Assembly (NCBI GenBank): GCA_017396695.1
Contig: JAFQLC010000003.1
Location: 1-64,000 of the forward strand
DNA length: 64,000 nucleotides
Source of the DNA: a bacterium
GTDB lineage: Bacteria > Cyanobacteriota > Vampirovibrionia > Gastranaerophilales > Gastranaerophilaceae
Reading direction: 5' to 3'
Part shown: piece after piece, positions 1-64,000 of the stretch
How the letters are laid out: each line of letters begins with the position of its first letter
Position numbering within the stretch: position 1 is the stretch's first letter
Position numbers and translations under genes: made by a program
Notes under the pieces: model-generated
The model's input: the letters and a program-made list of their open reading frames with translations, nothing else
What the model was told of the DNA's origin: nothing
Databases searched by the model: none

Positions 1-1602
1 GAACATATCAACATAATGACAAAAACCGCCTTAGCACAAGGTATAACCGCTTTTAACCATTACATGGCAATAGGTGGCACAAACATCGAAAACACAAGTT
101 CTGATGAAGTTTACACAAGTTATGATTTCGCTGCACCAATTAGCGAACTAGGCATAATTAAAGATAATTTCAAAAAAGCAAAAGAGATAAACTACTTCCT
201 TGAAAGCTTCAATTTGGCTCAAACCGAGCGCACAGATGACGCGCCAAATGCACCAGATAATTGCAAACATTGGATAAGAGAAGACCTTGAAAATAACTGC
301 AAGTGGCATTTTGTTAGAAACTTAAATTTTGCGCAAACTCGAGTTGCAAATTTTGACTTAAACCCATTTGAAATGAAAATTTTGCCTGAAAACTTAAAAC
401 TTATGGATGCTAAGATTGTATCATCAGGTCTTGAAATTTTTGCTCGATTAAAAAACGACACAAAAGAAACCATATTTTTGATTTCAGACTATAAAAACTC
501 AATGGAAATTAAAGACAAAAACGGAGAAATACATAAAATTTCAGGCGATAAAGAAGATTTTGAAGAGGTTGATTTTGGTTGCACAAAATTTATCTTTGCA
601 AGTCATAAAACTTATTCTAAAGCTTGGAAATTAGGCGAAAAAGTGATTTTTGGTGCAGATTTTATCTATCCAAACGGAAAAATTGCAACAAAAGAAACTT
701 CAGAAATTAAAACTTATACAATAGATGAGGGCTGGAGTTCAAAATGCCTTGAATATACATCCAAACTCACAAAAATCAAATTAACGGATTTCAAAGTTTC
801 ATTTTCTGCACCAGAGCTTGAAGATAACTACGATTATTCAGCTTGGAAAAAAGTTGAACAAAATGAAGACGGCACACTCAAAGACGCTTTTGCACTTGAT
901 GTTTATAGCGAATTTATCTGGTACAAGGGGCGTATTTCAAACAAAGTAAAAGAGATTTCGATTAGCGCAAGGCACATTTTTGCAATTTACATAAACGGCA
1001 AAGAGTTGCTCAACAGAAATAGCTATAAATATGACAATTTAATGCAAATTGACGAACATATTTCAGTTAATGTGCCAAGTGAAATTTTAAGCAAAGAAGA
1101 AAATGAAATTTCAATTCTTGTTCAAAACTTAGGTTTTGACAGAGGTTTTTCAAATAACATTGGTTCACCTCGTGGTCTAATTTATTTCAAAACAGATAAC
1201 GAAGAAAAAATTGAATGGCATATTAGAAACAAAATTTCAAAAGAAATCCGTGAAATTAAAGAAGACCAACCACCATACATTGCGACAATTTCTAAAGATT
1301 TTGAACTAGATGATAACTATTTTAGAGAAGATACTTTTGCGCCACTTGTGCTCGATATGGGAAAAACCCCATTCAGAAGGGCGACCATTTACTTAAATGA
1401 TGTGAAAATTGGAAGATTTATCAGAAGTAACTCTCATCAAACAAAATTCTACCTTCCGCCGGTATTTTTAAAGAAAGACAACAATCTTAAAATTGTGATT
1501 TGGGAAAAAAGTCATAGAATTCAAGATAGCTGGGACTTTAAAAACTACATAAGTAGTGTTATAATAAATATAGAGACCCATAAAATTTATCAACTACATT
1601 AA
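1..1602 (+). CDS. GH35 beta-galactosidase family protein, 3' part (5' end outside window)
   Basis: The frame is open from base 1, so this is the C-terminal part of a larger gene. The first visible residues carry the GH35 signature around the end of the TIM barrel: ALAQG..AFNHYM..GGTN, then TSYDFAAPISELG, which matches the family's TSYDYDAPISE block. The remaining ~480 residues fit the beta-rich jelly-roll domains that follow the barrel in GH35 enzymes. Family role: removal of terminal beta-galactose (or related sugars) from glycans. The catalytic glutamates lie upstream and cannot be checked, so substrate specificity is open. A small gene follows after 12 bp and is probably cotranscribed. Confidence 0.85.
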   Translation, partial: EHINIMTKTALAQGITAFNHYMAIGGTNIENTSSDEVYTSYDFAAPISELGIIKDNFKKAKEINYFLESFNLAQTERTDDAPNAPDNCKHWIREDLENNCKWHFVRNLNFAQTRVANFDLNPFEMKILPENLKLMDAKIVSSGLEIFARLKNDTKETIFLISDYKNSMEIKDKNGEIHKISGDKEDFEEVDFGCTKFIFASHKTYSKAWKLGEKVIFGADFIYPNGKIATKETSEIKTYTIDEGWSSKCLEYTSKLTKIKLTDFKVSFSAPELEDNYDYSAWKKVEQNEDGTLKDAFALDVYSEFIWYKGRISNKVKEISISARHIFAIYINGKELLNRNSYKYDNLMQIDEHISVNVPSEILSKEENEISILVQNLGFDRGFSNNIGSPRGLIYFKTDNEEKIEWHIRNKISKEIREIKEDQPPYIATISKDFELDDNYFREDTFAPLVLDMGKTPFRRATIYLNDVKIGRFIRSNSHQTKFYLPPVFLKKDNNLKIVIWEKSHRIQDSWDFKNYISSVIINIETHKIYQLH

Positions 1603-1614
1603 AAGGAGCATAAT

Positions 1615-1983
1615 ATGGCGGTTTTACCGGATTTCCTTATCAAAAGAATCTACAAAAAAGGTTCTTTAAGATTTGATGCTGGTGCAATTGAATTTGACCT
1701 TAAAAATGTACTTGGCCCTGGGGCAATTTGCGGGTTTGATTATGTTCAAATAAATGGACATAAATTCTCAAAAGAAGTAACTTATTTTATTACCCAAAAT
1801 GTAAAACAACTTGCAAATTGTGTTTCAGAATTAAACCCAATACATTTTAGATTAGGTCAAGAGTGCACATTTAGGCTTGAAGAAGGCATAAATTGCATCA
1901 AAGAAGGCTTGAATCAAATCGAAATTGAACTTTCCAACCCAGAAGCAGGCAAATTAAAAGTTCTTTTTGAAGACAATTTATAA
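1615..1983 (+). CDS. small uncharacterised protein downstream of GH35 gene
   Basis: 122 residues, preceded by a good ribosome binding site (AAGGAG about 7 nt before the ATG) and only 12 bp after the GH35 stop, so the two are probably one operon. The sequence reads like a small mixed alpha/beta domain (MAVLPDFLIKRIYKKGSL at the start, FRLEEGINCIKEGLNQIEI near the end). No signal peptide, membrane segment or catalytic motif is visible. I do not recognise the family with confidence. The context suggests a role linked to glycan use by the upstream enzyme, which is inference only. It ends convergently 1 bp from the secA stop, with no terminator between. Confidence 0.7.
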   Translation: MAVLPDFLIKRIYKKGSLRFDAGAIEFDLKNVLGPGAICGFDYVQINGHKFSKEVTYFITQNVKQLANCVSELNPIHFRLGQECTFRLEEGINCIKEGLNQIEIELSNPEAGKLKVLFEDNL

Positions 1984-1984
1984 T

Positions 1985-4654
1985 TTAGTCATCAATGAGC
2001 GGGATATTTACACTATCGCCAAGCTCGTTGTTCACAATCTGAACGCCAAATCTCGCACGAATTATATGGCGCACTGTTTCAGATTGAATTTCTGACATCA
2101 TTGAATTAAAGAGGTTAAACGCCTCTTTTTTATATTCAATTAATGGGTCTTTTTGGCCATAAGCAACAAGCCCAATGCTATCTTTGAGCATATCGATGCT
2201 ATTTAAGTGCTCTGTCCATTTAGTGTCAATTACGCTCAATAAAACATCTTTTTCAATAGTTCTTAAAATATTATCATTTGAAAAAGCAATTTGCATTTCA
2301 GATTCACTTCCATATCTTTGAACAAGAGAATTGAAATTATTAATTAAACCCAATTCATGTTCTTTATAGCCTTCAAGCGCCCTATCTTGAAGGGTTTTGG
2401 ATAGCTCATGAAATCTTTTATCTTTGATATGTTCAGTAGTAATATCTCGCATAAATGGAAACACGCTATGAATTTCATCCGTCATAAGCTTAATTTCACT
2501 CGGAACATATTCAGCAGGAGACATATCTGGCGAAATATATTGAGACAAGATTTTATCAACTTCTCTTGTTATCATATATAGAATATGGTCATGAACACTC
2601 TCATCCATAAGTACTTCGCGTCTTTGAACGTAGAATTTTTCTCTTTGAACGTTAACTACATCATCATATTCTAAAACGCTTTTTCTTGCGTCAAAATGGT
2701 AGGTTTCAACTTTCTTTTGCGCAGATTGAATTTGGCGAGTAATAAGCGGATTTTCAATCGCCATATTGTCTTCAACGTTCATCATGTTCATTAGGTGGAT
2801 AATCTTATCACCACCAAAAATTCTCATTAAATCATCTTCCAGCGACAAGAAAAATCTTGTTGAACCAGGGTCACCTTGGCGAGCAGCACGACCTCTAAGC
2901 TGGTTATCAATTCTTCGAGATTCGTGACGTTCTGTGCCAATTACATGTAACCCACCAAGCTCAACAACTTTAGCATGTTCGATTTCCGTTATTTCACGAG
3001 CCCTGCGGAGCGCCGTTTCTTTTTGTTCTTGATAATTTTTAGAATTTTCTGGTGTAATTCCTTTTTCGTCCAAATCTTGTTTTGCAAGATATTCAGGGTT
3101 TCCGCCAAGTAAAATATCAGTCCCACGACCCGCCATGTTGGTTGCAATCGTAACTGCGCCCAAACGGCCAGCTTGCGCAATAATATAAGCTTCTTTTTCA
3201 TGATGTTTAGCGTTTAGCACATTGTGTGGAATTTTTCTTTTCTTTAAAAGAGAGGATAAAAATTCAGATTTATCAATTGAAACAGTGCCAACAAGCACAG
3301 GGCGACCTATTTTATGCATTTGTTCTATTTCATTTACAACATTGTTGTATTTTTCAATTTGAGTTTTATAGATAACATCGGAGAAATTTTTTCTAATGTC
3401 AGGCTTATTTGTTGGAATTTGGGTTACAGGAAGGTTATAAATCTTGCCAAATTCTGCTTCTTCTGTCATTGCAGTACCTGTCATGCCAGAGAGTTTTGGA
3501 TATAATCTGAATAAGTTTTGGAAAGTGATGCTAGCAAGGGTTTGAGTTTCATCTTGAATTTTTACACCTTCTTTTGCTTCAACCGCTTGGTGCAAACCTT
3601 CAGACCAGCGTCTGCCTTCCATTAAGCGCCCTGTAAACTCATCAACAATAACCACTTCTTCACCACGAACAACATAGTCAGTGTCTTTAATATAAAGCTC
3701 TTTTGCCTTCAAGGCTTGTAAGAGATGATGAGCATATTGAGTTTGAATATCGAACAATTCTTGAACATTTAAAAGCTCTTGAGCTTTATCAATACCATCT
3801 TCAGTCAAAATTACATTCTTATTCTTTTCATCAACCTCATAATCTTTATTTTTTTCAAGCTGAGGAGCAATTTTTGCCATAAGCTTATATGTTTCTGCTG
3901 ATTTTTCAAGCCTGCCTGAAATAATAAGAGGAGTTCTAGCCTCATCAATCAAAATTGAGTCCACTTCGTCTATAATTGCGTAGTTTACAGGTCTTTGAAC
4001 GCAATTTTCAAGAGATTGCGACATATTATCTCTCAAATAATCAAAACCAAATTCATTATTTGTTCCGTATGTAATATCTGCATTATAGGCTATTTTTTTA
4101 AGCTCAACTTCATCGCCCGATGCACGAGTTGAAGAAAGCACAACACCAACAGTGAGCCCTAGAAATTCGAAAATTTTACCCATCCAGTTTTTATCACGTT
4201 CTGCGAGATAATCGTTAACCGTGATAATGTGCACACCTTTACCAGTAAGCGCATTTAAGTATGCAGGAAGTGTTGCAACGAGGGTTTTGCCTTCACCTGT
4301 TCTCATTTCAGCAATATGACCTTCATGCAAGAAAATGCCCCCAATTAACTGAACATCAAAATGGCGCATGTTAAGAACACGTTTTCCAACCTCACGAACA
4401 GTTGCAAATGCTTCAGGAAGAATTAAATCTAGCGCTCGTTTTTCAAGTTCTCTATCTTTTTTTGGGTCAGATGAAGTTTCACGACTTGCCAAAAACTCTT
4501 TAAATTTAGCGGTTTGCGCCTTTAATTCATCATCTGTCATTGCAGATATTTCAGGCTCAAGCTGGTTAATTCTATCAACAATTGGCATAATTTTAGAGAT
4601 TTTTCTCTCTGCAGGGTCTTTAAATATAAATTTTAAAATATCAACTAATGTCAT
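1985..4654 (-). CDS. secA: preprotein translocase ATPase SecA
   Basis: SecA is the motor that pushes unfolded preproteins through SecYEG. Diagnostic motifs are all present: Walker A region MRTGEGKTLVATLPAYL, DEVDSILIDEARTPLIIS, the GTDILLGG and SRRIDNQLRGRAARQGDPG helicase motifs, and the scaffold/IRA region near the C-terminus. I place the start at MTLVDILKF: a GAGG Shine-Dalgarno lies 6 nt upstream, and the longer open frame adds residues unlike SecA. The protein is 889 residues and ends in IPLIDD, so it lacks the short C-terminal cysteine-rich zinc/SecB-binding tail found in many SecAs. That absence occurs naturally in some lineages. Confidence 0.97.
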   Translation of the reverse strand: MTLVDILKFIFKDPAERKISKIMPIVDRINQLEPEISAMTDDELKAQTAKFKEFLASRETSSDPKKDRELEKRALDLILPEAFATVREVGKRVLNMRHFDVQLIGGIFLHEGHIAEMRTGEGKTLVATLPAYLNALTGKGVHIITVNDYLAERDKNWMGKIFEFLGLTVGVVLSSTRASGDEVELKKIAYNADITYGTNNEFGFDYLRDNMSQSLENCVQRPVNYAIIDEVDSILIDEARTPLIISGRLEKSAETYKLMAKIAPQLEKNKDYEVDEKNKNVILTEDGIDKAQELLNVQELFDIQTQYAHHLLQALKAKELYIKDTDYVVRGEEVVIVDEFTGRLMEGRRWSEGLHQAVEAKEGVKIQDETQTLASITFQNLFRLYPKLSGMTGTAMTEEAEFGKIYNLPVTQIPTNKPDIRKNFSDVIYKTQIEKYNNVVNEIEQMHKIGRPVLVGTVSIDKSEFLSSLLKKRKIPHNVLNAKHHEKEAYIIAQAGRLGAVTIATNMAGRGTDILLGGNPEYLAKQDLDEKGITPENSKNYQEQKETALRRAREITEIEHAKVVELGGLHVIGTERHESRRIDNQLRGRAARQGDPGSTRFFLSLEDDLMRIFGGDKIIHLMNMMNVEDNMAIENPLITRQIQSAQKKVETYHFDARKSVLEYDDVVNVQREKFYVQRREVLMDESVHDHILYMITREVDKILSQYISPDMSPAEYVPSEIKLMTDEIHSVFPFMRDITTEHIKDKRFHELSKTLQDRALEGYKEHELGLINNFNSLVQRYGSESEMQIAFSNDNILRTIEKDVLLSVIDTKWTEHLNSIDMLKDSIGLVAYGQKDPLIEYKKEAFNLFNSMMSEIQSETVRHIIRARFGVQIVNNELGDSVNIPLIDD

Positions 4655-4728
4655 ATAAAACCTCATTCTCCTTATCTGAATTTTAGCACAAAAAAAGAAT
4701 TTGGCATTATTCTTAACGATAATCATAA

Positions 4729-4756
4729 TTGAAATTTAAAGGCGGTATTGTATAAT
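4729..4756 (+). promoter_or_regulatory. sigma-70-type promoter, start codon 6 nt after the -10
   Basis: TTGAAA at 4729-4734, 16 bp spacer, perfect TATAAT at 4751-4756. The expected transcription start falls on or next to the ATG at 4763, so the mRNA is predicted to be leaderless. Confidence 0.6.
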
Positions 4757-4762
4757 TGAATC

Positions 4763-5188
4763 ATGGCAATGAAAGATATTTCGACAATTAAAAAGAAGAG
4801 TTTGAAAGAAGAAACTGTTGATAAACAAAAATCTAGAAGAACTCAATGGAAGTTTTATCATTCTTTCTTTACATGTGTTTTAATTGGTTGCGTTGCACAA
4901 CTCGCTGCAAGCGCTGGGATTAACTTAGCAAAAACCGTTAGTCATAAATCAAAAATTATGATATCTAAAAAGCTTAGAGATGAAGCAAAAAAAGAAAATG
5001 ACAAGTTAAAAAAAGAATTAAAAGAGTTTAATTCTCAAAATAAAGCAGAAGCAATTGCAAGGAATAAATTCAAAATGGTTGGAAAAGATGAATATCTTAT
5101 CATATACAAAGAAGAAGCTCCGCAAACTGAAACACCACAAGGCTTTAAAGAAAGGTTTTTGGCAAAATATTCAGACATTTTAAAGTAA
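4763..5188 (+). CDS. FtsB/DivIC-like septum formation initiator
   Basis: 141 residues with the layout of the bitopic FtsB/FtsL/DivIC division proteins: a basic cytoplasmic N-terminus, one membrane helix at about residues 32-55, a Lys/Glu-rich coiled coil (about 62-100) and then a short conserved block (EAIARNKFKMVGKDEYLIIY) resembling the 'AR..L.MV..gE' motif of that family. The predicted role is structural, in the divisome on the outer face of the inner membrane, linking septal synthesis to FtsZ. It diverges from secA. Which paralogue (FtsB, DivIC or FtsL) cannot be decided. No Shine-Dalgarno is visible. A second ATG two codons in is an alternative start. Confidence 0.72.
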   Translation: MAMKDISTIKKKSLKEETVDKQKSRRTQWKFYHSFFTCVLIGCVAQLAASAGINLAKTVSHKSKIMISKKLRDEAKKENDKLKKELKEFNSQNKAEAIARNKFKMVGKDEYLIIYKEEAPQTETPQGFKERFLAKYSDILK

Positions 5189-5203
5189 GAAAATAATTAA
5201 AAC

Positions 5204-5232
5204 TTGAAAAAAAAATTTAAGTGTTGTATAAC
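5204..5232 (+). promoter_or_regulatory. promoter of tRNA-Gly
   Basis: TTGAAA (5204-5209), 17 bp spacer, TATAAC (5227-5232), 11 bp before the mature tRNA-Gly start. Confidence 0.65.
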
Positions 5233-5243
5233 AAATAACAGTT

Positions 5244-5316
5244 GCGGGAGTAACTCAATTGGTAGAGTACCTGCCTTCCAAGCAGGCTGTCGCGAGTTCG
5301 AACCTCGTCTCCCGCT
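5244..5316 (+). tRNA. tRNA-Gly (anticodon TCC)
   Basis: 73-nt cloverleaf: acceptor GCGGGAG pairs with CTCCCGC. The anticodon stem CCTGC/GCAGG closes the loop CTTCCAA, giving anticodon TCC, and the T arm contains GTTCGAA. The discriminator base is T, and CCA is not encoded. It has its own promoter and is followed after 42 bp by the initiator tRNA gene. Confidence 0.95.
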
Positions 5317-5320
5317 AATC

Positions 5321-5351
5321 TTGAAAAAAAAATATTTTTTGATATTATAAT
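5321..5351 (+). promoter_or_regulatory. promoter of initiator tRNA
   Basis: TTGAAA at 5321-5326 and TATAAT at 5346-5351 with a 19-bp spacer (or TATTAT at 5343-5348 with 16 bp). It lies 7 bp before the tRNA. The same TTGAAA plus poly-A arrangement precedes the tRNA-Gly gene. Confidence 0.55.
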
Positions 5352-5358
5352 CATGTAC

Positions 5359-5415
<57 letters not shown>

Positions 5416-5435
<20 letters not shown>

Positions 5436-5462
5436 TTTTAAACCACCCAAAAGGGTGGTTTT
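5416..5462 (+). repeat. 47-bp direct repeat, copy 1 (tRNA-fMet 3' end plus terminator)
   Basis: This stretch covers the last 20 nt of the initiator tRNA (with CCA), the TTTTA linker and the terminator hairpin. It is identical base for base to 5582-5628. The base before each copy differs (C versus A). Confidence 0.95.
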
Positions 5463-5465
5463 TTA
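5441..5465 (+). terminator. intrinsic terminator of tRNA-fMet
   Basis: AACCACCC, AAAA loop, GGGTGGTT, then a run of T: an 8-bp stem followed by a T tract, directly after the tRNA. Confidence 0.9.
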
Positions 5466-5581
5466 ATTAGAGAGGCATACTTATACGGGCTCACAAGGCT
5501 TATTCTTCGCCTGTTCGCTTTGCACCGATTAGGTACAAGTTCGCACAAATCGAGCAAAAGCTCTCTTTGGCTCATTTTGCA
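5466..5581 (+). other. tRNA-associated cassette between the two 47-bp repeats
   Basis: About 116 bp with no credible reading frame. It holds small inverted repeats: AGGC...GCCT around 5497-5512, GAGCAAAAGCTC around 5552-5563, and ATTTTGCAAAAT at its right edge. The left arm GAGGCA (5472-5477) is complementary to TGCCTC (5588-5593) within the truncated tRNA copy, so cassette plus tRNA fragment could fold as a closed RNA. A similar arrangement follows tRNA-Leu at 32.6-32.8 kb. Integration scar, decayed tRNA duplication and structured RNA are all possible. Confidence 0.5.
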
Positions 5582-5628
5582 AAATCCTGCCTCCGCAACC
5601 ATTTTAAACCACCCAAAAGGGTGGTTTT
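5582..5628 (+). repeat. 47-bp direct repeat, copy 2 (truncated tRNA-fMet end plus terminator)
   Basis: Exact copy of 5416-5462. It holds only the 3' 20 nt of the tRNA, so it cannot encode a functional initiator tRNA. The duplicated hairpin lies at 5607-5628 and keeps its T tract. From here to the next gene (5629-5718) there is only AT-rich spacer and the ribosome binding site of the next gene. Confidence 0.95.
5607..5628 (+). terminator. duplicated intrinsic terminator
   Basis: Second copy of the AACCACCC-AAAA-GGGTGGTT hairpin, followed by TT and then A. It would end any transcript made from the cassette. Confidence 0.8.
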
Positions 5629-5718
5629 ATCAAGTAAATACTCACAAAAGCAAGATTAAAATAGTGTGTATATTATTAAAAAATAATATGATAGAATAAA
5701 ACAAAAAGGATATCCCTG

Positions 5719-6474
5719 ATGAAAAATACAGCTAAATGCGCAAATTGCAATTCTACACTAAAAGAAAATACATATTTTTGCCCCTATTGCAATAATATTA
5801 ACGAACACAATCTGCCACGAATAAAATACAATAGTAGTTTATTTGACATAATTTCCGAAAAGTTCATCATGGACAATTTTGTAAATATTTCATGGGCACT
5901 AAAAAACGAAGCAAATAAAATTGAAAGCAAATACAAAACAGCACATGGGGTACTAGAAACAGAAATCATGATTCTGGCATTCTTTATGTATAAAACCTTA
6001 TTTGAAATATTTGAAGACCGAACACAAATTGAGGACAAATCCTTTTTCACGTTTTGCAAAAAATCATTTATAGACTTAATTAAAGATTATTCAAGAATTA
6101 AAGTAAGCGAACTGATTGATATAAATTCTTTCGAAATAAATATCGTCTTTAATACTCGCTTAAAATATTATAAAAAAATATTAAAGAAATTTGCAGAGAA
6201 AAAATTTAACTTTGAAACAGATGGGAAAGTAACACTAATCAAGCTAGCTTCAAGTGTATTTCACGTTATTAAAGCCGATGAAATAGCGTTAGAAAAAAGA
6301 GCAAAGCCATTCGCAAACGAAGATGAAATTCAAAAAAGTGAAATTTATACAAGGCAAAATAATTATAAAACATATGGAAATCTTGATGAAATTCAAGAAA
6401 CAGACTTGCCATTACTAAACTTTATTGTTAATCTTTGCAATAATTTTGTCCTATATTTACTTGGCACTGCATAA
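5719..6474 (+). CDS. zinc-ribbon protein, possibly 5' half of an interrupted gene
   Basis: 251 residues. The N-terminus is a zinc ribbon with Cys7, Cys10, Cys22 and Cys25 (CANC...CPYC). The rest is charged and mostly helical, with no recognised enzyme motif. The frame stops at TAA 6472-6474, but the same frame stays open across the 57 bases after it and runs straight into the next coding region. The 19 intervening codons read as a basic helix (KIKEKRDKREKALQQC). That suggests one original protein: zinc ribbon, helical domain, linker, membrane helix and outer domain. RBS AAAAAGGA precedes the ATG. Function unknown. Confidence 0.7.
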   Translation: MKNTAKCANCNSTLKENTYFCPYCNNINEHNLPRIKYNSSLFDIISEKFIMDNFVNISWALKNEANKIESKYKTAHGVLETEIMILAFFMYKTLFEIFEDRTQIEDKSFFTFCKKSFIDLIKDYSRIKVSELIDINSFEINIVFNTRLKYYKKILKKFAEKKFNFETDGKVTLIKLASSVFHVIKADEIALEKRAKPFANEDEIQKSEIYTRQNNYKTYGNLDEIQETDLPLLNFIVNLCNNFVLYLLGTA

Positions 6475-6534
6475 GATATTTCGCATAAAATTAAAGAAAA
6501 AAGAGATAAAAGAGAAAAGGCATTACAACAATGT

Positions 6535-7419
6535 ATGGCAAACAAATACCAAGAAATATCAATTTCTCCAGAAGAACTAGCGAGATTGGCAAACGACTCA
6601 AGCAAAATAACAGATAGCGTCGATGATGAGGATTGTACAAGTAATACGGACAAAGCAGAAAATAAGGAATTAAAAAACAAAGATGACTCAACAAGTATCC
6701 ATATAATAATTTCAAGCATTATCATATTAATCGTTTTTCTTTCAACGCTTTTCTTCTGGGAAGAACCAAATAAAAGCACATCGACAAATAACTACACACT
6801 TCAAACAAAATTAAATACCAATAGCGAAAATAAAAATTTTACAAACGAAGATACAAATAAAGATGAGACAAATAATAACAATTCTACAAATGACACTGAT
6901 GTGAATAATATTGGCAACATAAATGCCGCAGATACCGAAAAAATAATAAAATTGGAACATTTTGTTCATAATCACAACAAAAGCAACGAGAAAAGTGATG
7001 AACGCCAATTGGCGCTTGTAGAATATTACGCATATCTATATGGGTTTATGAATTTAGATACAGATGCCTTAACAAATTATTGCCATATAAATGGCACCGT
7101 TCCTAGAGAATACATATACAAATTCAAGACAAAGTTTTCAGAAATCCCGATTATTCAAATCAAAATATTAAAGCAATTATCAACAAACAAATTCATAATG
7201 CTCGAGAATACGAAAAAAGAAATAGAAGATTCATGGCAAAAAAGACATGAGGAAATTTTTAACGAATTCAATAAAGCACATTACGAGATTCATGGCAATT
7301 ATGCTACAAAAGAAGATTATTGCAGCCAATATAACAAATTAGCAGACAAAGTATTAGAAATAAAAATGGAAAATTACAATAATGCAAAGTCAGTTTTTTC
7401 ATATTTAAATATAAATTAA
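6535..7419 (+). CDS. membrane-anchored protein, possibly 3' half of the interrupted gene
   Basis: 294 residues: an acidic cytoplasmic N-terminus, one strong membrane helix (about residues 62-77, IIISSIIILIVFLST), an Asn/Thr/Asp-rich linker (about 80-135) and a helical C-terminal domain presumably outside the membrane. It begins in the same frame as the zinc-ribbon gene, 60 nt after that gene's stop. The only Shine-Dalgarno-like sequence (AAAAGG) sits 10 or more nt before the ATG, so independent initiation looks weak. Zinc ribbon plus single helix plus outer domain is a common bacterial architecture. Function unknown. Confidence 0.6.
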   Translation: MANKYQEISISPEELARLANDSSKITDSVDDEDCTSNTDKAENKELKNKDDSTSIHIIISSIIILIVFLSTLFFWEEPNKSTSTNNYTLQTKLNTNSENKNFTNEDTNKDETNNNNSTNDTDVNNIGNINAADTEKIIKLEHFVHNHNKSNEKSDERQLALVEYYAYLYGFMNLDTDALTNYCHINGTVPREYIYKFKTKFSEIPIIQIKILKQLSTNKFIMLENTKKEIEDSWQKRHEEIFNEFNKAHYEIHGNYATKEDYCSQYNKLADKVLEIKMENYNNAKSVFSYLNIN

Positions 7420-7470
7420 GGAGCAAATAGAAAAATTGGCACAGGCGGTTTATTTGGGTTAGTTACAAAT

Positions 7471-7499
7471 TTGTCATAACCACATTTTCATACTAAAAT
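7471..7499 (+). promoter_or_regulatory. promoter of the 7.5-10.5 kb glycan gene cluster
   Basis: TTGTCA (7471-7476), 17 bp, TAAAAT (7494-7499). An AAGGTGG ribosome binding site and the ATG at 7518 follow. Confidence 0.5.
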
Positions 7500-7517
7500 A
7501 AAGAAAAAAGGTGGTTT

Positions 7518-8621
7518 ATGAGGAAAAAACTAGCGTTAATATTAATTTCTCTTGATGAATGTTTTACGAAGAAAGGTTTTTCAGGTGGCGGGCACAAAGT
7601 AACAAAAAACCTAGTTGAGCAACTTGTAAAATCAGAAAAATTCGAGATAGATATTTACTGCAAAAAAGGAACTACTTGGAATAACACAGTTAGCGGAATC
7701 AATTCAATCACTGTTTTTAACTCAAAACACTTCAAAAAAGATTTAGAAGCTTGTTTAGAGCAAAAAGCATACGATTACATTTTATCAAGCGATGTACTTC
7801 TTCCTTTTGCTAATAATCTACTACATTCAAACTCATCAAGATATAAATCAAAAAAATGCAAAAGCCCTTTGATGAGCAAGGTATTGAGAATATATAACCA
7901 CAGAAAAATAAGAAACCAAGAAAAAAATATTTCATACGACAAATCAACTTTTACAGTATCTGAAAGTTTGAAAGAAGATTATGTTGAAAACCTAAAACTT
8001 AACCCTGATAAAGTTTTTGTTACAATACCTGCAACAGATGACGTTCAAGCATTTGTTGAACCAGAAAAAAAAGACTATTTCACACTTGGCGCTATTGCTG
8101 GCGGTGGCTTAAACAAAGGTGGCTACTTGTTATTATACGCAATGTCAAAACTTCCAAAATCAAGCAAAATTAAAGCAAGAATAATATTTCCAAAAATTAA
8201 AAAAGCTGGGTTTTTTAAACTTTTAATAAAACTATTAAAACTTGAAGATAGAATTGAATTGCTTCCAAAGCAAGCAGATATGAATGAATATTATAAAACC
8301 ATTGATTGCTATGTTCTGCCTTCTCTAAACGAAGCTTTTGGGCTTGTTGTAACAGAAGCTGCAGCAAACAGTAAGCCAAGCATTGTAAGCTCCACAACTG
8401 GGGTTAGAGAGCTAATTAAAGATAATAAAAATGGTTTTATATTCAAAAGAGAAATAGATAAAATTGAAAACTTAACAAATAAAATTATCGAAGTATCAGA
8501 TTTATTTTTATACAATCACGAAGAATATGTAAACATTGCAAAATGCGCACATGAAATTGCAGAAAGCCTTAGCTGGAAACAATTTGGCGATGTTATTATA
8601 GAAAATATGGTAGCAGAATGA
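7518..8621 (+). CDS. GT4-type glycosyltransferase
   Basis: 367 residues with the two-domain GT-B layout. The C-terminal half holds the recognisable parts: a Gly-rich stretch (AIAGGGLNKGG) where GT4 enzymes bind the donor phosphate, DRIELLPKQADMNEYY, and the donor-sugar motif DCYVLPSLNEAFGLVVTEAAA (E-x7-E type), followed by STTGVRELI. Family role: transfer of a sugar from a nucleotide-sugar donor to an envelope glycan or lipid acceptor, in the cytoplasm or at the inner membrane. It overlaps the PIG-L gene by 4 nt (ATGA) and starts a three-gene cluster. Donor and acceptor cannot be predicted. Confidence 0.88.
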   Translation: MRKKLALILISLDECFTKKGFSGGGHKVTKNLVEQLVKSEKFEIDIYCKKGTTWNNTVSGINSITVFNSKHFKKDLEACLEQKAYDYILSSDVLLPFANNLLHSNSSRYKSKKCKSPLMSKVLRIYNHRKIRNQEKNISYDKSTFTVSESLKEDYVENLKLNPDKVFVTIPATDDVQAFVEPEKKDYFTLGAIAGGGLNKGGYLLLYAMSKLPKSSKIKARIIFPKIKKAGFFKLLIKLLKLEDRIELLPKQADMNEYYKTIDCYVLPSLNEAFGLVVTEAAANSKPSIVSSTTGVRELIKDNKNGFIFKREIDKIENLTNKIIEVSDLFLYNHEEYVNIAKCAHEIAESLSWKQFGDVIIENMVAE

Positions 8622-9349
8622 TAAAAAAAATACTGTTCAAGAAAAACTTATTTAATTTTTCAAAAGCACTCGCTTCAATTAATTTAAAACCCAATGAATT
8701 TAAAATTAAAGAAGGCGAAAAAGCACTTTGTCTTGCGCCTCATGCAGACGACGAAAGCATTGGAATGGGGGGCACACTTGCGCTTAACTCAAATAAATTT
8801 GATGTTATTTTACTAACGGACGGGAGAAAAGGGGTAAAGGGCGCCCCGATTGACGAAATCATCGAAACAAGAAAAAGCGAATTCGCCCAAGCAATGAAAA
8901 TTTGCAAAATTCAAAATTATTCATTTCTTGAATGCGAAGATAAAAAACTTCTTTGGGAAGAAGATAAATTCACCCAAATTGACATATCCAACTATGATTA
9001 CATTTTTATACCAAACATAATCGACCAACACCCTGACCACAAAGCAGTTGCAATAAATTTAAATAAAGCTTTAAAAACAAAAAAACACAAAAGTAATTTA
9101 AAAATTTGCTTTTATGAAGTTTGGTCAGCGCTCAGTTTTGTGAATGGTTTTGTTGATATTACAGATGTTATAGAAACAAAAAAAGAAATGATAGCAAGCT
9201 ACCCTTCGCAAACATCGCAAAAAAATTATGAATATCACGCACTAGGGCTAAATCAATATAGGGGAATGCTTAAAGATAAAGACTATGTCGAAGCATTCTG
9301 TATTTTAAACACTAAAGATTTCAATGAAATTTGTAAAATGTATTCTTAG
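8618..9349 (+). CDS. PIG-L/LmbE family N-deacetylase
   Basis: 243 residues. Zinc-dependent deacetylases of this family remove acetyl from N-acetyl sugars. The metal site APHADDESIGMGG is present near residue 40, LTDGRKG follows, and the second metal motif DQHPDHKAV is present near residue 145. Translation is coupled to the glycosyltransferase through the ATGA overlap. Together with its neighbours it probably tailors a hexosamine in an LPS-like or other cell-surface glycan. The substrate is inferred from context only. Confidence 0.88.
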   Translation: MIKKILFKKNLFNFSKALASINLKPNEFKIKEGEKALCLAPHADDESIGMGGTLALNSNKFDVILLTDGRKGVKGAPIDEIIETRKSEFAQAMKICKIQNYSFLECEDKKLLWEEDKFTQIDISNYDYIFIPNIIDQHPDHKAVAINLNKALKTKKHKSNLKICFYEVWSALSFVNGFVDITDVIETKKEMIASYPSQTSQKNYEYHALGLNQYRGMLKDKDYVEAFCILNTKDFNEICKMYS

Positions 9350-9352
9350 GAT

Positions 9353-10483
9353 ATGGGAAAAGATAACTTAAAAGATAAAATAAAAAGGTTTTTCCTGAAA
9401 TTAATTTTCTGCAACAAAAAAAGTTTTGTTGTTGAGAATAGGCGTTTTTATAACGCCAGACCAACAACGGTTAAAAACTCGATGATTGCAGAAAATAATG
9501 ATGATATTTTAAAACTAGAATTATATAGACACAGGCTTAAACATAATAGTCTTAAAGAAGAAGCAGAAATTTTAAGTTATTTAAAAAATTGTGGCGCAAT
9601 GTGTCAACCAATAATAAAATCAAGCGGTGTAAATGCACAAAACTTCTCTTATATGATTATGGAAAAAATAGAACAAAAGGAAGGAATTAGCCTGCCCGAT
9701 GTCTTGCTCGCAATTTTAGAACAGCACAAATTTGGAGTATTCCATAGAGACACAAAGACAGACAACGTGATATTTAATGGCTTAATTGCAAAAATTGTTG
9801 ATTACGACCAATCTCAAATACGAGAAGAAACAAAAAGCTTAAAACCAAAAGAAAGCATAACGTATTTTATTGAAAATCTTGCGCATTTTTGGAAAATAAA
9901 AAATAAACTTTTAAACATTGGACAAGGACTTGAAGAAGTCAAAAAAAGTTGCTTCGAATGTTTTAGTGGGGAATCATTTGATTTTTCAAAAACGAATTTA
10001 TACAAAAGTTTTGAAAAGCTACCATTCTGGGAAGTTGATGAACCAGAAATTATATCGGAAGGAAAATATAATCTAAAAAACTGGAAAAAAATACTTGATG
10101 AAATAAATTTCAAAGAAAATGAAAAAGTTATTGACATTAACCCAGATACTGGCGCACTAAGCAGATATTTAGCGAAAAGAAATTGCGACGCAATGGTATA
10201 TAGCGAATGCGAAAACGAACTTTATTCAACAAAAATTATTGGAAATATTGTTGGGTTAAATATAAATGTTATTAGCAATATAGAAAAAGAGTTTGATACT
10301 TTACTTTTCATAAACAATAAAGGCAAAAATTTGCCCGAAATTGCAAATTTAGCAAAAAGAATAATAATCAAAACCGAATGCAAAAAAGATTACTCAGAAG
10401 AAATTTCGATGAAATTCAAAAAAACAAACAATATCAAACTTAATGAATTTGAAGAGTTAGCTATTTATGAGAAATTTGAGTAA
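9353..10483 (+). CDS. fusion of a LPS-kinase-like domain and a methyltransferase-like domain
   Basis: 376 residues. The N-terminal ~190 residues resemble protein-kinase-fold sugar kinases: KLELYRHRLKHN (candidate ATP lysine region), then HRDTKTDN (His131, Asp133, Asn138: the HxDxxxxN catalytic loop) and DYD at about 150 in the place of DFG. The C-terminal ~150 residues look like a Rossmann methyltransferase (WKKILDEINFKENEKVIDINPDTGALSRYL, with motif-I-like IDINPDTGA), although the SAM loop is not canonical. It lies 3 bp after the PIG-L deacetylase. Likely role: phosphorylation, and perhaps methylation, of an envelope glycan such as LPS core. Fusion and roles are inferred from motifs. Confidence 0.7.
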   Translation: MGKDNLKDKIKRFFLKLIFCNKKSFVVENRRFYNARPTTVKNSMIAENNDDILKLELYRHRLKHNSLKEEAEILSYLKNCGAMCQPIIKSSGVNAQNFSYMIMEKIEQKEGISLPDVLLAILEQHKFGVFHRDTKTDNVIFNGLIAKIVDYDQSQIREETKSLKPKESITYFIENLAHFWKIKNKLLNIGQGLEEVKKSCFECFSGESFDFSKTNLYKSFEKLPFWEVDEPEIISEGKYNLKNWKKILDEINFKENEKVIDINPDTGALSRYLAKRNCDAMVYSECENELYSTKIIGNIVGLNINVISNIEKEFDTLLFINNKGKNLPEIANLAKRIIIKTECKKDYSEEISMKFKKTNNIKLNEFEELAIYEKFE

Positions 10484-10532
10484 ATATAGAACTTTTGTGC
10501 TATCATCAAGTTAACAAAACAAGGAATGAAAA

Positions 10533-11525
10533 ATGATTGAAATGCAAAATGTAACAAATTCAGCGGCCTCAAAAATGTCAGATATACAATCTGCAAAAAA
10601 TACAATCAATAAAGAAATCGAAAATTTAAGAATTTTAGAAGCTGAACTTGACGAAACACTTACAAAAGCATTGGATATTATGCAGAATGCAACTGGCAGA
10701 ATTATTTTCACCGGTATGGGCAAATCTGGAATAATCGCAAAAAAAATTGTTGCTTCACTTGCTTCAACTGGTTCGCCATCATTTTTTGTTCACCCAGCAG
10801 AAGCGAGCCACGGCGATCTTGGAATGCTAAGCGAAGACGATATTGTGATTGCAATATCAAATAGCGGAGAATCAAAAGAACTTGCAGACATTCTTAATTA
10901 TTGTAAAAGATTTGGCATTTCACTTATTGCAATAACAAAAAATCCAGACAGCACCCTTGGCAAACTTGCAGACATAACTCTCAAACTTCCAAACGGCGAA
11001 GAAGCTTGCCCACTAGGGTTAGCGCCGACATCATCTACAACCGCCACTCTTGTTTTAGGGGATATTTTAACAGTTGCACTTATGGAGAGAAAGCAATTTA
11101 CTAAAACAGATTTCAACCAAAGACACCCAGGGGGCAAACTCGGCTCCGTTCTTTTAAAAGTTTCTGATTTGATGCACGTAGGCAACGAGCTTCCTATTCT
11201 TCCAGAAACAGCTTCTATCCAAGAAGCATTAATTGAAATGACATCAAAAAGGCTTGGTTGCGTTGGTTTTATAAACAATAATTCAGAATTAGTGGGCATA
11301 TTGACTGACGGAGATTTAAGAAGAATATTAACGGCAAACACTTTTGATAAAAATGTACAAACTCTTATGACAAAAAATCCGAAAACAATTGCCCCAAGCG
11401 CACTTGCAACAGAAGCAACAAAAATTATGAACGAGAAAAAAATTACAAATTTATTTGTTGTTGAAGGCAAATTGCCAATTGGCGTTATTCATATTCACGA
11501 TTGCTTAAATAATAAAGTTGTGTAA
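10533..11525 (+). CDS. kdsD: arabinose-5-phosphate isomerase (Kdo synthesis), KdsD/KpsF type
   Basis: 330 residues: an N-terminal SIS domain with FTGMGKSGIIAKKIVASLASTG and the phosphosugar loop SNSGESKEL, the diagnostic PNGEEACPLGLAPTSSTT, then two CBS domains (VSDLMHVG..., LMTKNPKTI...). The enzyme converts ribulose 5-phosphate to arabinose 5-phosphate, the precursor of Kdo in LPS (or Kdo-containing capsule). This implies a Gram-negative outer membrane and fits the preceding glycan genes. AAGGA lies upstream of the ATG. Confidence 0.95.
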   Translation: MIEMQNVTNSAASKMSDIQSAKNTINKEIENLRILEAELDETLTKALDIMQNATGRIIFTGMGKSGIIAKKIVASLASTGSPSFFVHPAEASHGDLGMLSEDDIVIAISNSGESKELADILNYCKRFGISLIAITKNPDSTLGKLADITLKLPNGEEACPLGLAPTSSTTATLVLGDILTVALMERKQFTKTDFNQRHPGGKLGSVLLKVSDLMHVGNELPILPETASIQEALIEMTSKRLGCVGFINNNSELVGILTDGDLRRILTANTFDKNVQTLMTKNPKTIAPSALATEATKIMNEKKITNLFVVEGKLPIGVIHIHDCLNNKVV

Positions 11526-11606
11526 TTTTTTTCAATCTAAAAATTACGTCAATTTTTAAGATGAGTATGTTTTTATTAAAATATACAAATTTTGGGGTGT
11601 ATTTTG

Positions 11607-13748
11607 ATGAACATAATAACTTCACATGCGAAAATAAATAGCAATCAAATAAAAAAACCAGAAAACAAAAACAACACAAATATTGGTACAAAAGCAGAAA
11701 TAGAAAATCTTCAAAAAGACCCCAAAACAATTAGAGGAGCAATTCTTGCAACAGCACTATCTGCTCTTGTGCTTGGTGGATATGCAGGAAGCAGAGGTTT
11801 GTCCAAATGCAAAGGACAAATTGCTAAACTTCAAAGAAATATATCCGAACTTACAGAAAACAATGAAACACTAAAAGCAGCAAATGAAGCACTTGAAGCT
11901 GCAAACAGAACGTTCGAGGAAGCAAAAAATAAAATCAGCACATATATATCAGAAGAAATAAGCCCAAAAGAAACTACTGCAAAAATTCAAAGCGAAATAA
12001 AGGGGAAAATAACAGATGGCGAATTAACATACGACATAATGTCCCCTCCAATCAAAGAAGAAATTGCTAAAACAATTGAAAATGCAATAGAATTGCCTAA
12101 AATACAAAAATCAACAACAGTGGTGCCAGAACTTAAAATACCAGAAATTTCAGCCGAAGGGGGCTTTGAATTTGAAGTTCCTATCGGAAAAAAATTAAAC
12201 ATAGTCAAAGAAGAAGCGAGGGAAATAACAGAAAAAAGCAACTTACCAACATCGTTAAGCAAAGAATATAATAATGCATTACAAAATTGGGACAACGACA
12301 AGATAGCAAGAGATGTTTTACAGAATTTTTACGATGGGCATGGTCAAACACTAGACGGAGTGAAATTAAAATATACCCCACTGGAAAATGGAAGATATAG
12401 AGTTAGAATAAGCGGAAACAGTACATATACACATGATAAAGCATTATTATTCGGTTCAGAAAAATCAAATAATGCGCAGGCTGCAGGAAATTACGGAGAA
12501 GGCTTAAAAATCACTGTTTTGAAACTCTTGAAAGAAAAGGGTGCAAATATTGTTAATGTTGGCTCTCAAAATTGGGAAGTAAAATATAAAATGGATAACA
12601 CTTTGTTTGAAGGCAGAGATGTTATGGCATATGACATTAGAAAAGCTGACAAATTTTTTGACGGAAGTTATTTTGAATTTGAAACAGATGACAGAGGAAT
12701 ACTAGAATCTTTAAGAAAAACAATAAATCGTTTTTATCACTCAAGCAATCAAGATTTTCAAAATTTAGATTTTGACTCCGGAAAATTAGCAATAAAGATT
12801 TTGCCAGAAGGGCAAAAAGGCGGATTATACATTGCAGGACAAAGGTTTGAATTTGACAATAATTACGATGGTTTAGATGGCTTTAATTTAATAATAAAAG
12901 AAAAATTACCCGAAAATGTTGTTGACCCAAGCAGAGACAGGACAACACTAAACGCATCACACCTAGAAGCAATTGGAAGACATTTAGCAGGTGGGTATGG
13001 CGAAGAAGAAATTCTAACTAAAGAAGAAACAGGAAAACTACTTCAAGCTTGCGAAAAATATTGGACAGCCGTTGGAAAAGATGCAAAAAACCCACTTGCA
13101 AGAATGATAAGCAAATTTGTGAGCAGTACTGCTATTTGGAAAAAGGATTTAAAATTCAAGTTTCCAGAAAAATATGTTGCGATTTCAAATGCAACAGATG
13201 AATTAATTTTGGATTTAATCAGAAAAGGCTATATGGTGTGCGATAAAAGTTTTGAAGACATAGGTATGAAAAATATACATGATTTGATGTCTAACGGAAG
13301 AGCACATAACCCACTTACACCGACAAAAACACAAGAAAAGAAAATTAAAATAATTAAAGAAGCGCTAAACGCAGTGGCAGAATCTCTAAAAAAAGAATTT
13401 ACAAAAGATGAACTTAATGCAAAAATTTATATATTTGACGCCAAAAATGAAGCTCAAAAGAAATTAAACGAAGGAACGCTTGCGGAAGCAATAACAGAAT
13501 CAGGAAAATCAAAAGGGTTTTGGATTGATAAAGAATATTTAGATAAATGTTCGTTTGCAGAAGCAATATCGACCGCAATGCATGAACTATCCCACAAATC
13601 AGGCGGAGACGAAAGTTCAAGTTTTACATATAAACTCACAAACGTGCTTGAAGCTTTCTCAGACGGCGTAATCAAAGATAATGTTGCATTTTTAAAACTA
13701 CAAACACTAAATAAAATGTGGGATGAATTAGCGCATAAAGCTGCTTAA
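11607..13748 (+). CDS. membrane-anchored GHKL-like ATPase / HExxH metallopeptidase-like fusion
   Basis: 713 residues from the ATG; an in-frame TTG 15 nt upstream is less likely. Order: polar N-terminus; membrane helix (about 45-62); coiled coil (about 68-120); linker; a region with GHKL-type nucleotide-binding signs (NDKIARDVLQNFYDGHGQ near 229-246 as N-box, GNYGEGLK near 294-301 as the Gly-rich lid motif); a further alpha/beta region; and a C-terminal zincin-like segment with AMHELSHKSGG (His659, Glu660, His663), followed by a Glu-containing helix (LTNVLEAF) that could supply a third ligand. I know no named family with this combination. It is probably a membrane protein of a lineage-specific system. 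Both domain calls are motif-based. Confidence 0.65.
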   Translation: MNIITSHAKINSNQIKKPENKNNTNIGTKAEIENLQKDPKTIRGAILATALSALVLGGYAGSRGLSKCKGQIAKLQRNISELTENNETLKAANEALEAANRTFEEAKNKISTYISEEISPKETTAKIQSEIKGKITDGELTYDIMSPPIKEEIAKTIENAIELPKIQKSTTVVPELKIPEISAEGGFEFEVPIGKKLNIVKEEAREITEKSNLPTSLSKEYNNALQNWDNDKIARDVLQNFYDGHGQTLDGVKLKYTPLENGRYRVRISGNSTYTHDKALLFGSEKSNNAQAAGNYGEGLKITVLKLLKEKGANIVNVGSQNWEVKYKMDNTLFEGRDVMAYDIRKADKFFDGSYFEFETDDRGILESLRKTINRFYHSSNQDFQNLDFDSGKLAIKILPEGQKGGLYIAGQRFEFDNNYDGLDGFNLIIKEKLPENVVDPSRDRTTLNASHLEAIGRHLAGGYGEEEILTKEETGKLLQACEKYWTAVGKDAKNPLARMISKFVSSTAIWKKDLKFKFPEKYVAISNATDELILDLIRKGYMVCDKSFEDIGMKNIHDLMSNGRAHNPLTPTKTQEKKIKIIKEALNAVAESLKKEFTKDELNAKIYIFDAKNEAQKKLNEGTLAEAITESGKSKGFWIDKEYLDKCSFAEAISTAMHELSHKSGGDESSSFTYKLTNVLEAFSDGVIKDNVAFLKLQTLNKMWDELAHKAA

Positions 13749-14602
13749 CGGCATTTTTCTTCATAAATCGGACGGCCAAAAAACAGTCTAAACCCACCAA
13801 AGGGCTTAGAAAGAGTTTTTCTGACCCCTTTTGTAATAGCACAAGTATCGCTTGTGATTGCTTGCAAATTTTCTATTGTTGAATCAATTTCATCCATATT
13901 AGAGTTAATTGAATAAGTTGTTGAGTTTAAATTACTAGACACGCCAGAAATGCCGTCAAATGTTGAATTTAACTTTTCTTGATTAATTGAATTGTCGAAT
14001 TTTTTGGTAACATTTGAAAAATTATTCGTGGCATTTGAAACATTTGTTGTTGTTTTGTGGAGATTAGATTTATTCTCTTTTAAGATATCATTTAAGGTTA
14101 CAAAAAGGTCAGATAAACCACCAATAGCATAGTTTAAATTTTCTGCGCTTTGAGCTAAATCATCTTTAATTTTTTCAATTTCATCAATATTCTGATTGGC
14201 ACCAAAATCAGCAATATCAATTGTTGCTCTGCCTTCAATTGTTGCATTTTTAGGCAAAAATTTATCGGTTTTTGTATCTGGAAACACAAGTTCAATATAG
14301 TCTTGCTTAAAATAGTTATGAAGTTTATGCCTTTTAAGATACGCAACAGTCCCTTCTTGGAGTTTGAGGTCGTGCGGATAAATTACAAGAGTTAAAATTG
14401 TGTGGTTATAATCTTTCGAATGGGTTCTAGATAACACTTTCCCAACTTTTATGCCCTTAAAATAAACAGGAACAATGCAATGAAAAGGTCTTAAGTTAGC
14501 AAACTTTACCCTCACGTGTGAAGATAAAGCAATTTTAATAAGATAAAAAAGCATAGATAGCGAAAGCAATATAAAAATTAAAATCAGAAAGTATTTTTTC
14601 AT
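13745..14602 (-). CDS. MCE/MlaD-family lipid-transport protein
   Basis: 285 residues. There is an N-terminal membrane anchor (about 4-24), then an MCE domain (VKFANLRPFHCIVPVYFKGI, GKVLSRT, YLKRHKL...YIELVFP). A long region follows that is rich in Asn/Ser and predicted coiled coil (about 135-265, repeated NLNS/NSTTYSINSN-like stretches), as in MlaD or cyanobacterial/chloroplast TGD2-type proteins. Family role: binding and moving phospholipids between inner and outer membranes. The permease and ATPase partners (MlaE, MlaF) are not in the window. It is convergent with, and overlaps by 4 nt, the preceding gene. Confidence 0.85.
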   Translation of the reverse strand: MKKYFLILIFILLSLSMLFYLIKIALSSHVRVKFANLRPFHCIVPVYFKGIKVGKVLSRTHSKDYNHTILTLVIYPHDLKLQEGTVAYLKRHKLHNYFKQDYIELVFPDTKTDKFLPKNATIEGRATIDIADFGANQNIDEIEKIKDDLAQSAENLNYAIGGLSDLFVTLNDILKENKSNLHKTTTNVSNATNNFSNVTKKFDNSINQEKLNSTFDGISGVSSNLNSTTYSINSNMDEIDSTIENLQAITSDTCAITKGVRKTLSKPFGGFRLFFGRPIYEEKCR

Positions 14603-14641
14603 AATTAAAATACTAACTAAAATTTGAAAAATAAAATTGCC

Positions 14642-14663
14642 GCCTCTGACATAGACAAGAGGC
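14642..14663 (-). terminator. possible terminator after the 14.7-15.3 kb gene
   Basis: GCCTCT and AGAGGC form a 6-bp stem around a 10-nt loop. On the minus strand a T-rich stretch follows, starting 5 nt after the stem. Confidence 0.4.
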
Positions 14664-14674
14664 TAATCATTGCC

Positions 14675-15262
14675 TTACTCAATTACTTTAACAACAAAAT
14701 AAAAAGTGTCTCCCGCCTTAACTTGTATATTTTCACCCTTTTCAACATAGGAGAGAAAAGAATCTTTATAAACTTGTTTTGCACCTGATTTTAAGCGATT
14801 TCCTTCAGGATTAGTTACAAGCCCGTCAACAAAAGAAACACCATATGAAACACCAGTAAGGAATTGATCTCCAACAGTGCTTACAGTTTTTTTAATTGCA
14901 GTTTTAGGAGAAATTGATTTAATTGAGTCCAAATTCAAAACCGATTTTGAATATTTCGCCAGAAATTTTTGATTAAATTTATGCACACCGTATATGTCAA
15001 CATAGCTATCTAGTATAAAGTAAATTTGCGCATCACGTTTTCCTCGTTTGGCTTTTGTTGTTTTGTGAAGTGTGCAGTTTAAAATGTCGCCCTCCAAAAG
15101 CGAAATATGTTCTGTGTGAACAGGTTTTAGGAGCTTGACTTTAAATGTTTTGGCAGGTTTTATTGATGAGTAATCCTCAAGTGCCTCGACAAAAATATTA
15201 TCTGCGGCGCTTACAGGAAGTGCAAAAAACATAAAAAAGAATAAAATAATTTTGCGAATCAT
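14675..15262 (-). CDS. secreted/periplasmic protein of unknown function
   Basis: 195 residues. The start is placed at ATG 15262, with GAGG 5 nt upstream; the longer frame begins with a GTG inside that site. A clear signal peptide (MIRKIILFFFMFFALPVSA, cleavage after about residue 19) precedes a beta-rich domain. It contains a block like 'vfkvkLLKPV..EHISLLEGDILNCTLHKTTKAKRGKRDA', reminiscent of proteins that set outer-membrane or envelope properties, but I recognise no named family. It lies next to the MCE protein on the same strand, so an envelope role is plausible. Confidence 0.72.
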   Translation of the reverse strand: MIRKIILFFFMFFALPVSAADNIFVEALEDYSSIKPAKTFKVKLLKPVHTEHISLLEGDILNCTLHKTTKAKRGKRDAQIYFILDSYVDIYGVHKFNQKFLAKYSKSVLNLDSIKSISPKTAIKKTVSTVGDQFLTGVSYGVSFVDGLVTNPEGNRLKSGAKQVYKDSFLSYVEKGENIQVKAGDTFYFVVKVIE

Positions 15263-15314
15263 ACCCACCTCTATAAAAAAATAATAATATAGATTTAGGC
15301 GACTTGCAAATTAA

Positions 15315-15803
15315 TTAAGCATAAACTTTAACATTTGATTGGGAGTATGTTGTGCGAGGCGCATAAGCCGAGGCTATTTTATTGTAGTTTAGCTTGTTGT
15401 AACCAGAAAGGTTTAAATTAACTGATGTTATTTGAGGCACAAGCTCATCAGTTAATTGAGCATACTTATCAGCATAATAGCTAATTTCATCTTCAGATGA
15501 AACATCCTTACGATAAGATGAAACCTCATCAGATTCATCGCCCGTATCTAAACTAAGGTCTAAATATTCTCCGTCTTCCCCTTCTTGAAGCGCTTCAATT
15601 TCCTCATATAAATCCAAATCATCAAGCCCATATTCTTCAAGAGCCGCAGAATATTTTTGCCTTAAAGATTCTTTTTCAGTTTCAGATAAGCCATTATAGC
15701 TTAGTCTTTCAATTTTAGATGAAGATGCCAAACTAGAGCTGGCGCTAACTTGTGCCATCTCGTATGCAAGAGAATTAGATTGTTGAGAAATAGAGGAAAC
15801 CAT
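15315..15803 (-). CDS. acidic, low-complexity protein of unknown function
   Basis: 162 residues from the ATG at 15803, giving MVSSISQQSNSLAYEMAQ. The open frame extends 29 codons further upstream, but that part is AT-rich and unlike protein. It is Ser/Asp/Glu/Tyr-rich with long acidic stretches (EEIEALQEGEDGEYLDLSLD) and no cysteine, signal peptide or membrane helix. Just upstream (about 15809-15830) are AT-rich dyads around AAGATATATCTT that might be an operator. No family is recognised. It could be a structural or secreted protein specific to the lineage. Confidence 0.55.
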   Translation of the reverse strand: MVSSISQQSNSLAYEMAQVSASSSLASSSKIERLSYNGLSETEKESLRQKYSAALEEYGLDDLDLYEEIEALQEGEDGEYLDLSLDTGDESDEVSSYRKDVSSEDEISYYADKYAQLTDELVPQITSVNLNLSGYNKLNYNKIASAYAPRTTYSQSNVKVYA

Positions 15804-15873
15804 ACTCTTAAGATATATCTTCGATATCTTCAGTATAACATTCGTTTTAAGTTTTTCAAGTGTATAAAAAATA

Positions 15874-15894
15874 AGGGGTGAAATTTTCACCCCT
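15874..15894 (-). terminator. intrinsic terminator of rubrerythrin gene
   Basis: A 10-bp stem AGGGGTGAAA/TTTCACCCCT, followed on the minus strand by TATTTTTTAT. It lies 17 bp after the rubrerythrin stop. Confidence 0.75.
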
Positions 15895-15910
15895 CATAAT
15901 AAAAAAATTA

Positions 15911-16444
15911 TTAATAGTTAGTTTTTCTAACTTCAAAGAAACTTTGAGGATGAGCGCAAACTGGGCACACTTGAGGCGATTTAGCGCCAGTGTGTAAGTG
16001 TCCACAATTTCTGCATTCCCAAACAATTTCACCTTCTTTTTCAAAAACTTTACCATCTTTAATGTTTTGAAGAAGTTTTCTGTATCTTTCTTCGTGCGTT
16101 TTTTCAATTTTTGCAACCATTTCAAATTGAATAGCTAAAGTTTCAAAACCTTCTTCACGAGCTTCTTTGGCGAATTTTGCATACATATCTGTCCATTCAT
16201 AGTTTTCACCTTCAGCTGCAGCAAGAAGGTTTTCTTGAGTGTTTCCAAGTTCACCTAAGGCTTTAAACCAAAGTTTTGCGTGTTCTTTTTCATTATTAGC
16301 TGTTTCTTCAAAAAAAGCTTTAATTTGCTCATAGCCTTCTTTTTTAGCAACAGATGCAAAATATGTGTACTTGTTTCTTGCTTGAGACTCACCTGCAAAT
16401 GCTTCCCATAAATTCTTTTCTGTTTTAGATCCTTTTAATTCCAT
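15911..16444 (-). CDS. rbr: rubrerythrin
   Basis: 177 residues: an N-terminal ferritin-like diiron four-helix bundle with the metal ligand motifs [27 protein letters not shown] and [14 protein letters not shown], then a C-terminal rubredoxin-like iron domain with two CxxC pairs ([21 protein letters not shown]). Rubrerythrin reduces hydrogen peroxide in the cytoplasm of anaerobes and microaerophiles. It is a single-gene unit with its own promoter, an AGGAG ribosome site and a terminator. Typical family length. Confidence 0.97.
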
Positions 16445-16479
16445 AACTACTCCTATATCCTATGCAACTATGCAAAAAT

Positions 16480-16508
16480 ATTATAGAAAAAATTTTAAAA
16501 TTTAGCAA
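16480..16508 (-). promoter_or_regulatory. promoter of rubrerythrin gene
   Basis: On the minus strand TTGCTA (16508-16503), 17 bp, TATAAT (16485-16480). AGGAG follows about 7 nt before the ATG. The -35 abuts the stop of the upstream btuF-like gene. Confidence 0.65.
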
Positions 16509-17282
16509 TTAAATTTGAGAAAAGAATTTAACAGCTTGCCAAACCCTTGGCGCAGGGCGATTTATAAGGTCTCTTTGCTCTTTAGTTAAATAAATAAATT
16601 CAGAATTTGGAAAAAGTTTTCTCATTTCATCTGTTTCACGACCAAAGCAGATAATAATAACATCAGGAGACGTTTTAATGACATATTCAAGAGAAATTGC
16701 AGGATAATAATGTGCAATATCGGAAGTTAAAGATTTATGACCAGATTGTCGGATAACATCAGTTATAAAACTTTCTTTGCCAATAGTAATTAATGGCACA
16801 GTTTGTACAACATAGAGGATATATTTTGGTTTATTAGTTTTGTATTTTGCAATTTTTGACTTAATTTGATTAACTAAAATTTTTGCTTCTTTATTTTTAT
16901 CTATTAAATTTGCGATTTTAAATATTGCAGAATATATGTCGTCAATTTTTGAAAATTCAAAATAAATTGGTTCTGTTTTTGTAAGCGAAAGCTCGCCAAG
17001 CATTGGTTTTGCAGACTGCATAGCAAACATATAATCAGGTTTGGTGCGCACAATATAGTCCATATTAACAAAATATGTATCACCAATTATTTGTTTATTT
17101 TTAACACCAACAGGATAATCGCAGGCAGATGATACACCTAGGAGTTTATCTTGAGCACCAAGAGAGTAAATAATTTCAGTTGCAACAGGAGTAAGGCTTA
17201 CATATGTTTTTGCAAACACAGGCGAGGCAAAAATAAGCACAAAAAAACTAATTAAAAATCTGAATATGGAAGTCTTTATCAC
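16509..17282 (-). CDS. btuF: ABC transporter substrate-binding protein, BtuF-like
   Basis: 257 residues with a signal peptide (MIKTSIFRFLISFFVLIFA..., cleaved near residue 24). It is followed by the cluster A-II/FecB fold of cobalamin and siderophore binding proteins: VSLTPVATEIIYSLGAQDKLLGVSS, DYIVRTKPDYMFAM, and SLEYVIKTSPDVIII near the end. The predicted role is to bind cobalamin in the periplasm and pass it to the BtuC-like permease. B12 rather than heme or siderophore is inferred from the cobalamin riboswitch heading this operon. It overlaps the ATPase gene by 35 nt. Confidence 0.88.
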   Translation of the reverse strand: MIKTSIFRFLISFFVLIFASPVFAKTYVSLTPVATEIIYSLGAQDKLLGVSSACDYPVGVKNKQIIGDTYFVNMDYIVRTKPDYMFAMQSAKPMLGELSLTKTEPIYFEFSKIDDIYSAIFKIANLIDKNKEAKILVNQIKSKIAKYKTNKPKYILYVVQTVPLITIGKESFITDVIRQSGHKSLTSDIAHYYPAISLEYVIKTSPDVIIICFGRETDEMRKLFPNSEFIYLTKEQRDLINRPAPRVWQAVKFFSQI

Positions 17283-17973
17283 TATTTATCACCTTAAAAT
17301 CAATCCCGTAAATTTTATTTAAAATTTCAGGAGTAAAAAATTCTGGCCGATTTTTCACAATAACATCATTAGACTTTGTAAGCCCAATAAAATAATCACC
17401 ATAACTTGCTCCAAGATTTATATCATGGAGCACAACAAGGCAAGTAATTCCTTGATTTGTAAGCTTTTTCAAGATATCTAAAACTTTAATTTGGTTAATT
17501 AAATCCATATTAGATGTAGGTTCATCTAAAAGAAGCGTATCCGCATCGGACACAAGCCCAAGTGCTATATTTGCTTTTTGAAGTTCACCTGAGCTTAAAT
17601 TTTCAATAAATGTATCTTTTTTATCAGAAAGTTCAAGAAGCTCAAGAGTCTCTTCAATCTTTTGTTTTTCTTCTGAATTTAAAAACCATTTCCAGTTCTT
17701 TTTATAAAAAGATGATTCAATGTATTCAAAAAGAGTTATCCCTTTTGGGTATTTAATTCTTTGCGGAAGGTAAAAAAGTTCTTTTGATTTTTTTATAACT
17801 TTGCCATTTTGAGGCTTCAGAATGCCAGCTATTATTTTGAGCAAAGTGGTTTTTCCAACGCCATTTAACCCAACAAGCACAGTAATTTTATTTTTTGGAA
17901 TTTCAATATTTGCATTTTTGAAAATAGTTAAATTATTTTCAACACTTAAGGTCAAGTTTTCAAGTTTAATCAT
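17248..17973 (-). CDS. btuD: ABC transporter ATPase, BtuD-like
   Basis: 241 residues with Walker A GLNGVGKTTLLK, the signature NLSSGELQKANIALGL, Walker B TLLLDEPTSNMD and the switch histidine in VVLHDINLG. It is a cytoplasmic ATPase of the FepC/BtuD group driving cobalamin import. The gene overlaps both neighbours (8 nt with the permease, 35 nt with the binding protein), indicating translational coupling. Confidence 0.92.
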   Translation of the reverse strand: MIKLENLTLSVENNLTIFKNANIEIPKNKITVLVGLNGVGKTTLLKIIAGILKPQNGKVIKKSKELFYLPQRIKYPKGITLFEYIESSFYKKNWKWFLNSEEKQKIEETLELLELSDKKDTFIENLSSGELQKANIALGLVSDADTLLLDEPTSNMDLINQIKVLDILKKLTNQGITCLVVLHDINLGASYGDYFIGLTKSNDVIVKNRPEFFTPEILNKIYGIDFKVINSDKDFHIQIFN

Positions 17974-18949
17974 TTAAAAACTCTCCTTTACGGGTCAAAA
18001 AATAGAGAAATACAGGAGCACCAATAAATGCCACTACAAGCCCAAGAGGCATCTGAAGTGGATAAATTACTATTCTTGCAAGATAATCCGCAAATAAAAT
18101 CAAAGAACTTCCAATTAAAAGATTAGATACAAAAAGCCACCTGTAATCATATCCAAAAAGCATTTTTGAAATTTGGGGCGCAATTATACCCACAAAGCCT
18201 AAAATTCCAGCAGAAAACACACTGAGCGCAGTAAAAAACGAGGCTAGAATAATAATCAAAATTACACTAGAATATTTGCCAAGTTTGTTAGATTCTAGAA
18301 GTTCACTATCAAGCCTTAAATAGTTAAGTTTAGGCACAAGGAAAAAAGCAAAAATTAAAAGTGCAATAAAAATTAAAATTAAGGAAAAATTAGATATTAC
18401 CTCATTGTTTGTAACCCCACCAGATAAAATGAGCATCATTGTATAAGATTTATTTGGATTAACAAGAATAATTAAAGAAATCAAAGAGCTTACAAAAATA
18501 TTAACGCTGAGCCCAATTAGAATTAATTTTACAACACTGAAACGACTGAGCCCAGAAAATAAAATAACAAGAATTGATGATATAAGTGCACCCAAAAAAC
18601 CAAAGAATGAATAATTGACAGAATTAAACAATAAAATCGAAAGAACAATTCCAAGCCCAGCACCAGAGGAGATACCCGTGATATAAGGCTCTGCAAGAGG
18701 GTTTTTTGAAACTGCTTGCATAAACATCCCTGCAAGCGCAAGTGAAGCACCTGCAACGAACGCCTTGAGAGCACGAGGGTATCTAAGAATTGATAAAATC
18801 AAACTATCATCATCTGTTCCCAAGTTAAATGCTTTTGCAAATAAATTAATACCAAAATCTTTGTATCCTGCATACATTGCAAGATACAAAGACAAAATCA
18901 ATAATAAAAATAATATAAAAATTATAGTTAGCTTTTTCTTAATTGCCAT
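17966..18949 (-). CDS. btuC: FecCD/BtuC-family permease
   Basis: 327 residues with about ten predicted membrane helices. It carries FecCD-family hallmarks: RYPRALKAFVAGASLALAG near the start, NPLAEPYITGISSGAGLG, GFVGIIAPQISKMLFG and the C-terminal PLGLVVAFIGAPVFLYFL. It forms the inner-membrane channel for cobalamin with the BtuD-like ATPase. It lies 12 bp downstream of the receptor gene in the riboswitch-led operon. Confidence 0.92.
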   Translation of the reverse strand: MAIKKKLTIIFILFLLLILSLYLAMYAGYKDFGINLFAKAFNLGTDDDSLILSILRYPRALKAFVAGASLALAGMFMQAVSKNPLAEPYITGISSGAGLGIVLSILLFNSVNYSFFGFLGALISSILVILFSGLSRFSVVKLILIGLSVNIFVSSLISLIILVNPNKSYTMMLILSGGVTNNEVISNFSLILIFIALLIFAFFLVPKLNYLRLDSELLESNKLGKYSSVILIIILASFFTALSVFSAGILGFVGIIAPQISKMLFGYDYRWLFVSNLLIGSSLILFADYLARIVIYPLQMPLGLVVAFIGAPVFLYFLTRKGEFLND

Positions 18950-18961
18950 ACATCAACTATA

Positions 18962-21055
18962 TCATAAATCATCTTTTTGTTTGCGCTCAGGCAAAGTAAA
19001 TTCCATGCCAATTCCTGCCCTAAAGTGGATTCCTGGCGCATAATATGAAATTCCATTTTGCTTATACATTGAAATATCTTGATCAAGAAGGTTATAAATT
19101 ACTCCGTTTAAAGAAATTTCAGAATAATCATTTTTAAACAATCTGATTTTTGTGCCAAGTTTTGCATCAACATAACTATCTGTTTTATCAGAATTAGTAG
19201 CAGTTGTCATATATCTTCCTGAATTTGCCTCAAGACCTGCAAAGAAATTAACAACATCGCTTGGTGTCCAATAAAGAATGGTTTTAAAAGAGTTTTCAGG
19301 GCAGCCAGGAAGGCTTGCACCTGTAGTTTTGTCTTTTGAATGAGTGTGAGTATAGCTTGCAGTTGCCTTAAACCAATTTATAGGCTCCCAAGTAATTTTT
19401 CCTTCAACACCTTGAATTTCGGCCTTATCAACGTTTATATATTGACCAGTGTAAAGCCAAGTGATTGGGTCAGTTGAGCCAGCATAGCCAATGTAGTCTT
19501 TATAATCACTGTTAAAATAACTAACATCAAAGGAAAGTTTTTCGTCATAAAAACTTTGAACAAATCCAACATCCCAACTATTCATTTTTTCAGATTCAAG
19601 ATTAGGATTTGCAAGAGAAATCATATAAGAAGAGTTAACAGTTCCAAATCTTTGGTAAAGAGTTGGATTATTAACACTATGCCCCCAAGAAGCTCTGAGT
19701 TTTGTTTTAGCGCCATCAATATTAAATGTAGGAAGAACTAATGCCGCAGAAGCATTTGGTGTTACATATGTGCCAAAACTAGAATTATGAATTAACCTTG
19801 CGCCACCTCTGATAAAAAGCTTATCAGCAATGTTAATTACATCATTAATAAAGACATCGTTTTGGACCGTGTGCCCGTCATAAGAATTAAAGTTCGCAGG
19901 CGACCACATGGAAAAATCTTTTGTGTGCCCGTCAATAAACTCGGCTTCTAAATTATAACCAACAGAAAGAGTGTTCCAATCTGCAAGTTTGTAGTTGTGT
20001 TGGGTTTGGGCATTAAGCCTTGTTGAATATATTTTTGAAATTGATTCATAAAACGGGTCGCCAGATAAATTGTCAGGCAAAATATAGTTATTGTTATTGT
20101 TTCTATATAAACTAAATTTAACATCATAGTCATATTTTTCATTTGGACTATGCGTAAATGAAGTTGTGTTCATAATGTCATAATTTAAGGCATAATTATT
20201 TGGCGACTGGTAAAGCCCATAAGGAAAAGCTTGTTGATAACCAACTCCAAGGTCTTTTCTTGAGCGAGCAAATCTAAAAATGTTGCGAACTTCGGCTTTT
20301 TGGTCAAGCAACCTTTGTCCAATGTTAGTTACGAGACTTAGATTGTTATAATCATCATTTATAATTTTCCCAAGATTTGTAACGCTCATTCCACCGTCAG
20401 TTTTATACCAAGTGAGCCCCATGTAATAATCTGTGTTTTTTGCTTCGCCTGAAATTGCAAAACGTTCTTTAAATGTGCCGAGGTTACCCATTTCGGAGCC
20501 AAGCTGAACCCTAAAAGGACCTCTGCCACGTTTTGTTTGAAGCGCAATAAGCCCGCCGGATGCGTTTGTTCCTGCGACATTTCCATGTGGGCCGCGAATA
20601 ATTTCGACACGTTCTAAATCATCACTTAATAAAAATTGCGGTTCAACCCCAGGGGTTGTAAGAGATGGTCTATCTGCTCGAACGCCATCTATTGTCATTC
20701 TGACTCTATCAGTGCCACGCATCCTAATTGTTGAAATTGAGCCGTCTGAACCGTTAGAATTTTGAACAAACAAGCTTGCAGATTGATTTAAAATTTCAGA
20801 AAGAGTTGGAGAGGCTTGTCTTTCGATGTCTTTTTGAGTTATGACATCAACGTTTGCGCCTGCAGATTCAATTGATTCAGCATAATTTCCGTAAGAATAA
20901 ATTTGCCTTTCTTTGGCGTAGCCTTTAAGGGTGAAAGGTGCTGAATTTTCTTCGCTTTGCGAAGGATCTAAATAAATCCAATCTTCATCGATTGAAAAGG
21001 CTGGTGTGGTTGAAAGAATTGCGGAGACCGCAAAAGTTGTAAAAATCTTTTTCAT
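18962..21055 (-). CDS. btuB: TonB-dependent outer-membrane receptor, BtuB-like
   Basis: 697 residues. A signal peptide (to about AFS, residue 21) is followed by a plug domain (VDVITQKDIERQASPTLSEIL, IRMRGTDRVRMTIDGVRADRP, DDLERVEIIRGPHG, ASGGLIALQTK). A beta-barrel with many aromatic-rich strands follows, ending in the typical aromatic C-terminal region (PGIHFRAGIGMEFTLPERK). It moves a scarce ligand across the outer membrane using TonB energy. Cobalamin is the likely ligand because a cobalamin riboswitch lies directly upstream and BtuCDF-like genes lie downstream. TonB/ExbBD are not in the window. Confidence 0.92.
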   Translation of the reverse strand: MKKIFTTFAVSAILSTTPAFSIDEDWIYLDPSQSEENSAPFTLKGYAKERQIYSYGNYAESIESAGANVDVITQKDIERQASPTLSEILNQSASLFVQNSNGSDGSISTIRMRGTDRVRMTIDGVRADRPSLTTPGVEPQFLLSDDLERVEIIRGPHGNVAGTNASGGLIALQTKRGRGPFRVQLGSEMGNLGTFKERFAISGEAKNTDYYMGLTWYKTDGGMSVTNLGKIINDDYNNLSLVTNIGQRLLDQKAEVRNIFRFARSRKDLGVGYQQAFPYGLYQSPNNYALNYDIMNTTSFTHSPNEKYDYDVKFSLYRNNNNNYILPDNLSGDPFYESISKIYSTRLNAQTQHNYKLADWNTLSVGYNLEAEFIDGHTKDFSMWSPANFNSYDGHTVQNDVFINDVINIADKLFIRGGARLIHNSSFGTYVTPNASAALVLPTFNIDGAKTKLRASWGHSVNNPTLYQRFGTVNSSYMISLANPNLESEKMNSWDVGFVQSFYDEKLSFDVSYFNSDYKDYIGYAGSTDPITWLYTGQYINVDKAEIQGVEGKITWEPINWFKATASYTHTHSKDKTTGASLPGCPENSFKTILYWTPSDVVNFFAGLEANSGRYMTTATNSDKTDSYVDAKLGTKIRLFKNDYSEISLNGVIYNLLDQDISMYKQNGISYYAPGIHFRAGIGMEFTLPERKQKDDL

Positions 21056-21067
21056 AAATTTCCTCGT

Positions 21068-21170
21068 GCTCGCAAGTATTAACCAAATTACAGGTATTCA
21101 GACTCGGAAATTTTCCACTACTGCTACGGCATAGTCCCGTTTTACGGAGTTTCCCTATAATTCCAAAAAA
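21068..21170 (-). promoter_or_regulatory. cobalamin (B12) riboswitch
   Basis: In the leader of the receptor gene, the minus strand carries the conserved pieces of the cobalamin aptamer in order: GGAATTATAGGGAAACTCCG, then ACGGGACTATGCCGTAGCAG, then the B12 box GAGTCTGAATACCTGTAA (21105-21088). B12-bound RNA of this class normally represses the downstream uptake genes. The rest of the 21056-21270 gap holds only AT-rich spacer. Confidence 0.88.
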
Positions 21171-21270
21171 ATAATAACACTTAAAGAAGTATAGTCAAAT
21201 GTTTTGTCAAGTGACCAGCTAGGTAAATTTTAACAAGACAGAACCAGAAAATAATTTGCTAAGACTAAAA

Positions 21271-22407
21271 TCAAGATTTCGAGGCGCAATTACTCTCTCT
21301 CTCTCTCTCGAGCGGCTTAAAATAATCATCGTATTTATCCAATAAATTTTTCTTCAAATATTTTGCGCAAGGGTTCTCAACAAGGTGGTATGTCAGAACA
21401 CCTAAGAAGATGCTCAAAGCTAAACTAATAAAAATTGTCAAAACTGGGTAAGTTGTAACTAAAATTTCATTACGCCAAATATAATTTTTAAAGAAAACAA
21501 AAGAAACTTCCTGCATAATATAAATTGCAAAAGCATATTTTCCAATTGACGAAAATATTGGTCTATTGAAAAATCTAGAAATATACCCCCTATTTATTAA
21601 AAACAAAACAAATAGAGAAACTGATGCAATAAGCATTACCATATATGTTTCCTTGAAGCGTTTAAATACACAGCCCCAAGTTAAATATGATATTAAACCA
21701 GCTTCTAAAAGTGTTAAAATAATTGGATTGGTTTTTACATTATCCCAATTAATTTTATTGAAAAATTGGTAAAGTAGTATCCCAAAACCAATCAAGGCCA
21801 TTGCAACTGCACCTGCTCTTGAAAAAATACCATGAACAACCTGATAATCTCTCAATGGTGAATTAAGATAGATAACTATATTGAAATATGAAATTATTGA
21901 AACAGCAAAATTAAATTTAAACCTACTTTTAATAATTTTAAAAAGCGCAAAGTAAAATAATGAACACCAAAATAAAGCGCAAATAAACCAAGTAACATTC
22001 AAATTGGTAAGCTTCTGGGTCAATCCACCAGAACCCGCTGTCATCAAAAAGATATTTAAGATATTTTGTCCAACATCAAATTTAACCAAGCCAAATAAAT
22101 CTAAAATACCAACGCATATAACTGCAAAGACTAAAGTTGGCCAAAAACGCATTAGTTTTCTAATGGCAAATTTTATAAATGGTTCTTGATATTTTAGGAA
22201 TGATGAAAATACAAAGTAGCCAGATATAACAAAAAGAATTGCATTGCCAATGGTTCCCGCCCATCCAACATTTTTTGCTAGATTTTCTAGAATCGGAATA
22301 TGATATGCGGCCACATAAGAAGTTTTTATAAAGTGATAATACACAATTAAAACTACAAAAACAATTCTTAAAAAATCAACATTATAATATCTTTTCTTTT
22401 CCATCAA
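21271..22407 (-). CDS. acyltransferase family 3 membrane protein
   Basis: 378 residues with about ten membrane helices. The N-terminal motif RYYNVDFLRIVFVVLIVYYHF matches acyltransferase-3 proteins (R/H motif of OafA-type O-acetylases), and GYFVFSSFLKY and the C-terminal TYHLVENP are also typical. Family role: acetylation (or other acylation) of surface polysaccharides at the inner membrane. It is the last gene of the glycan operon and overlaps the preceding gene by 4 nt. Its 3' end contains a (CT)n tract, so the last residues (ERERESNCASKS) can change by slippage. Confidence 0.88.
   Translation of the reverse strand: MMEKKRYYNVDFLRIVFVVLIVYYHFIKTSYVAAYHIPILENLAKNVGWAGTIGNAILFVISGYFVFSSFLKYQEPFIKFAIRKLMRFWPTLVFAVICVGILDLFGLVKFDVGQNILNIFLMTAGSGGLTQKLTNLNVTWFICALFWCSLFYFALFKIIKSRFKFNFAVSIISYFNIVIYLNSPLRDYQVVHGIFSRAGAVAMALIGFGILLYQFFNKINWDNVKTNPIILTLLEAGLISYLTWGCVFKRFKETYMVMLIASVSLFVLFLINRGYISRFFNRPIFSSIGKYAFAIYIMQEVSFVFFKNYIWRNEILVTTYPVLTIFISLALSIFLGVLTYHLVENPCAKYLKKNLLDKYDDYFKPLERERESNCASKS
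21293..21309. repeat. (CT)8 dinucleotide tract inside acyltransferase gene
   Basis: 17 nt of alternating CT on the plus strand (GA in the gene). Loss of one unit would put TAA right after the tract. Gain of one unit would extend the tail by about 20 residues into downstream sequence. Confidence 0.9.
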
Positions 22408-23093
22408 ACACCAACCTGTCCATAATAGGCACCTTCACCGTGTTTTCGACCATAGTGTTTATCAAGCGTATATTGAGGAAGAAGGGGTGGCACTTCGCTC
22501 AACATTAGTGATTGATAGTTCATTTTTGCAAGTTCTTCAACAACAACTGCATTATGAACAGAATTGTGCGCATCTTTTCCCCAAGAAAAAACTCCATGGC
22601 TTCGAACTAAAACCCCTGGAATTGCCATATAATCTTTATTTTTAAATGTTTCGATTATGACTTTTCCTGTGTTTTTTTCATAATCAATTTCAGTTTCTTC
22701 TTTTGTTAAATAGCGAGTAACGGGAATATCGCCATAAAAATAATCAGCGTGGGTTGTGCCAAAGGCTTCTATTGGTTTTCCAGCTTGAGCAAATGAAGTA
22801 GCGTAATTTGAATGTGTGTGAGTAATTCCTTTAATTTTAGGAAATGCTTTATATAATTCTAAATGCGTTGGAGTGTCAGAAGATGGATTATACTTTCCTT
22901 CAATTTTATTCCCATCTAAATCTAAAACAACCATATCATCAGCTTTCATAGTGTCATAATCAACACCAGATGGTTTAATTACAACGCAATTACCCTCGCG
23001 AGCTGAAACATTTCCCCAGGTAAATATTACTAAATTATACTTAACAAGCTCTAAATTAGCTTTAAAAACTTGTTCTTTTAAACTTTCAAGCAT
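22404..23093 (-). CDS. AraD-like class II aldolase / L-ribulose-5-phosphate 4-epimerase family
   Basis: 229 residues. Family hallmarks: TWGNVSAREGNCVVIKPSGV, HTHSNYATSFAQAG (zinc ligands), FGTTHADYFYGDIP and VLVRSHGVFSWG. The C-terminal LLPQYTLDKHYGRKHGEGAYYGQ is typical of the AraD epimerase rather than of fuculose aldolases. The enzyme interconverts L-ribulose and D-xylulose 5-phosphates by retro-aldol chemistry. The operon context (cytidylyltransferase, TagB/F-like transferase) suggests it supplies a pentulose phosphate for a nucleotide-activated polyol rather than arabinose catabolism. That is inference. Confidence 0.85.
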   Translation of the reverse strand: MLESLKEQVFKANLELVKYNLVIFTWGNVSAREGNCVVIKPSGVDYDTMKADDMVVLDLDGNKIEGKYNPSSDTPTHLELYKAFPKIKGITHTHSNYATSFAQAGKPIEAFGTTHADYFYGDIPVTRYLTKEETEIDYEKNTGKVIIETFKNKDYMAIPGVLVRSHGVFSWGKDAHNSVHNAVVVEELAKMNYQSLMLSEVPPLLPQYTLDKHYGRKHGEGAYYGQVGV

Positions 23094-24133
23094 TCTAATT
23101 CCTTTTTAATTTTAAATGTGTGTTCTATTGCTTCCTCAAATGTGAATTTTTCACTCCAACCTAATGATTTTATTCTTTCGCCATTTAAAGTTGAATTTGA
23201 AACTGTTGAAAATCCAAGCTTTTCTTGTTCTGATGCATTTTCAAAGATAATTTCAACATTGGCGATATGAGCTAATTGTTTAGCATAATCTCTTAATAAA
23301 ACATTTCCAGATTTAGCTGCAACATTATATGTTTCGCCATTTTCTCCTTTTAAAAGAATTGTTAATAAAGCTGCTGCTGTATCTAAAACATATAAATAAG
23401 AGCGTTTTTGAAGTCCTGCACTTTTCATAACAATGTTTTCATTGTTTAGTGCTTTAGCTAAAAATTGAACATCTGCTTTTGTGCTGTCCATTTTAACTGT
23501 TGGACCATATATATAACCAAGTCTTGCGATGTTGATATTCATTTTGTATTCCTGAATATAGGAATGACATAATGTTTCGCAAGTTCTTTTGCTTTCAGGA
23601 TAACAAGCTCTTGGTTTCATAAAATCTACAAAACCAATGTTGTTTTCTTCAAAAGCTTCAATATTATCTTTTGAGCCATAGACTTCAAGTGTTGATAAAA
23701 ATAAGCTTTTTGAGTTTTTGTTTTTCTTTGCAAAATCTAAAACGTTCAATGTTCCTAAAATGTTTAATCTGATTGTTTCAACAGGTTTTGTTCCATATAA
23801 ATGCGGATGAGTGTTACTTGCTGCGTGGATTATGTAATCTACGCTAAAATCACAATCAAAAATATTTGTTATATCTTGAACAACGGGATGAAAATGCGGA
23901 TTATTTTTATAACTTGGAAATCTTTTTTCAAAAGTTTTTTCGCTTGAAAAAGTTCCATAAATATTGATATTATAATTAAATTTTTCATTTAGAAACATTA
24001 AAATATCAACAATAGCAGAGCCTACCAATCCGCTTGCGCCTGTTATAAAAATTGTTTTATTTTTAAATAAAGAAAAATCTTCAATAATTACTTTTTTGAT
24101 GTCGTTTTCATACAGTTTATTTGTTATATACAT
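23078..24133 (-). CDS. NAD-dependent epimerase/dehydratase (extended SDR)
   Basis: 351 residues. Rossmann motif IFITGASGLVGSAIVDIL near residue 30, DYIIHAASNTHP, LSTLEVYG and the catalytic YPESKRTCE (YxxxK), followed by IARLGYIYGP. It is typical of nucleotide-sugar or sugar-phosphate modifying SDRs such as 4,6-dehydratases, decarboxylases and epimerases. It overlaps the AraD-like gene by 16 nt and the cytidylyltransferase by 1 nt. The substrate is not evident; a CDP-linked intermediate made by the upstream enzyme is a reasonable guess. Confidence 0.85.
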   Translation of the reverse strand: MYITNKLYENDIKKVIIEDFSLFKNKTIFITGASGLVGSAIVDILMFLNEKFNYNINIYGTFSSEKTFEKRFPSYKNNPHFHPVVQDITNIFDCDFSVDYIIHAASNTHPHLYGTKPVETIRLNILGTLNVLDFAKKNKNSKSLFLSTLEVYGSKDNIEAFEENNIGFVDFMKPRACYPESKRTCETLCHSYIQEYKMNINIARLGYIYGPTVKMDSTKADVQFLAKALNNENIVMKSAGLQKRSYLYVLDTAAALLTILLKGENGETYNVAAKSGNVLLRDYAKQLAHIANVEIIFENASEQEKLGFSTVSNSTLNGERIKSLGWSEKFTFEEAIEHTFKIKKELECLKV

Positions 24134-24831
24134 TATTCACCTTGTTTTAATAGAGCTTTAAAAATATCGATATCTTCTTGAGTTGTAATTTTAACGTTTT
24201 TACCTGAGCCAGCAGAAAAATAGATTTTATCACCAACTTCTGTAACTAATGTGCAAGTTGCGATAGAATTTGTTATTCCTTTTTCTTTTGCTTTTTTATG
24301 AAGCTCAACAAGTTGACCCAATCTAGCTCCTTGTGGAGTTTGAGTTCTTTTTAGATTATCTCTTGGGAATGATTTTTCAGAACTTTCAAAATCATAAGTT
24401 TCCATCATTGCTTCATTACATGGAACAACAACAACAGTAAAGCCATTTTTTTCAATTGAACCAATGCAATCTGAAATGATATCTTTAGATAAATTTGGTC
24501 TTATCGCATCATGAATTAAAACTATAGCGTCATCTCCGTAATGCTCAGCAAGACCCATAATGCCGTTTTTAATTGATTCTTGACCAACTAAACCTGCAGG
24601 GAAAACGTGTTTAAATTTTGTTATGTTATATTGTTTAGCGTAACTTGTTAAAATATTTTCCCAACCATCAAGGCAAACAACAGCTATAACATCTACTGCT
24701 GGATGATTTTCAAATTTTTCCATAGTGTATGCGATAATTGGTTTATCAAAAACTGTCATAAATTGTTTTGGAATAGCCTGCTGCATTCTTGCGCCAACTC
24801 CACCTGCGATAATTAGACCAATAGTAGTCAT
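24133..24831 (-). CDS. IspD/TarI-type cytidylyltransferase
   Basis: 232 residues: GLIIAGGVGARMQQAIPKQFM (CTP-binding loop), LIHDAIRPNLS and KRTQTPQGARLGQLVELH, all characteristic of the family that makes CDP-methylerythritol (IspD) or CDP-ribitol (TarI). An AAGGAG ribosome site sits inside the end of the upstream gene. Between an SDR and a TagB/F-like polymerase, a polyol-phosphate cytidylyltransferase for a teichoic-acid-like glycan is more likely than the isoprenoid enzyme. The motifs alone cannot separate the two. Confidence 0.85.
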   Translation of the reverse strand: MTTIGLIIAGGVGARMQQAIPKQFMTVFDKPIIAYTMEKFENHPAVDVIAVVCLDGWENILTSYAKQYNITKFKHVFPAGLVGQESIKNGIMGLAEHYGDDAIVLIHDAIRPNLSKDIISDCIGSIEKNGFTVVVVPCNEAMMETYDFESSEKSFPRDNLKRTQTPQGARLGQLVELHKKAKEKGITNSIATCTLVTEVGDKIYFSAGSGKNVKITTQEDIDIFKALLKQGE

Positions 24832-24832
24832 T

Positions 24833-26263
24833 TTATACTTCTCCTTTTTCTAAGAATTTAATAATTTCATCGTAAATATTTTCAGAAGCTGTTTTGCCGT
24901 TAATTTTTCCGAAATATTGCTGAACAAATTGTGTTCTTTGTTCTTTTTTGTAGTCATTTCCATTAATTACAACGTCTTGAATGAAGTTTTCAATGTTTTC
25001 TTCTAAGTTATTAGTTGGTGTATAGAAATTTTTATATAATATTTCTCCAAATTCATTTAATTTGATACGGCAAGTGTCTGTTGCTGTATGAAATAAAGGT
25101 TTGTTAAAAGCAGTATATTCTGCCATAAAAGATAGACAATCCATAATCATCGCGTCGGAAGTTGCAAAAAGGTCATTTATATTGCCTGTATAATATTGAG
25201 TATTTGTGCCTTTTGCCCACTTGTCATAGTATTGTTTTGTTATATATGAGCCCCATTTTTTTTCTAAATATGATTTTAAAATCGGATGCGGTCTAAAAAC
25301 AAATTGGACTTCGTCTTTGTATTTTTCCGCAATTTCAAGCATAAAATCGTACAGCTTATAGAATGAATCCATCATCCATTGATCTGGATTTTTTTCACTT
25401 GCTGAATGATGAGGAGACCAAATAATGCGTTTTTTCGGCTTTTCTTGTGGTTTCCAAATGTCTGTCGGTTTAAAACTCTTATCAAATAATGTATCTAATT
25501 TTGGGCTTCCTGTTACGACTACATTTGAGCCTTTGTTTTTCATTAGTCTTTCTGCCATTGTTTTATGGAAGATGGTTGGTCTTAAATATAAATTAACAAG
25601 GTTATTTAATTCAAATATACAAGTAAATTGATCATCCATTACCGAAAAACCATAATCCGTTAGAAATGAAATTTTATCCAAAAAGTAAGTAATGTAATTT
25701 TCTTTGTGGTAGTGCCATTTGCCAAAGTCAGTGTAGTAGAATATGTCTGGATTGATGTCTTTTCTTATCCCTACAAATTTTTTTGTTGTAGTGTCTCGTC
25801 CTTTTATAATATTGTAACCTTTTGGCTCTAGTTCTTTGTATACTAAATCAATGTATTCTAGTTGGGCTTCAACACCATAAGCAGGGTCAGGCAATATAAA
25901 GACAATTGGTTCAAAACGAGAATCTTGCTCTAAAAGCTTGTATAAATAATCAAAGCACCATGTTCCTGGTCTTTGCACCATTAAGCAAATTTTAACTTTT
26001 TCACCATTTCTGAATCTTTGCAAAATCTCTTGTTTGCTTTTTCTATTCTTTTTAGCATTAAAAATTTTGCTATAATGTTTTTTAATTGATTCGTACATTT
26101 TTTGAATAAAAAGAAAATTTATATTTGTTTTTCTGCCAGATGTTCTGATGGATAATAATGGGATGAAAAATAAATAAACATCAAAACTATTAGCGGTAAT
26201 TGCTTTAATTTTTAATAGCCTCATATTAAAAAGCTTAATATAGTGTTTTTGTCCGGGATTCAT
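24833..26263 (-). CDS. CDP-glycerol glycerophosphotransferase-like (TagB/TagF family) transferase
   Basis: 476 residues. The C-terminal half has TagB/F features: KKRIIWSPHHSASEKNPDQW, VQFVFRPHP and DAMIMDCLSFMAEYTAFNKPLFHT. These enzymes transfer polyol phosphate from a CDP-polyol to a growing polymer or to a glycan at the inner membrane. The N-terminal ~90 residues are different: a hydrophobic/basic module (KLFNMRLLKIKA... LFFIPLLSI) that resembles the tail of the neighbouring glycosyltransferase and may anchor to the membrane. An internal Met (MYESIKKHY) is an alternative start. A teichoic-type enzyme in a diderm is found in some capsules. Confidence 0.82.
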   Translation of the reverse strand: MNPGQKHYIKLFNMRLLKIKAITANSFDVYLFFIPLLSIRTSGRKTNINFLFIQKMYESIKKHYSKIFNAKKNRKSKQEILQRFRNGEKVKICLMVQRPGTWCFDYLYKLLEQDSRFEPIVFILPDPAYGVEAQLEYIDLVYKELEPKGYNIIKGRDTTTKKFVGIRKDINPDIFYYTDFGKWHYHKENYITYFLDKISFLTDYGFSVMDDQFTCIFELNNLVNLYLRPTIFHKTMAERLMKNKGSNVVVTGSPKLDTLFDKSFKPTDIWKPQEKPKKRIIWSPHHSASEKNPDQWMMDSFYKLYDFMLEIAEKYKDEVQFVFRPHPILKSYLEKKWGSYITKQYYDKWAKGTNTQYYTGNINDLFATSDAMIMDCLSFMAEYTAFNKPLFHTATDTCRIKLNEFGEILYKNFYTPTNNLEENIENFIQDVVINGNDYKKEQRTQFVQQYFGKINGKTASENIYDEIIKFLEKGEV

Positions 26264-27676
26264 TTAGACCTTCTTTCCATCCATAAATTGTGCTGTAGGG
26301 AATCTGTATGGAGCTTTTTTCTTTGAAGCACCTAGTTTAATTCCTAATAAGCGATATTTAGTTTCATTGTTTTCAGTTATTTTTTTTATTATTAAGATAT
26401 TTAAAAAGTAATATCTTGTTACATTTGCGTATGTAATTTTCTTTAATAATGGCAATTTATTAGACCCGACCTTTTCAACAGTAATTGTTGAGTATGGAGT
26501 GAAATGAATACATTTTTTTAATTTTTTATATGTTAGTGTTGTATTTTTAATGAAGGTCAAGAATTTAGATACAATATTGTCATAATCAGCATGGTTATCC
26601 ATGAAATATTGATAACATTTTTCGCCCTCTATAGCTTTGCCATTTTTCACACTGTAAACTGCATCAATTATTTCCTTGATTTTAGAATATTTAATTTTAA
26701 AATCTTTCTTTTGAATATCCAAAATACCCATTGAATATTCTTTTGTGTTGTATGCAAAATATGCTTCGTCTTCATTTAATTTTTTGCTGCTCATAATCAT
26801 TGCAACAGATGGAAGTTTTAATGCGGAAGCTTCAAGAACACAAGTTCCTACTCCAAAAACAATATCCACATTGTTTATTAAATATTCATCAAGATTTTCA
26901 CGTTGAATTGTTCCGGTGAAAATAAATTCTATTTCATTTTCATATTTTTTGCAGAAATTATGCACTTCATCTTTACTTCTGCCATCCCCAATAACATGAA
27001 GTCTTTTTTTCTTAACTGTGCGATATCTTGCATAATTTTCAATTAAATAATAAAGACTTTCTTTTTTGTCTGGTGCTAATCTTGATAAGAAACAAAGGTT
27101 GATTTCTTCTTTATTTATAATATTTTCATTTGCAAAAACTTCTTTTGGTACGGTATATAAGTGTAAATAGTCTTTATTTTTAAAGTTTGAATTTTTATAC
27201 ATACTTATGCTGTTTCTTGCAGACCAATCATGGTAAACCATTGCTTTGTTTTTCTTTGCAAGTTTCATATAGTTTTTTGCTTCGTTATCAATTAAAACAA
27301 CATCCCAACCACAAGGAATTGTTTCATAATGCCAAAACAGGAGTTTGTTATCTGAACGCATATTTGGAATTTGAATTACGCGAGTGCTGTTTGTGATAAT
27401 TGCGCATTTTTCTTTAATTGGAAAATGCAGATTTTTTTCATCATAATGAAGAATTTTAACTTCAGGCGTTTCAGATAAAAGATTGCTAGGATAACCATTT
27501 GGATAATCCATATAATATATTTTTAAATCAGAATTTTTAACAAGATATTGCGCAAGTTTGCATAAATAATAAGTTCCTCCTCCAACATTAAATGCTGGAA
27601 GCCAAAAGCATATTGTTTCAATGCCTTGTGCTTTTATGTCTTTAACTAACTTTTGAATTTTTTCTTTGTAATCCAT
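26264..27676 (-). CDS. GT4-type glycosyltransferase with hydrophobic C-terminal module
   Basis: 470 residues. GT-B fold motifs: CFWLPAFNVGGGTYYLCKLA near the N-terminus, NLCFLSRLAPDKKES, RLHVIGDGRSKDEV, FTGTIQRENLDEYL and the donor motif VFGVGTCVLEASALKLPSVA. After the catalytic domain there is a tail of about 90 residues (VTRYYFLNILIIKKIT..YRLLGIKLG) of alternating hydrophobic/basic character. It abuts the TagB/F-like gene (no gap) and presumably acts in the same glycan pathway. Donor sugar unknown. Confidence 0.86.
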   Translation of the reverse strand: MDYKEKIQKLVKDIKAQGIETICFWLPAFNVGGGTYYLCKLAQYLVKNSDLKIYYMDYPNGYPSNLLSETPEVKILHYDEKNLHFPIKEKCAIITNSTRVIQIPNMRSDNKLLFWHYETIPCGWDVVLIDNEAKNYMKLAKKNKAMVYHDWSARNSISMYKNSNFKNKDYLHLYTVPKEVFANENIINKEEINLCFLSRLAPDKKESLYYLIENYARYRTVKKKRLHVIGDGRSKDEVHNFCKKYENEIEFIFTGTIQRENLDEYLINNVDIVFGVGTCVLEASALKLPSVAMIMSSKKLNEDEAYFAYNTKEYSMGILDIQKKDFKIKYSKIKEIIDAVYSVKNGKAIEGEKCYQYFMDNHADYDNIVSKFLTFIKNTTLTYKKLKKCIHFTPYSTITVEKVGSNKLPLLKKITYANVTRYYFLNILIIKKITENNETKYRLLGIKLGASKKKAPYRFPTAQFMDGKKV

Positions 27677-27678
27677 CT

Positions 27679-28662
27679 TTATTCCTCAATTAGTTCAATC
27701 ATAAACATATTATTCATCATCAAAAAGCAAATTCTTTTACCAAAATAAGTTGATTCTTTCATTGGTGAAATGATTTTTGCTCTTAATTTTGTTGTAAAAA
27801 CATCAAATGCTTTTTCGATATATTTAACTAAATATCCAAAGTGATACATTTTAACACCTTGGTTTAACCAAAAATCAAGCGTTGTTGAATTTTCAAGATT
27901 TTCTAAAAGTTCTAATCTTGGTTGATTTTTTGCTGTTATAAAAAGCCCTTTAACACCTTGATTTAAATCTTCATCAAACTTGTCTTCTTTTGAATAACCA
28001 AGCATTGCATAGCTTTTAAATTCTTTTTCGATATCTTTTGTAGCTACGCCTATATGATGAAATTCAAAACCGCCAAGTGAAACTTTTAAATTTCTTTGGA
28101 AAATTTTAAGCGCTTTTTCTTCTAGTAGATTTTTAACGTTTGAAAAATAATGCTCTTTATCAACAAATTGTTCAACAACGTTATATTTAACATTTTCTAA
28201 CTCAACTTCATTAACTAAAGTTTGTCTTAATTTTGCATTTATTGAACTATGGAAGCTTACAACAGAAGTATTGTTTTCGATTGTTTTTGTGTAAAGTTCA
28301 TCAAGGCCTAATTTTTCAAAAGCAACTTTATAAACTAAATCAACACTTTCAATTGCTGCCATTGAGCCTTTTTTAACAACCCAGCGACCCCATTCGGCAA
28401 CATTATCTTTGATATTGTAAATGCTAATTAAACCTTCTTTTTCGCCAGTTAAATTGTTCTCAATTACAAAATAGTAATCATCTGGTGTCTGAAAATATTT
28501 ATTTAGCCAATTGATTTGTAAATTTACATCAGGTGAAATTTTATGCACATATTTATTTCTTTCTTCATCTTCAAGACGAACATCAATAATAAATTGTGCA
28601 TCATCCAATGTTATTGGTCTAATTGAATAAGCAAAACCTTTTTGTTTAATGTTGTGTTGCAT
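27679..28662 (-). CDS. fusion of GNAT acetyltransferase and VOC (glyoxalase-fold) domains
   Basis: 327 residues. The N-terminal ~165 residues look like GNAT acyltransferases used in nucleotide-sugar modification (PseH/RimJ-like: YSIRPITLDDAQFIIDVRLEDEERNKYVHKIS..., EWGRWVVKKGSMAAIESVDLVYKVAFEKLGLDELYT). From about 195 to the end is a VOC domain like methylmalonyl-CoA epimerase (FEFHHIGVATKDIEKEF, PRLELLENL, MYHFGYLVKYIE, FMIELIEE). The FkbH-ACP genes next door suggest that this protein uses or edits an acyl-ACP and transfers it to an amino sugar. That coupling is inference. Confidence 0.78.
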   Translation of the reverse strand: MQHNIKQKGFAYSIRPITLDDAQFIIDVRLEDEERNKYVHKISPDVNLQINWLNKYFQTPDDYYFVIENNLTGEKEGLISIYNIKDNVAEWGRWVVKKGSMAAIESVDLVYKVAFEKLGLDELYTKTIENNTSVVSFHSSINAKLRQTLVNEVELENVKYNVVEQFVDKEHYFSNVKNLLEEKALKIFQRNLKVSLGGFEFHHIGVATKDIEKEFKSYAMLGYSKEDKFDEDLNQGVKGLFITAKNQPRLELLENLENSTTLDFWLNQGVKMYHFGYLVKYIEKAFDVFTTKLRAKIISPMKESTYFGKRICFLMMNNMFMIELIEE

Positions 28663-28663
28663 A

Positions 28664-28882
28664 TTATGCCTTTGATCTAACTATTTCTATAATTTTTGAA
28701 ACTGTTGTCATAGAAGCAATTTCATCTTGTTCAAACATGATGTCAAACTCTTCTTCAAGAGCAACAACGATTTCAACATGGGTAATTGATTCCCAAAGTT
28801 TTTCAACTTCTTTTTTTTCGATTAATTCTTGATTTGTTAGCTTTGAAACCGATGAAATAATATCAATGATTTTATTTTCCAT
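28664..28882 (-). CDS. acyl carrier protein
   Basis: 72 residues, acidic four-helix ACP size. Ser32 in LWESITHVEIVVALEEEFDI is the probable phosphopantetheine attachment site (usual motif DSL/DSI, here ESI). It lies between the FkbH-like gene (2 bp) and the GNAT-VOC gene (1 bp), so it is a dedicated carrier for that module rather than the housekeeping fatty-acid ACP. Confidence 0.85.
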   Translation of the reverse strand: MENKIIDIISSVSKLTNQELIEKKEVEKLWESITHVEIVVALEEEFDIMFEQDEIASMTTVSKIIEIVRSKA

Positions 28883-28884
28883 TT

Positions 28885-30471
28885 TTATTCCTCTATTTTT
28901 ATTGTTACTAAATTTTGATTTATTTCTTTATTGAAAAGTGAAATTTTATTTATAAAATCAGCTAAATTTTCTTCTAAGAAATTTTGAGCTGGTTTGTTTC
29001 TTTCTCCAATTTGAAAATCAATTTTTAAATTGGTTTTGTTGAATTTATCAAGAGCTAGTTTAATTGGGAAAAAGACAATATTATCATCTATTCCTCTGCC
29101 AAGCGCACGACAAGAAATAAAACATTCTTCCATTTCAAGATGATTTTCATTATTTTTTAGCACACAAACGCCAATTATTCCGCTATCAGATAACTTGTCT
29201 TCAAGTTTTGTTGAAATAACAATTGAATTTTTATTGTTCATTAAGTTTTCAATTTCAGATTCACTATAGCGTTTATAATTACAAATAAATTGGTTTGTTT
29301 TATTAGCTAATTCTGAAATTCTTGCAATTTGATCTTTTTTATTAATTGAATAAGTTAACTTAATTTCAAGGCTTTTAATGTATTCTTCTTTTGATAATGT
29401 CTGTTTTAAAAGTTGTCTTTGTTCGTTTGCTTGAGTGTCTTTTGCTCTAATTTTATCTTCATCTTTGATGTTTAATTTGAGCATTGTTGGATAATTTTTT
29501 AAAATTTCAAGCGTAATATCGGCATTATCTTTAGCTAAAATATATTTAATTTGCTGATGAATATTCAACATTGAAATAATTTCACCCATATTGTCATCAA
29601 CAAATAAAATGCTATCAATTCCGATGTTTAAAAATTTGGCAATTTCGGTTACTGCGTTTGATTTTTCTTCCCAAGAAATATAATGTTTTGCAATGTGTTT
29701 AAGCTGAAGCGGAAAATCTTTTCTTTCCTCAAACATTTTTAAAACATCATCCTCTTCATTTTTAGAAGCAAGACAAATAAAGAACCCTTGCTTAGATAAT
29801 TCAACGATGTGTTCTTGAAGTTTTTTATGTTCAGGGGTTAATTCAACTCCATTAATTCCATCTTCGCCTAAAACACCTTTGTATAAAGTGTTATCAAGGT
29901 CAAAAACAAGAGCTTTGATATTTGGCAAAAGTATAGAAGGGATATAGTTTAGGCCTAAATCTTTTGAAATTTCAATTAAAGCTTTGGGGCTTAATTTTGT
30001 GCCGGAAAACTTTTCAAGCCTTAAATCAAGATATCTTTCGCCTAAATTTTCTTTAATTTTAGATAAGTTATAGTTGATAATGCTGTTATTTTCTATTTTT
30101 AAATTTGATTCAAAAGGAACGAACAGTATTTTTTTAGAATAAATGCCTGTTAAATATTTGACTCGTTCTTGAATAAATTCGTCAATTTTTTCATTATTAT
30201 ATCTTGTGAAATCAAGCCAAAGAATGACTAAATCTGAATTCAAATCTAAATTTAAAAAAGATAGAGAATCGTCATAATCGCTATAAATAAAATCGGCTTG
30301 AATATTAGCATAATCTAAAAAAGGCACAATTGTATTTTCGACTAATTCGAAAGAATGGTTTCTATATATGCTTATTTTGAACTTTTTATTATTTTCGCTT
30401 TTGGAAGAATAATTTAAAAGTTCATTTCTTGTTAACTTATTTTCAAATATGAAATTTTGCAAGCTAAACAC
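28885..30471 (-). CDS. FkbH-like HAD-superfamily protein (HAD-IIIC)
   Basis: 528 residues. An N-terminal SGNH-like or unknown region precedes the HAD core: KALVFDLDNTLYKGVLGEDG (DxDxT nucleophile motif), CLASKNEEDDV (Ser/Lys of motif II/III) and ILFVDDNMGEI (DD of motif IV). The C-terminal ~190 residues resemble GNAT (FISCRALGRGIDDNI). Known FkbH proteins load a glyceryl group from 1,3-bisphosphoglycerate onto an ACP. With an ACP next door, this one is predicted to charge it with a three-carbon acyl unit for glycan decoration. Confidence 0.85.
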   Translation of the reverse strand: MFSLQNFIFENKLTRNELLNYSSKSENNKKFKISIYRNHSFELVENTIVPFLDYANIQADFIYSDYDDSLSFLNLDLNSDLVILWLDFTRYNNEKIDEFIQERVKYLTGIYSKKILFVPFESNLKIENNSIINYNLSKIKENLGERYLDLRLEKFSGTKLSPKALIEISKDLGLNYIPSILLPNIKALVFDLDNTLYKGVLGEDGINGVELTPEHKKLQEHIVELSKQGFFICLASKNEEDDVLKMFEERKDFPLQLKHIAKHYISWEEKSNAVTEIAKFLNIGIDSILFVDDNMGEIISMLNIHQQIKYILAKDNADITLEILKNYPTMLKLNIKDEDKIRAKDTQANEQRQLLKQTLSKEEYIKSLEIKLTYSINKKDQIARISELANKTNQFICNYKRYSESEIENLMNNKNSIVISTKLEDKLSDSGIIGVCVLKNNENHLEMEECFISCRALGRGIDDNIVFFPIKLALDKFNKTNLKIDFQIGERNKPAQNFLEENLADFINKISLFNKEINQNLVTIKIEE

Positions 30472-30869
30472 TAACCATTAACCTCTTTTAGCCATTCGTC
30501 ATAATTTCTTATATATTCGCTTTCATCATATAAAGTATTAGTTAAAACTAATAACATTGCGTTGTATGAAAAATCATACATTTCTTTCCAAAGCATTTTA
30601 TCAAGATATAGTGCTGTTTTTGGGTCATTTAGTTTAACAATTTCTTGAGTTTTACCATCATCAATTTTAACTTTGCAACTTCCATTAATTGCAATTAAGC
30701 AAAATTCCGAATTTCGATTAGCATGCGCTCCACGAGCAACCCCGGGTTTTGTATCAAAAATATAAAAAGCTCTTTTAATATCAAAAGGACAATTGACATT
30801 ATCTTGCATTGAGATTAAATGCCCTCTATCATCTCCAAAAACTTTCATGTCAATTAGTTTGTAGTTCAT
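30471..30869 (-). CDS. FdtA/QdtA-like sugar 3,4-ketoisomerase (cupin)
   Basis: 132 residues. Cupin fold of the TDP-4-keto-6-deoxyhexose 3,4-ketoisomerases: FGDDRGHLISMQ, FDIKRAFYIFDTKPGVARGAHANRNSEFCLIAINGSC with the conserved RGxHAN...(E/Q), and LYLDKMLWKEMYDFS. Such enzymes set up 3-amino-3,6-dideoxy sugars (Fuc3N/Qui3N). The PLP aminotransferase expected next is absent from the window. It is the first gene of the operon and ends in a 1-nt overlap with fkbH. Confidence 0.85.
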   Translation of the reverse strand: MNYKLIDMKVFGDDRGHLISMQDNVNCPFDIKRAFYIFDTKPGVARGAHANRNSEFCLIAINGSCKVKIDDGKTQEIVKLNDPKTALYLDKMLWKEMYDFSYNAMLLVLTNTLYDESEYIRNYDEWLKEVNG

Positions 30870-30945
30870 TCTTAATCCTTAAATTACAAAGAAAATACGC
30901 AATAAAATACACTATAAGCATTGTAATACAAAAATAAAAAAACAA

Positions 30946-32538
30946 CTATTCTTTATAAAGAACCAAAGTATCTCCTTCTTTAATTACAGTTCTTCCTTTT
31001 GGAATAATTGTTTTGCCATTTCTTGAAATCATAACAATTAATTTACCTTCACCTAAATTAATTTCAGATATTTTTTTATCTTTCCATTTGTGTTTTGAGT
31101 TAATTAAAATTTCATCCAGCACGCCTGCTTTTGAATTATAAACAGGAGAATTAAGGACAATATTATCTCCTTCAAGAATTTCAGTGTTCCCATTTGGAAC
31201 GAGGTTTTTATCCCCCCTTTTGATTGTAATCACAAGGGTATTTTCGGGGAAAGTTATGTCTTTAATCAGCTTATTTTTCCATATATGATTTTTATCTATA
31301 TTCATCTCAATCAAAGAAAAAGCAAGTTCTTCCTGATAATCGTTAAATGTTTTTGTGACGTCAGATTTATCATCAATCATATCTAATTTTCTTGAAACAT
31401 AAGGCAAAAGTGTACCTTGAATTGAAACAGATAAAAGCGCAATCAAGAAAATTATATGAAATAAATCATATTTTTCAGGAAGTGCAACTCCTGCTACAAC
31501 TGCTGCAGCAAAAACAATTGAAGCAGCGCCACGAAGCCCAGCCCAAGAAATTAAAACACATTGATTGACTTTTGCCTTGAATGGCAACAAAAGGGCAAAA
31601 ACGGAAACAGGGCGAGCAACAAATGTGATAAATAAAAATATCAAAGTGCCAACTAAAAAGATTTGCGGAATGTTTCTTGGAAACGCAGTAAGCCCAAGCA
31701 TAAAGAAGATTAAAACTTGCGCCATAAAGGTAATATTATCAAAGAAATTGACAAGCGCTTTTGTATCTTGAATTTTAGCATTACCTAGGATGATACCAAA
31801 AATATAGACACTCAAAAGCCCGTTGCCATCTATAACATCTGCAAAGGCAAACGAAAATAATGCGCCAGCTATAAGAAAAATTGAAAGCCCAGCAGAGGCA
31901 ATTAAATTAGTTCTTTTAAGAAGAAGAACCGCAAGCAAGGCAACAACAACACCAACACCTATTCCAAAAAGAATTTGTTTAATAAAAAGTAGCGGAATAG
32001 TTTCAAGCCCACAACCTACATAAATTGCAATTCCTATGATTGTGAGCACATAAGAAAAAGGGTCGTTACTACCACTTTCAAGCTCAAGCATAGGAGCGGT
32101 TGAATATTTTAAATTTAACTTGTTGAACCTTAAAATTGAAAATACAGAAGCAGCATCAGTTGAACTTATGGTTGCGCCAATCAAAAAGCTTTCAGCGAAA
32201 TTCAAATAAAGAACATAATAACAAAAAGCACAAGTAAGAAGTGCTGTTAAAAGAACACCGACAGTTGAAAGCAAAGTTGCTTCTTTAATTACAGGTTTTG
32301 CTGTTTGCCATTTAGTTGAGAAACCACCATAAAATATGATAAAAATAAGCGCAACTGTGCTAATTTGTTGAAGAGTATCATAATCTTCAAAAGGAATTTT
32401 AAAAATCCCATCTGAACCAAAAAGCATACCAAGACACATAAATAACAAAAGCGCTGGCATACCATGTTTTCTAGATATTGTGTTTGCAACAACGCAAGTG
32501 AAGGCAATTACTGCAAAGATTATAAGCATTTCAGACAT
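30946..32538 (-). CDS. CPA1-type potassium(sodium)/proton antiporter with C-terminal TrkA-C domain
   Basis: 530 residues. About 12 membrane helices in the NhaP2/CvrA pattern (GTLFGSDG-like MLFGSDGIFKIPFED, GATISSTDAASVFSILR, LELESGSNDPFSYVLT with the essential SxNDP, SWAGLRGAASIVFA). About 140 cytoplasmic residues follow with two TrkA-C/RCK-C-like halves (VITIKRGDKNLVPNGNTEILEGD, VMISRNGKTIIPKGRTVIKEGDTLVL) that bind ligands and gate transport. It exchanges K+ or Na+ for H+ at the inner membrane. It is transcribed separately from the glycan operon. Confidence 0.9.
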   Translation of the reverse strand: MSEMLIIFAVIAFTCVVANTISRKHGMPALLLFMCLGMLFGSDGIFKIPFEDYDTLQQISTVALIFIIFYGGFSTKWQTAKPVIKEATLLSTVGVLLTALLTCAFCYYVLYLNFAESFLIGATISSTDAASVFSILRFNKLNLKYSTAPMLELESGSNDPFSYVLTIIGIAIYVGCGLETIPLLFIKQILFGIGVGVVVALLAVLLLKRTNLIASAGLSIFLIAGALFSFAFADVIDGNGLLSVYIFGIILGNAKIQDTKALVNFFDNITFMAQVLIFFMLGLTAFPRNIPQIFLVGTLIFLFITFVARPVSVFALLLPFKAKVNQCVLISWAGLRGAASIVFAAAVVAGVALPEKYDLFHIIFLIALLSVSIQGTLLPYVSRKLDMIDDKSDVTKTFNDYQEELAFSLIEMNIDKNHIWKNKLIKDITFPENTLVITIKRGDKNLVPNGNTEILEGDNIVLNSPVYNSKAGVLDEILINSKHKWKDKKISEINLGEGKLIVMISRNGKTIIPKGRTVIKEGDTLVLYKE

Positions 32539-32585
32539 AATTTTAGTATATAAATTTAAGAAAATTTTGCAAGAATTGGAAACAA

Positions 32586-32611
32586 AAAAGAAGCTCGAAA
32601 GAGCTTCTTTT
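32586..32611 (-). terminator. terminator after the tRNA-Leu cassette
   Basis: An 11-bp perfect stem AAAAGAAGCTC / GAGCTTCTTTT with a GAAA tetraloop. Because A and T tracts flank both sides, it could act in either direction. Confidence 0.75.
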
Positions 32612-32613
32612 AA

Positions 32614-32711
32614 TGGTGGACGTGAAGACTCTGCCGAAGAAAATGCGAACCATTGAGCATTTTCTGAGAGGGCAAATAGCGAAGCGGTTTGCTCACTTCA
32701 CGACTTATACT
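32614..32711 (-). other. tRNA-Leu-associated cassette with truncated tRNA end; candidate structured RNA
   Basis: Read on the minus strand, the cassette ends in CTTCACGTCCACCA (32627-32614), which matches the last 14 nt of tRNA-Leu at 13 of 14 positions. CGTGAAG (32621-32627) pairs with CTTCACG (32696-32702). Inside lie two hairpins: AGAAAATGC/GCATTTTCT (32638-32646 with 32657-32665) and GCAAA/TTTGC (32672-32676 with 32688-32692). No coding frame fits. The arrangement parallels the one after the initiator tRNA. Confidence 0.5.
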
Positions 32712-32741
32712 AAAAAAAGAGTGACAATAGTCACTCCTTTT
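32712..32741 (-). terminator. intrinsic terminator of tRNA-Leu
   Basis: On the minus strand the GAGTGAC/GTCACTC stem (7 bp, loop of 4) is followed by seven T. It lies 11 bp after the CCA end of tRNA-Leu. Confidence 0.85.
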
Positions 32742-32747
32742 TATATA

Positions 32748-32832
32748 TGGTGGGCGTGAAGGGAATCGAACCCCCATGAGTTTCCCCACTAGATCCTAAA
32801 TCTAGCGCGTCTACCAATTTCGCCACACGCCC
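32748..32832 (-). tRNA. tRNA-Leu (anticodon TAG)
   Basis: 85-nt class II tRNA with encoded CCA. Acceptor GGGCGTG/CACGCCC; anticodon stem CTAGA/TCTAG around the loop TTTAGGA, giving TAG. A long variable arm (GTGGGGAAACTCAT region) and T loop GTTCGATTC are present. The stretch 32833-32934 to its right holds AT-rich spacer only. Confidence 0.95.
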
Positions 32833-32934
32833 ATATTTAATTTTCAAAAGATTATACTTAATATTTAAAACAAAAGTACATCTTCCAAATACAAATTTAC
32901 CAAAAAAAGAGTTTAAGTCAAGAATAATATCTGA

Positions 32935-32962
32935 TTGAAGAGTTGATAATTTAATGTATAAT
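32935..32962 (+). promoter_or_regulatory. promoter of the VKOR-DsbA gene
   Basis: TTGAAG (32935-32940), 16 bp, TATAAT (32957-32962). An AAAGGAG ribosome site and the GTG start at 32984 follow. The upstream ATG at 32954 overlaps the -10 box, so it cannot be the start. Confidence 0.6.
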
Positions 32963-32983
32963 AAACAAAAAGGAGTTTGCGCC

Positions 32984-34156
32984 GTGAATAAAAGAAATTT
33001 AGCAATTATAATAATCGCAATTATCGGGCTTATTTGCTCAATAGATTTAGTTTATATTTTTATAAAAACAAACTTCTTAAACGATAATATTCCAAGTTTT
33101 TGCACTGTAAACAACTTTGTTGACTGCGATGGCGTTGCAAAAACAAATTTTTCAGTTGTTTTCGGAATACCACTTGCAATTTGGGGCGTAATTCTATATT
33201 TATTATTTCTATTCTTGGCGCTTGTGGATAAAATTCAAGCAAAATTACCAAACACTATTTTTAAAGTGTTCAAAAACCCTCTTGCCTACATATCAACAAT
33301 TGGTTTTCTAGCATTCGTTTGTTCAATGACTCTTGCGGGCATATCAGTTTGGATAATCCAAAAAGTATGCATACTCTGCGTTGCTACGTATTTTTTAAAT
33401 CTTGCAATTGCAATTATTGCAAAAAATAAAACTAGTTTCACGCAAAACCTAAAAACAACAATCATTGATTTTTGGGCAGGAGTAAAGGAATACACTGTTC
33501 TTTTTATAGCTTGTTTAATTTTTGGCATCGCATGTCTTGCATATCTTACAAAATCAAATGTTCTTGCACCGAATATATATAAATATAATAATTTCACACA
33601 GTTCTCAGAAATGTCGTCAGATGATTACAAAACAAAAGGCAACACTTTAGGAAATAAAGACGGAATAGTCAAGGTTTATATATATAGCGATTTTCACTGT
33701 CCGTATTGTAAGATTACAAACAAAATGTTCCAAAAACTTGCGCACGAAAATAAAAATGTCGAAATTATGCATGTTAATTTTCCGCTTGATAGAGCATGTA
33801 ATAAATATGTGCAAAAAACAGTGCATGGTGGCTCATGCGAACTTGCAAGATACGCAATAGCGGCAAGAGAACAAGGCGATTATTGGGGTATGATATCAGA
33901 GCTTTATGGCACAGAAAAAAGTGCAGATATTGAAAAAATTGCAAAAAAATTAGATTTAAATTACGAACAATTAAAAAAAGACGCAAATTCTGAAAAAGTT
34001 GCAAAAATATTGAATAGTGAAATTGAATTATGCATTGCAAATAATATAAATGTAACGCCAACATATACAATTGATGGCATAAAATTCATTGGCGGTGCGC
34101 CTTACGAGGAAATCAAAACTAAAGTGCGCCAAGCAGAAAACAGATTAAAAAAATAA
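32984..34156 (+). CDS. VKOR - DsbA-like thioredoxin fusion (periplasmic disulfide formation)
   Basis: 390 residues from GTG 32984, chosen because AAAGGAG lies 7-8 nt upstream. The N-terminal half is a vitamin K epoxide reductase domain with four or five membrane helices: loop cysteines in PSFCTVNNFVDCDG, and the quinone-site CxxC in VCILCVATY. The C-terminal half is an extracytoplasmic thioredoxin fold with FHCPYCKI (CPYC active site) and the cis-proline loop NVTPTYTIDG. VKOR reoxidises the DsbA-like domain, using quinone as acceptor. Such fusions are known from cyanobacteria and several other lineages lacking DsbB. Confidence 0.93.
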   Translation: MNKRNLAIIIIAIIGLICSIDLVYIFIKTNFLNDNIPSFCTVNNFVDCDGVAKTNFSVVFGIPLAIWGVILYLLFLFLALVDKIQAKLPNTIFKVFKNPLAYISTIGFLAFVCSMTLAGISVWIIQKVCILCVATYFLNLAIAIIAKNKTSFTQNLKTTIIDFWAGVKEYTVLFIACLIFGIACLAYLTKSNVLAPNIYKYNNFTQFSEMSSDDYKTKGNTLGNKDGIVKVYIYSDFHCPYCKITNKMFQKLAHENKNVEIMHVNFPLDRACNKYVQKTVHGGSCELARYAIAAREQGDYWGMISELYGTEKSADIEKIAKKLDLNYEQLKKDANSEKVAKILNSEIELCIANNINVTPTYTIDGIKFIGGAPYEEIKTKVRQAENRLKK

Positions 34157-34234
34157 ATAAAAATTAACATTTTCCTCTTTAAAAGAGCAGTTAAATAATG
34201 TATAATAAAATTTGTAGACACGAAAGGGATACTT

Positions 34235-34603
34235 ATGCACATTCACGTAAACGGTAAAAATGTTGTTATTACTGATGCAATCAAAGCCTATGTTAAAGAA
34301 AAAATCGGCAAAGTTGCAGCTCATTATGACCAAATTCAAGGTATAGACACCATGCTTTCGGTTATCAAAAACCCATCAGTTGCAGATTCACACATTGCAG
34401 AAGTAAATTGCAAACTTGCAGGCGAAATCATTCGTGTAGAAGAAAAAGCAGAATCAATGTATGCTTCAATTGATTTAGTTGCAGACAAATTAAATAGGCA
34501 AGTAAAGAAATTTAAAGAAAAAAATTCAAAATCTAAAGGAGGTTCAGAATCAATCAGGACTTCGGTTTCAGAACCAATTGAAACTGCTGAAGTTGCTGAA
34601 TAA
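34235..34603 (+). CDS. hpf: ribosome hibernation promoting factor, short form
   Basis: 122 residues. HPF/RaiA/YfiA fold: MHIHVNGKNVVITDAIKAYVKEKIGKVAAHYD, the central VNCKLAGEIIRVEEKAESMYASIDLVADKLNRQVKKFKEK and a disordered Lys/Ser/Glu tail with no long-form dimerisation domain. The protein inactivates or dimerises ribosomes in stationary phase. A TATAAT box (34201-34206) precedes the gene by about 28 bp, and AAAGG serves as ribosome site. Monocistronic. Confidence 0.92.
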   Translation: MHIHVNGKNVVITDAIKAYVKEKIGKVAAHYDQIQGIDTMLSVIKNPSVADSHIAEVNCKLAGEIIRVEEKAESMYASIDLVADKLNRQVKKFKEKNSKSKGGSESIRTSVSEPIETAEVAE

Positions 34604-34672
34604 TACATTAAGCAATGTAAATTTTTAAAAAATTAGCAAAATATTTTATTTTTGTGTTTTACTTAAAGTGTT

Positions 34673-35572
34673 ATGAAACTTAGTTCGATAAATTTGCATA
34701 ACGTCTCTATGAAGTCGAATGGGCAAACGGGTGGAAGCGGCAAACAACAACAAAGCGGTCCCCTTGGATTTCCCGAACATACGAGTGAGCGCATAATAGA
34801 GAACAGAAGCGTGCATTTAACTAAGGAAAAGAGCGAGCTAATAAACCATAGCAGAGAGCATAAGAATAATAAAGTAACTATAAATACGAGCAGACCCACG
34901 AGAGTACACAATACGAGTGGGTCTGTTACGTTTAAAGGGTTGGGTGGAATTCTTCCAAAAGCAGGTAAAGCCGCAAGCGGAATTTCCGACAAACTATACA
35001 AACTTGTTGAAAGCAAGAAATTTAACAGAGTAATTGAATATGTATTCAAAAACGAAGCAATGTTTGCAGCTGTTATGTCTCTTGGACTTGGCGCAACAAT
35101 TAAACCGATTTTAACAATTATGATGCCAGGGGCAGAGCAAAAAGATAAAGTGAGCATTGCTGCAAAACACATTGTTTCTGCAGTTGTTGGATATGCTCTT
35201 TCATGGCTTGTTCTAAAACCAATTGGCGTTGGGGTTACAAAAATTACAAAAAACCCAGCAAAATACTTAAAGCACAACCAAGAATTTTTAGATAAATTAT
35301 TAACAAAAACCACAAAAGAAGGTTCAAAAGAAGCAACAAGTTATTCAGATGCATTTGATGCTTTCTGGAAAAACTGCGCAGACAGTGTAATTTCTCCAAT
35401 GAAAGCTGCCCTTTGCGTTGTATTTACGCCAATGGTAACAAATATTTTAAACAGTGGTAAAAACAAAAAAGCACAAGAGGCAAAAGAACTTGAGCATGAC
35501 CTTGTTTTATTAAAAGATTTTGACGCAAATAAAATAGGTGAATTTAGCGCAATTACAGGAGGTGTAAAATGA
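34673..35572 (+). CDS. lineage-specific membrane protein, tandem paralogue A
   Basis: 299 residues. Residues 1-84 are polar, Ser/Asn/Lys/Gly-rich and apparently disordered, followed by SGSVTFKGLGG (VTFKG at 85-89). The rest has two hydrophobic segments (about 130-150 and 160-185) and a third near 240-260. No signal peptide or catalytic motif. The first 250 bp are visibly richer in G and C than the neighbours and contain a 9-bp inverted repeat (34891-34899 with 34917-34925). It overlaps the next gene by ATGA. The helix pattern matches that gene, so the two are probably diverged duplicates. Function unknown. Confidence 0.7.
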   Translation: MKLSSINLHNVSMKSNGQTGGSGKQQQSGPLGFPEHTSERIIENRSVHLTKEKSELINHSREHKNNKVTINTSRPTRVHNTSGSVTFKGLGGILPKAGKAASGISDKLYKLVESKKFNRVIEYVFKNEAMFAAVMSLGLGATIKPILTIMMPGAEQKDKVSIAAKHIVSAVVGYALSWLVLKPIGVGVTKITKNPAKYLKHNQEFLDKLLTKTTKEGSKEATSYSDAFDAFWKNCADSVISPMKAALCVVFTPMVTNILNSGKNKKAQEAKELEHDLVLLKDFDANKIGEFSAITGGVK

Positions 35573-36288
35573 TTCCTCCAGTAAGACCTAGAGTTTTCAC
35601 AAACGTTGCAAAAAAACTTCAAAATGGTACTGATTTTGTATCAATCAAAGCTGCAAAAAAAGGCTTAGATAAATTTACCTCAGCCGCAACAAAAGATTCA
35701 AAAGAACTTGCAGGTTTTGCAAAATTATATGATGTTTTAACTGACAAAATTGCATTTACTATCGGAAAAATTGCTCCAACAAAACCTGCTGATTCAATCA
35801 TTAAAGGCTTACAACATTTCAAAAAACCAACACCAAGAATGGCGGATTTAGCTTCAATTATCTACACAATTAAATTGATGACAGATACAAGCAAATCTAA
35901 AAAAATTGAAAAAGAAAGAAAGCCTGCGCTAATTATTAACTCTGCACTTGTAACAGCTGCTTCAAGTACACTTGCAATGGTTGTGGATAACGTAACTGAC
36001 CCAATATTAAAAGAAATGGGTAGCAGATATGCAAAACTTGACCCCGCAACATTCAAAAAAGCAGAAGCAAGTATCAAATCTCAATCAAAACTTGCTGAAG
36101 AATGGTTATCAAATGCAGATTTTGCAAAAGGTTTGAGTAAATTTAAATCATTATCAATTTTCACACTCTTAGTTAGAATCCTTGTTCCAATTTTATCAAT
36201 CCCAATCACAGGTAAAATTACCGAATGGTTTGTGAACAGAGGAAAAGAAAAAGAACAACAAGAACAAAAGGAATTAGCTAAAGCATAA
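35569..36288 (+). CDS. lineage-specific membrane protein, tandem paralogue B
   Basis: 239 residues, coupled to the previous gene by a 4-nt overlap. Hydrophobic segments lie at about 118-138 (LIINSALVTAASSTLAMVV) and 200-220 (IFTLLVRILVPILSIPITGK), separated by a charged helical stretch. The tail is Glu/Lys/Gln-rich. Same order of elements as the preceding protein, but without the polar leader and VTFKG motif. No recognised family. A two-component membrane complex is plausible from coupling and similarity. Confidence 0.7.
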   Translation: MIPPVRPRVFTNVAKKLQNGTDFVSIKAAKKGLDKFTSAATKDSKELAGFAKLYDVLTDKIAFTIGKIAPTKPADSIIKGLQHFKKPTPRMADLASIIYTIKLMTDTSKSKKIEKERKPALIINSALVTAASSTLAMVVDNVTDPILKEMGSRYAKLDPATFKKAEASIKSQSKLAEEWLSNADFAKGLSKFKSLSIFTLLVRILVPILSIPITGKITEWFVNRGKEKEQQEQKELAKA

Positions 36289-36295
36289 ACAAAAA

Positions 36296-36982
36296 TTAGC
36301 TAAAGAAATGACCTCTTTTTGAATTAAGAGTAATTGTATCAAAAGAGAAGAGTGCAGCAGGGCGTTTAGAACCTGCTTTTGTTGTTTCATTGTGTTCAAT
36401 TAACATTTTAGTAGAAAGCGTTTTCTTTCTAAAGTTTCTTTTATCTAATTCTTTTTTCAAAATTAATTCATAAGACCTTTGAAGCTCGGTTAAAGTGAAC
36501 TTTTTAGGCAACAATTGAAACGCAATTGGGCAAAGTTCAAGTCTTTCACGAGTTCTTTTTAGTGAATATTCAATAATTTCTTTGTGGTCAAACGCAAGTG
36601 GTGGCAATGCTTCAACAGGGAACCATTGAACATCGGAAACTTCGTCTGAATTAACTGCACCAAGCTTTACATCTTCATATCTTAAAAGTGCAAAATAAGC
36701 GCAAGTAATGACACGAGAATTAGGATAACGAAGTGGGTCACCAAATGTGTAAAGTTGTTCAAGATAAACATTTTGCACGTTTGACTTTTCTTTTAAAATG
36801 CGAAGTGCCGCATCATCAAGATTTTCACTCAAACGCACAAAACCACCTGGAATTGCCCATCTGTTTTTAAAAGGTTCTTTCGTTCTTTTAACAAGCAAAA
36901 CTTTAAGCATGTTTTCATGCAAAGTTAAAATAACGATATCGACTGTAATTTCGTGTGTTTTAGTTTCTTTAAACCCGACCAT
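36296..36982 (-). CDS. NrtR-like Nudix-fold transcriptional regulator
   Basis: 228 residues from the ATG at 36982. The N-terminal Nudix fold (VDIVILTLHENMLKVLLVKRTKEPF, WAIPGGFVRLSEN) has a decayed box: LRILKEKSNV where active enzymes have REUxEExGU. Two catalytic glutamates and the glycine are therefore lost. The C-terminal ~80 residues (KFTLTELQRSYELILKKELDKRNFRKK) form the winged helix of NrtR regulators, which sense ADP-ribose and control NAD metabolism. The DNA around its start (TAACAATTGTAT) is partly palindromic and could be an autoregulatory site. No NAD gene lies nearby. Confidence 0.82.
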   Translation of the reverse strand: MVGFKETKTHEITVDIVILTLHENMLKVLLVKRTKEPFKNRWAIPGGFVRLSENLDDAALRILKEKSNVQNVYLEQLYTFGDPLRYPNSRVITCAYFALLRYEDVKLGAVNSDEVSDVQWFPVEALPPLAFDHKEIIEYSLKRTRERLELCPIAFQLLPKKFTLTELQRSYELILKKELDKRNFRKKTLSTKMLIEHNETTKAGSKRPAALFSFDTITLNSKRGHFFS

Positions 36983-37025
36983 ATAACAATTGTATATCAA
37001 ATAAAATTTTAGTCAAAATTGTAAA

Positions 37026-38879
37026 CTAATCAACAATTTTGCCATTAAAAACATCGAGATAATTTTTAGTTTTATCAGAATAAATCAAGTCATTTGCCTT
37101 ATTTTTGGGTTTATCTGTTTGCTCATTAGAACTTGCTTGAGGAAGCTCGACAAAGTTATCCACTTCAGGCAAATTATCATCAGTATAATTTTTTGGCGTT
37201 TGAGATTGAGCATCATCAACACTTTGCGAAGAATTCACTTCGATTTCAGAAGGGAATGAAATAACTTTTTCACCTTTTGGAACTTGGATTAATGACACTT
37301 GAATTTTATCAGATAAAACATGTTGAACTGCGGTTTGCAAAAGTGCAACTTTGCCTTTACCTTGGTTCAATGTGTTAGGATTATTAAACCCAATTGTCAA
37401 AATATCTCCTTCAAGTTTAACGATTTGAGGTACTTGCTTAAAGAAACCATTCGCAAGAGGGTTCTGAATAGATGCAAGAATAGCATCCCAAACGGCAACA
37501 CCGCCTTGCGTTATTTGTTTTGGAACAGGTGAAATTTGAGGTTTTGGACTTTGTTCTACTTGAAGATTGGTTGCAGCTTTAGGCTGAGTTTCTACCTGAA
37601 CATCAGTTTGAGGTTTTTGAATTTCAGGCTGATTTTTTGTATTCTGCGCTTGAGAAGATGTTTGCACTTCTTGAACAGGTGACATATTTTGCTTAGGTAC
37701 AGATACTTTATTTAAAGAAACTGGCTGAGCAAAACTTGAACTTACAGGAACAGTTTGCGCACTAAGCGCTTTATATGCGCCACATGAAGCCTGAATTATA
37801 AGCAATTCTAACCAAATATAGGGGTTATTTGCAGATTTAATATTTTTATAAAAGTTAATTGCGAAATCCAAAAGTTTAGAAAGATTATCGACCGAAAAAT
37901 CATCACCTGTCGAGTCTAAAAGTTCGATATCTTGTTTTACAAGCGTTGTGAATTTAGAGACAACTTCAGGGTTTGATGCAGATTTAACAATAATTGCATT
38001 TTTTAAAAAATCAATTAAATTATCGGTCAAATTTCTTGGCTCAGAACCTTTTTTAAGCAATTCAGAAGAAATATTCAAAGCGCCCTCGGTATCGCTTTTG
38101 AGAATTGAATTTGTTAGTTCAAACATTGGTTTAAAAGAAACTTTGCCCACCAAAGATTCGATTTCTTCTCTTGTAATTTCTTCTTTTAAGCCCAAAACTG
38201 CAACTTGGTCTAAAAGCGCTAAAGAATCACGCATCCCGCCATTAGAGCTTTTCGCAATTTCAAATAGAGCATCATCTGTTATTTTAATTTTCTCTAAAGC
38301 TGCAACTTCTTTTAGCTTGCCTACAATATCTTCAATTGTAATTCTTCTAAAGTCATATCTTTGGCAACGGCTCACAATTGTTTCCAAAACTTTATGCGGT
38401 TCAGTTGTTGCCAGAATAAAAATAACATTAGCTGGTGGCTCTTCAAAAGTTTTTAAAAGCGCATTAAAAGCATCTTTTGAGAGCATATGGACTTCGTCTA
38501 TGATAAATATCTTATATCTACCGTTAATTGGGGCATATTGAACCTGAGAAATAAGTTCTTTGGCATCATCAATCCCTCTGTTTGAGGCTGCGTCAATTTC
38601 AATTACATCTAAGCCTGAAGCATTTGTGATATCGGTGCAACTTGCGCATTTTTGACATGGTGAAACAGAAATACCTTCTGCGCAATTTAAAGATTTTGCA
38701 AAAATTCTTGCAGAACTTGTTTTGCCGGTTCCCCTTGGGCCACAAAATAAATAAGCATTTGCAATTCTATTAAGCTCAATCGCATTTGATAAAGCTTTAA
38801 CTAGGGCCTCTTGACCAATTAAATCTGAAAATTGTTGTGGTCTATACTTTCTAAAGAAAGGTAAATATTTATCACTCAT
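37026..38879 (-). CDS. dnaX: DNA polymerase III subunit gamma/tau
   Basis: 617 residues. AAA+ clamp-loader core: FRKYRPQQFSDLIGQEALVKAL, Walker A FCGPRGTGKTSSARIFAK, the four-Cys zinc module (CAEGISVSPCQKCASC), Walker B IFIIDEVHMLSKDAFNALLK and the arginine-finger region VSRCQRYDFRRI. A Gln/Pro/Thr-rich linker (about 375-455) and a tau-like C-terminal domain follow. It loads the beta clamp at replication forks. I see no obvious slippage heptamer, so a short gamma form is not predicted. It diverges from the next gene with only 29 bp between start codons. Confidence 0.96.
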   Translation of the reverse strand: MSDKYLPFFRKYRPQQFSDLIGQEALVKALSNAIELNRIANAYLFCGPRGTGKTSSARIFAKSLNCAEGISVSPCQKCASCTDITNASGLDVIEIDAASNRGIDDAKELISQVQYAPINGRYKIFIIDEVHMLSKDAFNALLKTFEEPPANVIFILATTEPHKVLETIVSRCQRYDFRRITIEDIVGKLKEVAALEKIKITDDALFEIAKSSNGGMRDSLALLDQVAVLGLKEEITREEIESLVGKVSFKPMFELTNSILKSDTEGALNISSELLKKGSEPRNLTDNLIDFLKNAIIVKSASNPEVVSKFTTLVKQDIELLDSTGDDFSVDNLSKLLDFAINFYKNIKSANNPYIWLELLIIQASCGAYKALSAQTVPVSSSFAQPVSLNKVSVPKQNMSPVQEVQTSSQAQNTKNQPEIQKPQTDVQVETQPKAATNLQVEQSPKPQISPVPKQITQGGVAVWDAILASIQNPLANGFFKQVPQIVKLEGDILTIGFNNPNTLNQGKGKVALLQTAVQHVLSDKIQVSLIQVPKGEKVISFPSEIEVNSSQSVDDAQSQTPKNYTDDNLPEVDNFVELPQASSNEQTDKPKNKANDLIYSDKTKNYLDVFNGKIVD

Positions 38880-38908
38880 AAAAATATGATATTATAATAA
38901 AGGAAATA

Positions 38909-39781
38909 ATGCAAAAAATGAAAAGAAAAATCCAAAAAAAAGTTGCTTTTGTTGCGCCATCTGGCGCAATAGATGAAGTTGTGTTAAATAGCGCAAAAGA
39001 TAAATTCGAAAAAGAAGGATATGAAGTCGTAATTTATCCCACTTGCTATAAGAAGCACGGGATTTTTGCTGGCACAGATGAAGAAAGAGTGCAGGATATA
39101 GAAAACGCTTTTTCAAATCAAGAAGTAAGTGCAATAATTTGTGCTCGTGGCGGATATGGCGCAATTAAAATTTTAGATAAAATTAATCCAAAAATAATTA
39201 AAAATAATCAAAAAATATTCTGTGGTTTTTCAGATATTACTGCACTATTAGCACTTTTTCACACACTGGGTGTAAAAAAACTGTATCATTCACCAATGTG
39301 CAAATTTATCACAAGAATTGATAGCTTTAGCGACTTTGAATATACGACAAAGAAAATAAAACAAAAAATTATACCAAATATGGATTTTGAAAGAATTAAC
39401 CCTAAATCTGCAAAAGGTATTCTTTGGGGCGGAAATTTAGCAACAATTGTAAGTTTATTTGGCGCAGATAAAAAAACATATATGCCTAAAAAAGATATAA
39501 TTTTATTCCTTGAAGATTTAAACGAACCAGTTTACAAAATTGATAAAATGATGACTCAAATTTTAAGAAACAAAGAGTTGGCAAGAAAAATTAAAGCGAT
39601 TGTTGTTGGAGAATTTTCAGGCTTAAAATTTAAAGACTTCAAATATATTCTAAACAACTGTTCAGAAAAATTAAAAGTGCCAGTTTTTTATGGCTACAAC
39701 ATAAGTCATAATAAAAACACAGAATGCGTTCCTTTTGGAGAAAAAGCAAGCATTTCAGAACACGGTGTTATCTCGCTTTGA
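38909..39781 (+). CDS. LD-carboxypeptidase (S66 family)
   Basis: 290 residues. S66 features: VAFVAPSGAID, the nucleophile region ICARGGYGAIKILD, FCGFSDITALLALFH, ILWGGNLATIVSLFG, LFLEDLNEPVYKIDKMM and the C-terminal GYNISHNKN with the catalytic His. The family trims murein tetrapeptide to tripeptide during peptidoglycan recycling (LdcA), or cleaves microcin-like adducts (MccF); the first is likelier for a lone chromosomal gene. A TATAAT (38893-38898) and AAGGA precede the ATG. A second ATG three codons later is an alternative start. Confidence 0.9.
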   Translation: MQKMKRKIQKKVAFVAPSGAIDEVVLNSAKDKFEKEGYEVVIYPTCYKKHGIFAGTDEERVQDIENAFSNQEVSAIICARGGYGAIKILDKINPKIIKNNQKIFCGFSDITALLALFHTLGVKKLYHSPMCKFITRIDSFSDFEYTTKKIKQKIIPNMDFERINPKSAKGILWGGNLATIVSLFGADKKTYMPKKDIILFLEDLNEPVYKIDKMMTQILRNKELARKIKAIVVGEFSGLKFKDFKYILNNCSEKLKVPVFYGYNISHNKNTECVPFGEKASISEHGVISL

Positions 39782-39843
39782 GTTTTATATTTTATTCAAA
39801 ATAGCAACTTTTTCTATTTATATGTTTAATAAGCATATAGAAA

Positions 39844-40899
39844 ATGATAAATTTAAACTTGGCACTAAAAATAAAATCTCCATATAGTCAAATAAAGCTT
39901 AGAGCAAGTGACTATTCAAATTATTATGCAAATAAAAAGTCGCCACTTGCACAACTAAAGGCAGACACCATAACATTTCAAGGGGTAGCAAGAAATTGTG
40001 ACGACGATAATTACAGAGAAATAGAAGAAAAAATCCTAAAACTAGATAAAATAGCAAAAGAAAAAGGTGCAATTACGCACGACGACATACTAGGTTGCTT
40101 GAGCGAAAAAAAATTAAATATCAAACCAATTGAAGAAATGGCAGAAATTGGAGCGGACCCAGATTCATGTTACGGTTACACAGCTGAAAATATAACAGCG
40201 GATATTAAACATGGAGAAAATGGAGAAAAATTTATAACAAATTTCGAAAGCGATGGTTGCGATATGTATGTTCCAGAAATTAAAGGAGAGGACAGAAAAG
40301 TAATATTATCAACCATAGCGCACGAATATACACATGTAAAACAAATTAGCAAAAACCCAAACTTAATGCTTGAAACCATAAAAAAATATCTAGAAAAAAA
40401 TGGTTTAAATACGCAAGAGATAATAGTTACAAGCGTAGGCGAAATACAAAATGCAGTAACTGAAATAAGCGGTGAAATGGGAGATAATATACTAAGAAAT
40501 TTACTCAATTCAAGGTGTGAAGAAACAAGAAGGGATGTAACGCCGCTTTTGTACAATATGGAGTTCGCACTAAATAAAAGTCTAGGTGCAAAAAACACAG
40601 CTGAACTAAACGAAAGCGCAAAGTATTATATGGATGAAGTTACAAGAATTGTGGCAGGCGAAATCAAGAAAAAACTTCTTGCTGAATTCAATAAAAAATT
40701 CAATAATGAGAATGAAATAGATAAATTCCTTGAAGGCTTAGTAAAAAAATCAATTATAATAAATTTACAAAAAGAATACGAAGCATACACAAACCAAGGA
40801 AGAATAATCAAAAAACTACATAGGATTTCTAAAGATAGCCTAATTGCAACAGACGTGCTAGCGCAAACGCACAAACTACTTATAGATAATTGTTATTAA
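39844..40899 (+). CDS. predicted HExxH metallopeptidase-like protein with VTF.G-type leader
   Basis: 351 residues. A polar leader of about 42 residues ends in ITFQG (43-47). A helical domain and then a zincin motif IAHEYTHVKQ (His160, Glu161, His164) follow, and the remainder is helical and charged. No signal peptide. The motif is preceded by a beta-like strand (EDRKVILST), as in gluzincins. A third ligand is not certain. It is probably a lineage-specific metalloprotease-fold protein, secreted or surface-acting if the leader is a sorting signal. No named family recognised. Confidence 0.65.
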   Translation: MINLNLALKIKSPYSQIKLRASDYSNYYANKKSPLAQLKADTITFQGVARNCDDDNYREIEEKILKLDKIAKEKGAITHDDILGCLSEKKLNIKPIEEMAEIGADPDSCYGYTAENITADIKHGENGEKFITNFESDGCDMYVPEIKGEDRKVILSTIAHEYTHVKQISKNPNLMLETIKKYLEKNGLNTQEIIVTSVGEIQNAVTEISGEMGDNILRNLLNSRCEETRRDVTPLLYNMEFALNKSLGAKNTAELNESAKYYMDEVTRIVAGEIKKKLLAEFNKKFNNENEIDKFLEGLVKKSIIINLQKEYEAYTNQGRIIKKLHRISKDSLIATDVLAQTHKLLIDNCY

Positions 40900-40919
40900 T
40901 TTCATTTTTAAAGTAAAAT
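40890..40919 (+). promoter_or_regulatory. promoter of birA-oadGAB, start codon 7 nt after the -10
   Basis: TTGTTA (40890-40895), 18 bp, TAAAAT (40914-40919). The ATG of birA is at 40927, so the transcript is predicted to be leaderless. Confidence 0.5.
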
Positions 40920-40926
40920 TTAATAT

Positions 40927-41490
40927 ATGGATATTATAAATTTTGAAGAAATTGATTCGACAAATAGCTATGCAAAAGCAAATTTGAAGAATTTAAACGA
41001 CATGACTGTATTAAGCACAGATTTGCAAACAGCAGGGCATGGACAGTTCAATAGATATTGGCATTCAAGCAATAAAAATGGCGGAAATTGCTACATAACA
41101 ATTATTCTTAAACCTAAAAACAAAGAACATGTTGGAAAAATTACTAGTTTCGCAAGTTTAATTATCGGGAAAACACTTGAAAAATATGGGCTTGAGCCAA
41201 AGTTTAAATATCCAAACGATGTTATGATTTCAGGCAAAAAAATTGCAGGAATTTTAGCTGAGGCAACATCACATGGGGAAGAACTTATTGGCATTGCACT
41301 CGGCATGGGAATTAATTTAAACCTTGAAAAGGAAGAGTTGGAAACCATCGATCAACCAGCAACTTCAATATTTAATGAAACGGGACGTGTTGTAGATAAA
41401 ATTGAATTTATAAAATATTTGTTAGATAATTTTAAAAGAGAATACACGAATTTAATTGAATACGGTATTGGAGGCAAAATATATGAATGA
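40927..41490 (+). CDS. birA: biotin-protein ligase, catalytic domain only
   Basis: 187 residues. IDSTNSYAKANL, the biotin/ATP loop TAGHGQFNRYWHSSNKNGGNCYITIIL, KYPNDVMISGKKIAGILAE (lysine-containing active site) and GIALGMGINLN are all canonical. The N-terminal DNA-binding repressor domain and most of the C-terminal SH3-like domain of E. coli BirA are absent, so this is a monofunctional ligase. It attaches biotin to the carrier lysine of OadA, whose gene follows. Its 3' end overlaps oadG by 8 nt. Confidence 0.92.
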   Translation: MDIINFEEIDSTNSYAKANLKNLNDMTVLSTDLQTAGHGQFNRYWHSSNKNGGNCYITIILKPKNKEHVGKITSFASLIIGKTLEKYGLEPKFKYPNDVMISGKKIAGILAEATSHGEELIGIALGMGINLNLEKEELETIDQPATSIFNETGRVVDKIEFIKYLLDNFKREYTNLIEYGIGGKIYE

Positions 41491-41731
41491 AGCATCACAA
41501 CTAATGCAAGACGGATTTGTGGTAATGCTTATTGGCGTTGGCATAGTGTTCGTTTTCTTAATTGTTACTGCAATTGCTATGGAAATAAACCATGCAGTTA
41601 TTGATCAATTAAACAAAATTTTTCCGCCTGAAATAACAGAGAATAAGGTGGTTAAAAAAACTTGTGCAACGCTTGGCAAAGGGAAAGAACTTATTGCAGC
41701 AGCAATTGCACTGGCACACACTAAACAATAA
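41483..41731 (+). CDS. oadG: oxaloacetate decarboxylase gamma subunit-like membrane protein
   Basis: 82 residues from ATG 41483, chosen for the GGAGG 7 nt upstream (inside birA). One membrane helix (MLIGVGIVFVFLIVTAIAM) and a short charged C-terminal half match OadG, the small subunit that ties the biotinylated alpha subunit to the membrane pump. It lies between birA and oadA. Confidence 0.82.
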   Translation: MNEASQLMQDGFVVMLIGVGIVFVFLIVTAIAMEINHAVIDQLNKIFPPEITENKVVKKTCATLGKGKELIAAAIALAHTKQ

Positions 41732-41749
41732 TTCAAAGAGGATAAAATT

Positions 41750-43549
41750 ATGGCAAAAAAATTAATTAAAGTCATGGATACATCATTTAGAGATGGTTTC
41801 CAATCTGTTTTTGGGGCAAAAGTCCTTGTTGATGATTTTATTCCTGCGCTTCAATCTGCGGTTGAAGCAGGGATTAAACATTTTGAAACAGCAGGTGGAG
41901 CAAGATTTCAAGCTCCGATATTTTTCTGCAACGAAAACGCTTTCGAAACAATGGATAAAATGCGTGCAGCAGTTCCAGCAGACATCAAATTCCAATCATT
42001 ATCAAGAGGTGTAAACGTTGTTGGACTTAACTCTCAACCAAGAGACGTAATTGACTTGCATGCTAAAATGTTTGCAAAACATGGCGTAAACGTGATAAGA
42101 AACTTTGACGCATTGAATGATGTAAATAATTTAATCGATTCAGCAAATAGCATCAAAAAATATGGTTTGGACCATGAAGTTACAATTACAATGATGGAAC
42201 TTCCATATGGTTGCGAAGGAGCACACGATGTTGCTTTCTATGAAAAAGTTTTAAGAAACATCTTGGATTCAGGCCTTCCATTTGATAGCCTAGCTTTCAA
42301 AGATGCTTCAGGAACTTCAAATCCTAGAAAAGTTTACGAAACAATTAAAATGGCTCGTGAAATTTTGGGCGCAGATGCTCATATTCGCTTCCATTCACAC
42401 GAAACAGCAGGCACAGGGCTAGCTGCTTATCTTGCAGCGCTTGATGGTGGTGCAGATGGTATCGACCTTGCTATGAAACCTGTTTCAGGCGGAACTGGCC
42501 AACCAGACATCATTTCAATGTGGCATGCATTGAAAGGTACTGATTATGACCTTGGTTTAGATATTCAAAAAATTATGGAGACTGAGGAAATCTTTAAAGA
42601 ATGCATGAAAGATTATCCAATTTCCCCAATTTCACTTGCGGTTAACCCAATATTAATTCAAGCTCCACTTCCAGGTGGCGCAACTGCAACAACAGTTAAC
42701 CAATTAAAAGATATGGGCATGTTAGATAAATTCCCAAAACTCATTGCAAATATGAAAGAAGTTGTTGAAAGAGGTGGTTTCGCAACATCAGTAACTCCTG
42801 TTTCACAATTCTATGCTCAACAAGCATTTCTAAACGCAATTACAGAAAAACCTTGGGATAAAGCAAACCCAGGATATGCTCAAATGGTTCTTGGTTATTT
42901 TGGAAAAACTCCTTGCGAACCAGACCCTGAAATTGTTAAATGGGCAAGCGAAAAATTAGGATTAGAACCAACGACAGAACATGTTGTTGACATCAACGAT
43001 AAAGACCCTGAAAAAGGTATCGAGGCAGCTAAAGCAAGACTAACAGCAGCTGGACTTGAAACAACTGATGAAAATATCTTTATTGCAGCAGCTTGCAAAG
43101 ACGGAAACGTTGATAAAGGTATAGACTTCTTATTGGGTAATGGTGTGGTATCTGTTGATAAATCAGCAAACACACCTAAGGCAGTTGCAAACACCTCTGG
43201 CGAATACACAGTTAAAATTGATGGTGAAAAATTCGCAGTTAAAATTAATGGCGATAAAGTTACAGTTAATGGCAAAACATATGATACATCAATTACAGAC
43301 GGAATTTCAGAAGCACCAAAAGCATCAAATGGCGAAGGTGAAGAAATTAAAGCAGGATTACCTGGAAACGTCTTGAGAATCGAAGTTTCAGCTGGCGACA
43401 CAGTTGAAGAAGGCGATGTATTGCTTGTTATGGAAGCTATGAAAATGGAAACAGAAATCAAAGCTCCAAAAGCAGGTACGGTGAGCGATGTTCTTGTAGC
43501 GCAAGGCGACAAAGTAGTTACTGGCCAAGCATTGGTTGTTATAGGTTAA
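41750..43549 (+). CDS. oadA: oxaloacetate decarboxylase alpha subunit (carboxyltransferase plus biotin carrier)
   Basis: 599 residues. The carboxyltransferase TIM barrel begins KVMDTSFRDGFQSVFGAKV and contains the metal-binding HSHETAGTG and the FKDASGTSNPRKVYETI block. A conserved helical domain follows (LPGGATATTVNQLKDMG...), then a linker and a lipoyl/biotinyl domain with VLLVMEAMKMETE, where Lys565 is the biotin site. The subunit removes CO2 from oxaloacetate and passes it on biotin to OadB. It is related to pyruvate carboxylase subunit B. The flanking OadG and OadB subunits support the decarboxylase pump. Confidence 0.95.
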   Translation: MAKKLIKVMDTSFRDGFQSVFGAKVLVDDFIPALQSAVEAGIKHFETAGGARFQAPIFFCNENAFETMDKMRAAVPADIKFQSLSRGVNVVGLNSQPRDVIDLHAKMFAKHGVNVIRNFDALNDVNNLIDSANSIKKYGLDHEVTITMMELPYGCEGAHDVAFYEKVLRNILDSGLPFDSLAFKDASGTSNPRKVYETIKMAREILGADAHIRFHSHETAGTGLAAYLAALDGGADGIDLAMKPVSGGTGQPDIISMWHALKGTDYDLGLDIQKIMETEEIFKECMKDYPISPISLAVNPILIQAPLPGGATATTVNQLKDMGMLDKFPKLIANMKEVVERGGFATSVTPVSQFYAQQAFLNAITEKPWDKANPGYAQMVLGYFGKTPCEPDPEIVKWASEKLGLEPTTEHVVDINDKDPEKGIEAAKARLTAAGLETTDENIFIAAACKDGNVDKGIDFLLGNGVVSVDKSANTPKAVANTSGEYTVKIDGEKFAVKINGDKVTVNGKTYDTSITDGISEAPKASNGEGEEIKAGLPGNVLRIEVSAGDTVEEGDVLLVMEAMKMETEIKAPKAGTVSDVLVAQGDKVVTGQALVVIG

Positions 43550-43560
43550 GGAGGTAAACT

Positions 43561-44757
43561 ATGAATATTATTGATGGTTTACAAGAACTATGGCAATCAA
43601 CCGGGATTGTTCTGTTCCAAAAAAGCGCAGAAGCAGCATTTAATAATCCAAACTTACAAGGCGCAGACCAAATTTTGCAAGCGCACGGACAATGGATTAT
43701 GATTTTAATTTGCTTGTTCTTATTATGGCTTGGCATCAAAAAACAGTTTGAACCACTACTGCTTGTTCCAATTGCATTTGGTGGCTTACTATCAAACATT
43801 CCAATGCTCCCTGGTGAAGCAATTGCAGGCCCAACAGGGTTTTTGGGAATTATATTTGAGGCAGGTATTCATAAAGGCTTATTTCCACTTATAATCTTTA
43901 TGGGTGTTGGCGCAATGACAGACTTTGGGCCACTTCTTGCAAACCCAAAAACAGCGCTTCTTGGTGGCGCTGCGCAATTTGGTATATTTGGCGCGTTACT
44001 TATGGCATATTGCCTCTTTGGCTTCACAATGCCAGAAGCAGGCTCAATCGGTATCATCGGTGGTGCCGATGGTCCAACCTCAATTTATGTGACAAGTAAA
44101 CTTGCTCCACATTTACTTGGGCCAATTGCAGTTGCAGCATATTCATACATGGCACTTGTTCCTGTTATTCAACCGCCAATTATGAAATTACTCACAACTG
44201 AAGCTGAGAGAAAAATTCAAATGACACAGTTAAGAGAAGTTACCAAAAGAGAAAAAATCGTTTTCCCAATTTTGGTACTTTTACTTTGTGTGATATTACT
44301 TCCAAGCGCTTGTCCACTTCTTGGCGCACTTTGTTTTGGTAATTTATGCAAAGAATGCGGAGTTGTTGATAGACTTTCAGACACAATGCAAAATGCCTTA
44401 ATCAACATTGTAACCATTTTCCTTGGTCTATCTGTTGGTTCAAAGCTTTCCGCTGAGCAATTCTTAACTGTTCAAACACTGTTCATCTTAATTTTAGGCA
44501 TTGTTGCATTCTCGCTTGCAACAGCAGCAGGTGTATTAATGGCAAAATTAATGAACCTATTTAGCAAAACAAAAATCAACCCACTTATTGGCTCAGCTGG
44601 TGTATCAGCAGTTCCAATGGCAGCTCGTGTTTCAAACAAAGTTGGTCTTGAGGCAAATCCTCAAAACTTCTTGTTGATGCACGCTATGGGTCCAAACGTA
44701 TCAGGTGTAATCGGCTCAGCCGTTGCAGCTGGTGTATTGCTTGCACTTTGTGGCTAG
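43561..44757 (+). CDS. oadB: oxaloacetate decarboxylase beta subunit (sodium pump)
   Basis: 398 residues with about nine membrane helices. [47 protein letters not shown], the Na+-site aspartate region [23 protein letters not shown] and [21 protein letters not shown] are diagnostic of OadB/MmdB/GcdB. The subunit decarboxylates carboxybiotin and exports Na+, creating a sodium gradient during fermentation. GGAGG sits 7 nt before the ATG. Last gene of the operon, followed by a terminator. Confidence 0.96.
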
Positions 44758-44773
44758 TGCACAATAAAAATTC

Positions 44774-44802
44774 AAAAGAGCGTCAGAGGTGGCGCTCTTT
44801 TT
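44774..44802 (+). terminator. intrinsic terminator of the birA-oadGAB operon
   Basis: AAAAGAGCG and CGCTCTTTT form a 9-bp stem around 10 nt, continued by more T. Confidence 0.85.
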
Positions 44803-44832
44803 TATTCGAATTTTTTAAGACAAGCTTAATAA

Positions 44833-45303
44833 CTAAAATTTCGGTTGAATTTGTCTAATCGCCTCATAAACCGCAACAGCAACAGTGTTAGAAAGGTTAA
44901 GACTGCGAAGCTCGCCATACATTGGGAGTCTAATATGAGATTCTTTATCAAGCTCCATAATCCAAGAGGGCAAGCCCTTAGATTCAGAACCAAACACAAA
45001 ATAATCGCCATCTTTAAATTCAAAATCAAAATGAGGCTTTGTGCCGTGAGTCGTAAAATAATAAATATTTCCACCAGTTTGTCTAACATGTTCTAAAAAA
45101 TCTTCATAAGAGACAAACTTTAATATTTCAACTTTATCCCAATAATCAAGCCCAGAGCGCTTCATGTACTTGTTAGACATTGAAAAACCAAGTTTTCCAA
45201 CAAGAATTAATCTAACATTTGTGCAAGCGCAAAGACGAGCAATATTGCCAGCATTCTGCGGAATTTCAGGCTCATGCAGAACAACAGATATAAAAGGCTT
45301 CAT
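44833..45303 (-). CDS. trmL: tRNA (cytidine/uridine-34-2'-O)-methyltransferase TrmL
   Basis: 156 residues, a typical minimal SPOUT enzyme. HEPEIPQNAGNIARLCACTN, LDYWDKVEIL, FVFGSESKGLP (SAM knot) and IRLPMYGELRSLNLSNTVAVAVYEA are the family signatures. It methylates the ribose of the wobble base in tRNA-Leu isoacceptors. It overlaps by 1 nt the stop of the preceding phosphatidyltransferase gene, forming an lpxB-pgsA-like-trmL operon. Confidence 0.94.
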   Translation of the reverse strand: MKPFISVVLHEPEIPQNAGNIARLCACTNVRLILVGKLGFSMSNKYMKRSGLDYWDKVEILKFVSYEDFLEHVRQTGGNIYYFTTHGTKPHFDFEFKDGDYFVFGSESKGLPSWIMELDKESHIRLPMYGELRSLNLSNTVAVAVYEAIRQIQPKF

Positions 45304-45896
45304 TATTTTAAAAACCTCTTAGATTCAAACACAACAGGAAGACCACGAAGAACACAGTAAATAACTGCAATCCAAGCGCAAATTGTTCCCGCAAGGAATA
45401 TATTTGCCTTAACAACTGGGTCGATTGGAGCATTTGGGTTGCCTGCAATTAGAAGAACAAATGCAAATGCTTTAACAACTGCATAAGTAAATCTGCAGAA
45501 AGGAGATGCAACGATAAATTTTGCAACTGGGTTTTGCATCATAGTTTTATCGCCAAAAGCAGTGTATCCTTCAGCAAGCGCAAGCGAGCGAAGGCTATCA
45601 ACGACAAAACCACGAGTAATAAATAGCACTGGAATTATAACTGGCACAAGACCGAGCGCTGAAAAAACAATCCAATAAACATTTTCAACAATTCTATCGC
45701 CCATAATATCAAGAACTGCACCAAGTTTTGATGTTAAATTAAATTTCCTTGCAACGAAACCGTCAAGTCCATCACCCCAAATAACAAGAATGGTAAGAAC
45801 AATTGCCCACCAATAATTAGCTTCTGTTGGATGAAATAGAAGCGCAAGCGCAACAAACGCAAGCAATATTCTTGAAATAGTGATAAAATTAGCCAT
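45303..45896 (-). CDS. CDP-alcohol phosphatidyltransferase (PgsA/PgsB type)
   Basis: 197 residues with about five or six membrane helices. The catalytic motif reads DGLDGFVARKFNLTSKLGAVLDIMGDR, slightly longer than the usual DGxxAR..G..D..D spacing but with all acidic residues. It makes phosphatidylglycerol-phosphate or a similar phospholipid from CDP-diacylglycerol. Which alcohol is used is not clear. It overlaps lpxB by 8 nt, so both envelope-lipid genes are translationally coupled. Confidence 0.87.
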   Translation of the reverse strand: MANFITISRILLAFVALALLFHPTEANYWWAIVLTILVIWGDGLDGFVARKFNLTSKLGAVLDIMGDRIVENVYWIVFSALGLVPVIIPVLFITRGFVVDSLRSLALAEGYTAFGDKTMMQNPVAKFIVASPFCRFTYAVVKAFAFVLLIAGNPNAPIDPVVKANIFLAGTICAWIAVIYCVLRGLPVVFESKRFLK

Positions 45897-46998
45897 TTTC
45901 CATTAACTCCTTATTTATAATTTTTGCAGTTTCTGCCGTACAATTTTTATCCGACATTAGTTTTTTAAATTCTTTTAATTCCTGCTTCATAGGTTCAGGA
46001 TTTTGCATAATTTCAATAACTTTTGATGAAATTTTATCTGCCTCACAATCATACATCAAAAATTCAGGTACAATATCTTTATCGGAGATTATATTCACAA
46101 GGCAAGCACGTTTAATCGAGCGAACCATAAGATAGATAATATAAAATAAAAATGGCCCTCTGTATGCAATTACCATAGGTGTTTCATATAACGCAGCTTC
46201 TAGCGCAACTGTGCCGCTCGCGAGTATTGCAAAATCAGAAAGCGAAAGAAGTTCTTGATTTTCGCCTTTAATTGTTTTGTATGGCACACAAAACGCAGAA
46301 TCTGGCAAACTTTTAGCATGTGAAAACACAAATTGAACATTAGGAAGAGCTTTTTCTATGATGCTCACAGCTTTTAAGAAAATTTTGAGTAAAAATTTAA
46401 TCTCAAACATTCTTGAGCCGGCAAAAACAGATATTAGTTTTTTGTTTAAATCAAGCCCATGTCGTGCAAAAAACTCTTCTTTATTTGGAACATTTGCCAT
46501 TTGTCCAATTAAAGGATGCCCCGCATATTCAGATTTAACACCAGCTTCTGTGTAGAACTTTTCTTCAAACGGGAAAATGGTAATCACTTTATCAATATTT
46601 TTCTTAATTGTTTTTAAGCGCCATTTTCTTGAAGCCCAAATTTGTGGCGGAATAAAATAGAAAATTTTAAAACCCGCTTTTTTAAAGTGTTTAGAGATAG
46701 CCAAATTAAAAGCACCATAGTCTGTCAAGATAACTAAATCAGGCTTAAACTCATTTTTTAAATAATCAACAATTCGCCTTCCAAGCAAAAGGTGGTTAAG
46801 AATAATTTTTAAATTCATACCCATAGCAGACATTTTATCGTGCCCAGAAAAAAGCTTAACACCAGCGCTTTCAAGGTTTTTGCCACCCACTGCTTCAATT
46901 ATCACATCTTCGTTTATTTTTTTTAATTCACGAACAACATTAGAGGCATGCAAATCGCCTGAAAACTCGCCCGTAATAATAAAAATCTTCTTCGCCAT
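45889..46998 (-). CDS. lpxB: lipid-A-disaccharide synthase
   Basis: 369 residues. FIITGEFSGDLHASNVVREL, GGKNLESAGVKL, ILTDYGAFNLAISKHFKKAGFKIFYFIPPQIWASRKWR and FAILASGTVALEAALYETPMVIAYR are LpxB hallmarks. The enzyme joins UDP-diacylglucosamine and lipid X at the inner membrane in lipid A synthesis, giving direct evidence for an LPS-type outer membrane. Other lpx genes are not in the window. Confidence 0.96.
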   Translation of the reverse strand: MAKKIFIITGEFSGDLHASNVVRELKKINEDVIIEAVGGKNLESAGVKLFSGHDKMSAMGMNLKIILNHLLLGRRIVDYLKNEFKPDLVILTDYGAFNLAISKHFKKAGFKIFYFIPPQIWASRKWRLKTIKKNIDKVITIFPFEEKFYTEAGVKSEYAGHPLIGQMANVPNKEEFFARHGLDLNKKLISVFAGSRMFEIKFLLKIFLKAVSIIEKALPNVQFVFSHAKSLPDSAFCVPYKTIKGENQELLSLSDFAILASGTVALEAALYETPMVIAYRGPFLFYIIYLMVRSIKRACLVNIISDKDIVPEFLMYDCEADKISSKVIEIMQNPEPMKQELKEFKKLMSDKNCTAETAKIINKELMENG

Positions 46999-47060
46999 AA
47001 AACAATTATGCTACAATCAAAAAAAACAATCAACTTGTAAAGTTATGGTAAAATATAATT

Positions 47061-47339
47061 ATGAAAAAAATTATAGCACTTGGGATAATATTATTAATAA
47101 ATTCAGTGCAAATCGCCTCAGCGGTTGGTGTTGGGCAATATAAAAACAGCTCCTGCGGGCTTGCTGACGGCATCAAAATTAATTGGGGCTTCAAAAAAGA
47201 GGGTAAAAAATTTATAGAACTGAAAGAAGAATGCCAAGATAAAAATTTTGAAAAAAACAATGGAATTGACCCTAAAAAAGAGGGTTACAACGAATACGAA
47301 ACATATAAAAGAATGTTGGATCAAGAAATTTATTTTTAA
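47061..47339 (+). CDS. small secreted protein of unknown function
   Basis: 92 residues with a convincing signal peptide (MKKIIALGIILLINSVQIASA). The mature part is about 70 residues, basic/acidic, with two cysteines (NSSCGLADG, EECQDKN) that could form a disulfide, consistent with the periplasmic oxidation system encoded elsewhere in the window. A TATAAT box directly before the ATG (47054-47059) and the absence of a Shine-Dalgarno make the transcript start uncertain. No family recognised. Confidence 0.65.
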   Translation: MKKIIALGIILLINSVQIASAVGVGQYKNSSCGLADGIKINWGFKKEGKKFIELKEECQDKNFEKNNGIDPKKEGYNEYETYKRMLDQEIYF

Positions 47340-47366
47340 ACTACTTAGCACAAGATAAAGATGAAT

Positions 47367-48149
47367 TTACATAAAAAGCGCTTTAATTGAATCCATGCAT
47401 TGCTTAATAATATCTTCCATATAGCGAGTTGAGCCAAGCAGGAAAAACACCATTAGAAGAAGCCCGCAATAAATTTTAAATGGGAGAGATACCATAAAAA
47501 TATTCATTTGTGGCATCATTTTTGCCATTAAACCAAGCAATAAATCAGTTACAAGCAAAACTGCAAAAATAGGCATTATAAGAGAAAAGGCGATTTGGAA
47601 AATATTTGATGCCATAACAACAATTGCTTGAATGAACTCAGGCGTTAAAAAATTAACAGATGAAATTGGTATTCTTTGAAAACTCAAATAAAGTGCTTCA
47701 AAAATCCAAATATGCGCCCCCATAATAAAAAATACAAGGGTTGCAAGATAAGTGTATATTGAAGATACAACAGAAGCTCTGCCACCTGTTGCAGGGTCTA
47801 AAATCTCAGACATCGAAAGTGTCATTTGAATACTGACAATTGAGCCCGACATAGTGAATGCCTGAAAGACAAGGTTTAAAATAAAACCAATTAAAAAACC
47901 GAGAAAAAATTCAATCAAAATATAAATTATAAGTTGAGGGGCAGTGTGAGGAAAAATAAAACCGCCTTGAGATAAAACCGCAGGAAACATCAAAAACGCA
48001 ACAAGCCCAGCCAAAAATAACTTTATTGCATTTGGTATCCTGAAGCTAGAAAAGAAGGGTGCAGAAGCAAATAAACCCGTTAAACGAGTAAATATAAGCA
48101 TAAACACTATAACATTTTTCGGTTGATAAAGTGCTAATAAATCAGGCAT
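47367..48149 (-). CDS. fliR: flagellar/type III export protein FliR-like
   Basis: 260 residues with about six membrane helices. The sequence fits FliR/SctT: IFTRLTGLFASAPFFSSFRIPNAIKLFLAGLVAFLMFP, FFLGFLIGFILNLVFQAFTMSGSIVSIQMTLSMSEILDPATG and the C-terminal PQMNIFMVSLPFKIYCGLLLM. It forms part of the export gate (FliPQR) of flagella or injectisomes. No other flagellar gene is near; it overlaps the VOC gene by 8 nt. AAGGA precedes the start. Confidence 0.9.
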   Translation of the reverse strand: MPDLLALYQPKNVIVFMLIFTRLTGLFASAPFFSSFRIPNAIKLFLAGLVAFLMFPAVLSQGGFIFPHTAPQLIIYILIEFFLGFLIGFILNLVFQAFTMSGSIVSIQMTLSMSEILDPATGGRASVVSSIYTYLATLVFFIMGAHIWIFEALYLSFQRIPISSVNFLTPEFIQAIVVMASNIFQIAFSLIMPIFAVLLVTDLLLGLMAKMMPQMNIFMVSLPFKIYCGLLLMVFFLLGSTRYMEDIIKQCMDSIKALFM

Positions 48150-48537
48150 TTTCCTTCTCGATTAATTCAATCTCAACTCCGTCTGGGTCGCATATGAATG
48201 CGATTTTTGTTTTCTTGTTTGGTTCGTTAACTCGATTCAAAACAAAAGGTTCCCAAAGCCACTCATATCCAAATTCTTTAAGCTTTGCGCCAATTTCATC
48301 TAATGATTTAACACCAAATGCAAAGTGCCCGAAACATTCGCCAAGTTCATATTTTTCAGGTGTTTCAAAATTTGCAGTAAGCTCAATTGCACGATGACCA
48401 AAATCATCTTCAAGAAAATATAGTTTACAATCTTCAAGTTCAGAAACTTTTGCAAGTTTTAGCCCGAGAAAATCTTGGTAAAATCTGAGCGATTTTTCTA
48501 TATCTTTAACTCTTATCATCCCATGTAAAAATTTCAT
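48142..48537 (-). CDS. VOC/glyoxalase I-like protein
   Basis: 131 residues from ATG 48537 (GGAGG 4 nt upstream). Lactoylglutathione-lyase-like pattern: HGMIRVKDIEKSLRFYQDFLGLK, FLEDDFGHRAIELTAN, GHFAFGVKSLDEI and FICDPDGVEIELIE, with the usual metal ligands (His, Glu, His, Glu). Probable detoxification of methylglyoxal adducts. It lies between rmuC (10 bp) and fliR (8-nt overlap). Confidence 0.88.
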   Translation of the reverse strand: MKFLHGMIRVKDIEKSLRFYQDFLGLKLAKVSELEDCKLYFLEDDFGHRAIELTANFETPEKYELGECFGHFAFGVKSLDEIGAKLKEFGYEWLWEPFVLNRVNEPNKKTKIAFICDPDGVEIELIEKENA

Positions 48538-48547
48538 AAATCCTCCA

Positions 48548-49753
48548 CTAAGCCTCAACAGGAACTTCTTCTAATAATTCAGCAGGAATTTCTTTTGAAG
48601 ATGTTATTCCTAAAGTTTTGAGCTTTTCAGTTGTTTTAAATAAGCTATCCTCACCTCTTGTAAACCTATTTAGAGCTTTTGTAAATTCGGCATCTGTATC
48701 TTTAAATTTCTTTTGGATAGAGAGTAAATCTTGGGAAAATGCATAAAACTTATCATACAAAGAAGCGCCAAGAGATGCAATTTCAAGAGCTGATTCGTTT
48801 TGTTTTTCTTGTGCTAAAAGCATTTTGACAAGCCTCAGTGTTGCAAGAAGTGAAATATTGCCAATTAAAATAATGTTATTATCTAATGCAAAATGAACAA
48901 GTGCGTTATCATTGTAAATTACAGATAATGAGCTCTCGAGCGGAATATACATAAAGATAAAATCTGGTGAATTGATGCCATCCGCAGCCGCATAATTCTT
49001 TTTAGCCAAATCTTTAATTGTGTTTTTGATATCAGATTTAAAGTTTTTAAGTTGTTCGTCTTTATCTGCTTGATTTTCAGCTTCAATGTACCTTAGATAA
49101 GAAGTCAAATTTAATTTTGAATCAATGACAATATTTTTGTTATCTGGCAAATTTAGAACAAAATCAGGGTAAACAGCTCGATTGTTGCCATCTGCGTTTA
49201 TAGAATGTGTGGCAAAATGTTTAACATAATGCACATTTTCTTGCATTCCACATGAATCAAGAAGAATTTGAAGAGTATCTTCACCATATTCGCCTTTTTT
49301 ATTGCGATTTTCAGTAAGCGCAAGAGTTAAGTTGCGTGTAACATCTTGAGCTTCTTTAGTATTTTCAATAAGACGAGCGATTTCAGTTTTTAAAGAGGAG
49401 TTGTCTTTGGCATTTGATAATTTAAACTCACCCACTTCGTGTTGATATCTTTTAATTGCTTCGTCTAATGGTTTTAGTTTTTCTTCAATAGAGGTTGAAT
49501 TTTGCTTCAAAAGCTGATTTTGATTATCGATTAAAGCTTGGTTTGCAATATTTTTAAATTCATCTTTAAGTTTTGCAAAAATATCATCTGAAGTTTTATT
49601 ATTTTTTTCAGATGCCAAAATTCCCTCCTCGAGCTTTGCATTAGTTACTTTTAAATCTAAAATTTCTTTATTAAATTTGTTTTTTACAACTAAAAATGCG
49701 CACAAAAAACCAAAAACAAAAGCAAATAGTGCAATTAAAATATTTAAAACCAT
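48548..49753 (-). CDS. rmuC: RmuC-family DNA recombination protein
   Basis: 401 residues from ATG 49753 (AAGGGG ribosome site). An N-terminal membrane helix (IALFAFVFGFLCAFLVV) and a coiled coil (about 30-150) precede the RmuC nuclease-like core: ENRNKKGEYGEDTLQILLDSCGM, VYPDFVLNLPDNKNIVIDSKLNLTSYLRY (the D...DSK restriction-like signature) and LLATLRLVKMLLAQEKQN. The family limits recombination at inverted repeats. It heads a three-gene minus-strand set. Confidence 0.92.
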   Translation of the reverse strand: MVLNILIALFAFVFGFLCAFLVVKNKFNKEILDLKVTNAKLEEGILASEKNNKTSDDIFAKLKDEFKNIANQALIDNQNQLLKQNSTSIEEKLKPLDEAIKRYQHEVGEFKLSNAKDNSSLKTEIARLIENTKEAQDVTRNLTLALTENRNKKGEYGEDTLQILLDSCGMQENVHYVKHFATHSINADGNNRAVYPDFVLNLPDNKNIVIDSKLNLTSYLRYIEAENQADKDEQLKNFKSDIKNTIKDLAKKNYAAADGINSPDFIFMYIPLESSLSVIYNDNALVHFALDNNIILIGNISLLATLRLVKMLLAQEKQNESALEIASLGASLYDKFYAFSQDLLSIQKKFKDTDAEFTKALNRFTRGEDSLFKTTEKLKTLGITSSKEIPAELLEEVPVEA

Positions 49754-49875
49754 ATTTCCCCTTAAAATCCTCTTAAGATAATTATATCGCAAAGTTGAGA
49801 TATTATAAAATATTTGAGTAATTGTAACAATTTTAGTATAATGAGATATATCTAACATGCGGAGAATATAGTTAT

Positions 49876-50985
49876 ATGACTTTTGATATTAAAGACTTTC
49901 TATTAAAAATTGCAAAAAAGAACATCTCAGACGTTCATATAACGCTTGGAAAACCGCCTGCAGTAAGAAAATCTGGTGTAATTATAAAAGTGAATTTACC
50001 GCCAATATCTCAAGAAGACATCACGGAAATTTTAAAAGAAATTGCCCCTGGGGATTTTTACATGCACTATGCAGACTATGGTTGCCAAAACCTAGATTTT
50101 ACCTATGTTATTGAAAATGTTTCAAGATTTAGGGCAAACTATAGCTTGAATTTCGGAAACCCTAGGATAACACTTAGAACAATCCCATACGAACCACTTC
50201 TTGTAAACGATTTGAAACTTCCGCCTGTTTTGAATAATTTAACAAAATTAAATAACGGAATTATTTTCTTAACAGGTCCAACAGGTAGTGGTAAATCAAC
50301 AACAATTGCAGCGCTCATTGAAACAATTAACAGAGAAAAAGCAAAACACATTATTACAATTGAAGACCCAATCGAGTTTATATTTAGAGATAAAAAATCG
50401 CTAATCACACAAAAATCACTTGGGGTGGATATTGAAAGTTTTGCGCTCGGTGTTAAATTCGCAATGAGACAAGACCCTGATATTATTCTTGTTGGCGAAA
50501 TCAGAGACAGAGACACTATGGAATCAGCACTTGCAGCAGCTGAAACAGGTCACTTGGTTTTAAGCACAATTCACTCAAACTCTGCAATCAACACAATAGA
50601 CAGGGTTGTAAACCTATTTGACGAACAAATAAGAAGCTTTATGCTTGAAAGACTTGCAAACTCACTAAGAGCGGTTATAGCTCAAAAATTAATCCCAACA
50701 ACAGATGGCACAAGGCTTCCAGCCGTTGAGCTTCTAACTGTAACATCAACTGTTAAAGACTATATGAACAAAAAAAATTACGACGAGATTTATGAATTGA
50801 TGAGAAAAAATGAAACAAATGAAATGTTTACATTAAATAGCTCATTATACAACATGCTAAAATCTGGCAAAATTACAAATGAAATTGCACTAGAATACAG
50901 TGACGAAAAAGTTGAATTACAACAAATGATATCGGGTTCATACAGGGGAACGGCAAAAAATTATATGGACACATTTATGGAGTAG
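49876..50985 (+). CDS. pilT: type IV pilus retraction ATPase PilT-like
   Basis: 369 residues. N-terminal PAS-like domain (ISDVHITLGKPPAVRKSG), Walker A FLTGPTGSGKSTTIAAL, Asp box IITIEDPIEF, Walker B RQDPDIILVGEIRDRDTMESALAAAETGHLVLSTIHSN (with His box) and IDRVVNLF. It is a hexameric cytoplasmic motor that depolymerises pili and drives twitching or DNA uptake. The gene 4 bp downstream is probably cotranscribed. Confidence 0.94.
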   Translation: MTFDIKDFLLKIAKKNISDVHITLGKPPAVRKSGVIIKVNLPPISQEDITEILKEIAPGDFYMHYADYGCQNLDFTYVIENVSRFRANYSLNFGNPRITLRTIPYEPLLVNDLKLPPVLNNLTKLNNGIIFLTGPTGSGKSTTIAALIETINREKAKHIITIEDPIEFIFRDKKSLITQKSLGVDIESFALGVKFAMRQDPDIILVGEIRDRDTMESALAAAETGHLVLSTIHSNSAINTIDRVVNLFDEQIRSFMLERLANSLRAVIAQKLIPTTDGTRLPAVELLTVTSTVKDYMNKKNYDEIYELMRKNETNEMFTLNSSLYNMLKSGKITNEIALEYSDEKVELQQMISGSYRGTAKNYMDTFME

Positions 50986-50989
50986 GGAA

Positions 50990-52417
50990 ATGTACACATC
51001 TGGGGAGAGCGAAACACTAATTTTAAAAAGACTTGAATCAGCTTTGAATAATGGAAGTAGCGAACAATTAAAAGTTGCTGCGTATAAATTGCACGAAAAA
51101 TTCCATTCAGGTCATAAGTTTGAATATAAAAACGAACTAAAGCAAGTTCTTGACTATGTTGAAACACAAAGCTTTGAAGAAGATACGACAATTCTCTTAA
51201 CTTCAACAATAAAAGAAATTCTCTCGCAAACCGAAACAATACAAGAAGAAAAATCAAGCTCAGTTTCAGATATTATTGATTCAATTTTTCCTTCTTCAAA
51301 TAAATTCAATGGCGAAACAGTTGACTTAAGACAAGACACTCAAAACCATACAATTGAGCAAAATTATGCCGAAAGTTTCGCTCCAACAAGCACTCATCAA
51401 GAAGAAGCAGAGACACCTCAAGAAGCAACAAACGAAAACTATGTAAACGATTTCTATAAACCAAAAGAAGAACTCTCAAGCTTTCAAGAAGAATTAACAC
51501 AAGCACAAATTTGGGCAAAAGAAGCAGAAGAAAAAGCTCAATCTTACACGCAAACAGCAGAAGAAAAAACACAAGAAACACAAAATCCGCAAACTTCATA
51601 TGCGCAAAACTACACACAAATATCATCATCAGAAGAAATTAAAGAAAGATTTGAAAAAGCGGAAGAAAAAAATATTGAAACAAAAATAATAGAAAACCCA
51701 AAACAAGAAAGCGAAATAGCAATTTTTTATGCTGAAAAAAATCCAGATATTGACGATAATTTAATAATAGAAACAAATAATACAATCTATAAAAACGAAA
51801 GTTTCACAAAAACAATAGACACACTAAAAACTTTTATAAACCTTGCGGAGTGTGATTTAGGGAAAGTTGATGAATTATTCTCTGCGATTTACTTTTATAT
51901 GGGGAAAATTTCACTCACAACAACATCTGTGAATGGAAAAATTTTAGACATATTAACTTCACTTGGAATTAAACCAAAAGAAGAAAACAGGAATTTCTAC
52001 CCTCTTCAAGGCTCAACAAGACTCTTTAAGTGCGACAAATGCAAAGATTCCGTTTTGCTTGAAAAAAACACATTGATTTCAGAATGCGAAAATTGCTCTG
52101 GAACATTCCTTCCAAATATCACAACATCAACAAACTTTATATCTGCAACATTTGAGGAATCCTTTGCTTCATTTATAAATGCAAATGTGTGGATTTTAAT
52201 TAACCCGCCACTTATGACTGCAAACCCTGCAATTGTTCGAATGTTCGAGCTAGCAGCAACAATTTCTGCACCAGAAGAGGTTTATATTTTAACGCATGAC
52301 GAAGTGAAAAAAGACTTTTATGAAAGCATGTTCAAAAGAATTAACGACAACATAATCACAAAATCAAAATATAACTCAAACGAAGAATTTTATCACGACT
52401 TCCAAAAAATGATTTAA
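50990..52417 (+). CDS. zinc-ribbon protein of unknown function, downstream of pilT
   Basis: 475 residues in three parts: a helical N-terminus (about 1-90); a long, low-complexity Glu/Gln/Thr/Ser linker (about 100-250); and a C-terminal region with a four-Cys zinc ribbon (FKCDKCKDS...ISECENCSG, near residues 345-370) followed by a compact alpha/beta domain (WILINPPLMTANPAIVRMFELAA, VYILTHDEV). The end pieces are somewhat like Sir2-type or other nucleotide-binding folds, but I cannot assign one. It lies 4 bp after pilT and 1 bp before recO. Function unknown. Confidence 0.75.
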   Translation: MYTSGESETLILKRLESALNNGSSEQLKVAAYKLHEKFHSGHKFEYKNELKQVLDYVETQSFEEDTTILLTSTIKEILSQTETIQEEKSSSVSDIIDSIFPSSNKFNGETVDLRQDTQNHTIEQNYAESFAPTSTHQEEAETPQEATNENYVNDFYKPKEELSSFQEELTQAQIWAKEAEEKAQSYTQTAEEKTQETQNPQTSYAQNYTQISSSEEIKERFEKAEEKNIETKIIENPKQESEIAIFYAEKNPDIDDNLIIETNNTIYKNESFTKTIDTLKTFINLAECDLGKVDELFSAIYFYMGKISLTTTSVNGKILDILTSLGIKPKEENRNFYPLQGSTRLFKCDKCKDSVLLEKNTLISECENCSGTFLPNITTSTNFISATFEESFASFINANVWILINPPLMTANPAIVRMFELAATISAPEEVYILTHDEVKKDFYESMFKRINDNIITKSKYNSNEEFYHDFQKMI

Positions 52418-52418
52418 A

Positions 52419-53180
52419 ATGGATAAACAATATACAACAGATGCCATCAACATAAAAAGTTATCCGCTCAATGATTTTGACAACATTTTGCTTATGTATT
52501 CAAAATCTGCTGGGCTTATTAAGTGTATTGCGAAAGGCGCAAAAAAACCAAAAAGCAAGCTAGGCGCAAGGGCGCAAGTTTTGTTTGCAAATAAACTTAT
52601 GTTGAATAAAGGCAAAACTTTTGACAAAATCACTCAAGCTCAAGGGCTAAACACGTTTTCAAAGTTAAGGGAAGATTTTGATAAACTCTCTTACGGATTA
52701 TATTGTGCTGATTTTATTTCAATTTTCTGTGCAGATACAGAAGAAGAAGCTGAAATAATATATGATATTTTCTATAAAACTTTGGAAAATATTGCAAATT
52801 CAAAAGATAAAAAAGAAATTCTCCTTCAAACACTTAAATTTCAACTTCATATTTTAGAAGAATTAGGATGGGGAATAGATTTTAGGACTTGCTCATGTTG
52901 TGGAGCAGAAATTGAAGAATACTCTTATTTTTCAAACGAAGAAAAAGGGAATTTCTGCACCTGCTGTGCTAAAAGCAATATCAAAGTTCAAAAAATTCCT
53001 AAAAAACTAATTGAATTTTTGAGCACATTAAAAGAAGTAGCAATGGACGAGAAAACGCAATACGACGAACTTGCAGACCTAAACACAGTCAACATTTGCT
53101 TCCAATTTATAAAAAAATATTCAGAAAAAATCTCAGGAAGAGTTCAAAAATTCTCAGATTTTAATTTGATTGCCTCTTAA
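52419..53180 (+). CDS. recO: DNA repair protein RecO
   Basis: 253 residues. N-terminal OB fold (TDAINIKSYPLNDFDNILLMYSKSAGLIKCIAKGAKKPKSKLGARAQ), then the helical domain and a four-Cys zinc site (CSCCG...CTCC), the normal RecO layout. With RecR and RecF it loads RecA at single-strand gaps. Its 3' end overlaps the convergent tlyA gene by 20 nt. Confidence 0.9.
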   Translation: MDKQYTTDAINIKSYPLNDFDNILLMYSKSAGLIKCIAKGAKKPKSKLGARAQVLFANKLMLNKGKTFDKITQAQGLNTFSKLREDFDKLSYGLYCADFISIFCADTEEEAEIIYDIFYKTLENIANSKDKKEILLQTLKFQLHILEELGWGIDFRTCSCCGAEIEEYSYFSNEEKGNFCTCCAKSNIKVQKIPKKLIEFLSTLKEVAMDEKTQYDELADLNTVNICFQFIKKYSEKISGRVQKFSDFNLIAS

Positions 53181-53943
53181 GATATATCAAAAATTCTTTA
53201 TTGCCTGATTTAGAGCCTAAAATTGGTGATTCAATAACTCCAATTGTTTGAAGCCCAAGGCTTTCGGCATAATTTTTAACATTTTGAACAATGCCGAGCC
53301 TAACATCCTCATCAACAATTAAACCGCCCTTTTTAACTTCATTTCTTTTAGCTTCAAACTGAGGCTTAATTAAAAACCCAAATTCTGCACCACTTGAAAC
53401 AAAGTTTAAAACATTTTCAAGCACCTTCTCGATTGAAATGAAAGATAAGTCCATTGACATAAAAGAAGGCAATTCACCCTGAAATTCGGATTTTTCGCAA
53501 CCAAAAATATCGGCAAATGAGCAGTTTTTGGCATTTGTTTTCTCTATATTTTTGACTCTAACATCTGTTGCAAGCTTCCAAGCAAGTTGATTATACCCAA
53601 CATCAACTGCGTAAACATACTTAGCACCAGATTGTAACATGCAATCAACAAAACCGCCTGTTGATGCACCAATGTCAATTGTAACCCTATCTTTTAAATC
53701 TATATTAAAATGCTTAATTAGTGCATTAAGTTTTAAACCGCCACGAGAAACAAATGGCATTGATTTAACTTCAATCAAAACAGGATTATCGCCTTCAAAA
53801 ATTTCAGGGTTATATAGCTCTCCTGCCTTACGTGCTGGCTCGCCTCCAATTTTCACATTACCAGCTAAAATGTTTGCTGAAGCCTTTGCTTTAGTTTCAA
53901 AATATCCGAGTTCAGTAAGGATTAAATCAAGTCTTTTTTTCAT
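53161..53943 (-). CDS. tlyA: TlyA-family rRNA 2'-O-methyltransferase (hemolysin A type)
   Basis: 260 residues. N-terminal S4 RNA-binding domain (KKRLDLILTELGYFETKAKASANILAGNVKIGGEPARKAG) and a FtsJ-like Rossmann domain: VSRGGLKLNALIKHF, TIDIGASTGGFVDCMLQSGAKYVYAVDVGYNQL and IKPQFEAKRNEVKKGGL with catalytic K-D-K-E elements. It methylates 16S/23S rRNA cytidines. It is in a minus-strand set with tatD and a small gene. Confidence 0.92.
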   Translation of the reverse strand: MKKRLDLILTELGYFETKAKASANILAGNVKIGGEPARKAGELYNPEIFEGDNPVLIEVKSMPFVSRGGLKLNALIKHFNIDLKDRVTIDIGASTGGFVDCMLQSGAKYVYAVDVGYNQLAWKLATDVRVKNIEKTNAKNCSFADIFGCEKSEFQGELPSFMSMDLSFISIEKVLENVLNFVSSGAEFGFLIKPQFEAKRNEVKKGGLIVDEDVRLGIVQNVKNYAESLGLQTIGVIESPILGSKSGNKEFLIYLKRQSN

Positions 53944-53955
53944 AATATGCCAATC

Positions 53956-54210
53956 TTACGCCAAATGTTGCTCTTCTTGAAGTGCAACACCTGCAATTTG
54001 ACTTGATAAAATGCAAACTTTTTTAATTGGTCCATTAGCAGTTAATTCAAGAAGCTTAGGCTGAGCAGAAGAATTAATAACCTCTTGAATTTCTTTATAT
54101 TTTTCTTGAGGATTATCAAAATATAAAACCAAAGGCGCTGCCCAAGATTTACCAAAAAGCAAAACCGAATTTTTTGTTTTAAAATTTTGCGGAACAAATT
54201 GTTGTGTCAT
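53956..54210 (-). CDS. small conserved-looking protein of unknown function
   Basis: 84 residues from ATG 54210 (MTQQFVPQNFKTKNSVLLF); the open frame runs further upstream, but that part overlaps tatD. It starts 1 bp after the tatD stop and ends 12 bp before tlyA. The sequence looks like one small alpha/beta domain (SWAAPLVLYFDNPQEKYKEIQEVI, KKVCILSSQIAGVAL), with no signal peptide or catalytic motif. Not recognised. The tight gene packing argues that it is real. Confidence 0.65.
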   Translation of the reverse strand: MTQQFVPQNFKTKNSVLLFGKSWAAPLVLYFDNPQEKYKEIQEVINSSAQPKLLELTANGPIKKVCILSSQIAGVALQEEQHLA

Positions 54211-54211
54211 A

Positions 54212-54967
54212 TTAAGTCTCCAAATTAAAAATCTTATTGGCATTTGCCGTTGTAACGCTCGCAACTTCATCTAGCGAAATGTCTTTGAGATTTGCAATTT
54301 CACGAGCAATTAAAGGAATGTATGATGGTTCGTTTTGCTCACCTCTGAATGGATGAGGGGTAAGATATGGGCAATCCGTTTCAAGAACTATATTTGCAAG
54401 CGGAACTTCTTTAACAACTTCTTTAATCACCTTGGCATTTTTAAATGTTACAACTCCGCCAATCCCGAGGTAATATCCCTTTAGGATGCAATGCATCGCC
54501 ATCTCAACAGAACCAGAAAAGCAATGCAAAATAACATTTTTTAAGTTATAAGCATCTAAAATGCTCATTGTATCTGCATGCGCTTCTCTATCATGCACCA
54601 TAACAGGAAGCCCAAGGGCTTCAGCAAGCTCGAGTTGAGCTTTAAAAAGAATTATTTGCTTTTCTTTATTTTCTTTATTCCAGTAATAATCAAGCCCAAT
54701 TTCACCAATCGCACGAATTTTAGGGTGCGAAGAAAGATTTGCAATTTCTTTTAAAACAGCAGGCGAAAACTTATCAATATCTTCTGGATGAACCCCAAGA
54801 GAACCATAAACATTATCAAATTTATCAATTAAATTGATAATTTCATGAAATTTATCTGGTCCAACACCAGCAATCATAATTTTTTCAACTTGCTTTTCTT
54901 TAGCCCTAGCAACTATTTCTTCAGGATTTTCAAAAAAATCCAAATGCGCATGTGTATCTATCATCAT
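54212..54967 (-). CDS. tatD: TatD-family metal-dependent DNase
   Basis: 251 residues. MIDTHAHLDF (first HxH metal ligands), GVHPEDI, IRAIGEIGLDYYW (Glu ligand), LPVMVHDREAHADT, VILHCFSGSVEMA and VLETDCPYLTPHPFRGEQNEPSYI are canonical. Family role: 3'-5' DNase and DNA-damage repair. There are two adjacent start codons (54967, 54964), and no strong ribosome site is visible. Confidence 0.94.
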   Translation of the reverse strand: MMIDTHAHLDFFENPEEIVARAKEKQVEKIMIAGVGPDKFHEIINLIDKFDNVYGSLGVHPEDIDKFSPAVLKEIANLSSHPKIRAIGEIGLDYYWNKENKEKQIILFKAQLELAEALGLPVMVHDREAHADTMSILDAYNLKNVILHCFSGSVEMAMHCILKGYYLGIGGVVTFKNAKVIKEVVKEVPLANIVLETDCPYLTPHPFRGEQNEPSYIPLIAREIANLKDISLDEVASVTTANANKIFNLET

Positions 54968-55018
54968 AATAAAATATTTTAGCAAAAATTGCCGAAATAG
55001 TCACGCACAAAAGAAATT

Positions 55019-56410
55019 CTAAGAAGCAGTTGAATATAAATCAGATTCACCTTCGACAAGCTCTGCAGGATATGTTGCATGGTGAATTTTTGGTAAAAAT
55101 TCATTTACTTCATATTTAATCAATTTATTTTCTTCGTCATCAGTATCATTGCATACAAAATATTCTTTTCCGTCTGCACCAACTTCAATGCCGACAATTG
55201 TAATTTCATGTCCGAATAATTTACCTTGAGGAGCTTCTGCAGTTGGAACAACATCAGTATATCCAATTACGATGTCTTGACCTAAATTTAGTGCCTGTTG
55301 AATGTGACTTTTTACTCTTTCTGGTTCACATTTTCTTCCCACCAAATTACCGTTATCATCAATAATCTGATAAACAAGGGATGTTTTTTCTTCATTTGTT
55401 ATAACAGATTCTACAAAAGTTTTTTCATCTTCCCAAAGCCCTTGGTCATCATAATTTACTATTTGACCATTTTCTTCATATTGCCTTGTTTTAATATCAT
55501 TTAGGGAATTATAACCATTACCCGTTCCGAGTGTCATCATAGTTGATTGCATAAGAACATCAAGAGTTGTTCTTTCGCCTTCATCATGGTATTTATCTTG
55601 AACTAAAGCCCTAAACACTGCATTTTTATCAGGTTTGAGTTCAAGCATATATTTTCCATTATTTTCTGCAAGCGGAGTAGTTTTGAAATAGTTGATAAAC
55701 AAATCAGCTTGCGCTTTATCTTTAGATAAAGCAGTGTAATCTAAGTTTTGAATAACTTTAACATCAGGCGATGTGAGTCCTTGTGCCCATCTTGCAAATT
55801 CAGCAGGCATTTTGTTTGCCATCATAAATTCTAAACTTGCGGCAGGACAAGTACCGCTTCCGTTTATGTTGACATCGACTGTTGATAAATCTGTTCCAAG
55901 TGCATAATAAAGCTGAGGATTTTGAACAAGAGCTTGCCTAACTTCTGGTGGAATATCGCCAAATTTTTGAGTGATTATTGTTGGATTATAGACAGCATCA
56001 ACAACTTGGTTTGCAATTTTAACACCAGAAATGCCATCAAACCTTGGCTCAGTTACGATTTTGTATAGATTATCAAGCATAGTTGAGTTATCGTTAGATT
56101 TTGAATTTAAAAGTTTGCCAGTTGCCAAAAGTGCAATCAATTTTTTACCTTGAGAAACTTGCATTTGACTAGGATTCAAGTCTTTAATTGTTGATGCTTC
56201 AAGTGCTTCAACAACTGCTAAAAATTTAGTTTCCTCGTCTGGTGTTAGTTTTGTTCTAATTTGAGGAACATAATTATTAAACTGCGCTAGGGCTGGGGTT
56301 TGTTGTTGTTGATTAAGTTTAATTGGATTTGTTTGCACAAGCTGAGCCTGACTCATTTGAGTAGGTTTTGTGTTTATATTTTGAGTTTGCAAACCAATAT
56401 TATTAATCAT
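55019..56410 (-). CDS. predicted papain-fold cysteine peptidase-like protein
   Basis: 463 residues. The N-terminal ~50 residues are Gln/Asn/Thr-rich and disordered, followed by a helical region. A possible Cys-His-Asn/Asp triad is visible: NGSGTCPAASLEFMMAN (Cys188 at a helix start), GKLFGHEITIVGIE (His401) and EYFVCNDTDD (Asn421/Asp422). The order and spacing resemble bacterial C39/C70-type or other papain-fold domains. No signal peptide. I do not recognise a named family, so the activity is a prediction. It is alone on its strand between tatD and the TOPRIM gene. Confidence 0.6.
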   Translation of the reverse strand: MINNIGLQTQNINTKPTQMSQAQLVQTNPIKLNQQQQTPALAQFNNYVPQIRTKLTPDEETKFLAVVEALEASTIKDLNPSQMQVSQGKKLIALLATGKLLNSKSNDNSTMLDNLYKIVTEPRFDGISGVKIANQVVDAVYNPTIITQKFGDIPPEVRQALVQNPQLYYALGTDLSTVDVNINGSGTCPAASLEFMMANKMPAEFARWAQGLTSPDVKVIQNLDYTALSKDKAQADLFINYFKTTPLAENNGKYMLELKPDKNAVFRALVQDKYHDEGERTTLDVLMQSTMMTLGTGNGYNSLNDIKTRQYEENGQIVNYDDQGLWEDEKTFVESVITNEEKTSLVYQIIDDNGNLVGRKCEPERVKSHIQQALNLGQDIVIGYTDVVPTAEAPQGKLFGHEITIVGIEVGADGKEYFVCNDTDDEENKLIKYEVNEFLPKIHHATYPAELVEGESDLYSTAS

Positions 56411-56483
56411 AGTAATTCCCTATATGATATATAAAACGTAATTTTGGGAAAAATTGCCATAAAAACTGTTGAATGTAAAGAAT

Positions 56484-56512
56484 TTGCAAATAAAATCAAC
56501 AAGAATTAGAAT
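56484..56512 (+). promoter_or_regulatory. promoter of the TOPRIM gene, start codon 8 nt after the -10
   Basis: TTGCAA (56484-56489), 17 bp, TAGAAT (56507-56512). No Shine-Dalgarno lies before the ATG at 56521, so the transcript is predicted to be leaderless. Confidence 0.45.
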
Positions 56513-56520
56513 TTTTATAA

Positions 56521-57492
56521 ATGAAGTACAAAAAAATAACTAAAGAATTTTTGCTAATATCACTTGATAGGCTTACTCGCTTTAAATTGACTAAAGATAA
56601 ATACGAAAGAGTATTTTCTGATATCATAAATAAATTTTGTATATTTGAAGCTGGCGAAAGTCATAATCTAACTGTGGACGAAAAAATCAAAATAGTTGAA
56701 AAAGTTATAAATTCATCGTGCGAAAACAAAGAAAATGATTTGTTTATAAATAAATTTCTAAAAGAATACGAAAATTCTGCATTCAGACAAGACGAAATTT
56801 CAAAAAAATACTTAAACAATAAAATCAACTATAATTCAGCACTTGAGGAAATAAAAAATATTAAAAATATACCAGAAAATGTGCATCAATTAATTGCAAA
56901 AAACGAAAAAAGAAATTTGGATTACGAAAATATTAGAAAAGAAACAAAAGGAAAATATCCAATTGAAAAAATTATTCTTTGCGAAGGAATAACAGAGGAA
57001 ATTCTACTCCCCACCCTTGCAAAACTTCAAGGAATTGATTTTAGTGCACTTGGAATACATGTTCTTCAAGCTGGCGGAAAAAACCAAGTGGGGAAAAAAT
57101 ATATAAATGTTTCAGAAGAGATTAAAAAAGAAGTTATAATTCTGCTTGATTCGGACGCAGAAGAAATCAAAAATGCAATTACAAACAAACTTCAAAAAAA
57201 AGATAAAATATGTCTAATAAAAATTGGCGAATTTGAAGATATACTCCCCAAAAATTTAATAATTGATGTAATTAACGAAAGTTACAAATATCAGCTTAAA
57301 GAAGAAATTAGCGAAGAATATTTTAAAAATGGCTATGTTGTTGCAATAAAAGAAATATTTAGGGAGCGAGCGCTTGGCGATTTTAAAAAGTCAGAATTTG
57401 CAAAAGCGGTTAAAAAACATCTTGAAACAACTAGCAAAACTTACGATTTTTCAAAATTCAAAAATAATATATTAAATAAAATCGGATTATAA
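56521..57492 (+). CDS. TOPRIM-domain protein (OLD-nuclease-like, without ATPase)
   Basis: 323 residues. A helical N-terminus (1-145) is followed by a TOPRIM-like core: IILCEGITEEILLPTLAKL (Glu155), IHVLQAGGKN, and EVIILLDSDAEEI (Asp210 and Asp212, the DxD). This arrangement resembles the C-terminal nuclease half of OLD-family proteins, but the ABC-type ATPase half is absent. A metal-dependent nuclease or a regulatory DNA-binding role is possible. It could belong to a phage-defence or repair context, but no partner (such as UvrD-like GajB) is adjacent. Confidence 0.7.
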   Translation: MKYKKITKEFLLISLDRLTRFKLTKDKYERVFSDIINKFCIFEAGESHNLTVDEKIKIVEKVINSSCENKENDLFINKFLKEYENSAFRQDEISKKYLNNKINYNSALEEIKNIKNIPENVHQLIAKNEKRNLDYENIRKETKGKYPIEKIILCEGITEEILLPTLAKLQGIDFSALGIHVLQAGGKNQVGKKYINVSEEIKKEVIILLDSDAEEIKNAITNKLQKKDKICLIKIGEFEDILPKNLIIDVINESYKYQLKEEISEEYFKNGYVVAIKEIFRERALGDFKKSEFAKAVKKHLETTSKTYDFSKFKNNILNKIGL

Positions 57493-57544
57493 TTTGCATT
57501 TAACATGTTTTTGATATAATAAAGTAAGCTACGATTGAGATGAT

Positions 57545-60274
57545 ATGCAAATTGTTCAGACTTTAAATGATTTTATAAAAATTTTATACGCTCCGCAGTA
57601 TGAAAATGTTGCGTTAGCGGATTTTTTGTATATCAAAGACGGGCTTACAAGATATCTTGGTCAAGTTGTTGAAATTTCTGACGATAAATTTGATGAAAAT
57701 AAAAACATTGCAAAAGTTAAGTTGACTCACTCTATCAATGAAAAAGGGGTGATTTCAGATTTCAACTTTATGCTTCCAAGCAAACACGCTGAAATTCTTT
57801 TTGCAAACCAAAGGGAAGTTCTTAATTTTGTAAATGATAAAAAACAAACAATTCAATTCGGACAAGATGTCAAATATTCAAGAGGTTTCGAATTTAACAC
57901 AAATTTCTTTAATAATTCCCCAATTGTTTTCTGCGACAAAATCAAAGAATACAATTTCGTAGCATGTGAATTAGGGAAAAAATTATCATCCGAGAAAAAA
58001 GTAGTTATTTTTGATTACACAGGCTCAATAAACCTTAAAGGTGCCGAAGTAATTAAAGCAAAAACAGATTTCAAACTTCCTTTGAACTATTTCACGCTAG
58101 ATAGTATCTGGGAGAAAGGAATAGAAGGCGCAAGCCTTGAAACACAAGTTGTTTGCGGAGATATTTTTAACGAAATCAGACATTATTCAAAAACTGTAAG
58201 AGATAGGTTTATTCCTTTTAGTCAGTTTTTAAAAGTTGTTGCGAAGCAATATAAAGCAACGCCAATCAGAGAGCTTTTGGTATTAAGAAACAGACTAATT
58301 CATTATCAACAAGAAGAAATTTTTGCAAATACAAAAGCTGACATGAAAGCAATTTACACAGGTTTTGATAGTCAAATAACAATAATCGACTTTTCAGAAC
58401 TTCCAAGAACTTGGCAAGCTGATTACAGTGAATTTGTACTACATAATATTAGAAATAATGCTTATGTATTTTTAAGAATTAACGAAACAAACTTCAGCAA
58501 CAAGCTTTGCGAACTTTTGCATTCTAAAAAAAGAGGTTTTGCGCCAATTCCATGCGTTTCAAACGCATTTGTGAAGTTGCCAGCACTTAGTGAATTTTCA
58601 TATAACTCAATTATTACGCATGGCTTGAATATTAAAAAAGATTTTGGATATTTTGCGCCACTTGTAAGCTCAATAAAACAAAATACTTTTATGCTTCTTG
58701 GTGAAGATACTAAAAACTTTGCATTTTTAGTTAAAAATCTCAATGAAGATACTCCAAAAGATGTACAAATTGAAATTAAAGAAGAAGCAAAAATATCGTT
58801 TGATGGCGATGTTATAAAAAATAAAAAAATTAAACAAAAAATTGAACACTTAAAAGACCGTAAAATCAAAGAAATTGAAGGCGCAGTTGATGATTTCTTA
58901 TACAAAAAACCAACGCCTATTGAAATTAAAGCAGAAGATGCTTCAATTCAAAAAACATTAGATAAAATTGACGAAAAAATCTCAATCAATAATGAAGATG
59001 AGAAAAAATTAACTGTTCAAGAAGAACCTGAAGAAAATCTTGAGCTTGCAAATGTTGAGAATGATAAAAAATTCATTGCTGACACATATCCAGAAAATGA
59101 ATATATATTAGAAGAAGTTGTTTCAAAAGAAGAAATTGATTTATTTAATGAGCTTGATAAAAACCACAGTGGAAAAGCAGAAATTGTTGAACTTGATGTG
59201 AACGATGATTTCCTTGATGCAATTGATGAAGCAAATATGCTAAAAAATCAAATTCCAGCAAGCAAACTTAATTCTGAAAAAATAACTGAAGAAGAAATCT
59301 CAAACATTGAGCAAGTATCTTTTGATGATAACGATATCGAAGATAATTTTGAAGCTGTTTTAAATCAAGAAATTGAAGAAACCGTGCAAATTCAACTTGC
59401 AGAACCAGTTGTTTTTGATAAAGATGAAGATGAATTTAATCTTCTTGGCGAAGTTGAAGACTACACAAAATCGCAAGAAGAAATTATAGAACCTGCTAAA
59501 GATGAAGTTGCGCAAGAAGAAATTTCTGGTGAAGAAATCGAATATCAAGAAGAGATTGAACTTGACTCAGAAGAAAATGAAGAAGAAAATTTTGACGATA
59601 TTGAAGATGAAATCGAACCTATTGTAGCGCAAGATGAAGACAAGATTTCAAGCGATTTTGATGCAATTTTAAATGCGGAAGAAACATCTCAAGAAGAACC
59701 AAGCGAAACACAAGAAGAAACAACTGAAGAAGTTGAAGAAGAACTTTTAGTTGATGATTTAGATGAATTTTTACTTGATGATGAAGTAATAGAAGAAAAC
59801 ACAGAAACACAAAATATAGAAGAAGAAAACGAAATCAACTATCAAGAACAACCATCTCAAATACAAGAAGCCAAAACAACAGAAGTCTTTGAAGATGAAT
59901 TAAACGAGCTTGAAGAAGAACTTGAAGCACCGATTGTTGAACAAGAAGAAAACTCAAATATTCAAAGCTCAGAAGAAGTTGAAGAAGAAGTGTTATCTGA
60001 AGAATTTGATTTATCTGCTCCACTAGATGAAAATACTCAAAAATTTGCAAACGATTTTATTGAGAACATTCCAGTCATTATGCCAGATTCAAAAGAAGGT
60101 CAAGAAATTGAAACTTTTGAAGAAGGCGAAAGCGTAACACACGAAAAATATGGCAATGGAACAGTTTTACAGATTATAGAATATTCCGATAAAACTTTAT
60201 TACAAATAGATTTTGAAAAAGTTGGCAAAAGGCTTTTAGACCCAAAAATGGCAAATATTAAAAAAGCTGAGTAA
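57545..60274 (+). CDS. large protein with acidic low-complexity region and C-terminal Tudor/CarD-like domain
   Basis: 909 residues. The N-terminal ~430 residues look folded and vaguely like HerA/FtsK ATPases (small beta-rich start; then VVIFDYTGSINLKGAEV, ITIIDFSELPRTWQADYSEFVLHNI), but I find no Walker A loop. Residues ~440-850 are extremely Glu/Asp-rich with irregular repeats (QEEI..EEEIE). The last ~45 residues (GESVTHEKYGNGTVLQIIEYSDKTLLQIDFEKVGKR) match the small beta-barrel found at the end of UvrD/PcrA helicases and in CarD. A TATAAT lies upstream (57515-57520). Probably nucleic-acid or RNA-polymerase associated; function unknown. Confidence 0.72.
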   Translation: MQIVQTLNDFIKILYAPQYENVALADFLYIKDGLTRYLGQVVEISDDKFDENKNIAKVKLTHSINEKGVISDFNFMLPSKHAEILFANQREVLNFVNDKKQTIQFGQDVKYSRGFEFNTNFFNNSPIVFCDKIKEYNFVACELGKKLSSEKKVVIFDYTGSINLKGAEVIKAKTDFKLPLNYFTLDSIWEKGIEGASLETQVVCGDIFNEIRHYSKTVRDRFIPFSQFLKVVAKQYKATPIRELLVLRNRLIHYQQEEIFANTKADMKAIYTGFDSQITIIDFSELPRTWQADYSEFVLHNIRNNAYVFLRINETNFSNKLCELLHSKKRGFAPIPCVSNAFVKLPALSEFSYNSIITHGLNIKKDFGYFAPLVSSIKQNTFMLLGEDTKNFAFLVKNLNEDTPKDVQIEIKEEAKISFDGDVIKNKKIKQKIEHLKDRKIKEIEGAVDDFLYKKPTPIEIKAEDASIQKTLDKIDEKISINNEDEKKLTVQEEPEENLELANVENDKKFIADTYPENEYILEEVVSKEEIDLFNELDKNHSGKAEIVELDVNDDFLDAIDEANMLKNQIPASKLNSEKITEEEISNIEQVSFDDNDIEDNFEAVLNQEIEETVQIQLAEPVVFDKDEDEFNLLGEVEDYTKSQEEIIEPAKDEVAQEEISGEEIEYQEEIELDSEENEEENFDDIEDEIEPIVAQDEDKISSDFDAILNAEETSQEEPSETQEETTEEVEEELLVDDLDEFLLDDEVIEENTETQNIEEENEINYQEQPSQIQEAKTTEVFEDELNELEEELEAPIVEQEENSNIQSSEEVEEEVLSEEFDLSAPLDENTQKFANDFIENIPVIMPDSKEGQEIETFEEGESVTHEKYGNGTVLQIIEYSDKTLLQIDFEKVGKRLLDPKMANIKKAE

Positions 60275-60379
60275 GTTTTGTGCGGTCGCACTACGATTTT
60301 AACTTCACTCATATAGGTATTTCTACGTATAGACAAAACAAAATTGACTGATATGATTAAAACATCAATCAATTTTTCG

Positions 60380-60397
60380 CTCCTTATCGATAAGGAG
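60380..60397. promoter_or_regulatory. 18-bp perfect palindrome enclosing a ribosome binding site
   Basis: CTCCTTATCGATAAGGAG is perfectly self-complementary, and its right half supplies the AAGGAG Shine-Dalgarno for the ATG at 60404. In RNA it could fold and hide the ribosome site; in DNA it could be a dimeric repressor site. A second small dyad, GTGCGGTCGCAC, lies about 100 bp upstream. Confidence 0.6.
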
Positions 60398-60403
60398 AAC
60401 AAA

Positions 60404-61033
60404 ATGTCAAAATCTAAAAAATCAACTACTGTGGCAACCACAAGTATAAATGGTGTGCCCAAATTAACAACCGTGACAGATAAACACGGAAATCAAACAA
60501 CAAAATACAATATGAGCGAATGGGAAAAATTAGCTTATGATTACGCTGAAAAAGAATTCGCCAAAAATTTAAAAAACATAAATGTATTTTCGGAAGACAC
60601 TTTAAAGGCACTAAATAATCAAATTAACGCATATAAAGAAAGTGGAATTAAAAAAATTGACGAAATATACTCGCCAATGCTAAAAAACCTACAAAATGAC
60701 ATTGCGCAAAGATTTGGGAATTTAGATAATTCTATTTTTCTTGATAAATTATCAGAAATTGAAGACAAAAGAGCAGAGTCAGTTTCAGCATTATCTCAAG
60801 ATATAGTGGCAAAAGAAAACGAGCTAATTGGAGATGAACTTGCAAAAAGATATAACTATTTAAATTTTTTAAATGGATATCAAAATCAAGTATTATCAAC
60901 GGCACTTGGAAGTTCAGCAAGCTCAAGCAAAATTGCACAAAATATAACAACAACAAATAATTCGAGCAATAATTTAACAGAACATTTAAATAATGTTATT
61001 TTGCAAACACTAACAAGTGCTTTGAAACTATAA
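60404..61033 (+). CDS. Asn/Ser/Thr-rich coiled-coil protein of unknown function
   Basis: 209 residues from ATG 60404, preceded by AAGGAG at 7 nt; the longer frame starting at 60344 ignores this site. The sequence is polar, with predicted helices (EWEKLAYDYAEKEFAKNLKNI, LSEIEDKRAESVSALSQDIVAKENELIG) and an Asn/Ser/Thr tail. No signal peptide, cysteine or catalytic motif. It resembles structural or appendage-associated proteins in composition only. The 5' palindrome suggests its expression is controlled. Ends before a strong terminator. Confidence 0.65.
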   Translation: MSKSKKSTTVATTSINGVPKLTTVTDKHGNQTTKYNMSEWEKLAYDYAEKEFAKNLKNINVFSEDTLKALNNQINAYKESGIKKIDEIYSPMLKNLQNDIAQRFGNLDNSIFLDKLSEIEDKRAESVSALSQDIVAKENELIGDELAKRYNYLNFLNGYQNQVLSTALGSSASSSKIAQNITTTNNSSNNLTEHLNNVILQTLTSALKL

Positions 61034-61057
61034 TTTATTTAAAAACTACATTATTTT

Positions 61058-61082
61058 CGGGGAAGAAATTCCCCGTTTTTTT
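61058..61082 (+). terminator. intrinsic terminator
   Basis: CGGGGAA, GAAA loop, TTCCCCG, then seven T, located 25 bp after the preceding stop. Confidence 0.9.
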
Positions 61083-61127
61083 GTTACAAATTTCAACTAA
61101 AAGACAGAAAATGCTATAATTCAGGGT

Positions 61128-61667
61128 ATGAAAATACTTTGCAAAACAAAATATTTGGAATTAAGAGAAGGCGAAAAATCTTGGTATTATGCACACAGGG
61201 CAAATTCAGGAAAAATCGTCATAATAATTCCTGTAATTAAAAACGAAAAAATCTTATTTCTAAAAACAAAAAGACCTCCACTTACAACAGAAGGCTACAC
61301 TGGCTATAATATCGAACTTCCAGCAGGATTATCTCAAGACGAAAACAAGAATGAAACGCTTATTGAATGCGCTAAAAGAGAACTTCTTGAAGAAACAGGG
61401 CTAAAAGCAGATAATATTAAAACATTGTGCGAATCCCTTACGTCATCTGCTGGGCTCACAGATGAAATTTCAGCAGTCTTTAGGGCTGACATATCAGACG
61501 ATACAAAAATAGCAGAACCTGTTGATGATGGCGGAGTTATTCAAAAAATTGAATACGTAAACATAACAGAGCTAAATTCATGGCTAAAAAACGAAGAAAA
61601 GCTTGGAAACACAATTGGTGCACAAACTCTTGCAAGCTTGTTTCTATTTTTGTGCGACAATAAATAA
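61128..61667 (+). CDS. Nudix hydrolase, ADP-ribose pyrophosphatase type
   Basis: 179 residues. KIVIIIPVIKNEKILFLKTKRPP, ELPAGLSQDENKNET, then the Nudix box AKRELLEETGLKADNI with all catalytic glutamates, and SAGLTDEISAVF. The box region is slightly long (extra residues between G and R). It resembles ADP-ribose or GDP-sugar pyrophosphatases, which clean up or recycle nucleotide sugars. Consensus -10 TATAAT at 61115-61120 lies 7 nt before the ATG with no Shine-Dalgarno, so the mRNA is probably leaderless. Next gene 14 bp downstream. Confidence 0.9.
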   Translation: MKILCKTKYLELREGEKSWYYAHRANSGKIVIIIPVIKNEKILFLKTKRPPLTTEGYTGYNIELPAGLSQDENKNETLIECAKRELLEETGLKADNIKTLCESLTSSAGLTDEISAVFRADISDDTKIAEPVDDGGVIQKIEYVNITELNSWLKNEEKLGNTIGAQTLASLFLFLCDNK

Positions 61668-61681
61668 AAAGAGGTTTTAAG

Positions 61682-63496
61682 ATGGATTTATCAAAAATAA
61701 CAACAAGCACGGCGTTTAACTATGCGTATCTTACAAAGAAAATTTTTCCTTATATCAAACCGCTCATTCCAAGAATTATAATTGCTTTTTTAGTTGCAAT
61801 GCCACTTGGGCTTTTAGATGGCGTAACAGCTTTTGCGCTCAAGCCTTATATCGATGTTGTGGTTGACGGGAAAACAATGGTTGTTGCAGGCTTTACCCTA
61901 ACACGTGACTTGCTTGCAGCAGTAATTCCTGTTGGTATAGTTATTTTTGCAGGAGTGCAAGGTCTTTTGAAATATTTAAACGGATACCTTGCAGACTGGA
62001 TAAGCCAAACAATTTCAAATTCAATAAAATGCGATTTGTTTAAAAAGTTAACATCATTTGATAGCTACTTTTTTGATATAAACTCCTCAGGAATTGTTGT
62101 TCAAAGATTTTTAAACGACCCAGACACAGCATCAAGAACTTTTGTTGACAACCTAAAATCGCTTGCAACATCTGCAACAAGCTCTCTCGGGTTAATTGCA
62201 GTTCTTCTTATGAGTTCTTGGAAACTTGCAATTGTTGGCGTTGTTGTTTTATGTTGCGCTTTTTTGCCTGTGGCATTAATTAGAAAAAGAATTAAAAAGA
62301 CTTCAAACGCAAACACGGTTGTTGTTGGCGACATCACAACAAACATAAACGAAACATTCCATGGCAACAAAATTATGACAGGTTATGGATTACAAGACAA
62401 ACTAAGGACAAAATTTAACAATCAAATTAGGGAAAGTTTCAACATAAACATGTCACTAGTTAAAAGGGCAACCTGGATGTCTCCTCTAATGTATATGATT
62501 GCAAGCATTGGCGTTGCGCTTGTTTTGCATTTCGGAAATACCTTGATTATTAAAGGAGAGATGACAACTGGTTCGTTCGCAAGCTTTGTAACTTCATTAT
62601 TACTTTTATACAAACCAGTTAAAGACCTAGGAAGAGTTACAACAAATCTGCAAAATGTGTTTGTTGCAATGAGCCGTGTTTTTGAATTATTTGCAATAGA
62701 GGCAAAAATTACAGACGCTAAAAACCCAATCGAACTTAAAGAAATCAAAAAATCAATTAAATTTGAACAAGTTGGTTTTGAGTATGAAGCAGGAAAACCT
62801 GTTCTAGAAAACATAAATCTAGAAGCAAAATGTGGCGAAGTTGTGGCATTTGTCGGAAACTCAGGTGGCGGAAAATCAACTGCAGTGAACCTTATTCCTC
62901 GCTTTTATGACTGCACACAAGGAAGAATTACAATTGATGATATAAATATCAAAAATTATTCTCTCAAAAGCCTTAGAGAAAATATTGCAGAAGTTTTTCA
63001 GGATAATTTTATATTCACAGGCACAATCAAAGAAAATATAATGCTTGGAAAACCTGATGCAACAGAAGTTGAACTTGAAAATGCGGTTAAACTTGCGCAT
63101 TTAGAAGATGTTGTATCTGAGCTTGAAGATGGGCTAGACACAAATCTTGCAGAGATGGGCACATCGTTATCTGGCGGGCAAAGACAAAGAATTGCAATTG
63201 CAAGGGCAATAATCAAAAATGCACCAATTCTTATTTTAGATGAAGCAACAAGCGCACTAGATAATAAATCTGAAGCAGTTGTGCAGAAGGCACTTCAAAA
63301 CTTAATCAAGAATAAAACAGTCTTCATCATCGCACACAGATTATCTACCGTTAAAGATGCAGACAAAATTGCAGTTATTATGAACGGAAACATAACAGAA
63401 ATTGGACGCCACGAAGAATTATTAAATATTGAAGGTGGAAATTATAAAACACTCTACGATATGCAATTTAAGCATTTAGAAGAAGTGACTGCATAA
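61682..63496 (+). CDS. MsbA-like ABC exporter
   Basis: 604 residues: six membrane helices (about 25-320), then an ATPase domain with Walker A FVGNSGGGKSTAVNLI, the Q-loop VFQDNFIFTGTIKENIMLG, the signature SLSGGQRQRIAIARAI, Walker B ILILDEATSALD and FIIAHRLSTV. It is a half-transporter of the lipid-A/multidrug exporter group. MsbA (lipid A flipping) is plausible in an LPS-producing cell, but drug or lipid export cannot be excluded. AGAGG precedes the ATG. Confidence 0.9.
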   Translation: MDLSKITTSTAFNYAYLTKKIFPYIKPLIPRIIIAFLVAMPLGLLDGVTAFALKPYIDVVVDGKTMVVAGFTLTRDLLAAVIPVGIVIFAGVQGLLKYLNGYLADWISQTISNSIKCDLFKKLTSFDSYFFDINSSGIVVQRFLNDPDTASRTFVDNLKSLATSATSSLGLIAVLLMSSWKLAIVGVVVLCCAFLPVALIRKRIKKTSNANTVVVGDITTNINETFHGNKIMTGYGLQDKLRTKFNNQIRESFNINMSLVKRATWMSPLMYMIASIGVALVLHFGNTLIIKGEMTTGSFASFVTSLLLLYKPVKDLGRVTTNLQNVFVAMSRVFELFAIEAKITDAKNPIELKEIKKSIKFEQVGFEYEAGKPVLENINLEAKCGEVVAFVGNSGGGKSTAVNLIPRFYDCTQGRITIDDINIKNYSLKSLRENIAEVFQDNFIFTGTIKENIMLGKPDATEVELENAVKLAHLEDVVSELEDGLDTNLAEMGTSLSGGQRQRIAIARAIIKNAPILILDEATSALDNKSEAVVQKALQNLIKNKTVFIIAHRLSTVKDADKIAVIMNGNITEIGRHEELLNIEGGNYKTLYDMQFKHLEEVTA

Positions 63497-63498
63497 AA

Positions 63499-64000
63499 TT
63501 ATTTCTTTTCAGACATCAAATTATCGTGATATTCTGCAGTTGCAGTGTAAATTACATCGCTTGAAGAGTTAATTGCGGTCTCAAATGAGTCTTGAACAAC
63601 ACCCACAATAAAACCAATTGCAACAACTTGCATTGAAATATCGCTGCTTATGCCAAACAAAGAGCACGCCATTGGAATTAAAAGCAAAGAACCACCAGCA
63701 ACGCCAGATGCGCCACATGCAGCAAGCGTTACAAGGATTGAGAGGATAAATGCAGTCGGGATATCAACTTGAATGCCAAGTGTGTGAACAGTTGCAAGCG
63801 ACATAATTGAAATTGTAACCGCAGCACCATTCGTATTTATTGCAGCACCCAAAGGTAAAGATATTGAATAAAAACTTTTGTCTAAACCTAATTTATCACA
63901 AACATCCATATTAACAGGCAAATTTGCGGCTGAACTTCTTGTAAAAAATGCCGTAATACCACTATCTCTAAGCGCAGTATAAACAAGCGGATAAGGATTT
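63499..64000 (-). CDS. sstT: serine/threonine:sodium symporter SstT-like, 3' part (runs off right edge)
   Basis: The minus-strand frame is open to base 64000, so only the C-terminal ~167 residues are visible. [87 protein letters not shown] and [17 protein letters not shown] are typical of SstT within the dicarboxylate/amino acid:cation symporter family. Na+-driven uptake fits with the sodium pump OadB. Ends convergently 2 bp from the ABC exporter stop. Confidence 0.92.

Follow-up and report, generated by a model that had tools for sequence, protein, structure and literature searches.

The cassette that follows tRNA-Leu(UAG) in the window, the whole 64,000-nucleotide stretch of DNA that was analysed, is likely to be one copy of a short non-coding palindromic repeat of Gastranaerophilales, which inserts in or beside structured-RNA genes, mainly those of tRNAs, and whose hairpin insertion duplicates the end of the gene. 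The distribution of this tRNA-end-associated repeat suggests that it is probably mobile, and the cassette most probably does not function as a tRNA. Our searches, in mostly open-access literature, on palindromic and repeat elements of Gastranaerophilales and on RttR/tyrT returned no description of such cassettes.

The tRNA-Leu cassette and own-end copies in its genome

The intact tRNA-Leu(UAG) gene occupies 32748–32832 on the minus strand (ARAGORN; Rfam RF00005, 59 bits), and all parts of its cassette lie on the same strand. A terminator-like hairpin, recognised from the sequence, stands directly 3' of the gene (32712–32742). It is followed by the left arm of an outer stem, which is an inverted copy of the tRNA end (CGTGAAG, 32696–32702), by a second arm GCAAACCGCTTCGCTATTTGC (32672–32692), by the core hairpin CTCTCAGAAAATGC...GCATTTTCTTCGGCAGAGT (32628–32670) and, directly after GGCAGAGT, by the truncated copy of the tRNA-Leu 3' end (32614–32627). 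In this copy, CTTCACGTCCACCA at 32627–32614 agrees with the tRNA end at 32761–32748 in 13 of 14 positions. The cassette closes with a second terminator-like hairpin (32584–32611), which sequence comparison showed not to be a copy of the first. The coordinates thus confirm the order of tRNA-Leu, terminator, cassette, truncated tRNA end and second terminator proposed in the sequence-only reading. Relatives have a sequence resembling the second arm, GCAAYCGCTTCGCTTTTGC, in their tRNA-Phe, Arg and Leu cassettes.

The cloverleaf-like fold that had been suggested for the cassette stood in part. All three stems are present in the sequence, namely the 7-bp outer pairing of 32696–32702 with 32621–32627, a 9-bp hairpin (AGAAAATGC/GCATTTTCT) and a 5-bp hairpin (GCAAA/TTTGC), but the minimum-free-energy fold (−26.1 kcal/mol, z = −2.8 against dinucleotide shuffles) keeps only two of them, the outer stem and the 9-bp one, and gives the third arm another pairing. 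Neither ARAGORN nor Rfam recognised a tRNA in the cassette, and no cloverleaf ending in CCA was found on its transcribed strand. At the gathering threshold, Rfam gave only tRNA matches in the window and no homology to RtT.

The initiator tRNA-Met, intact at 5359–5435 on the plus strand (ARAGORN), has the same plan of parts, as had been claimed. A 47-nt segment comprising the last 20 nt of the tRNA and the terminator (5416–5462) recurs as a perfect direct repeat (5582–5628), so that the truncated tRNA end matches at 20 of 20 positions. The 119-nt insert between the two copies (5463–5581) belongs to a different hairpin family lacking the CTCTC..GGCAGAGT core, possibly a second insert family, and the cassette folds no better than shuffled sequences (z = −1.0). 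This insert and an intergenic repeat elsewhere in the genome (G000:C13:209222-209379) share motifs such as TTCGC and CTCACA with the Asn and His cassettes. The third tRNA of the window, tRNA-Gly, has no cassette; two of the three tRNAs therefore carry one, in agreement with the earlier reading.

For each of the 30 tRNA genes in the window's genome, we scanned 400 nt of flank on either side for truncated copies of the gene's own ends, the check that the sequence-only reading had proposed, here extended to 5' flanks. Such copies occur at nine genes: five at the 3' end (tRNA-Asn, Pro(GGG), fMet, His and Leu(UAG)) and four at the 5' end (tRNA-Met, Ile, Leu(CAA) and, more weakly, Leu(GAG)). The matches span 10–28 nt, and shuffled flanks score at most 9, under every strong case; for the weak Leu(GAG) copy the score is 8, and its shuffles reach no more than 6. 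When a complete relative without the core hairpin (G007) was scanned in this way, own-end copies were found at 0 of 31 tRNAs. Given the nine positive genes, the lower shuffles and the hairpin-free relative, the own-end copies are not due to chance, the alternative that would have undone the earlier proposal.

A core hairpin at structured-RNA genes of Gastranaerophilales

The core hairpin has the form CTCTC, a variable stem and TCGGCAGAGT. The 43-nt core of the Leu cassette recurs without any change in the window's genome, where it stands 5' of tRNA-Ile (G000:C28:12064-12106), and in relatives the core is found at tRNA-Leu, Met, Val, Lys, Pro, Phe, Arg and others. Using the pattern CTCTCARAAAN{8,38}TTYTTCGGCAGAGT, we detected it in 95 of 286 Gastranaerophilales genomes, with up to 24 copies in one genome, while the reversed control pattern gave zero matches in the 286. 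The pattern was absent from about 38 genomes of the phylum outside the order. Viral contigs also had no match, and a viral origin was rejected on this ground. By inspection, the core does not carry the integron attC sites (RYYYAAC / GTTRRRY), its ends being CTCTC and TCGGCAGAGT, and at the scanned loci Rfam matched only tRNA, 5S and LSU rRNA.

The 106 core copies that were fetched include 91 distinct ones, and 54 of these have a tRNA or tmRNA gene no more than 500 nt away. A unit consists of a flank, an arm with an inverted piece of the tRNA, the core hairpin and the tRNA-end copy, and GGCAGAGT immediately adjoins the truncated end copy of a tRNA, tmRNA or 5S gene, 5S rRNA genes being targets as well. 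The bases that follow GGCAGAGT could be matched to the neighbouring gene in 42 copies, and in all 42 the intact gene stands on the CTCTC side; the copied end is the 5' end in 24 and the 3' end in 18. A tRNA-like, CCA-ended RNA is accordingly not supported as the general design, because those 24 copies are antisense and have no CCA end. Across 27 tRNA/site types, inverted matches in the left arm average 7.7 nt for the adjoining tRNA and 5.3 nt for other tRNAs (Wilcoxon p = 8e-7), so that a three-way junction of gene end, arm and core is possible, although some 5'-end cassettes (Val, Leu) have little inverted arm. Of 33 arrays, 16 have a duplicate of the flank that follows the tRNA end, with 80% or more agreement across 20 nt, and in six, the window's Leu cassette among them, the flanks differ; a simple target-site duplication therefore does not fit every case. 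Units stand alone or, in many arrays, in tandem, for example two at Leu in G003 and four of 84 nt at Val in G120.

Several arrangements were observed beside these units. In G184:C16 (~52900–54688, L155), tandem truncated 5S copies follow an rRNA operon, each carrying the core hairpin together with a second hairpin type (CTCCATTC..GAACGGAGTCC). A dispersed element of ~200 nt, TCATATAGTCAACTGACTCCGA...CACTCAGACA, occupies many intergenic sites in genus g6 (L099–L126; for example in G006, G100 and G164, with hits such as G164:C3:51280-51317), has no Rfam match, and holds in its loops insertions of the core hairpin and of further hairpins. Tandem own-end copies also stand beside RAYT genes at tRNA-Glu(CUC) in G214:C25 (L188) and tRNA-Arg(CCU) in G141:C48 (L175); these arrays lack the CTCTC..GGCAGAGT core, and the architecture thus exists with other inserts.

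The units are polymorphic and patchily distributed among close relatives. At tRNA-Lys(CUU) in one genus, the sites of G278, G196, G316 and G290 are empty while others are filled, and since the distal flank is identical in G294 (filled) and G278 (empty), the difference between them is the unit itself; an empty site is nevertheless ambiguous, as a unit lost by recombination between its two tRNA-end copies would look just like a site that had never been filled. In further species, another hairpin family (CTCCATTC..GAACGGAGTCCTTG) is found at the same tRNA-Lys spot.

Covariation in homologues was a further check proposed for the cassettes. An alignment of 26 cores of 40 nt has 97.8% of its cells paired and 63 double changes against 15.8 in shuffles, where the invariant ends are partly forced by the search pattern and the inner stem is not. 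The inner stems of 124 cores comprise 1192 Watson-Crick cells and only 11 G-T(U) cells, that is, 11 of the 192 non-Watson-Crick cells against a shuffle expectation of 12.6%; G-U pairs are not enriched among the exceptions. Since the compensatory changes are nearly all Watson-Crick without a G-U excess, we infer that the core is a DNA palindrome and not an RNA under selection. The earlier proposal of an undescribed tRNA-end-targeting element or tRNA-like RNA family thus survives in its first half, through the 95 genomes, matched gene ends, tandem arrays and empty sites, and fails as a general design in its second, through the antisense 5'-end copies and the absence of a G-U excess.

Alternative origins and candidate mobilisers

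The units might have arisen purely by mutation, through slippage or template switching at tRNA genes that produced tandem duplications and inverted pieces without any mobile element. The arm holds inverted and direct pieces of one tRNA, some flank/arm joints show possible microhomology (TCAATGTG in the Val array of G120), and the tandem arrays would also suit such an origin. Nevertheless, we consider it unlikely, because a core with fixed ends is common to different tRNAs, tmRNA, 5S and the unrelated ~200-nt dispersed element, and identical cores stand at two loci of one genome. Local slippage alone gives no core sequence; a template switch into a second cassette could do so.

Transposition as REP-type repeats by the RAYT (Y1/HUH) transposases of some of these genomes appears rather improbable. 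A RAYT gene is present in 29 of the 95 hairpin genomes and a Y1 gene in 13 of the 22 genomes with at least three hairpins; at eight of the 22 RAYT loci inspected, counted by eye, a tRNA gene or a truncated copy of one is found within ~600 nt, and two RAYT units sit inside tRNA-Phe cassettes (G095:C7, L176; G071:C9, L186). CTAC, moreover, precedes the core in 39 of the 91 distinct copies. Over the 286 genomes, however, the Y1 transposase does not correlate with the presence of the hairpin (Fisher p = 0.36), and several RAYT units have different ends of their own (e.g. GTAG GTTGGG...CCCAAC and its mirror). The tag expected for REP is GTAG 5' of the hairpin foot (PMC6006769); neither GTAG nor CGTC was found at the 5' foot in the 91 copies, and CTAC lies on the opposite side in only 43% of them. 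RAYT is therefore unlikely to be the driver. It seems to be at least a guest that settles in the hairpins, since RAYT loci are concentrated near tRNA genes and the unit in G095 sits in the loop of a core hairpin, with its own GTAG-tagged hairpins on its flanks. Reverse transcriptase (PF00078) was rejected as the driver, for lack of correlation over the same 286 genomes (Fisher p = 0.37). No protein moving the core was identified among the Y1 transposase and reverse transcriptase candidates in these genomes, and neither was found in the window's genome, which is 80% complete.

It is very unlikely that the cassette is a functional small RNA of the kind reported for E. coli RttR/RtT, made by read-through transcription that starts at the tRNA promoter and by processing at the tRNA-like end. 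Its plan resembles that of tyrT/RttR, the Leu cassette is more stable than shuffled sequences and the stem changes are compensatory; but a terminator separates the tRNA from the cassette, the fMet cassette folds like its shuffles, G-U pairs are not enriched, antisense 5'-end copies with no CCA end make up 24 of the 42 checked, and the units have no Rfam match and are patchy in close relatives. Finally, integrative elements entering tRNA genes do leave a partial tRNA copy (PMC9897764) and the 3'-end copies of 10–20 nt would fit att-site scars of tyrosine recombinase islands later deleted from tRNA 3' ends, but this origin is scarcely credible given that the inserts are short (up to ~200 nt) and, RAYT insertions apart, gene-free, that many copies lie at 5' ends and identical units stand in tandem, and that one core with a fixed junction recurs at different tRNAs, tmRNA and 5S.

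Relation to known repeats and a possible mechanism

The closest known case is the 178-bp repeat of E. coli tyrT (RttR/RtT), so that the plan, taken earlier as undescribed, is not wholly new, while its reading as an element is supported. In E. coli tyrT, used as a control, tRNA-Tyr is followed by a flank, an inverted arm GGGGAAGGAT, a direct half of the T arm (GGTTCGA), a hairpin CTCGAGCG...GCTGAGT and a 19-nt tRNA end, and this unit occurs three times in tandem with a 19/19 tRNA end each time. As in tyrT/RttR (with tpr), the Gastranaerophilales units at tRNA-Leu, fMet, Asn, His and Pro finish with a copy of their neighbour's 3' end, preceded by an inverted tRNA arm and a hairpin, with exceptions among the 5'-end copies. 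In contrast to tyrT/RttR, which was seen at one tRNA and its 3' end, the Gastranaerophilales family involves many tRNAs and both their ends, tmRNA and 5S, and it has a different core, is polymorphic and belongs to another phylum. Beyond the plan, we found no sequence homology between the two.

Other small repeats share fewer features. Double-hairpin elements are found in the mitochondria of Allomyces. These and the RHE of sponges resemble the present repeat as tiny hairpins in or beside RNA genes but reside in organelles, whereas the Gastranaerophilales repeat is bacterial, and to our knowledge the mitochondrial mobile hairpins have not been described as regenerating a gene with a matched end copy. 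The sponge mitochondrial RHE are ultra-short hairpins in or near rRNA and tRNA genes (PMC2800124). REP/REPIN sequences with RAYT are likewise short intergenic palindromes with many copies, tandem clusters and RAYT genes nearby, but the Gastranaerophilales hairpin lacks the GTAG of the 5' foot by which REP are defined (PMC3733652, PMC6006769) and stands at tRNA ends with matched copies, and the RAYT units have other ends. The CGTC-tagged Rickettsia palindromic elements are small palindromes at many loci (PMC3733652), as here, yet the present repeat has no CGTC tag and is tied to tRNA-end copies.

If the repeat is mobile, the hairpin DNA might enter a stem-loop of the RNA gene, probably single-stranded during replication or transposition. 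Such an event would duplicate roughly 25–60 bp, comprising the gene end together with the terminator or promoter, and the duplication would regenerate an intact gene, which could make the insertion harmless. Tandem arrays might then expand and contract through recombination between the repeats. More tentatively, the cassettes could belong to a new class of minimal mobile DNA. Its members would be hairpins that enter the stem-loops of RNA genes, each insertion restoring the gene through a copy of its end, with terminator or promoter and an inverted piece; E. coli tyrT might be another example, and the process might be general in bacteria and as yet undescribed.

The many RNA genes, empty sites and tandem arrays point to many independent insertions, from which the mechanism may be readable. 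The repeats of E. coli tyrT have been a curiosity for decades. The Gastranaerophilales repeat would provide a second, far larger family built on their plan, in a phylum remote from that of E. coli, and it warns that truncated tRNA ends need not be the scars of genomic islands.
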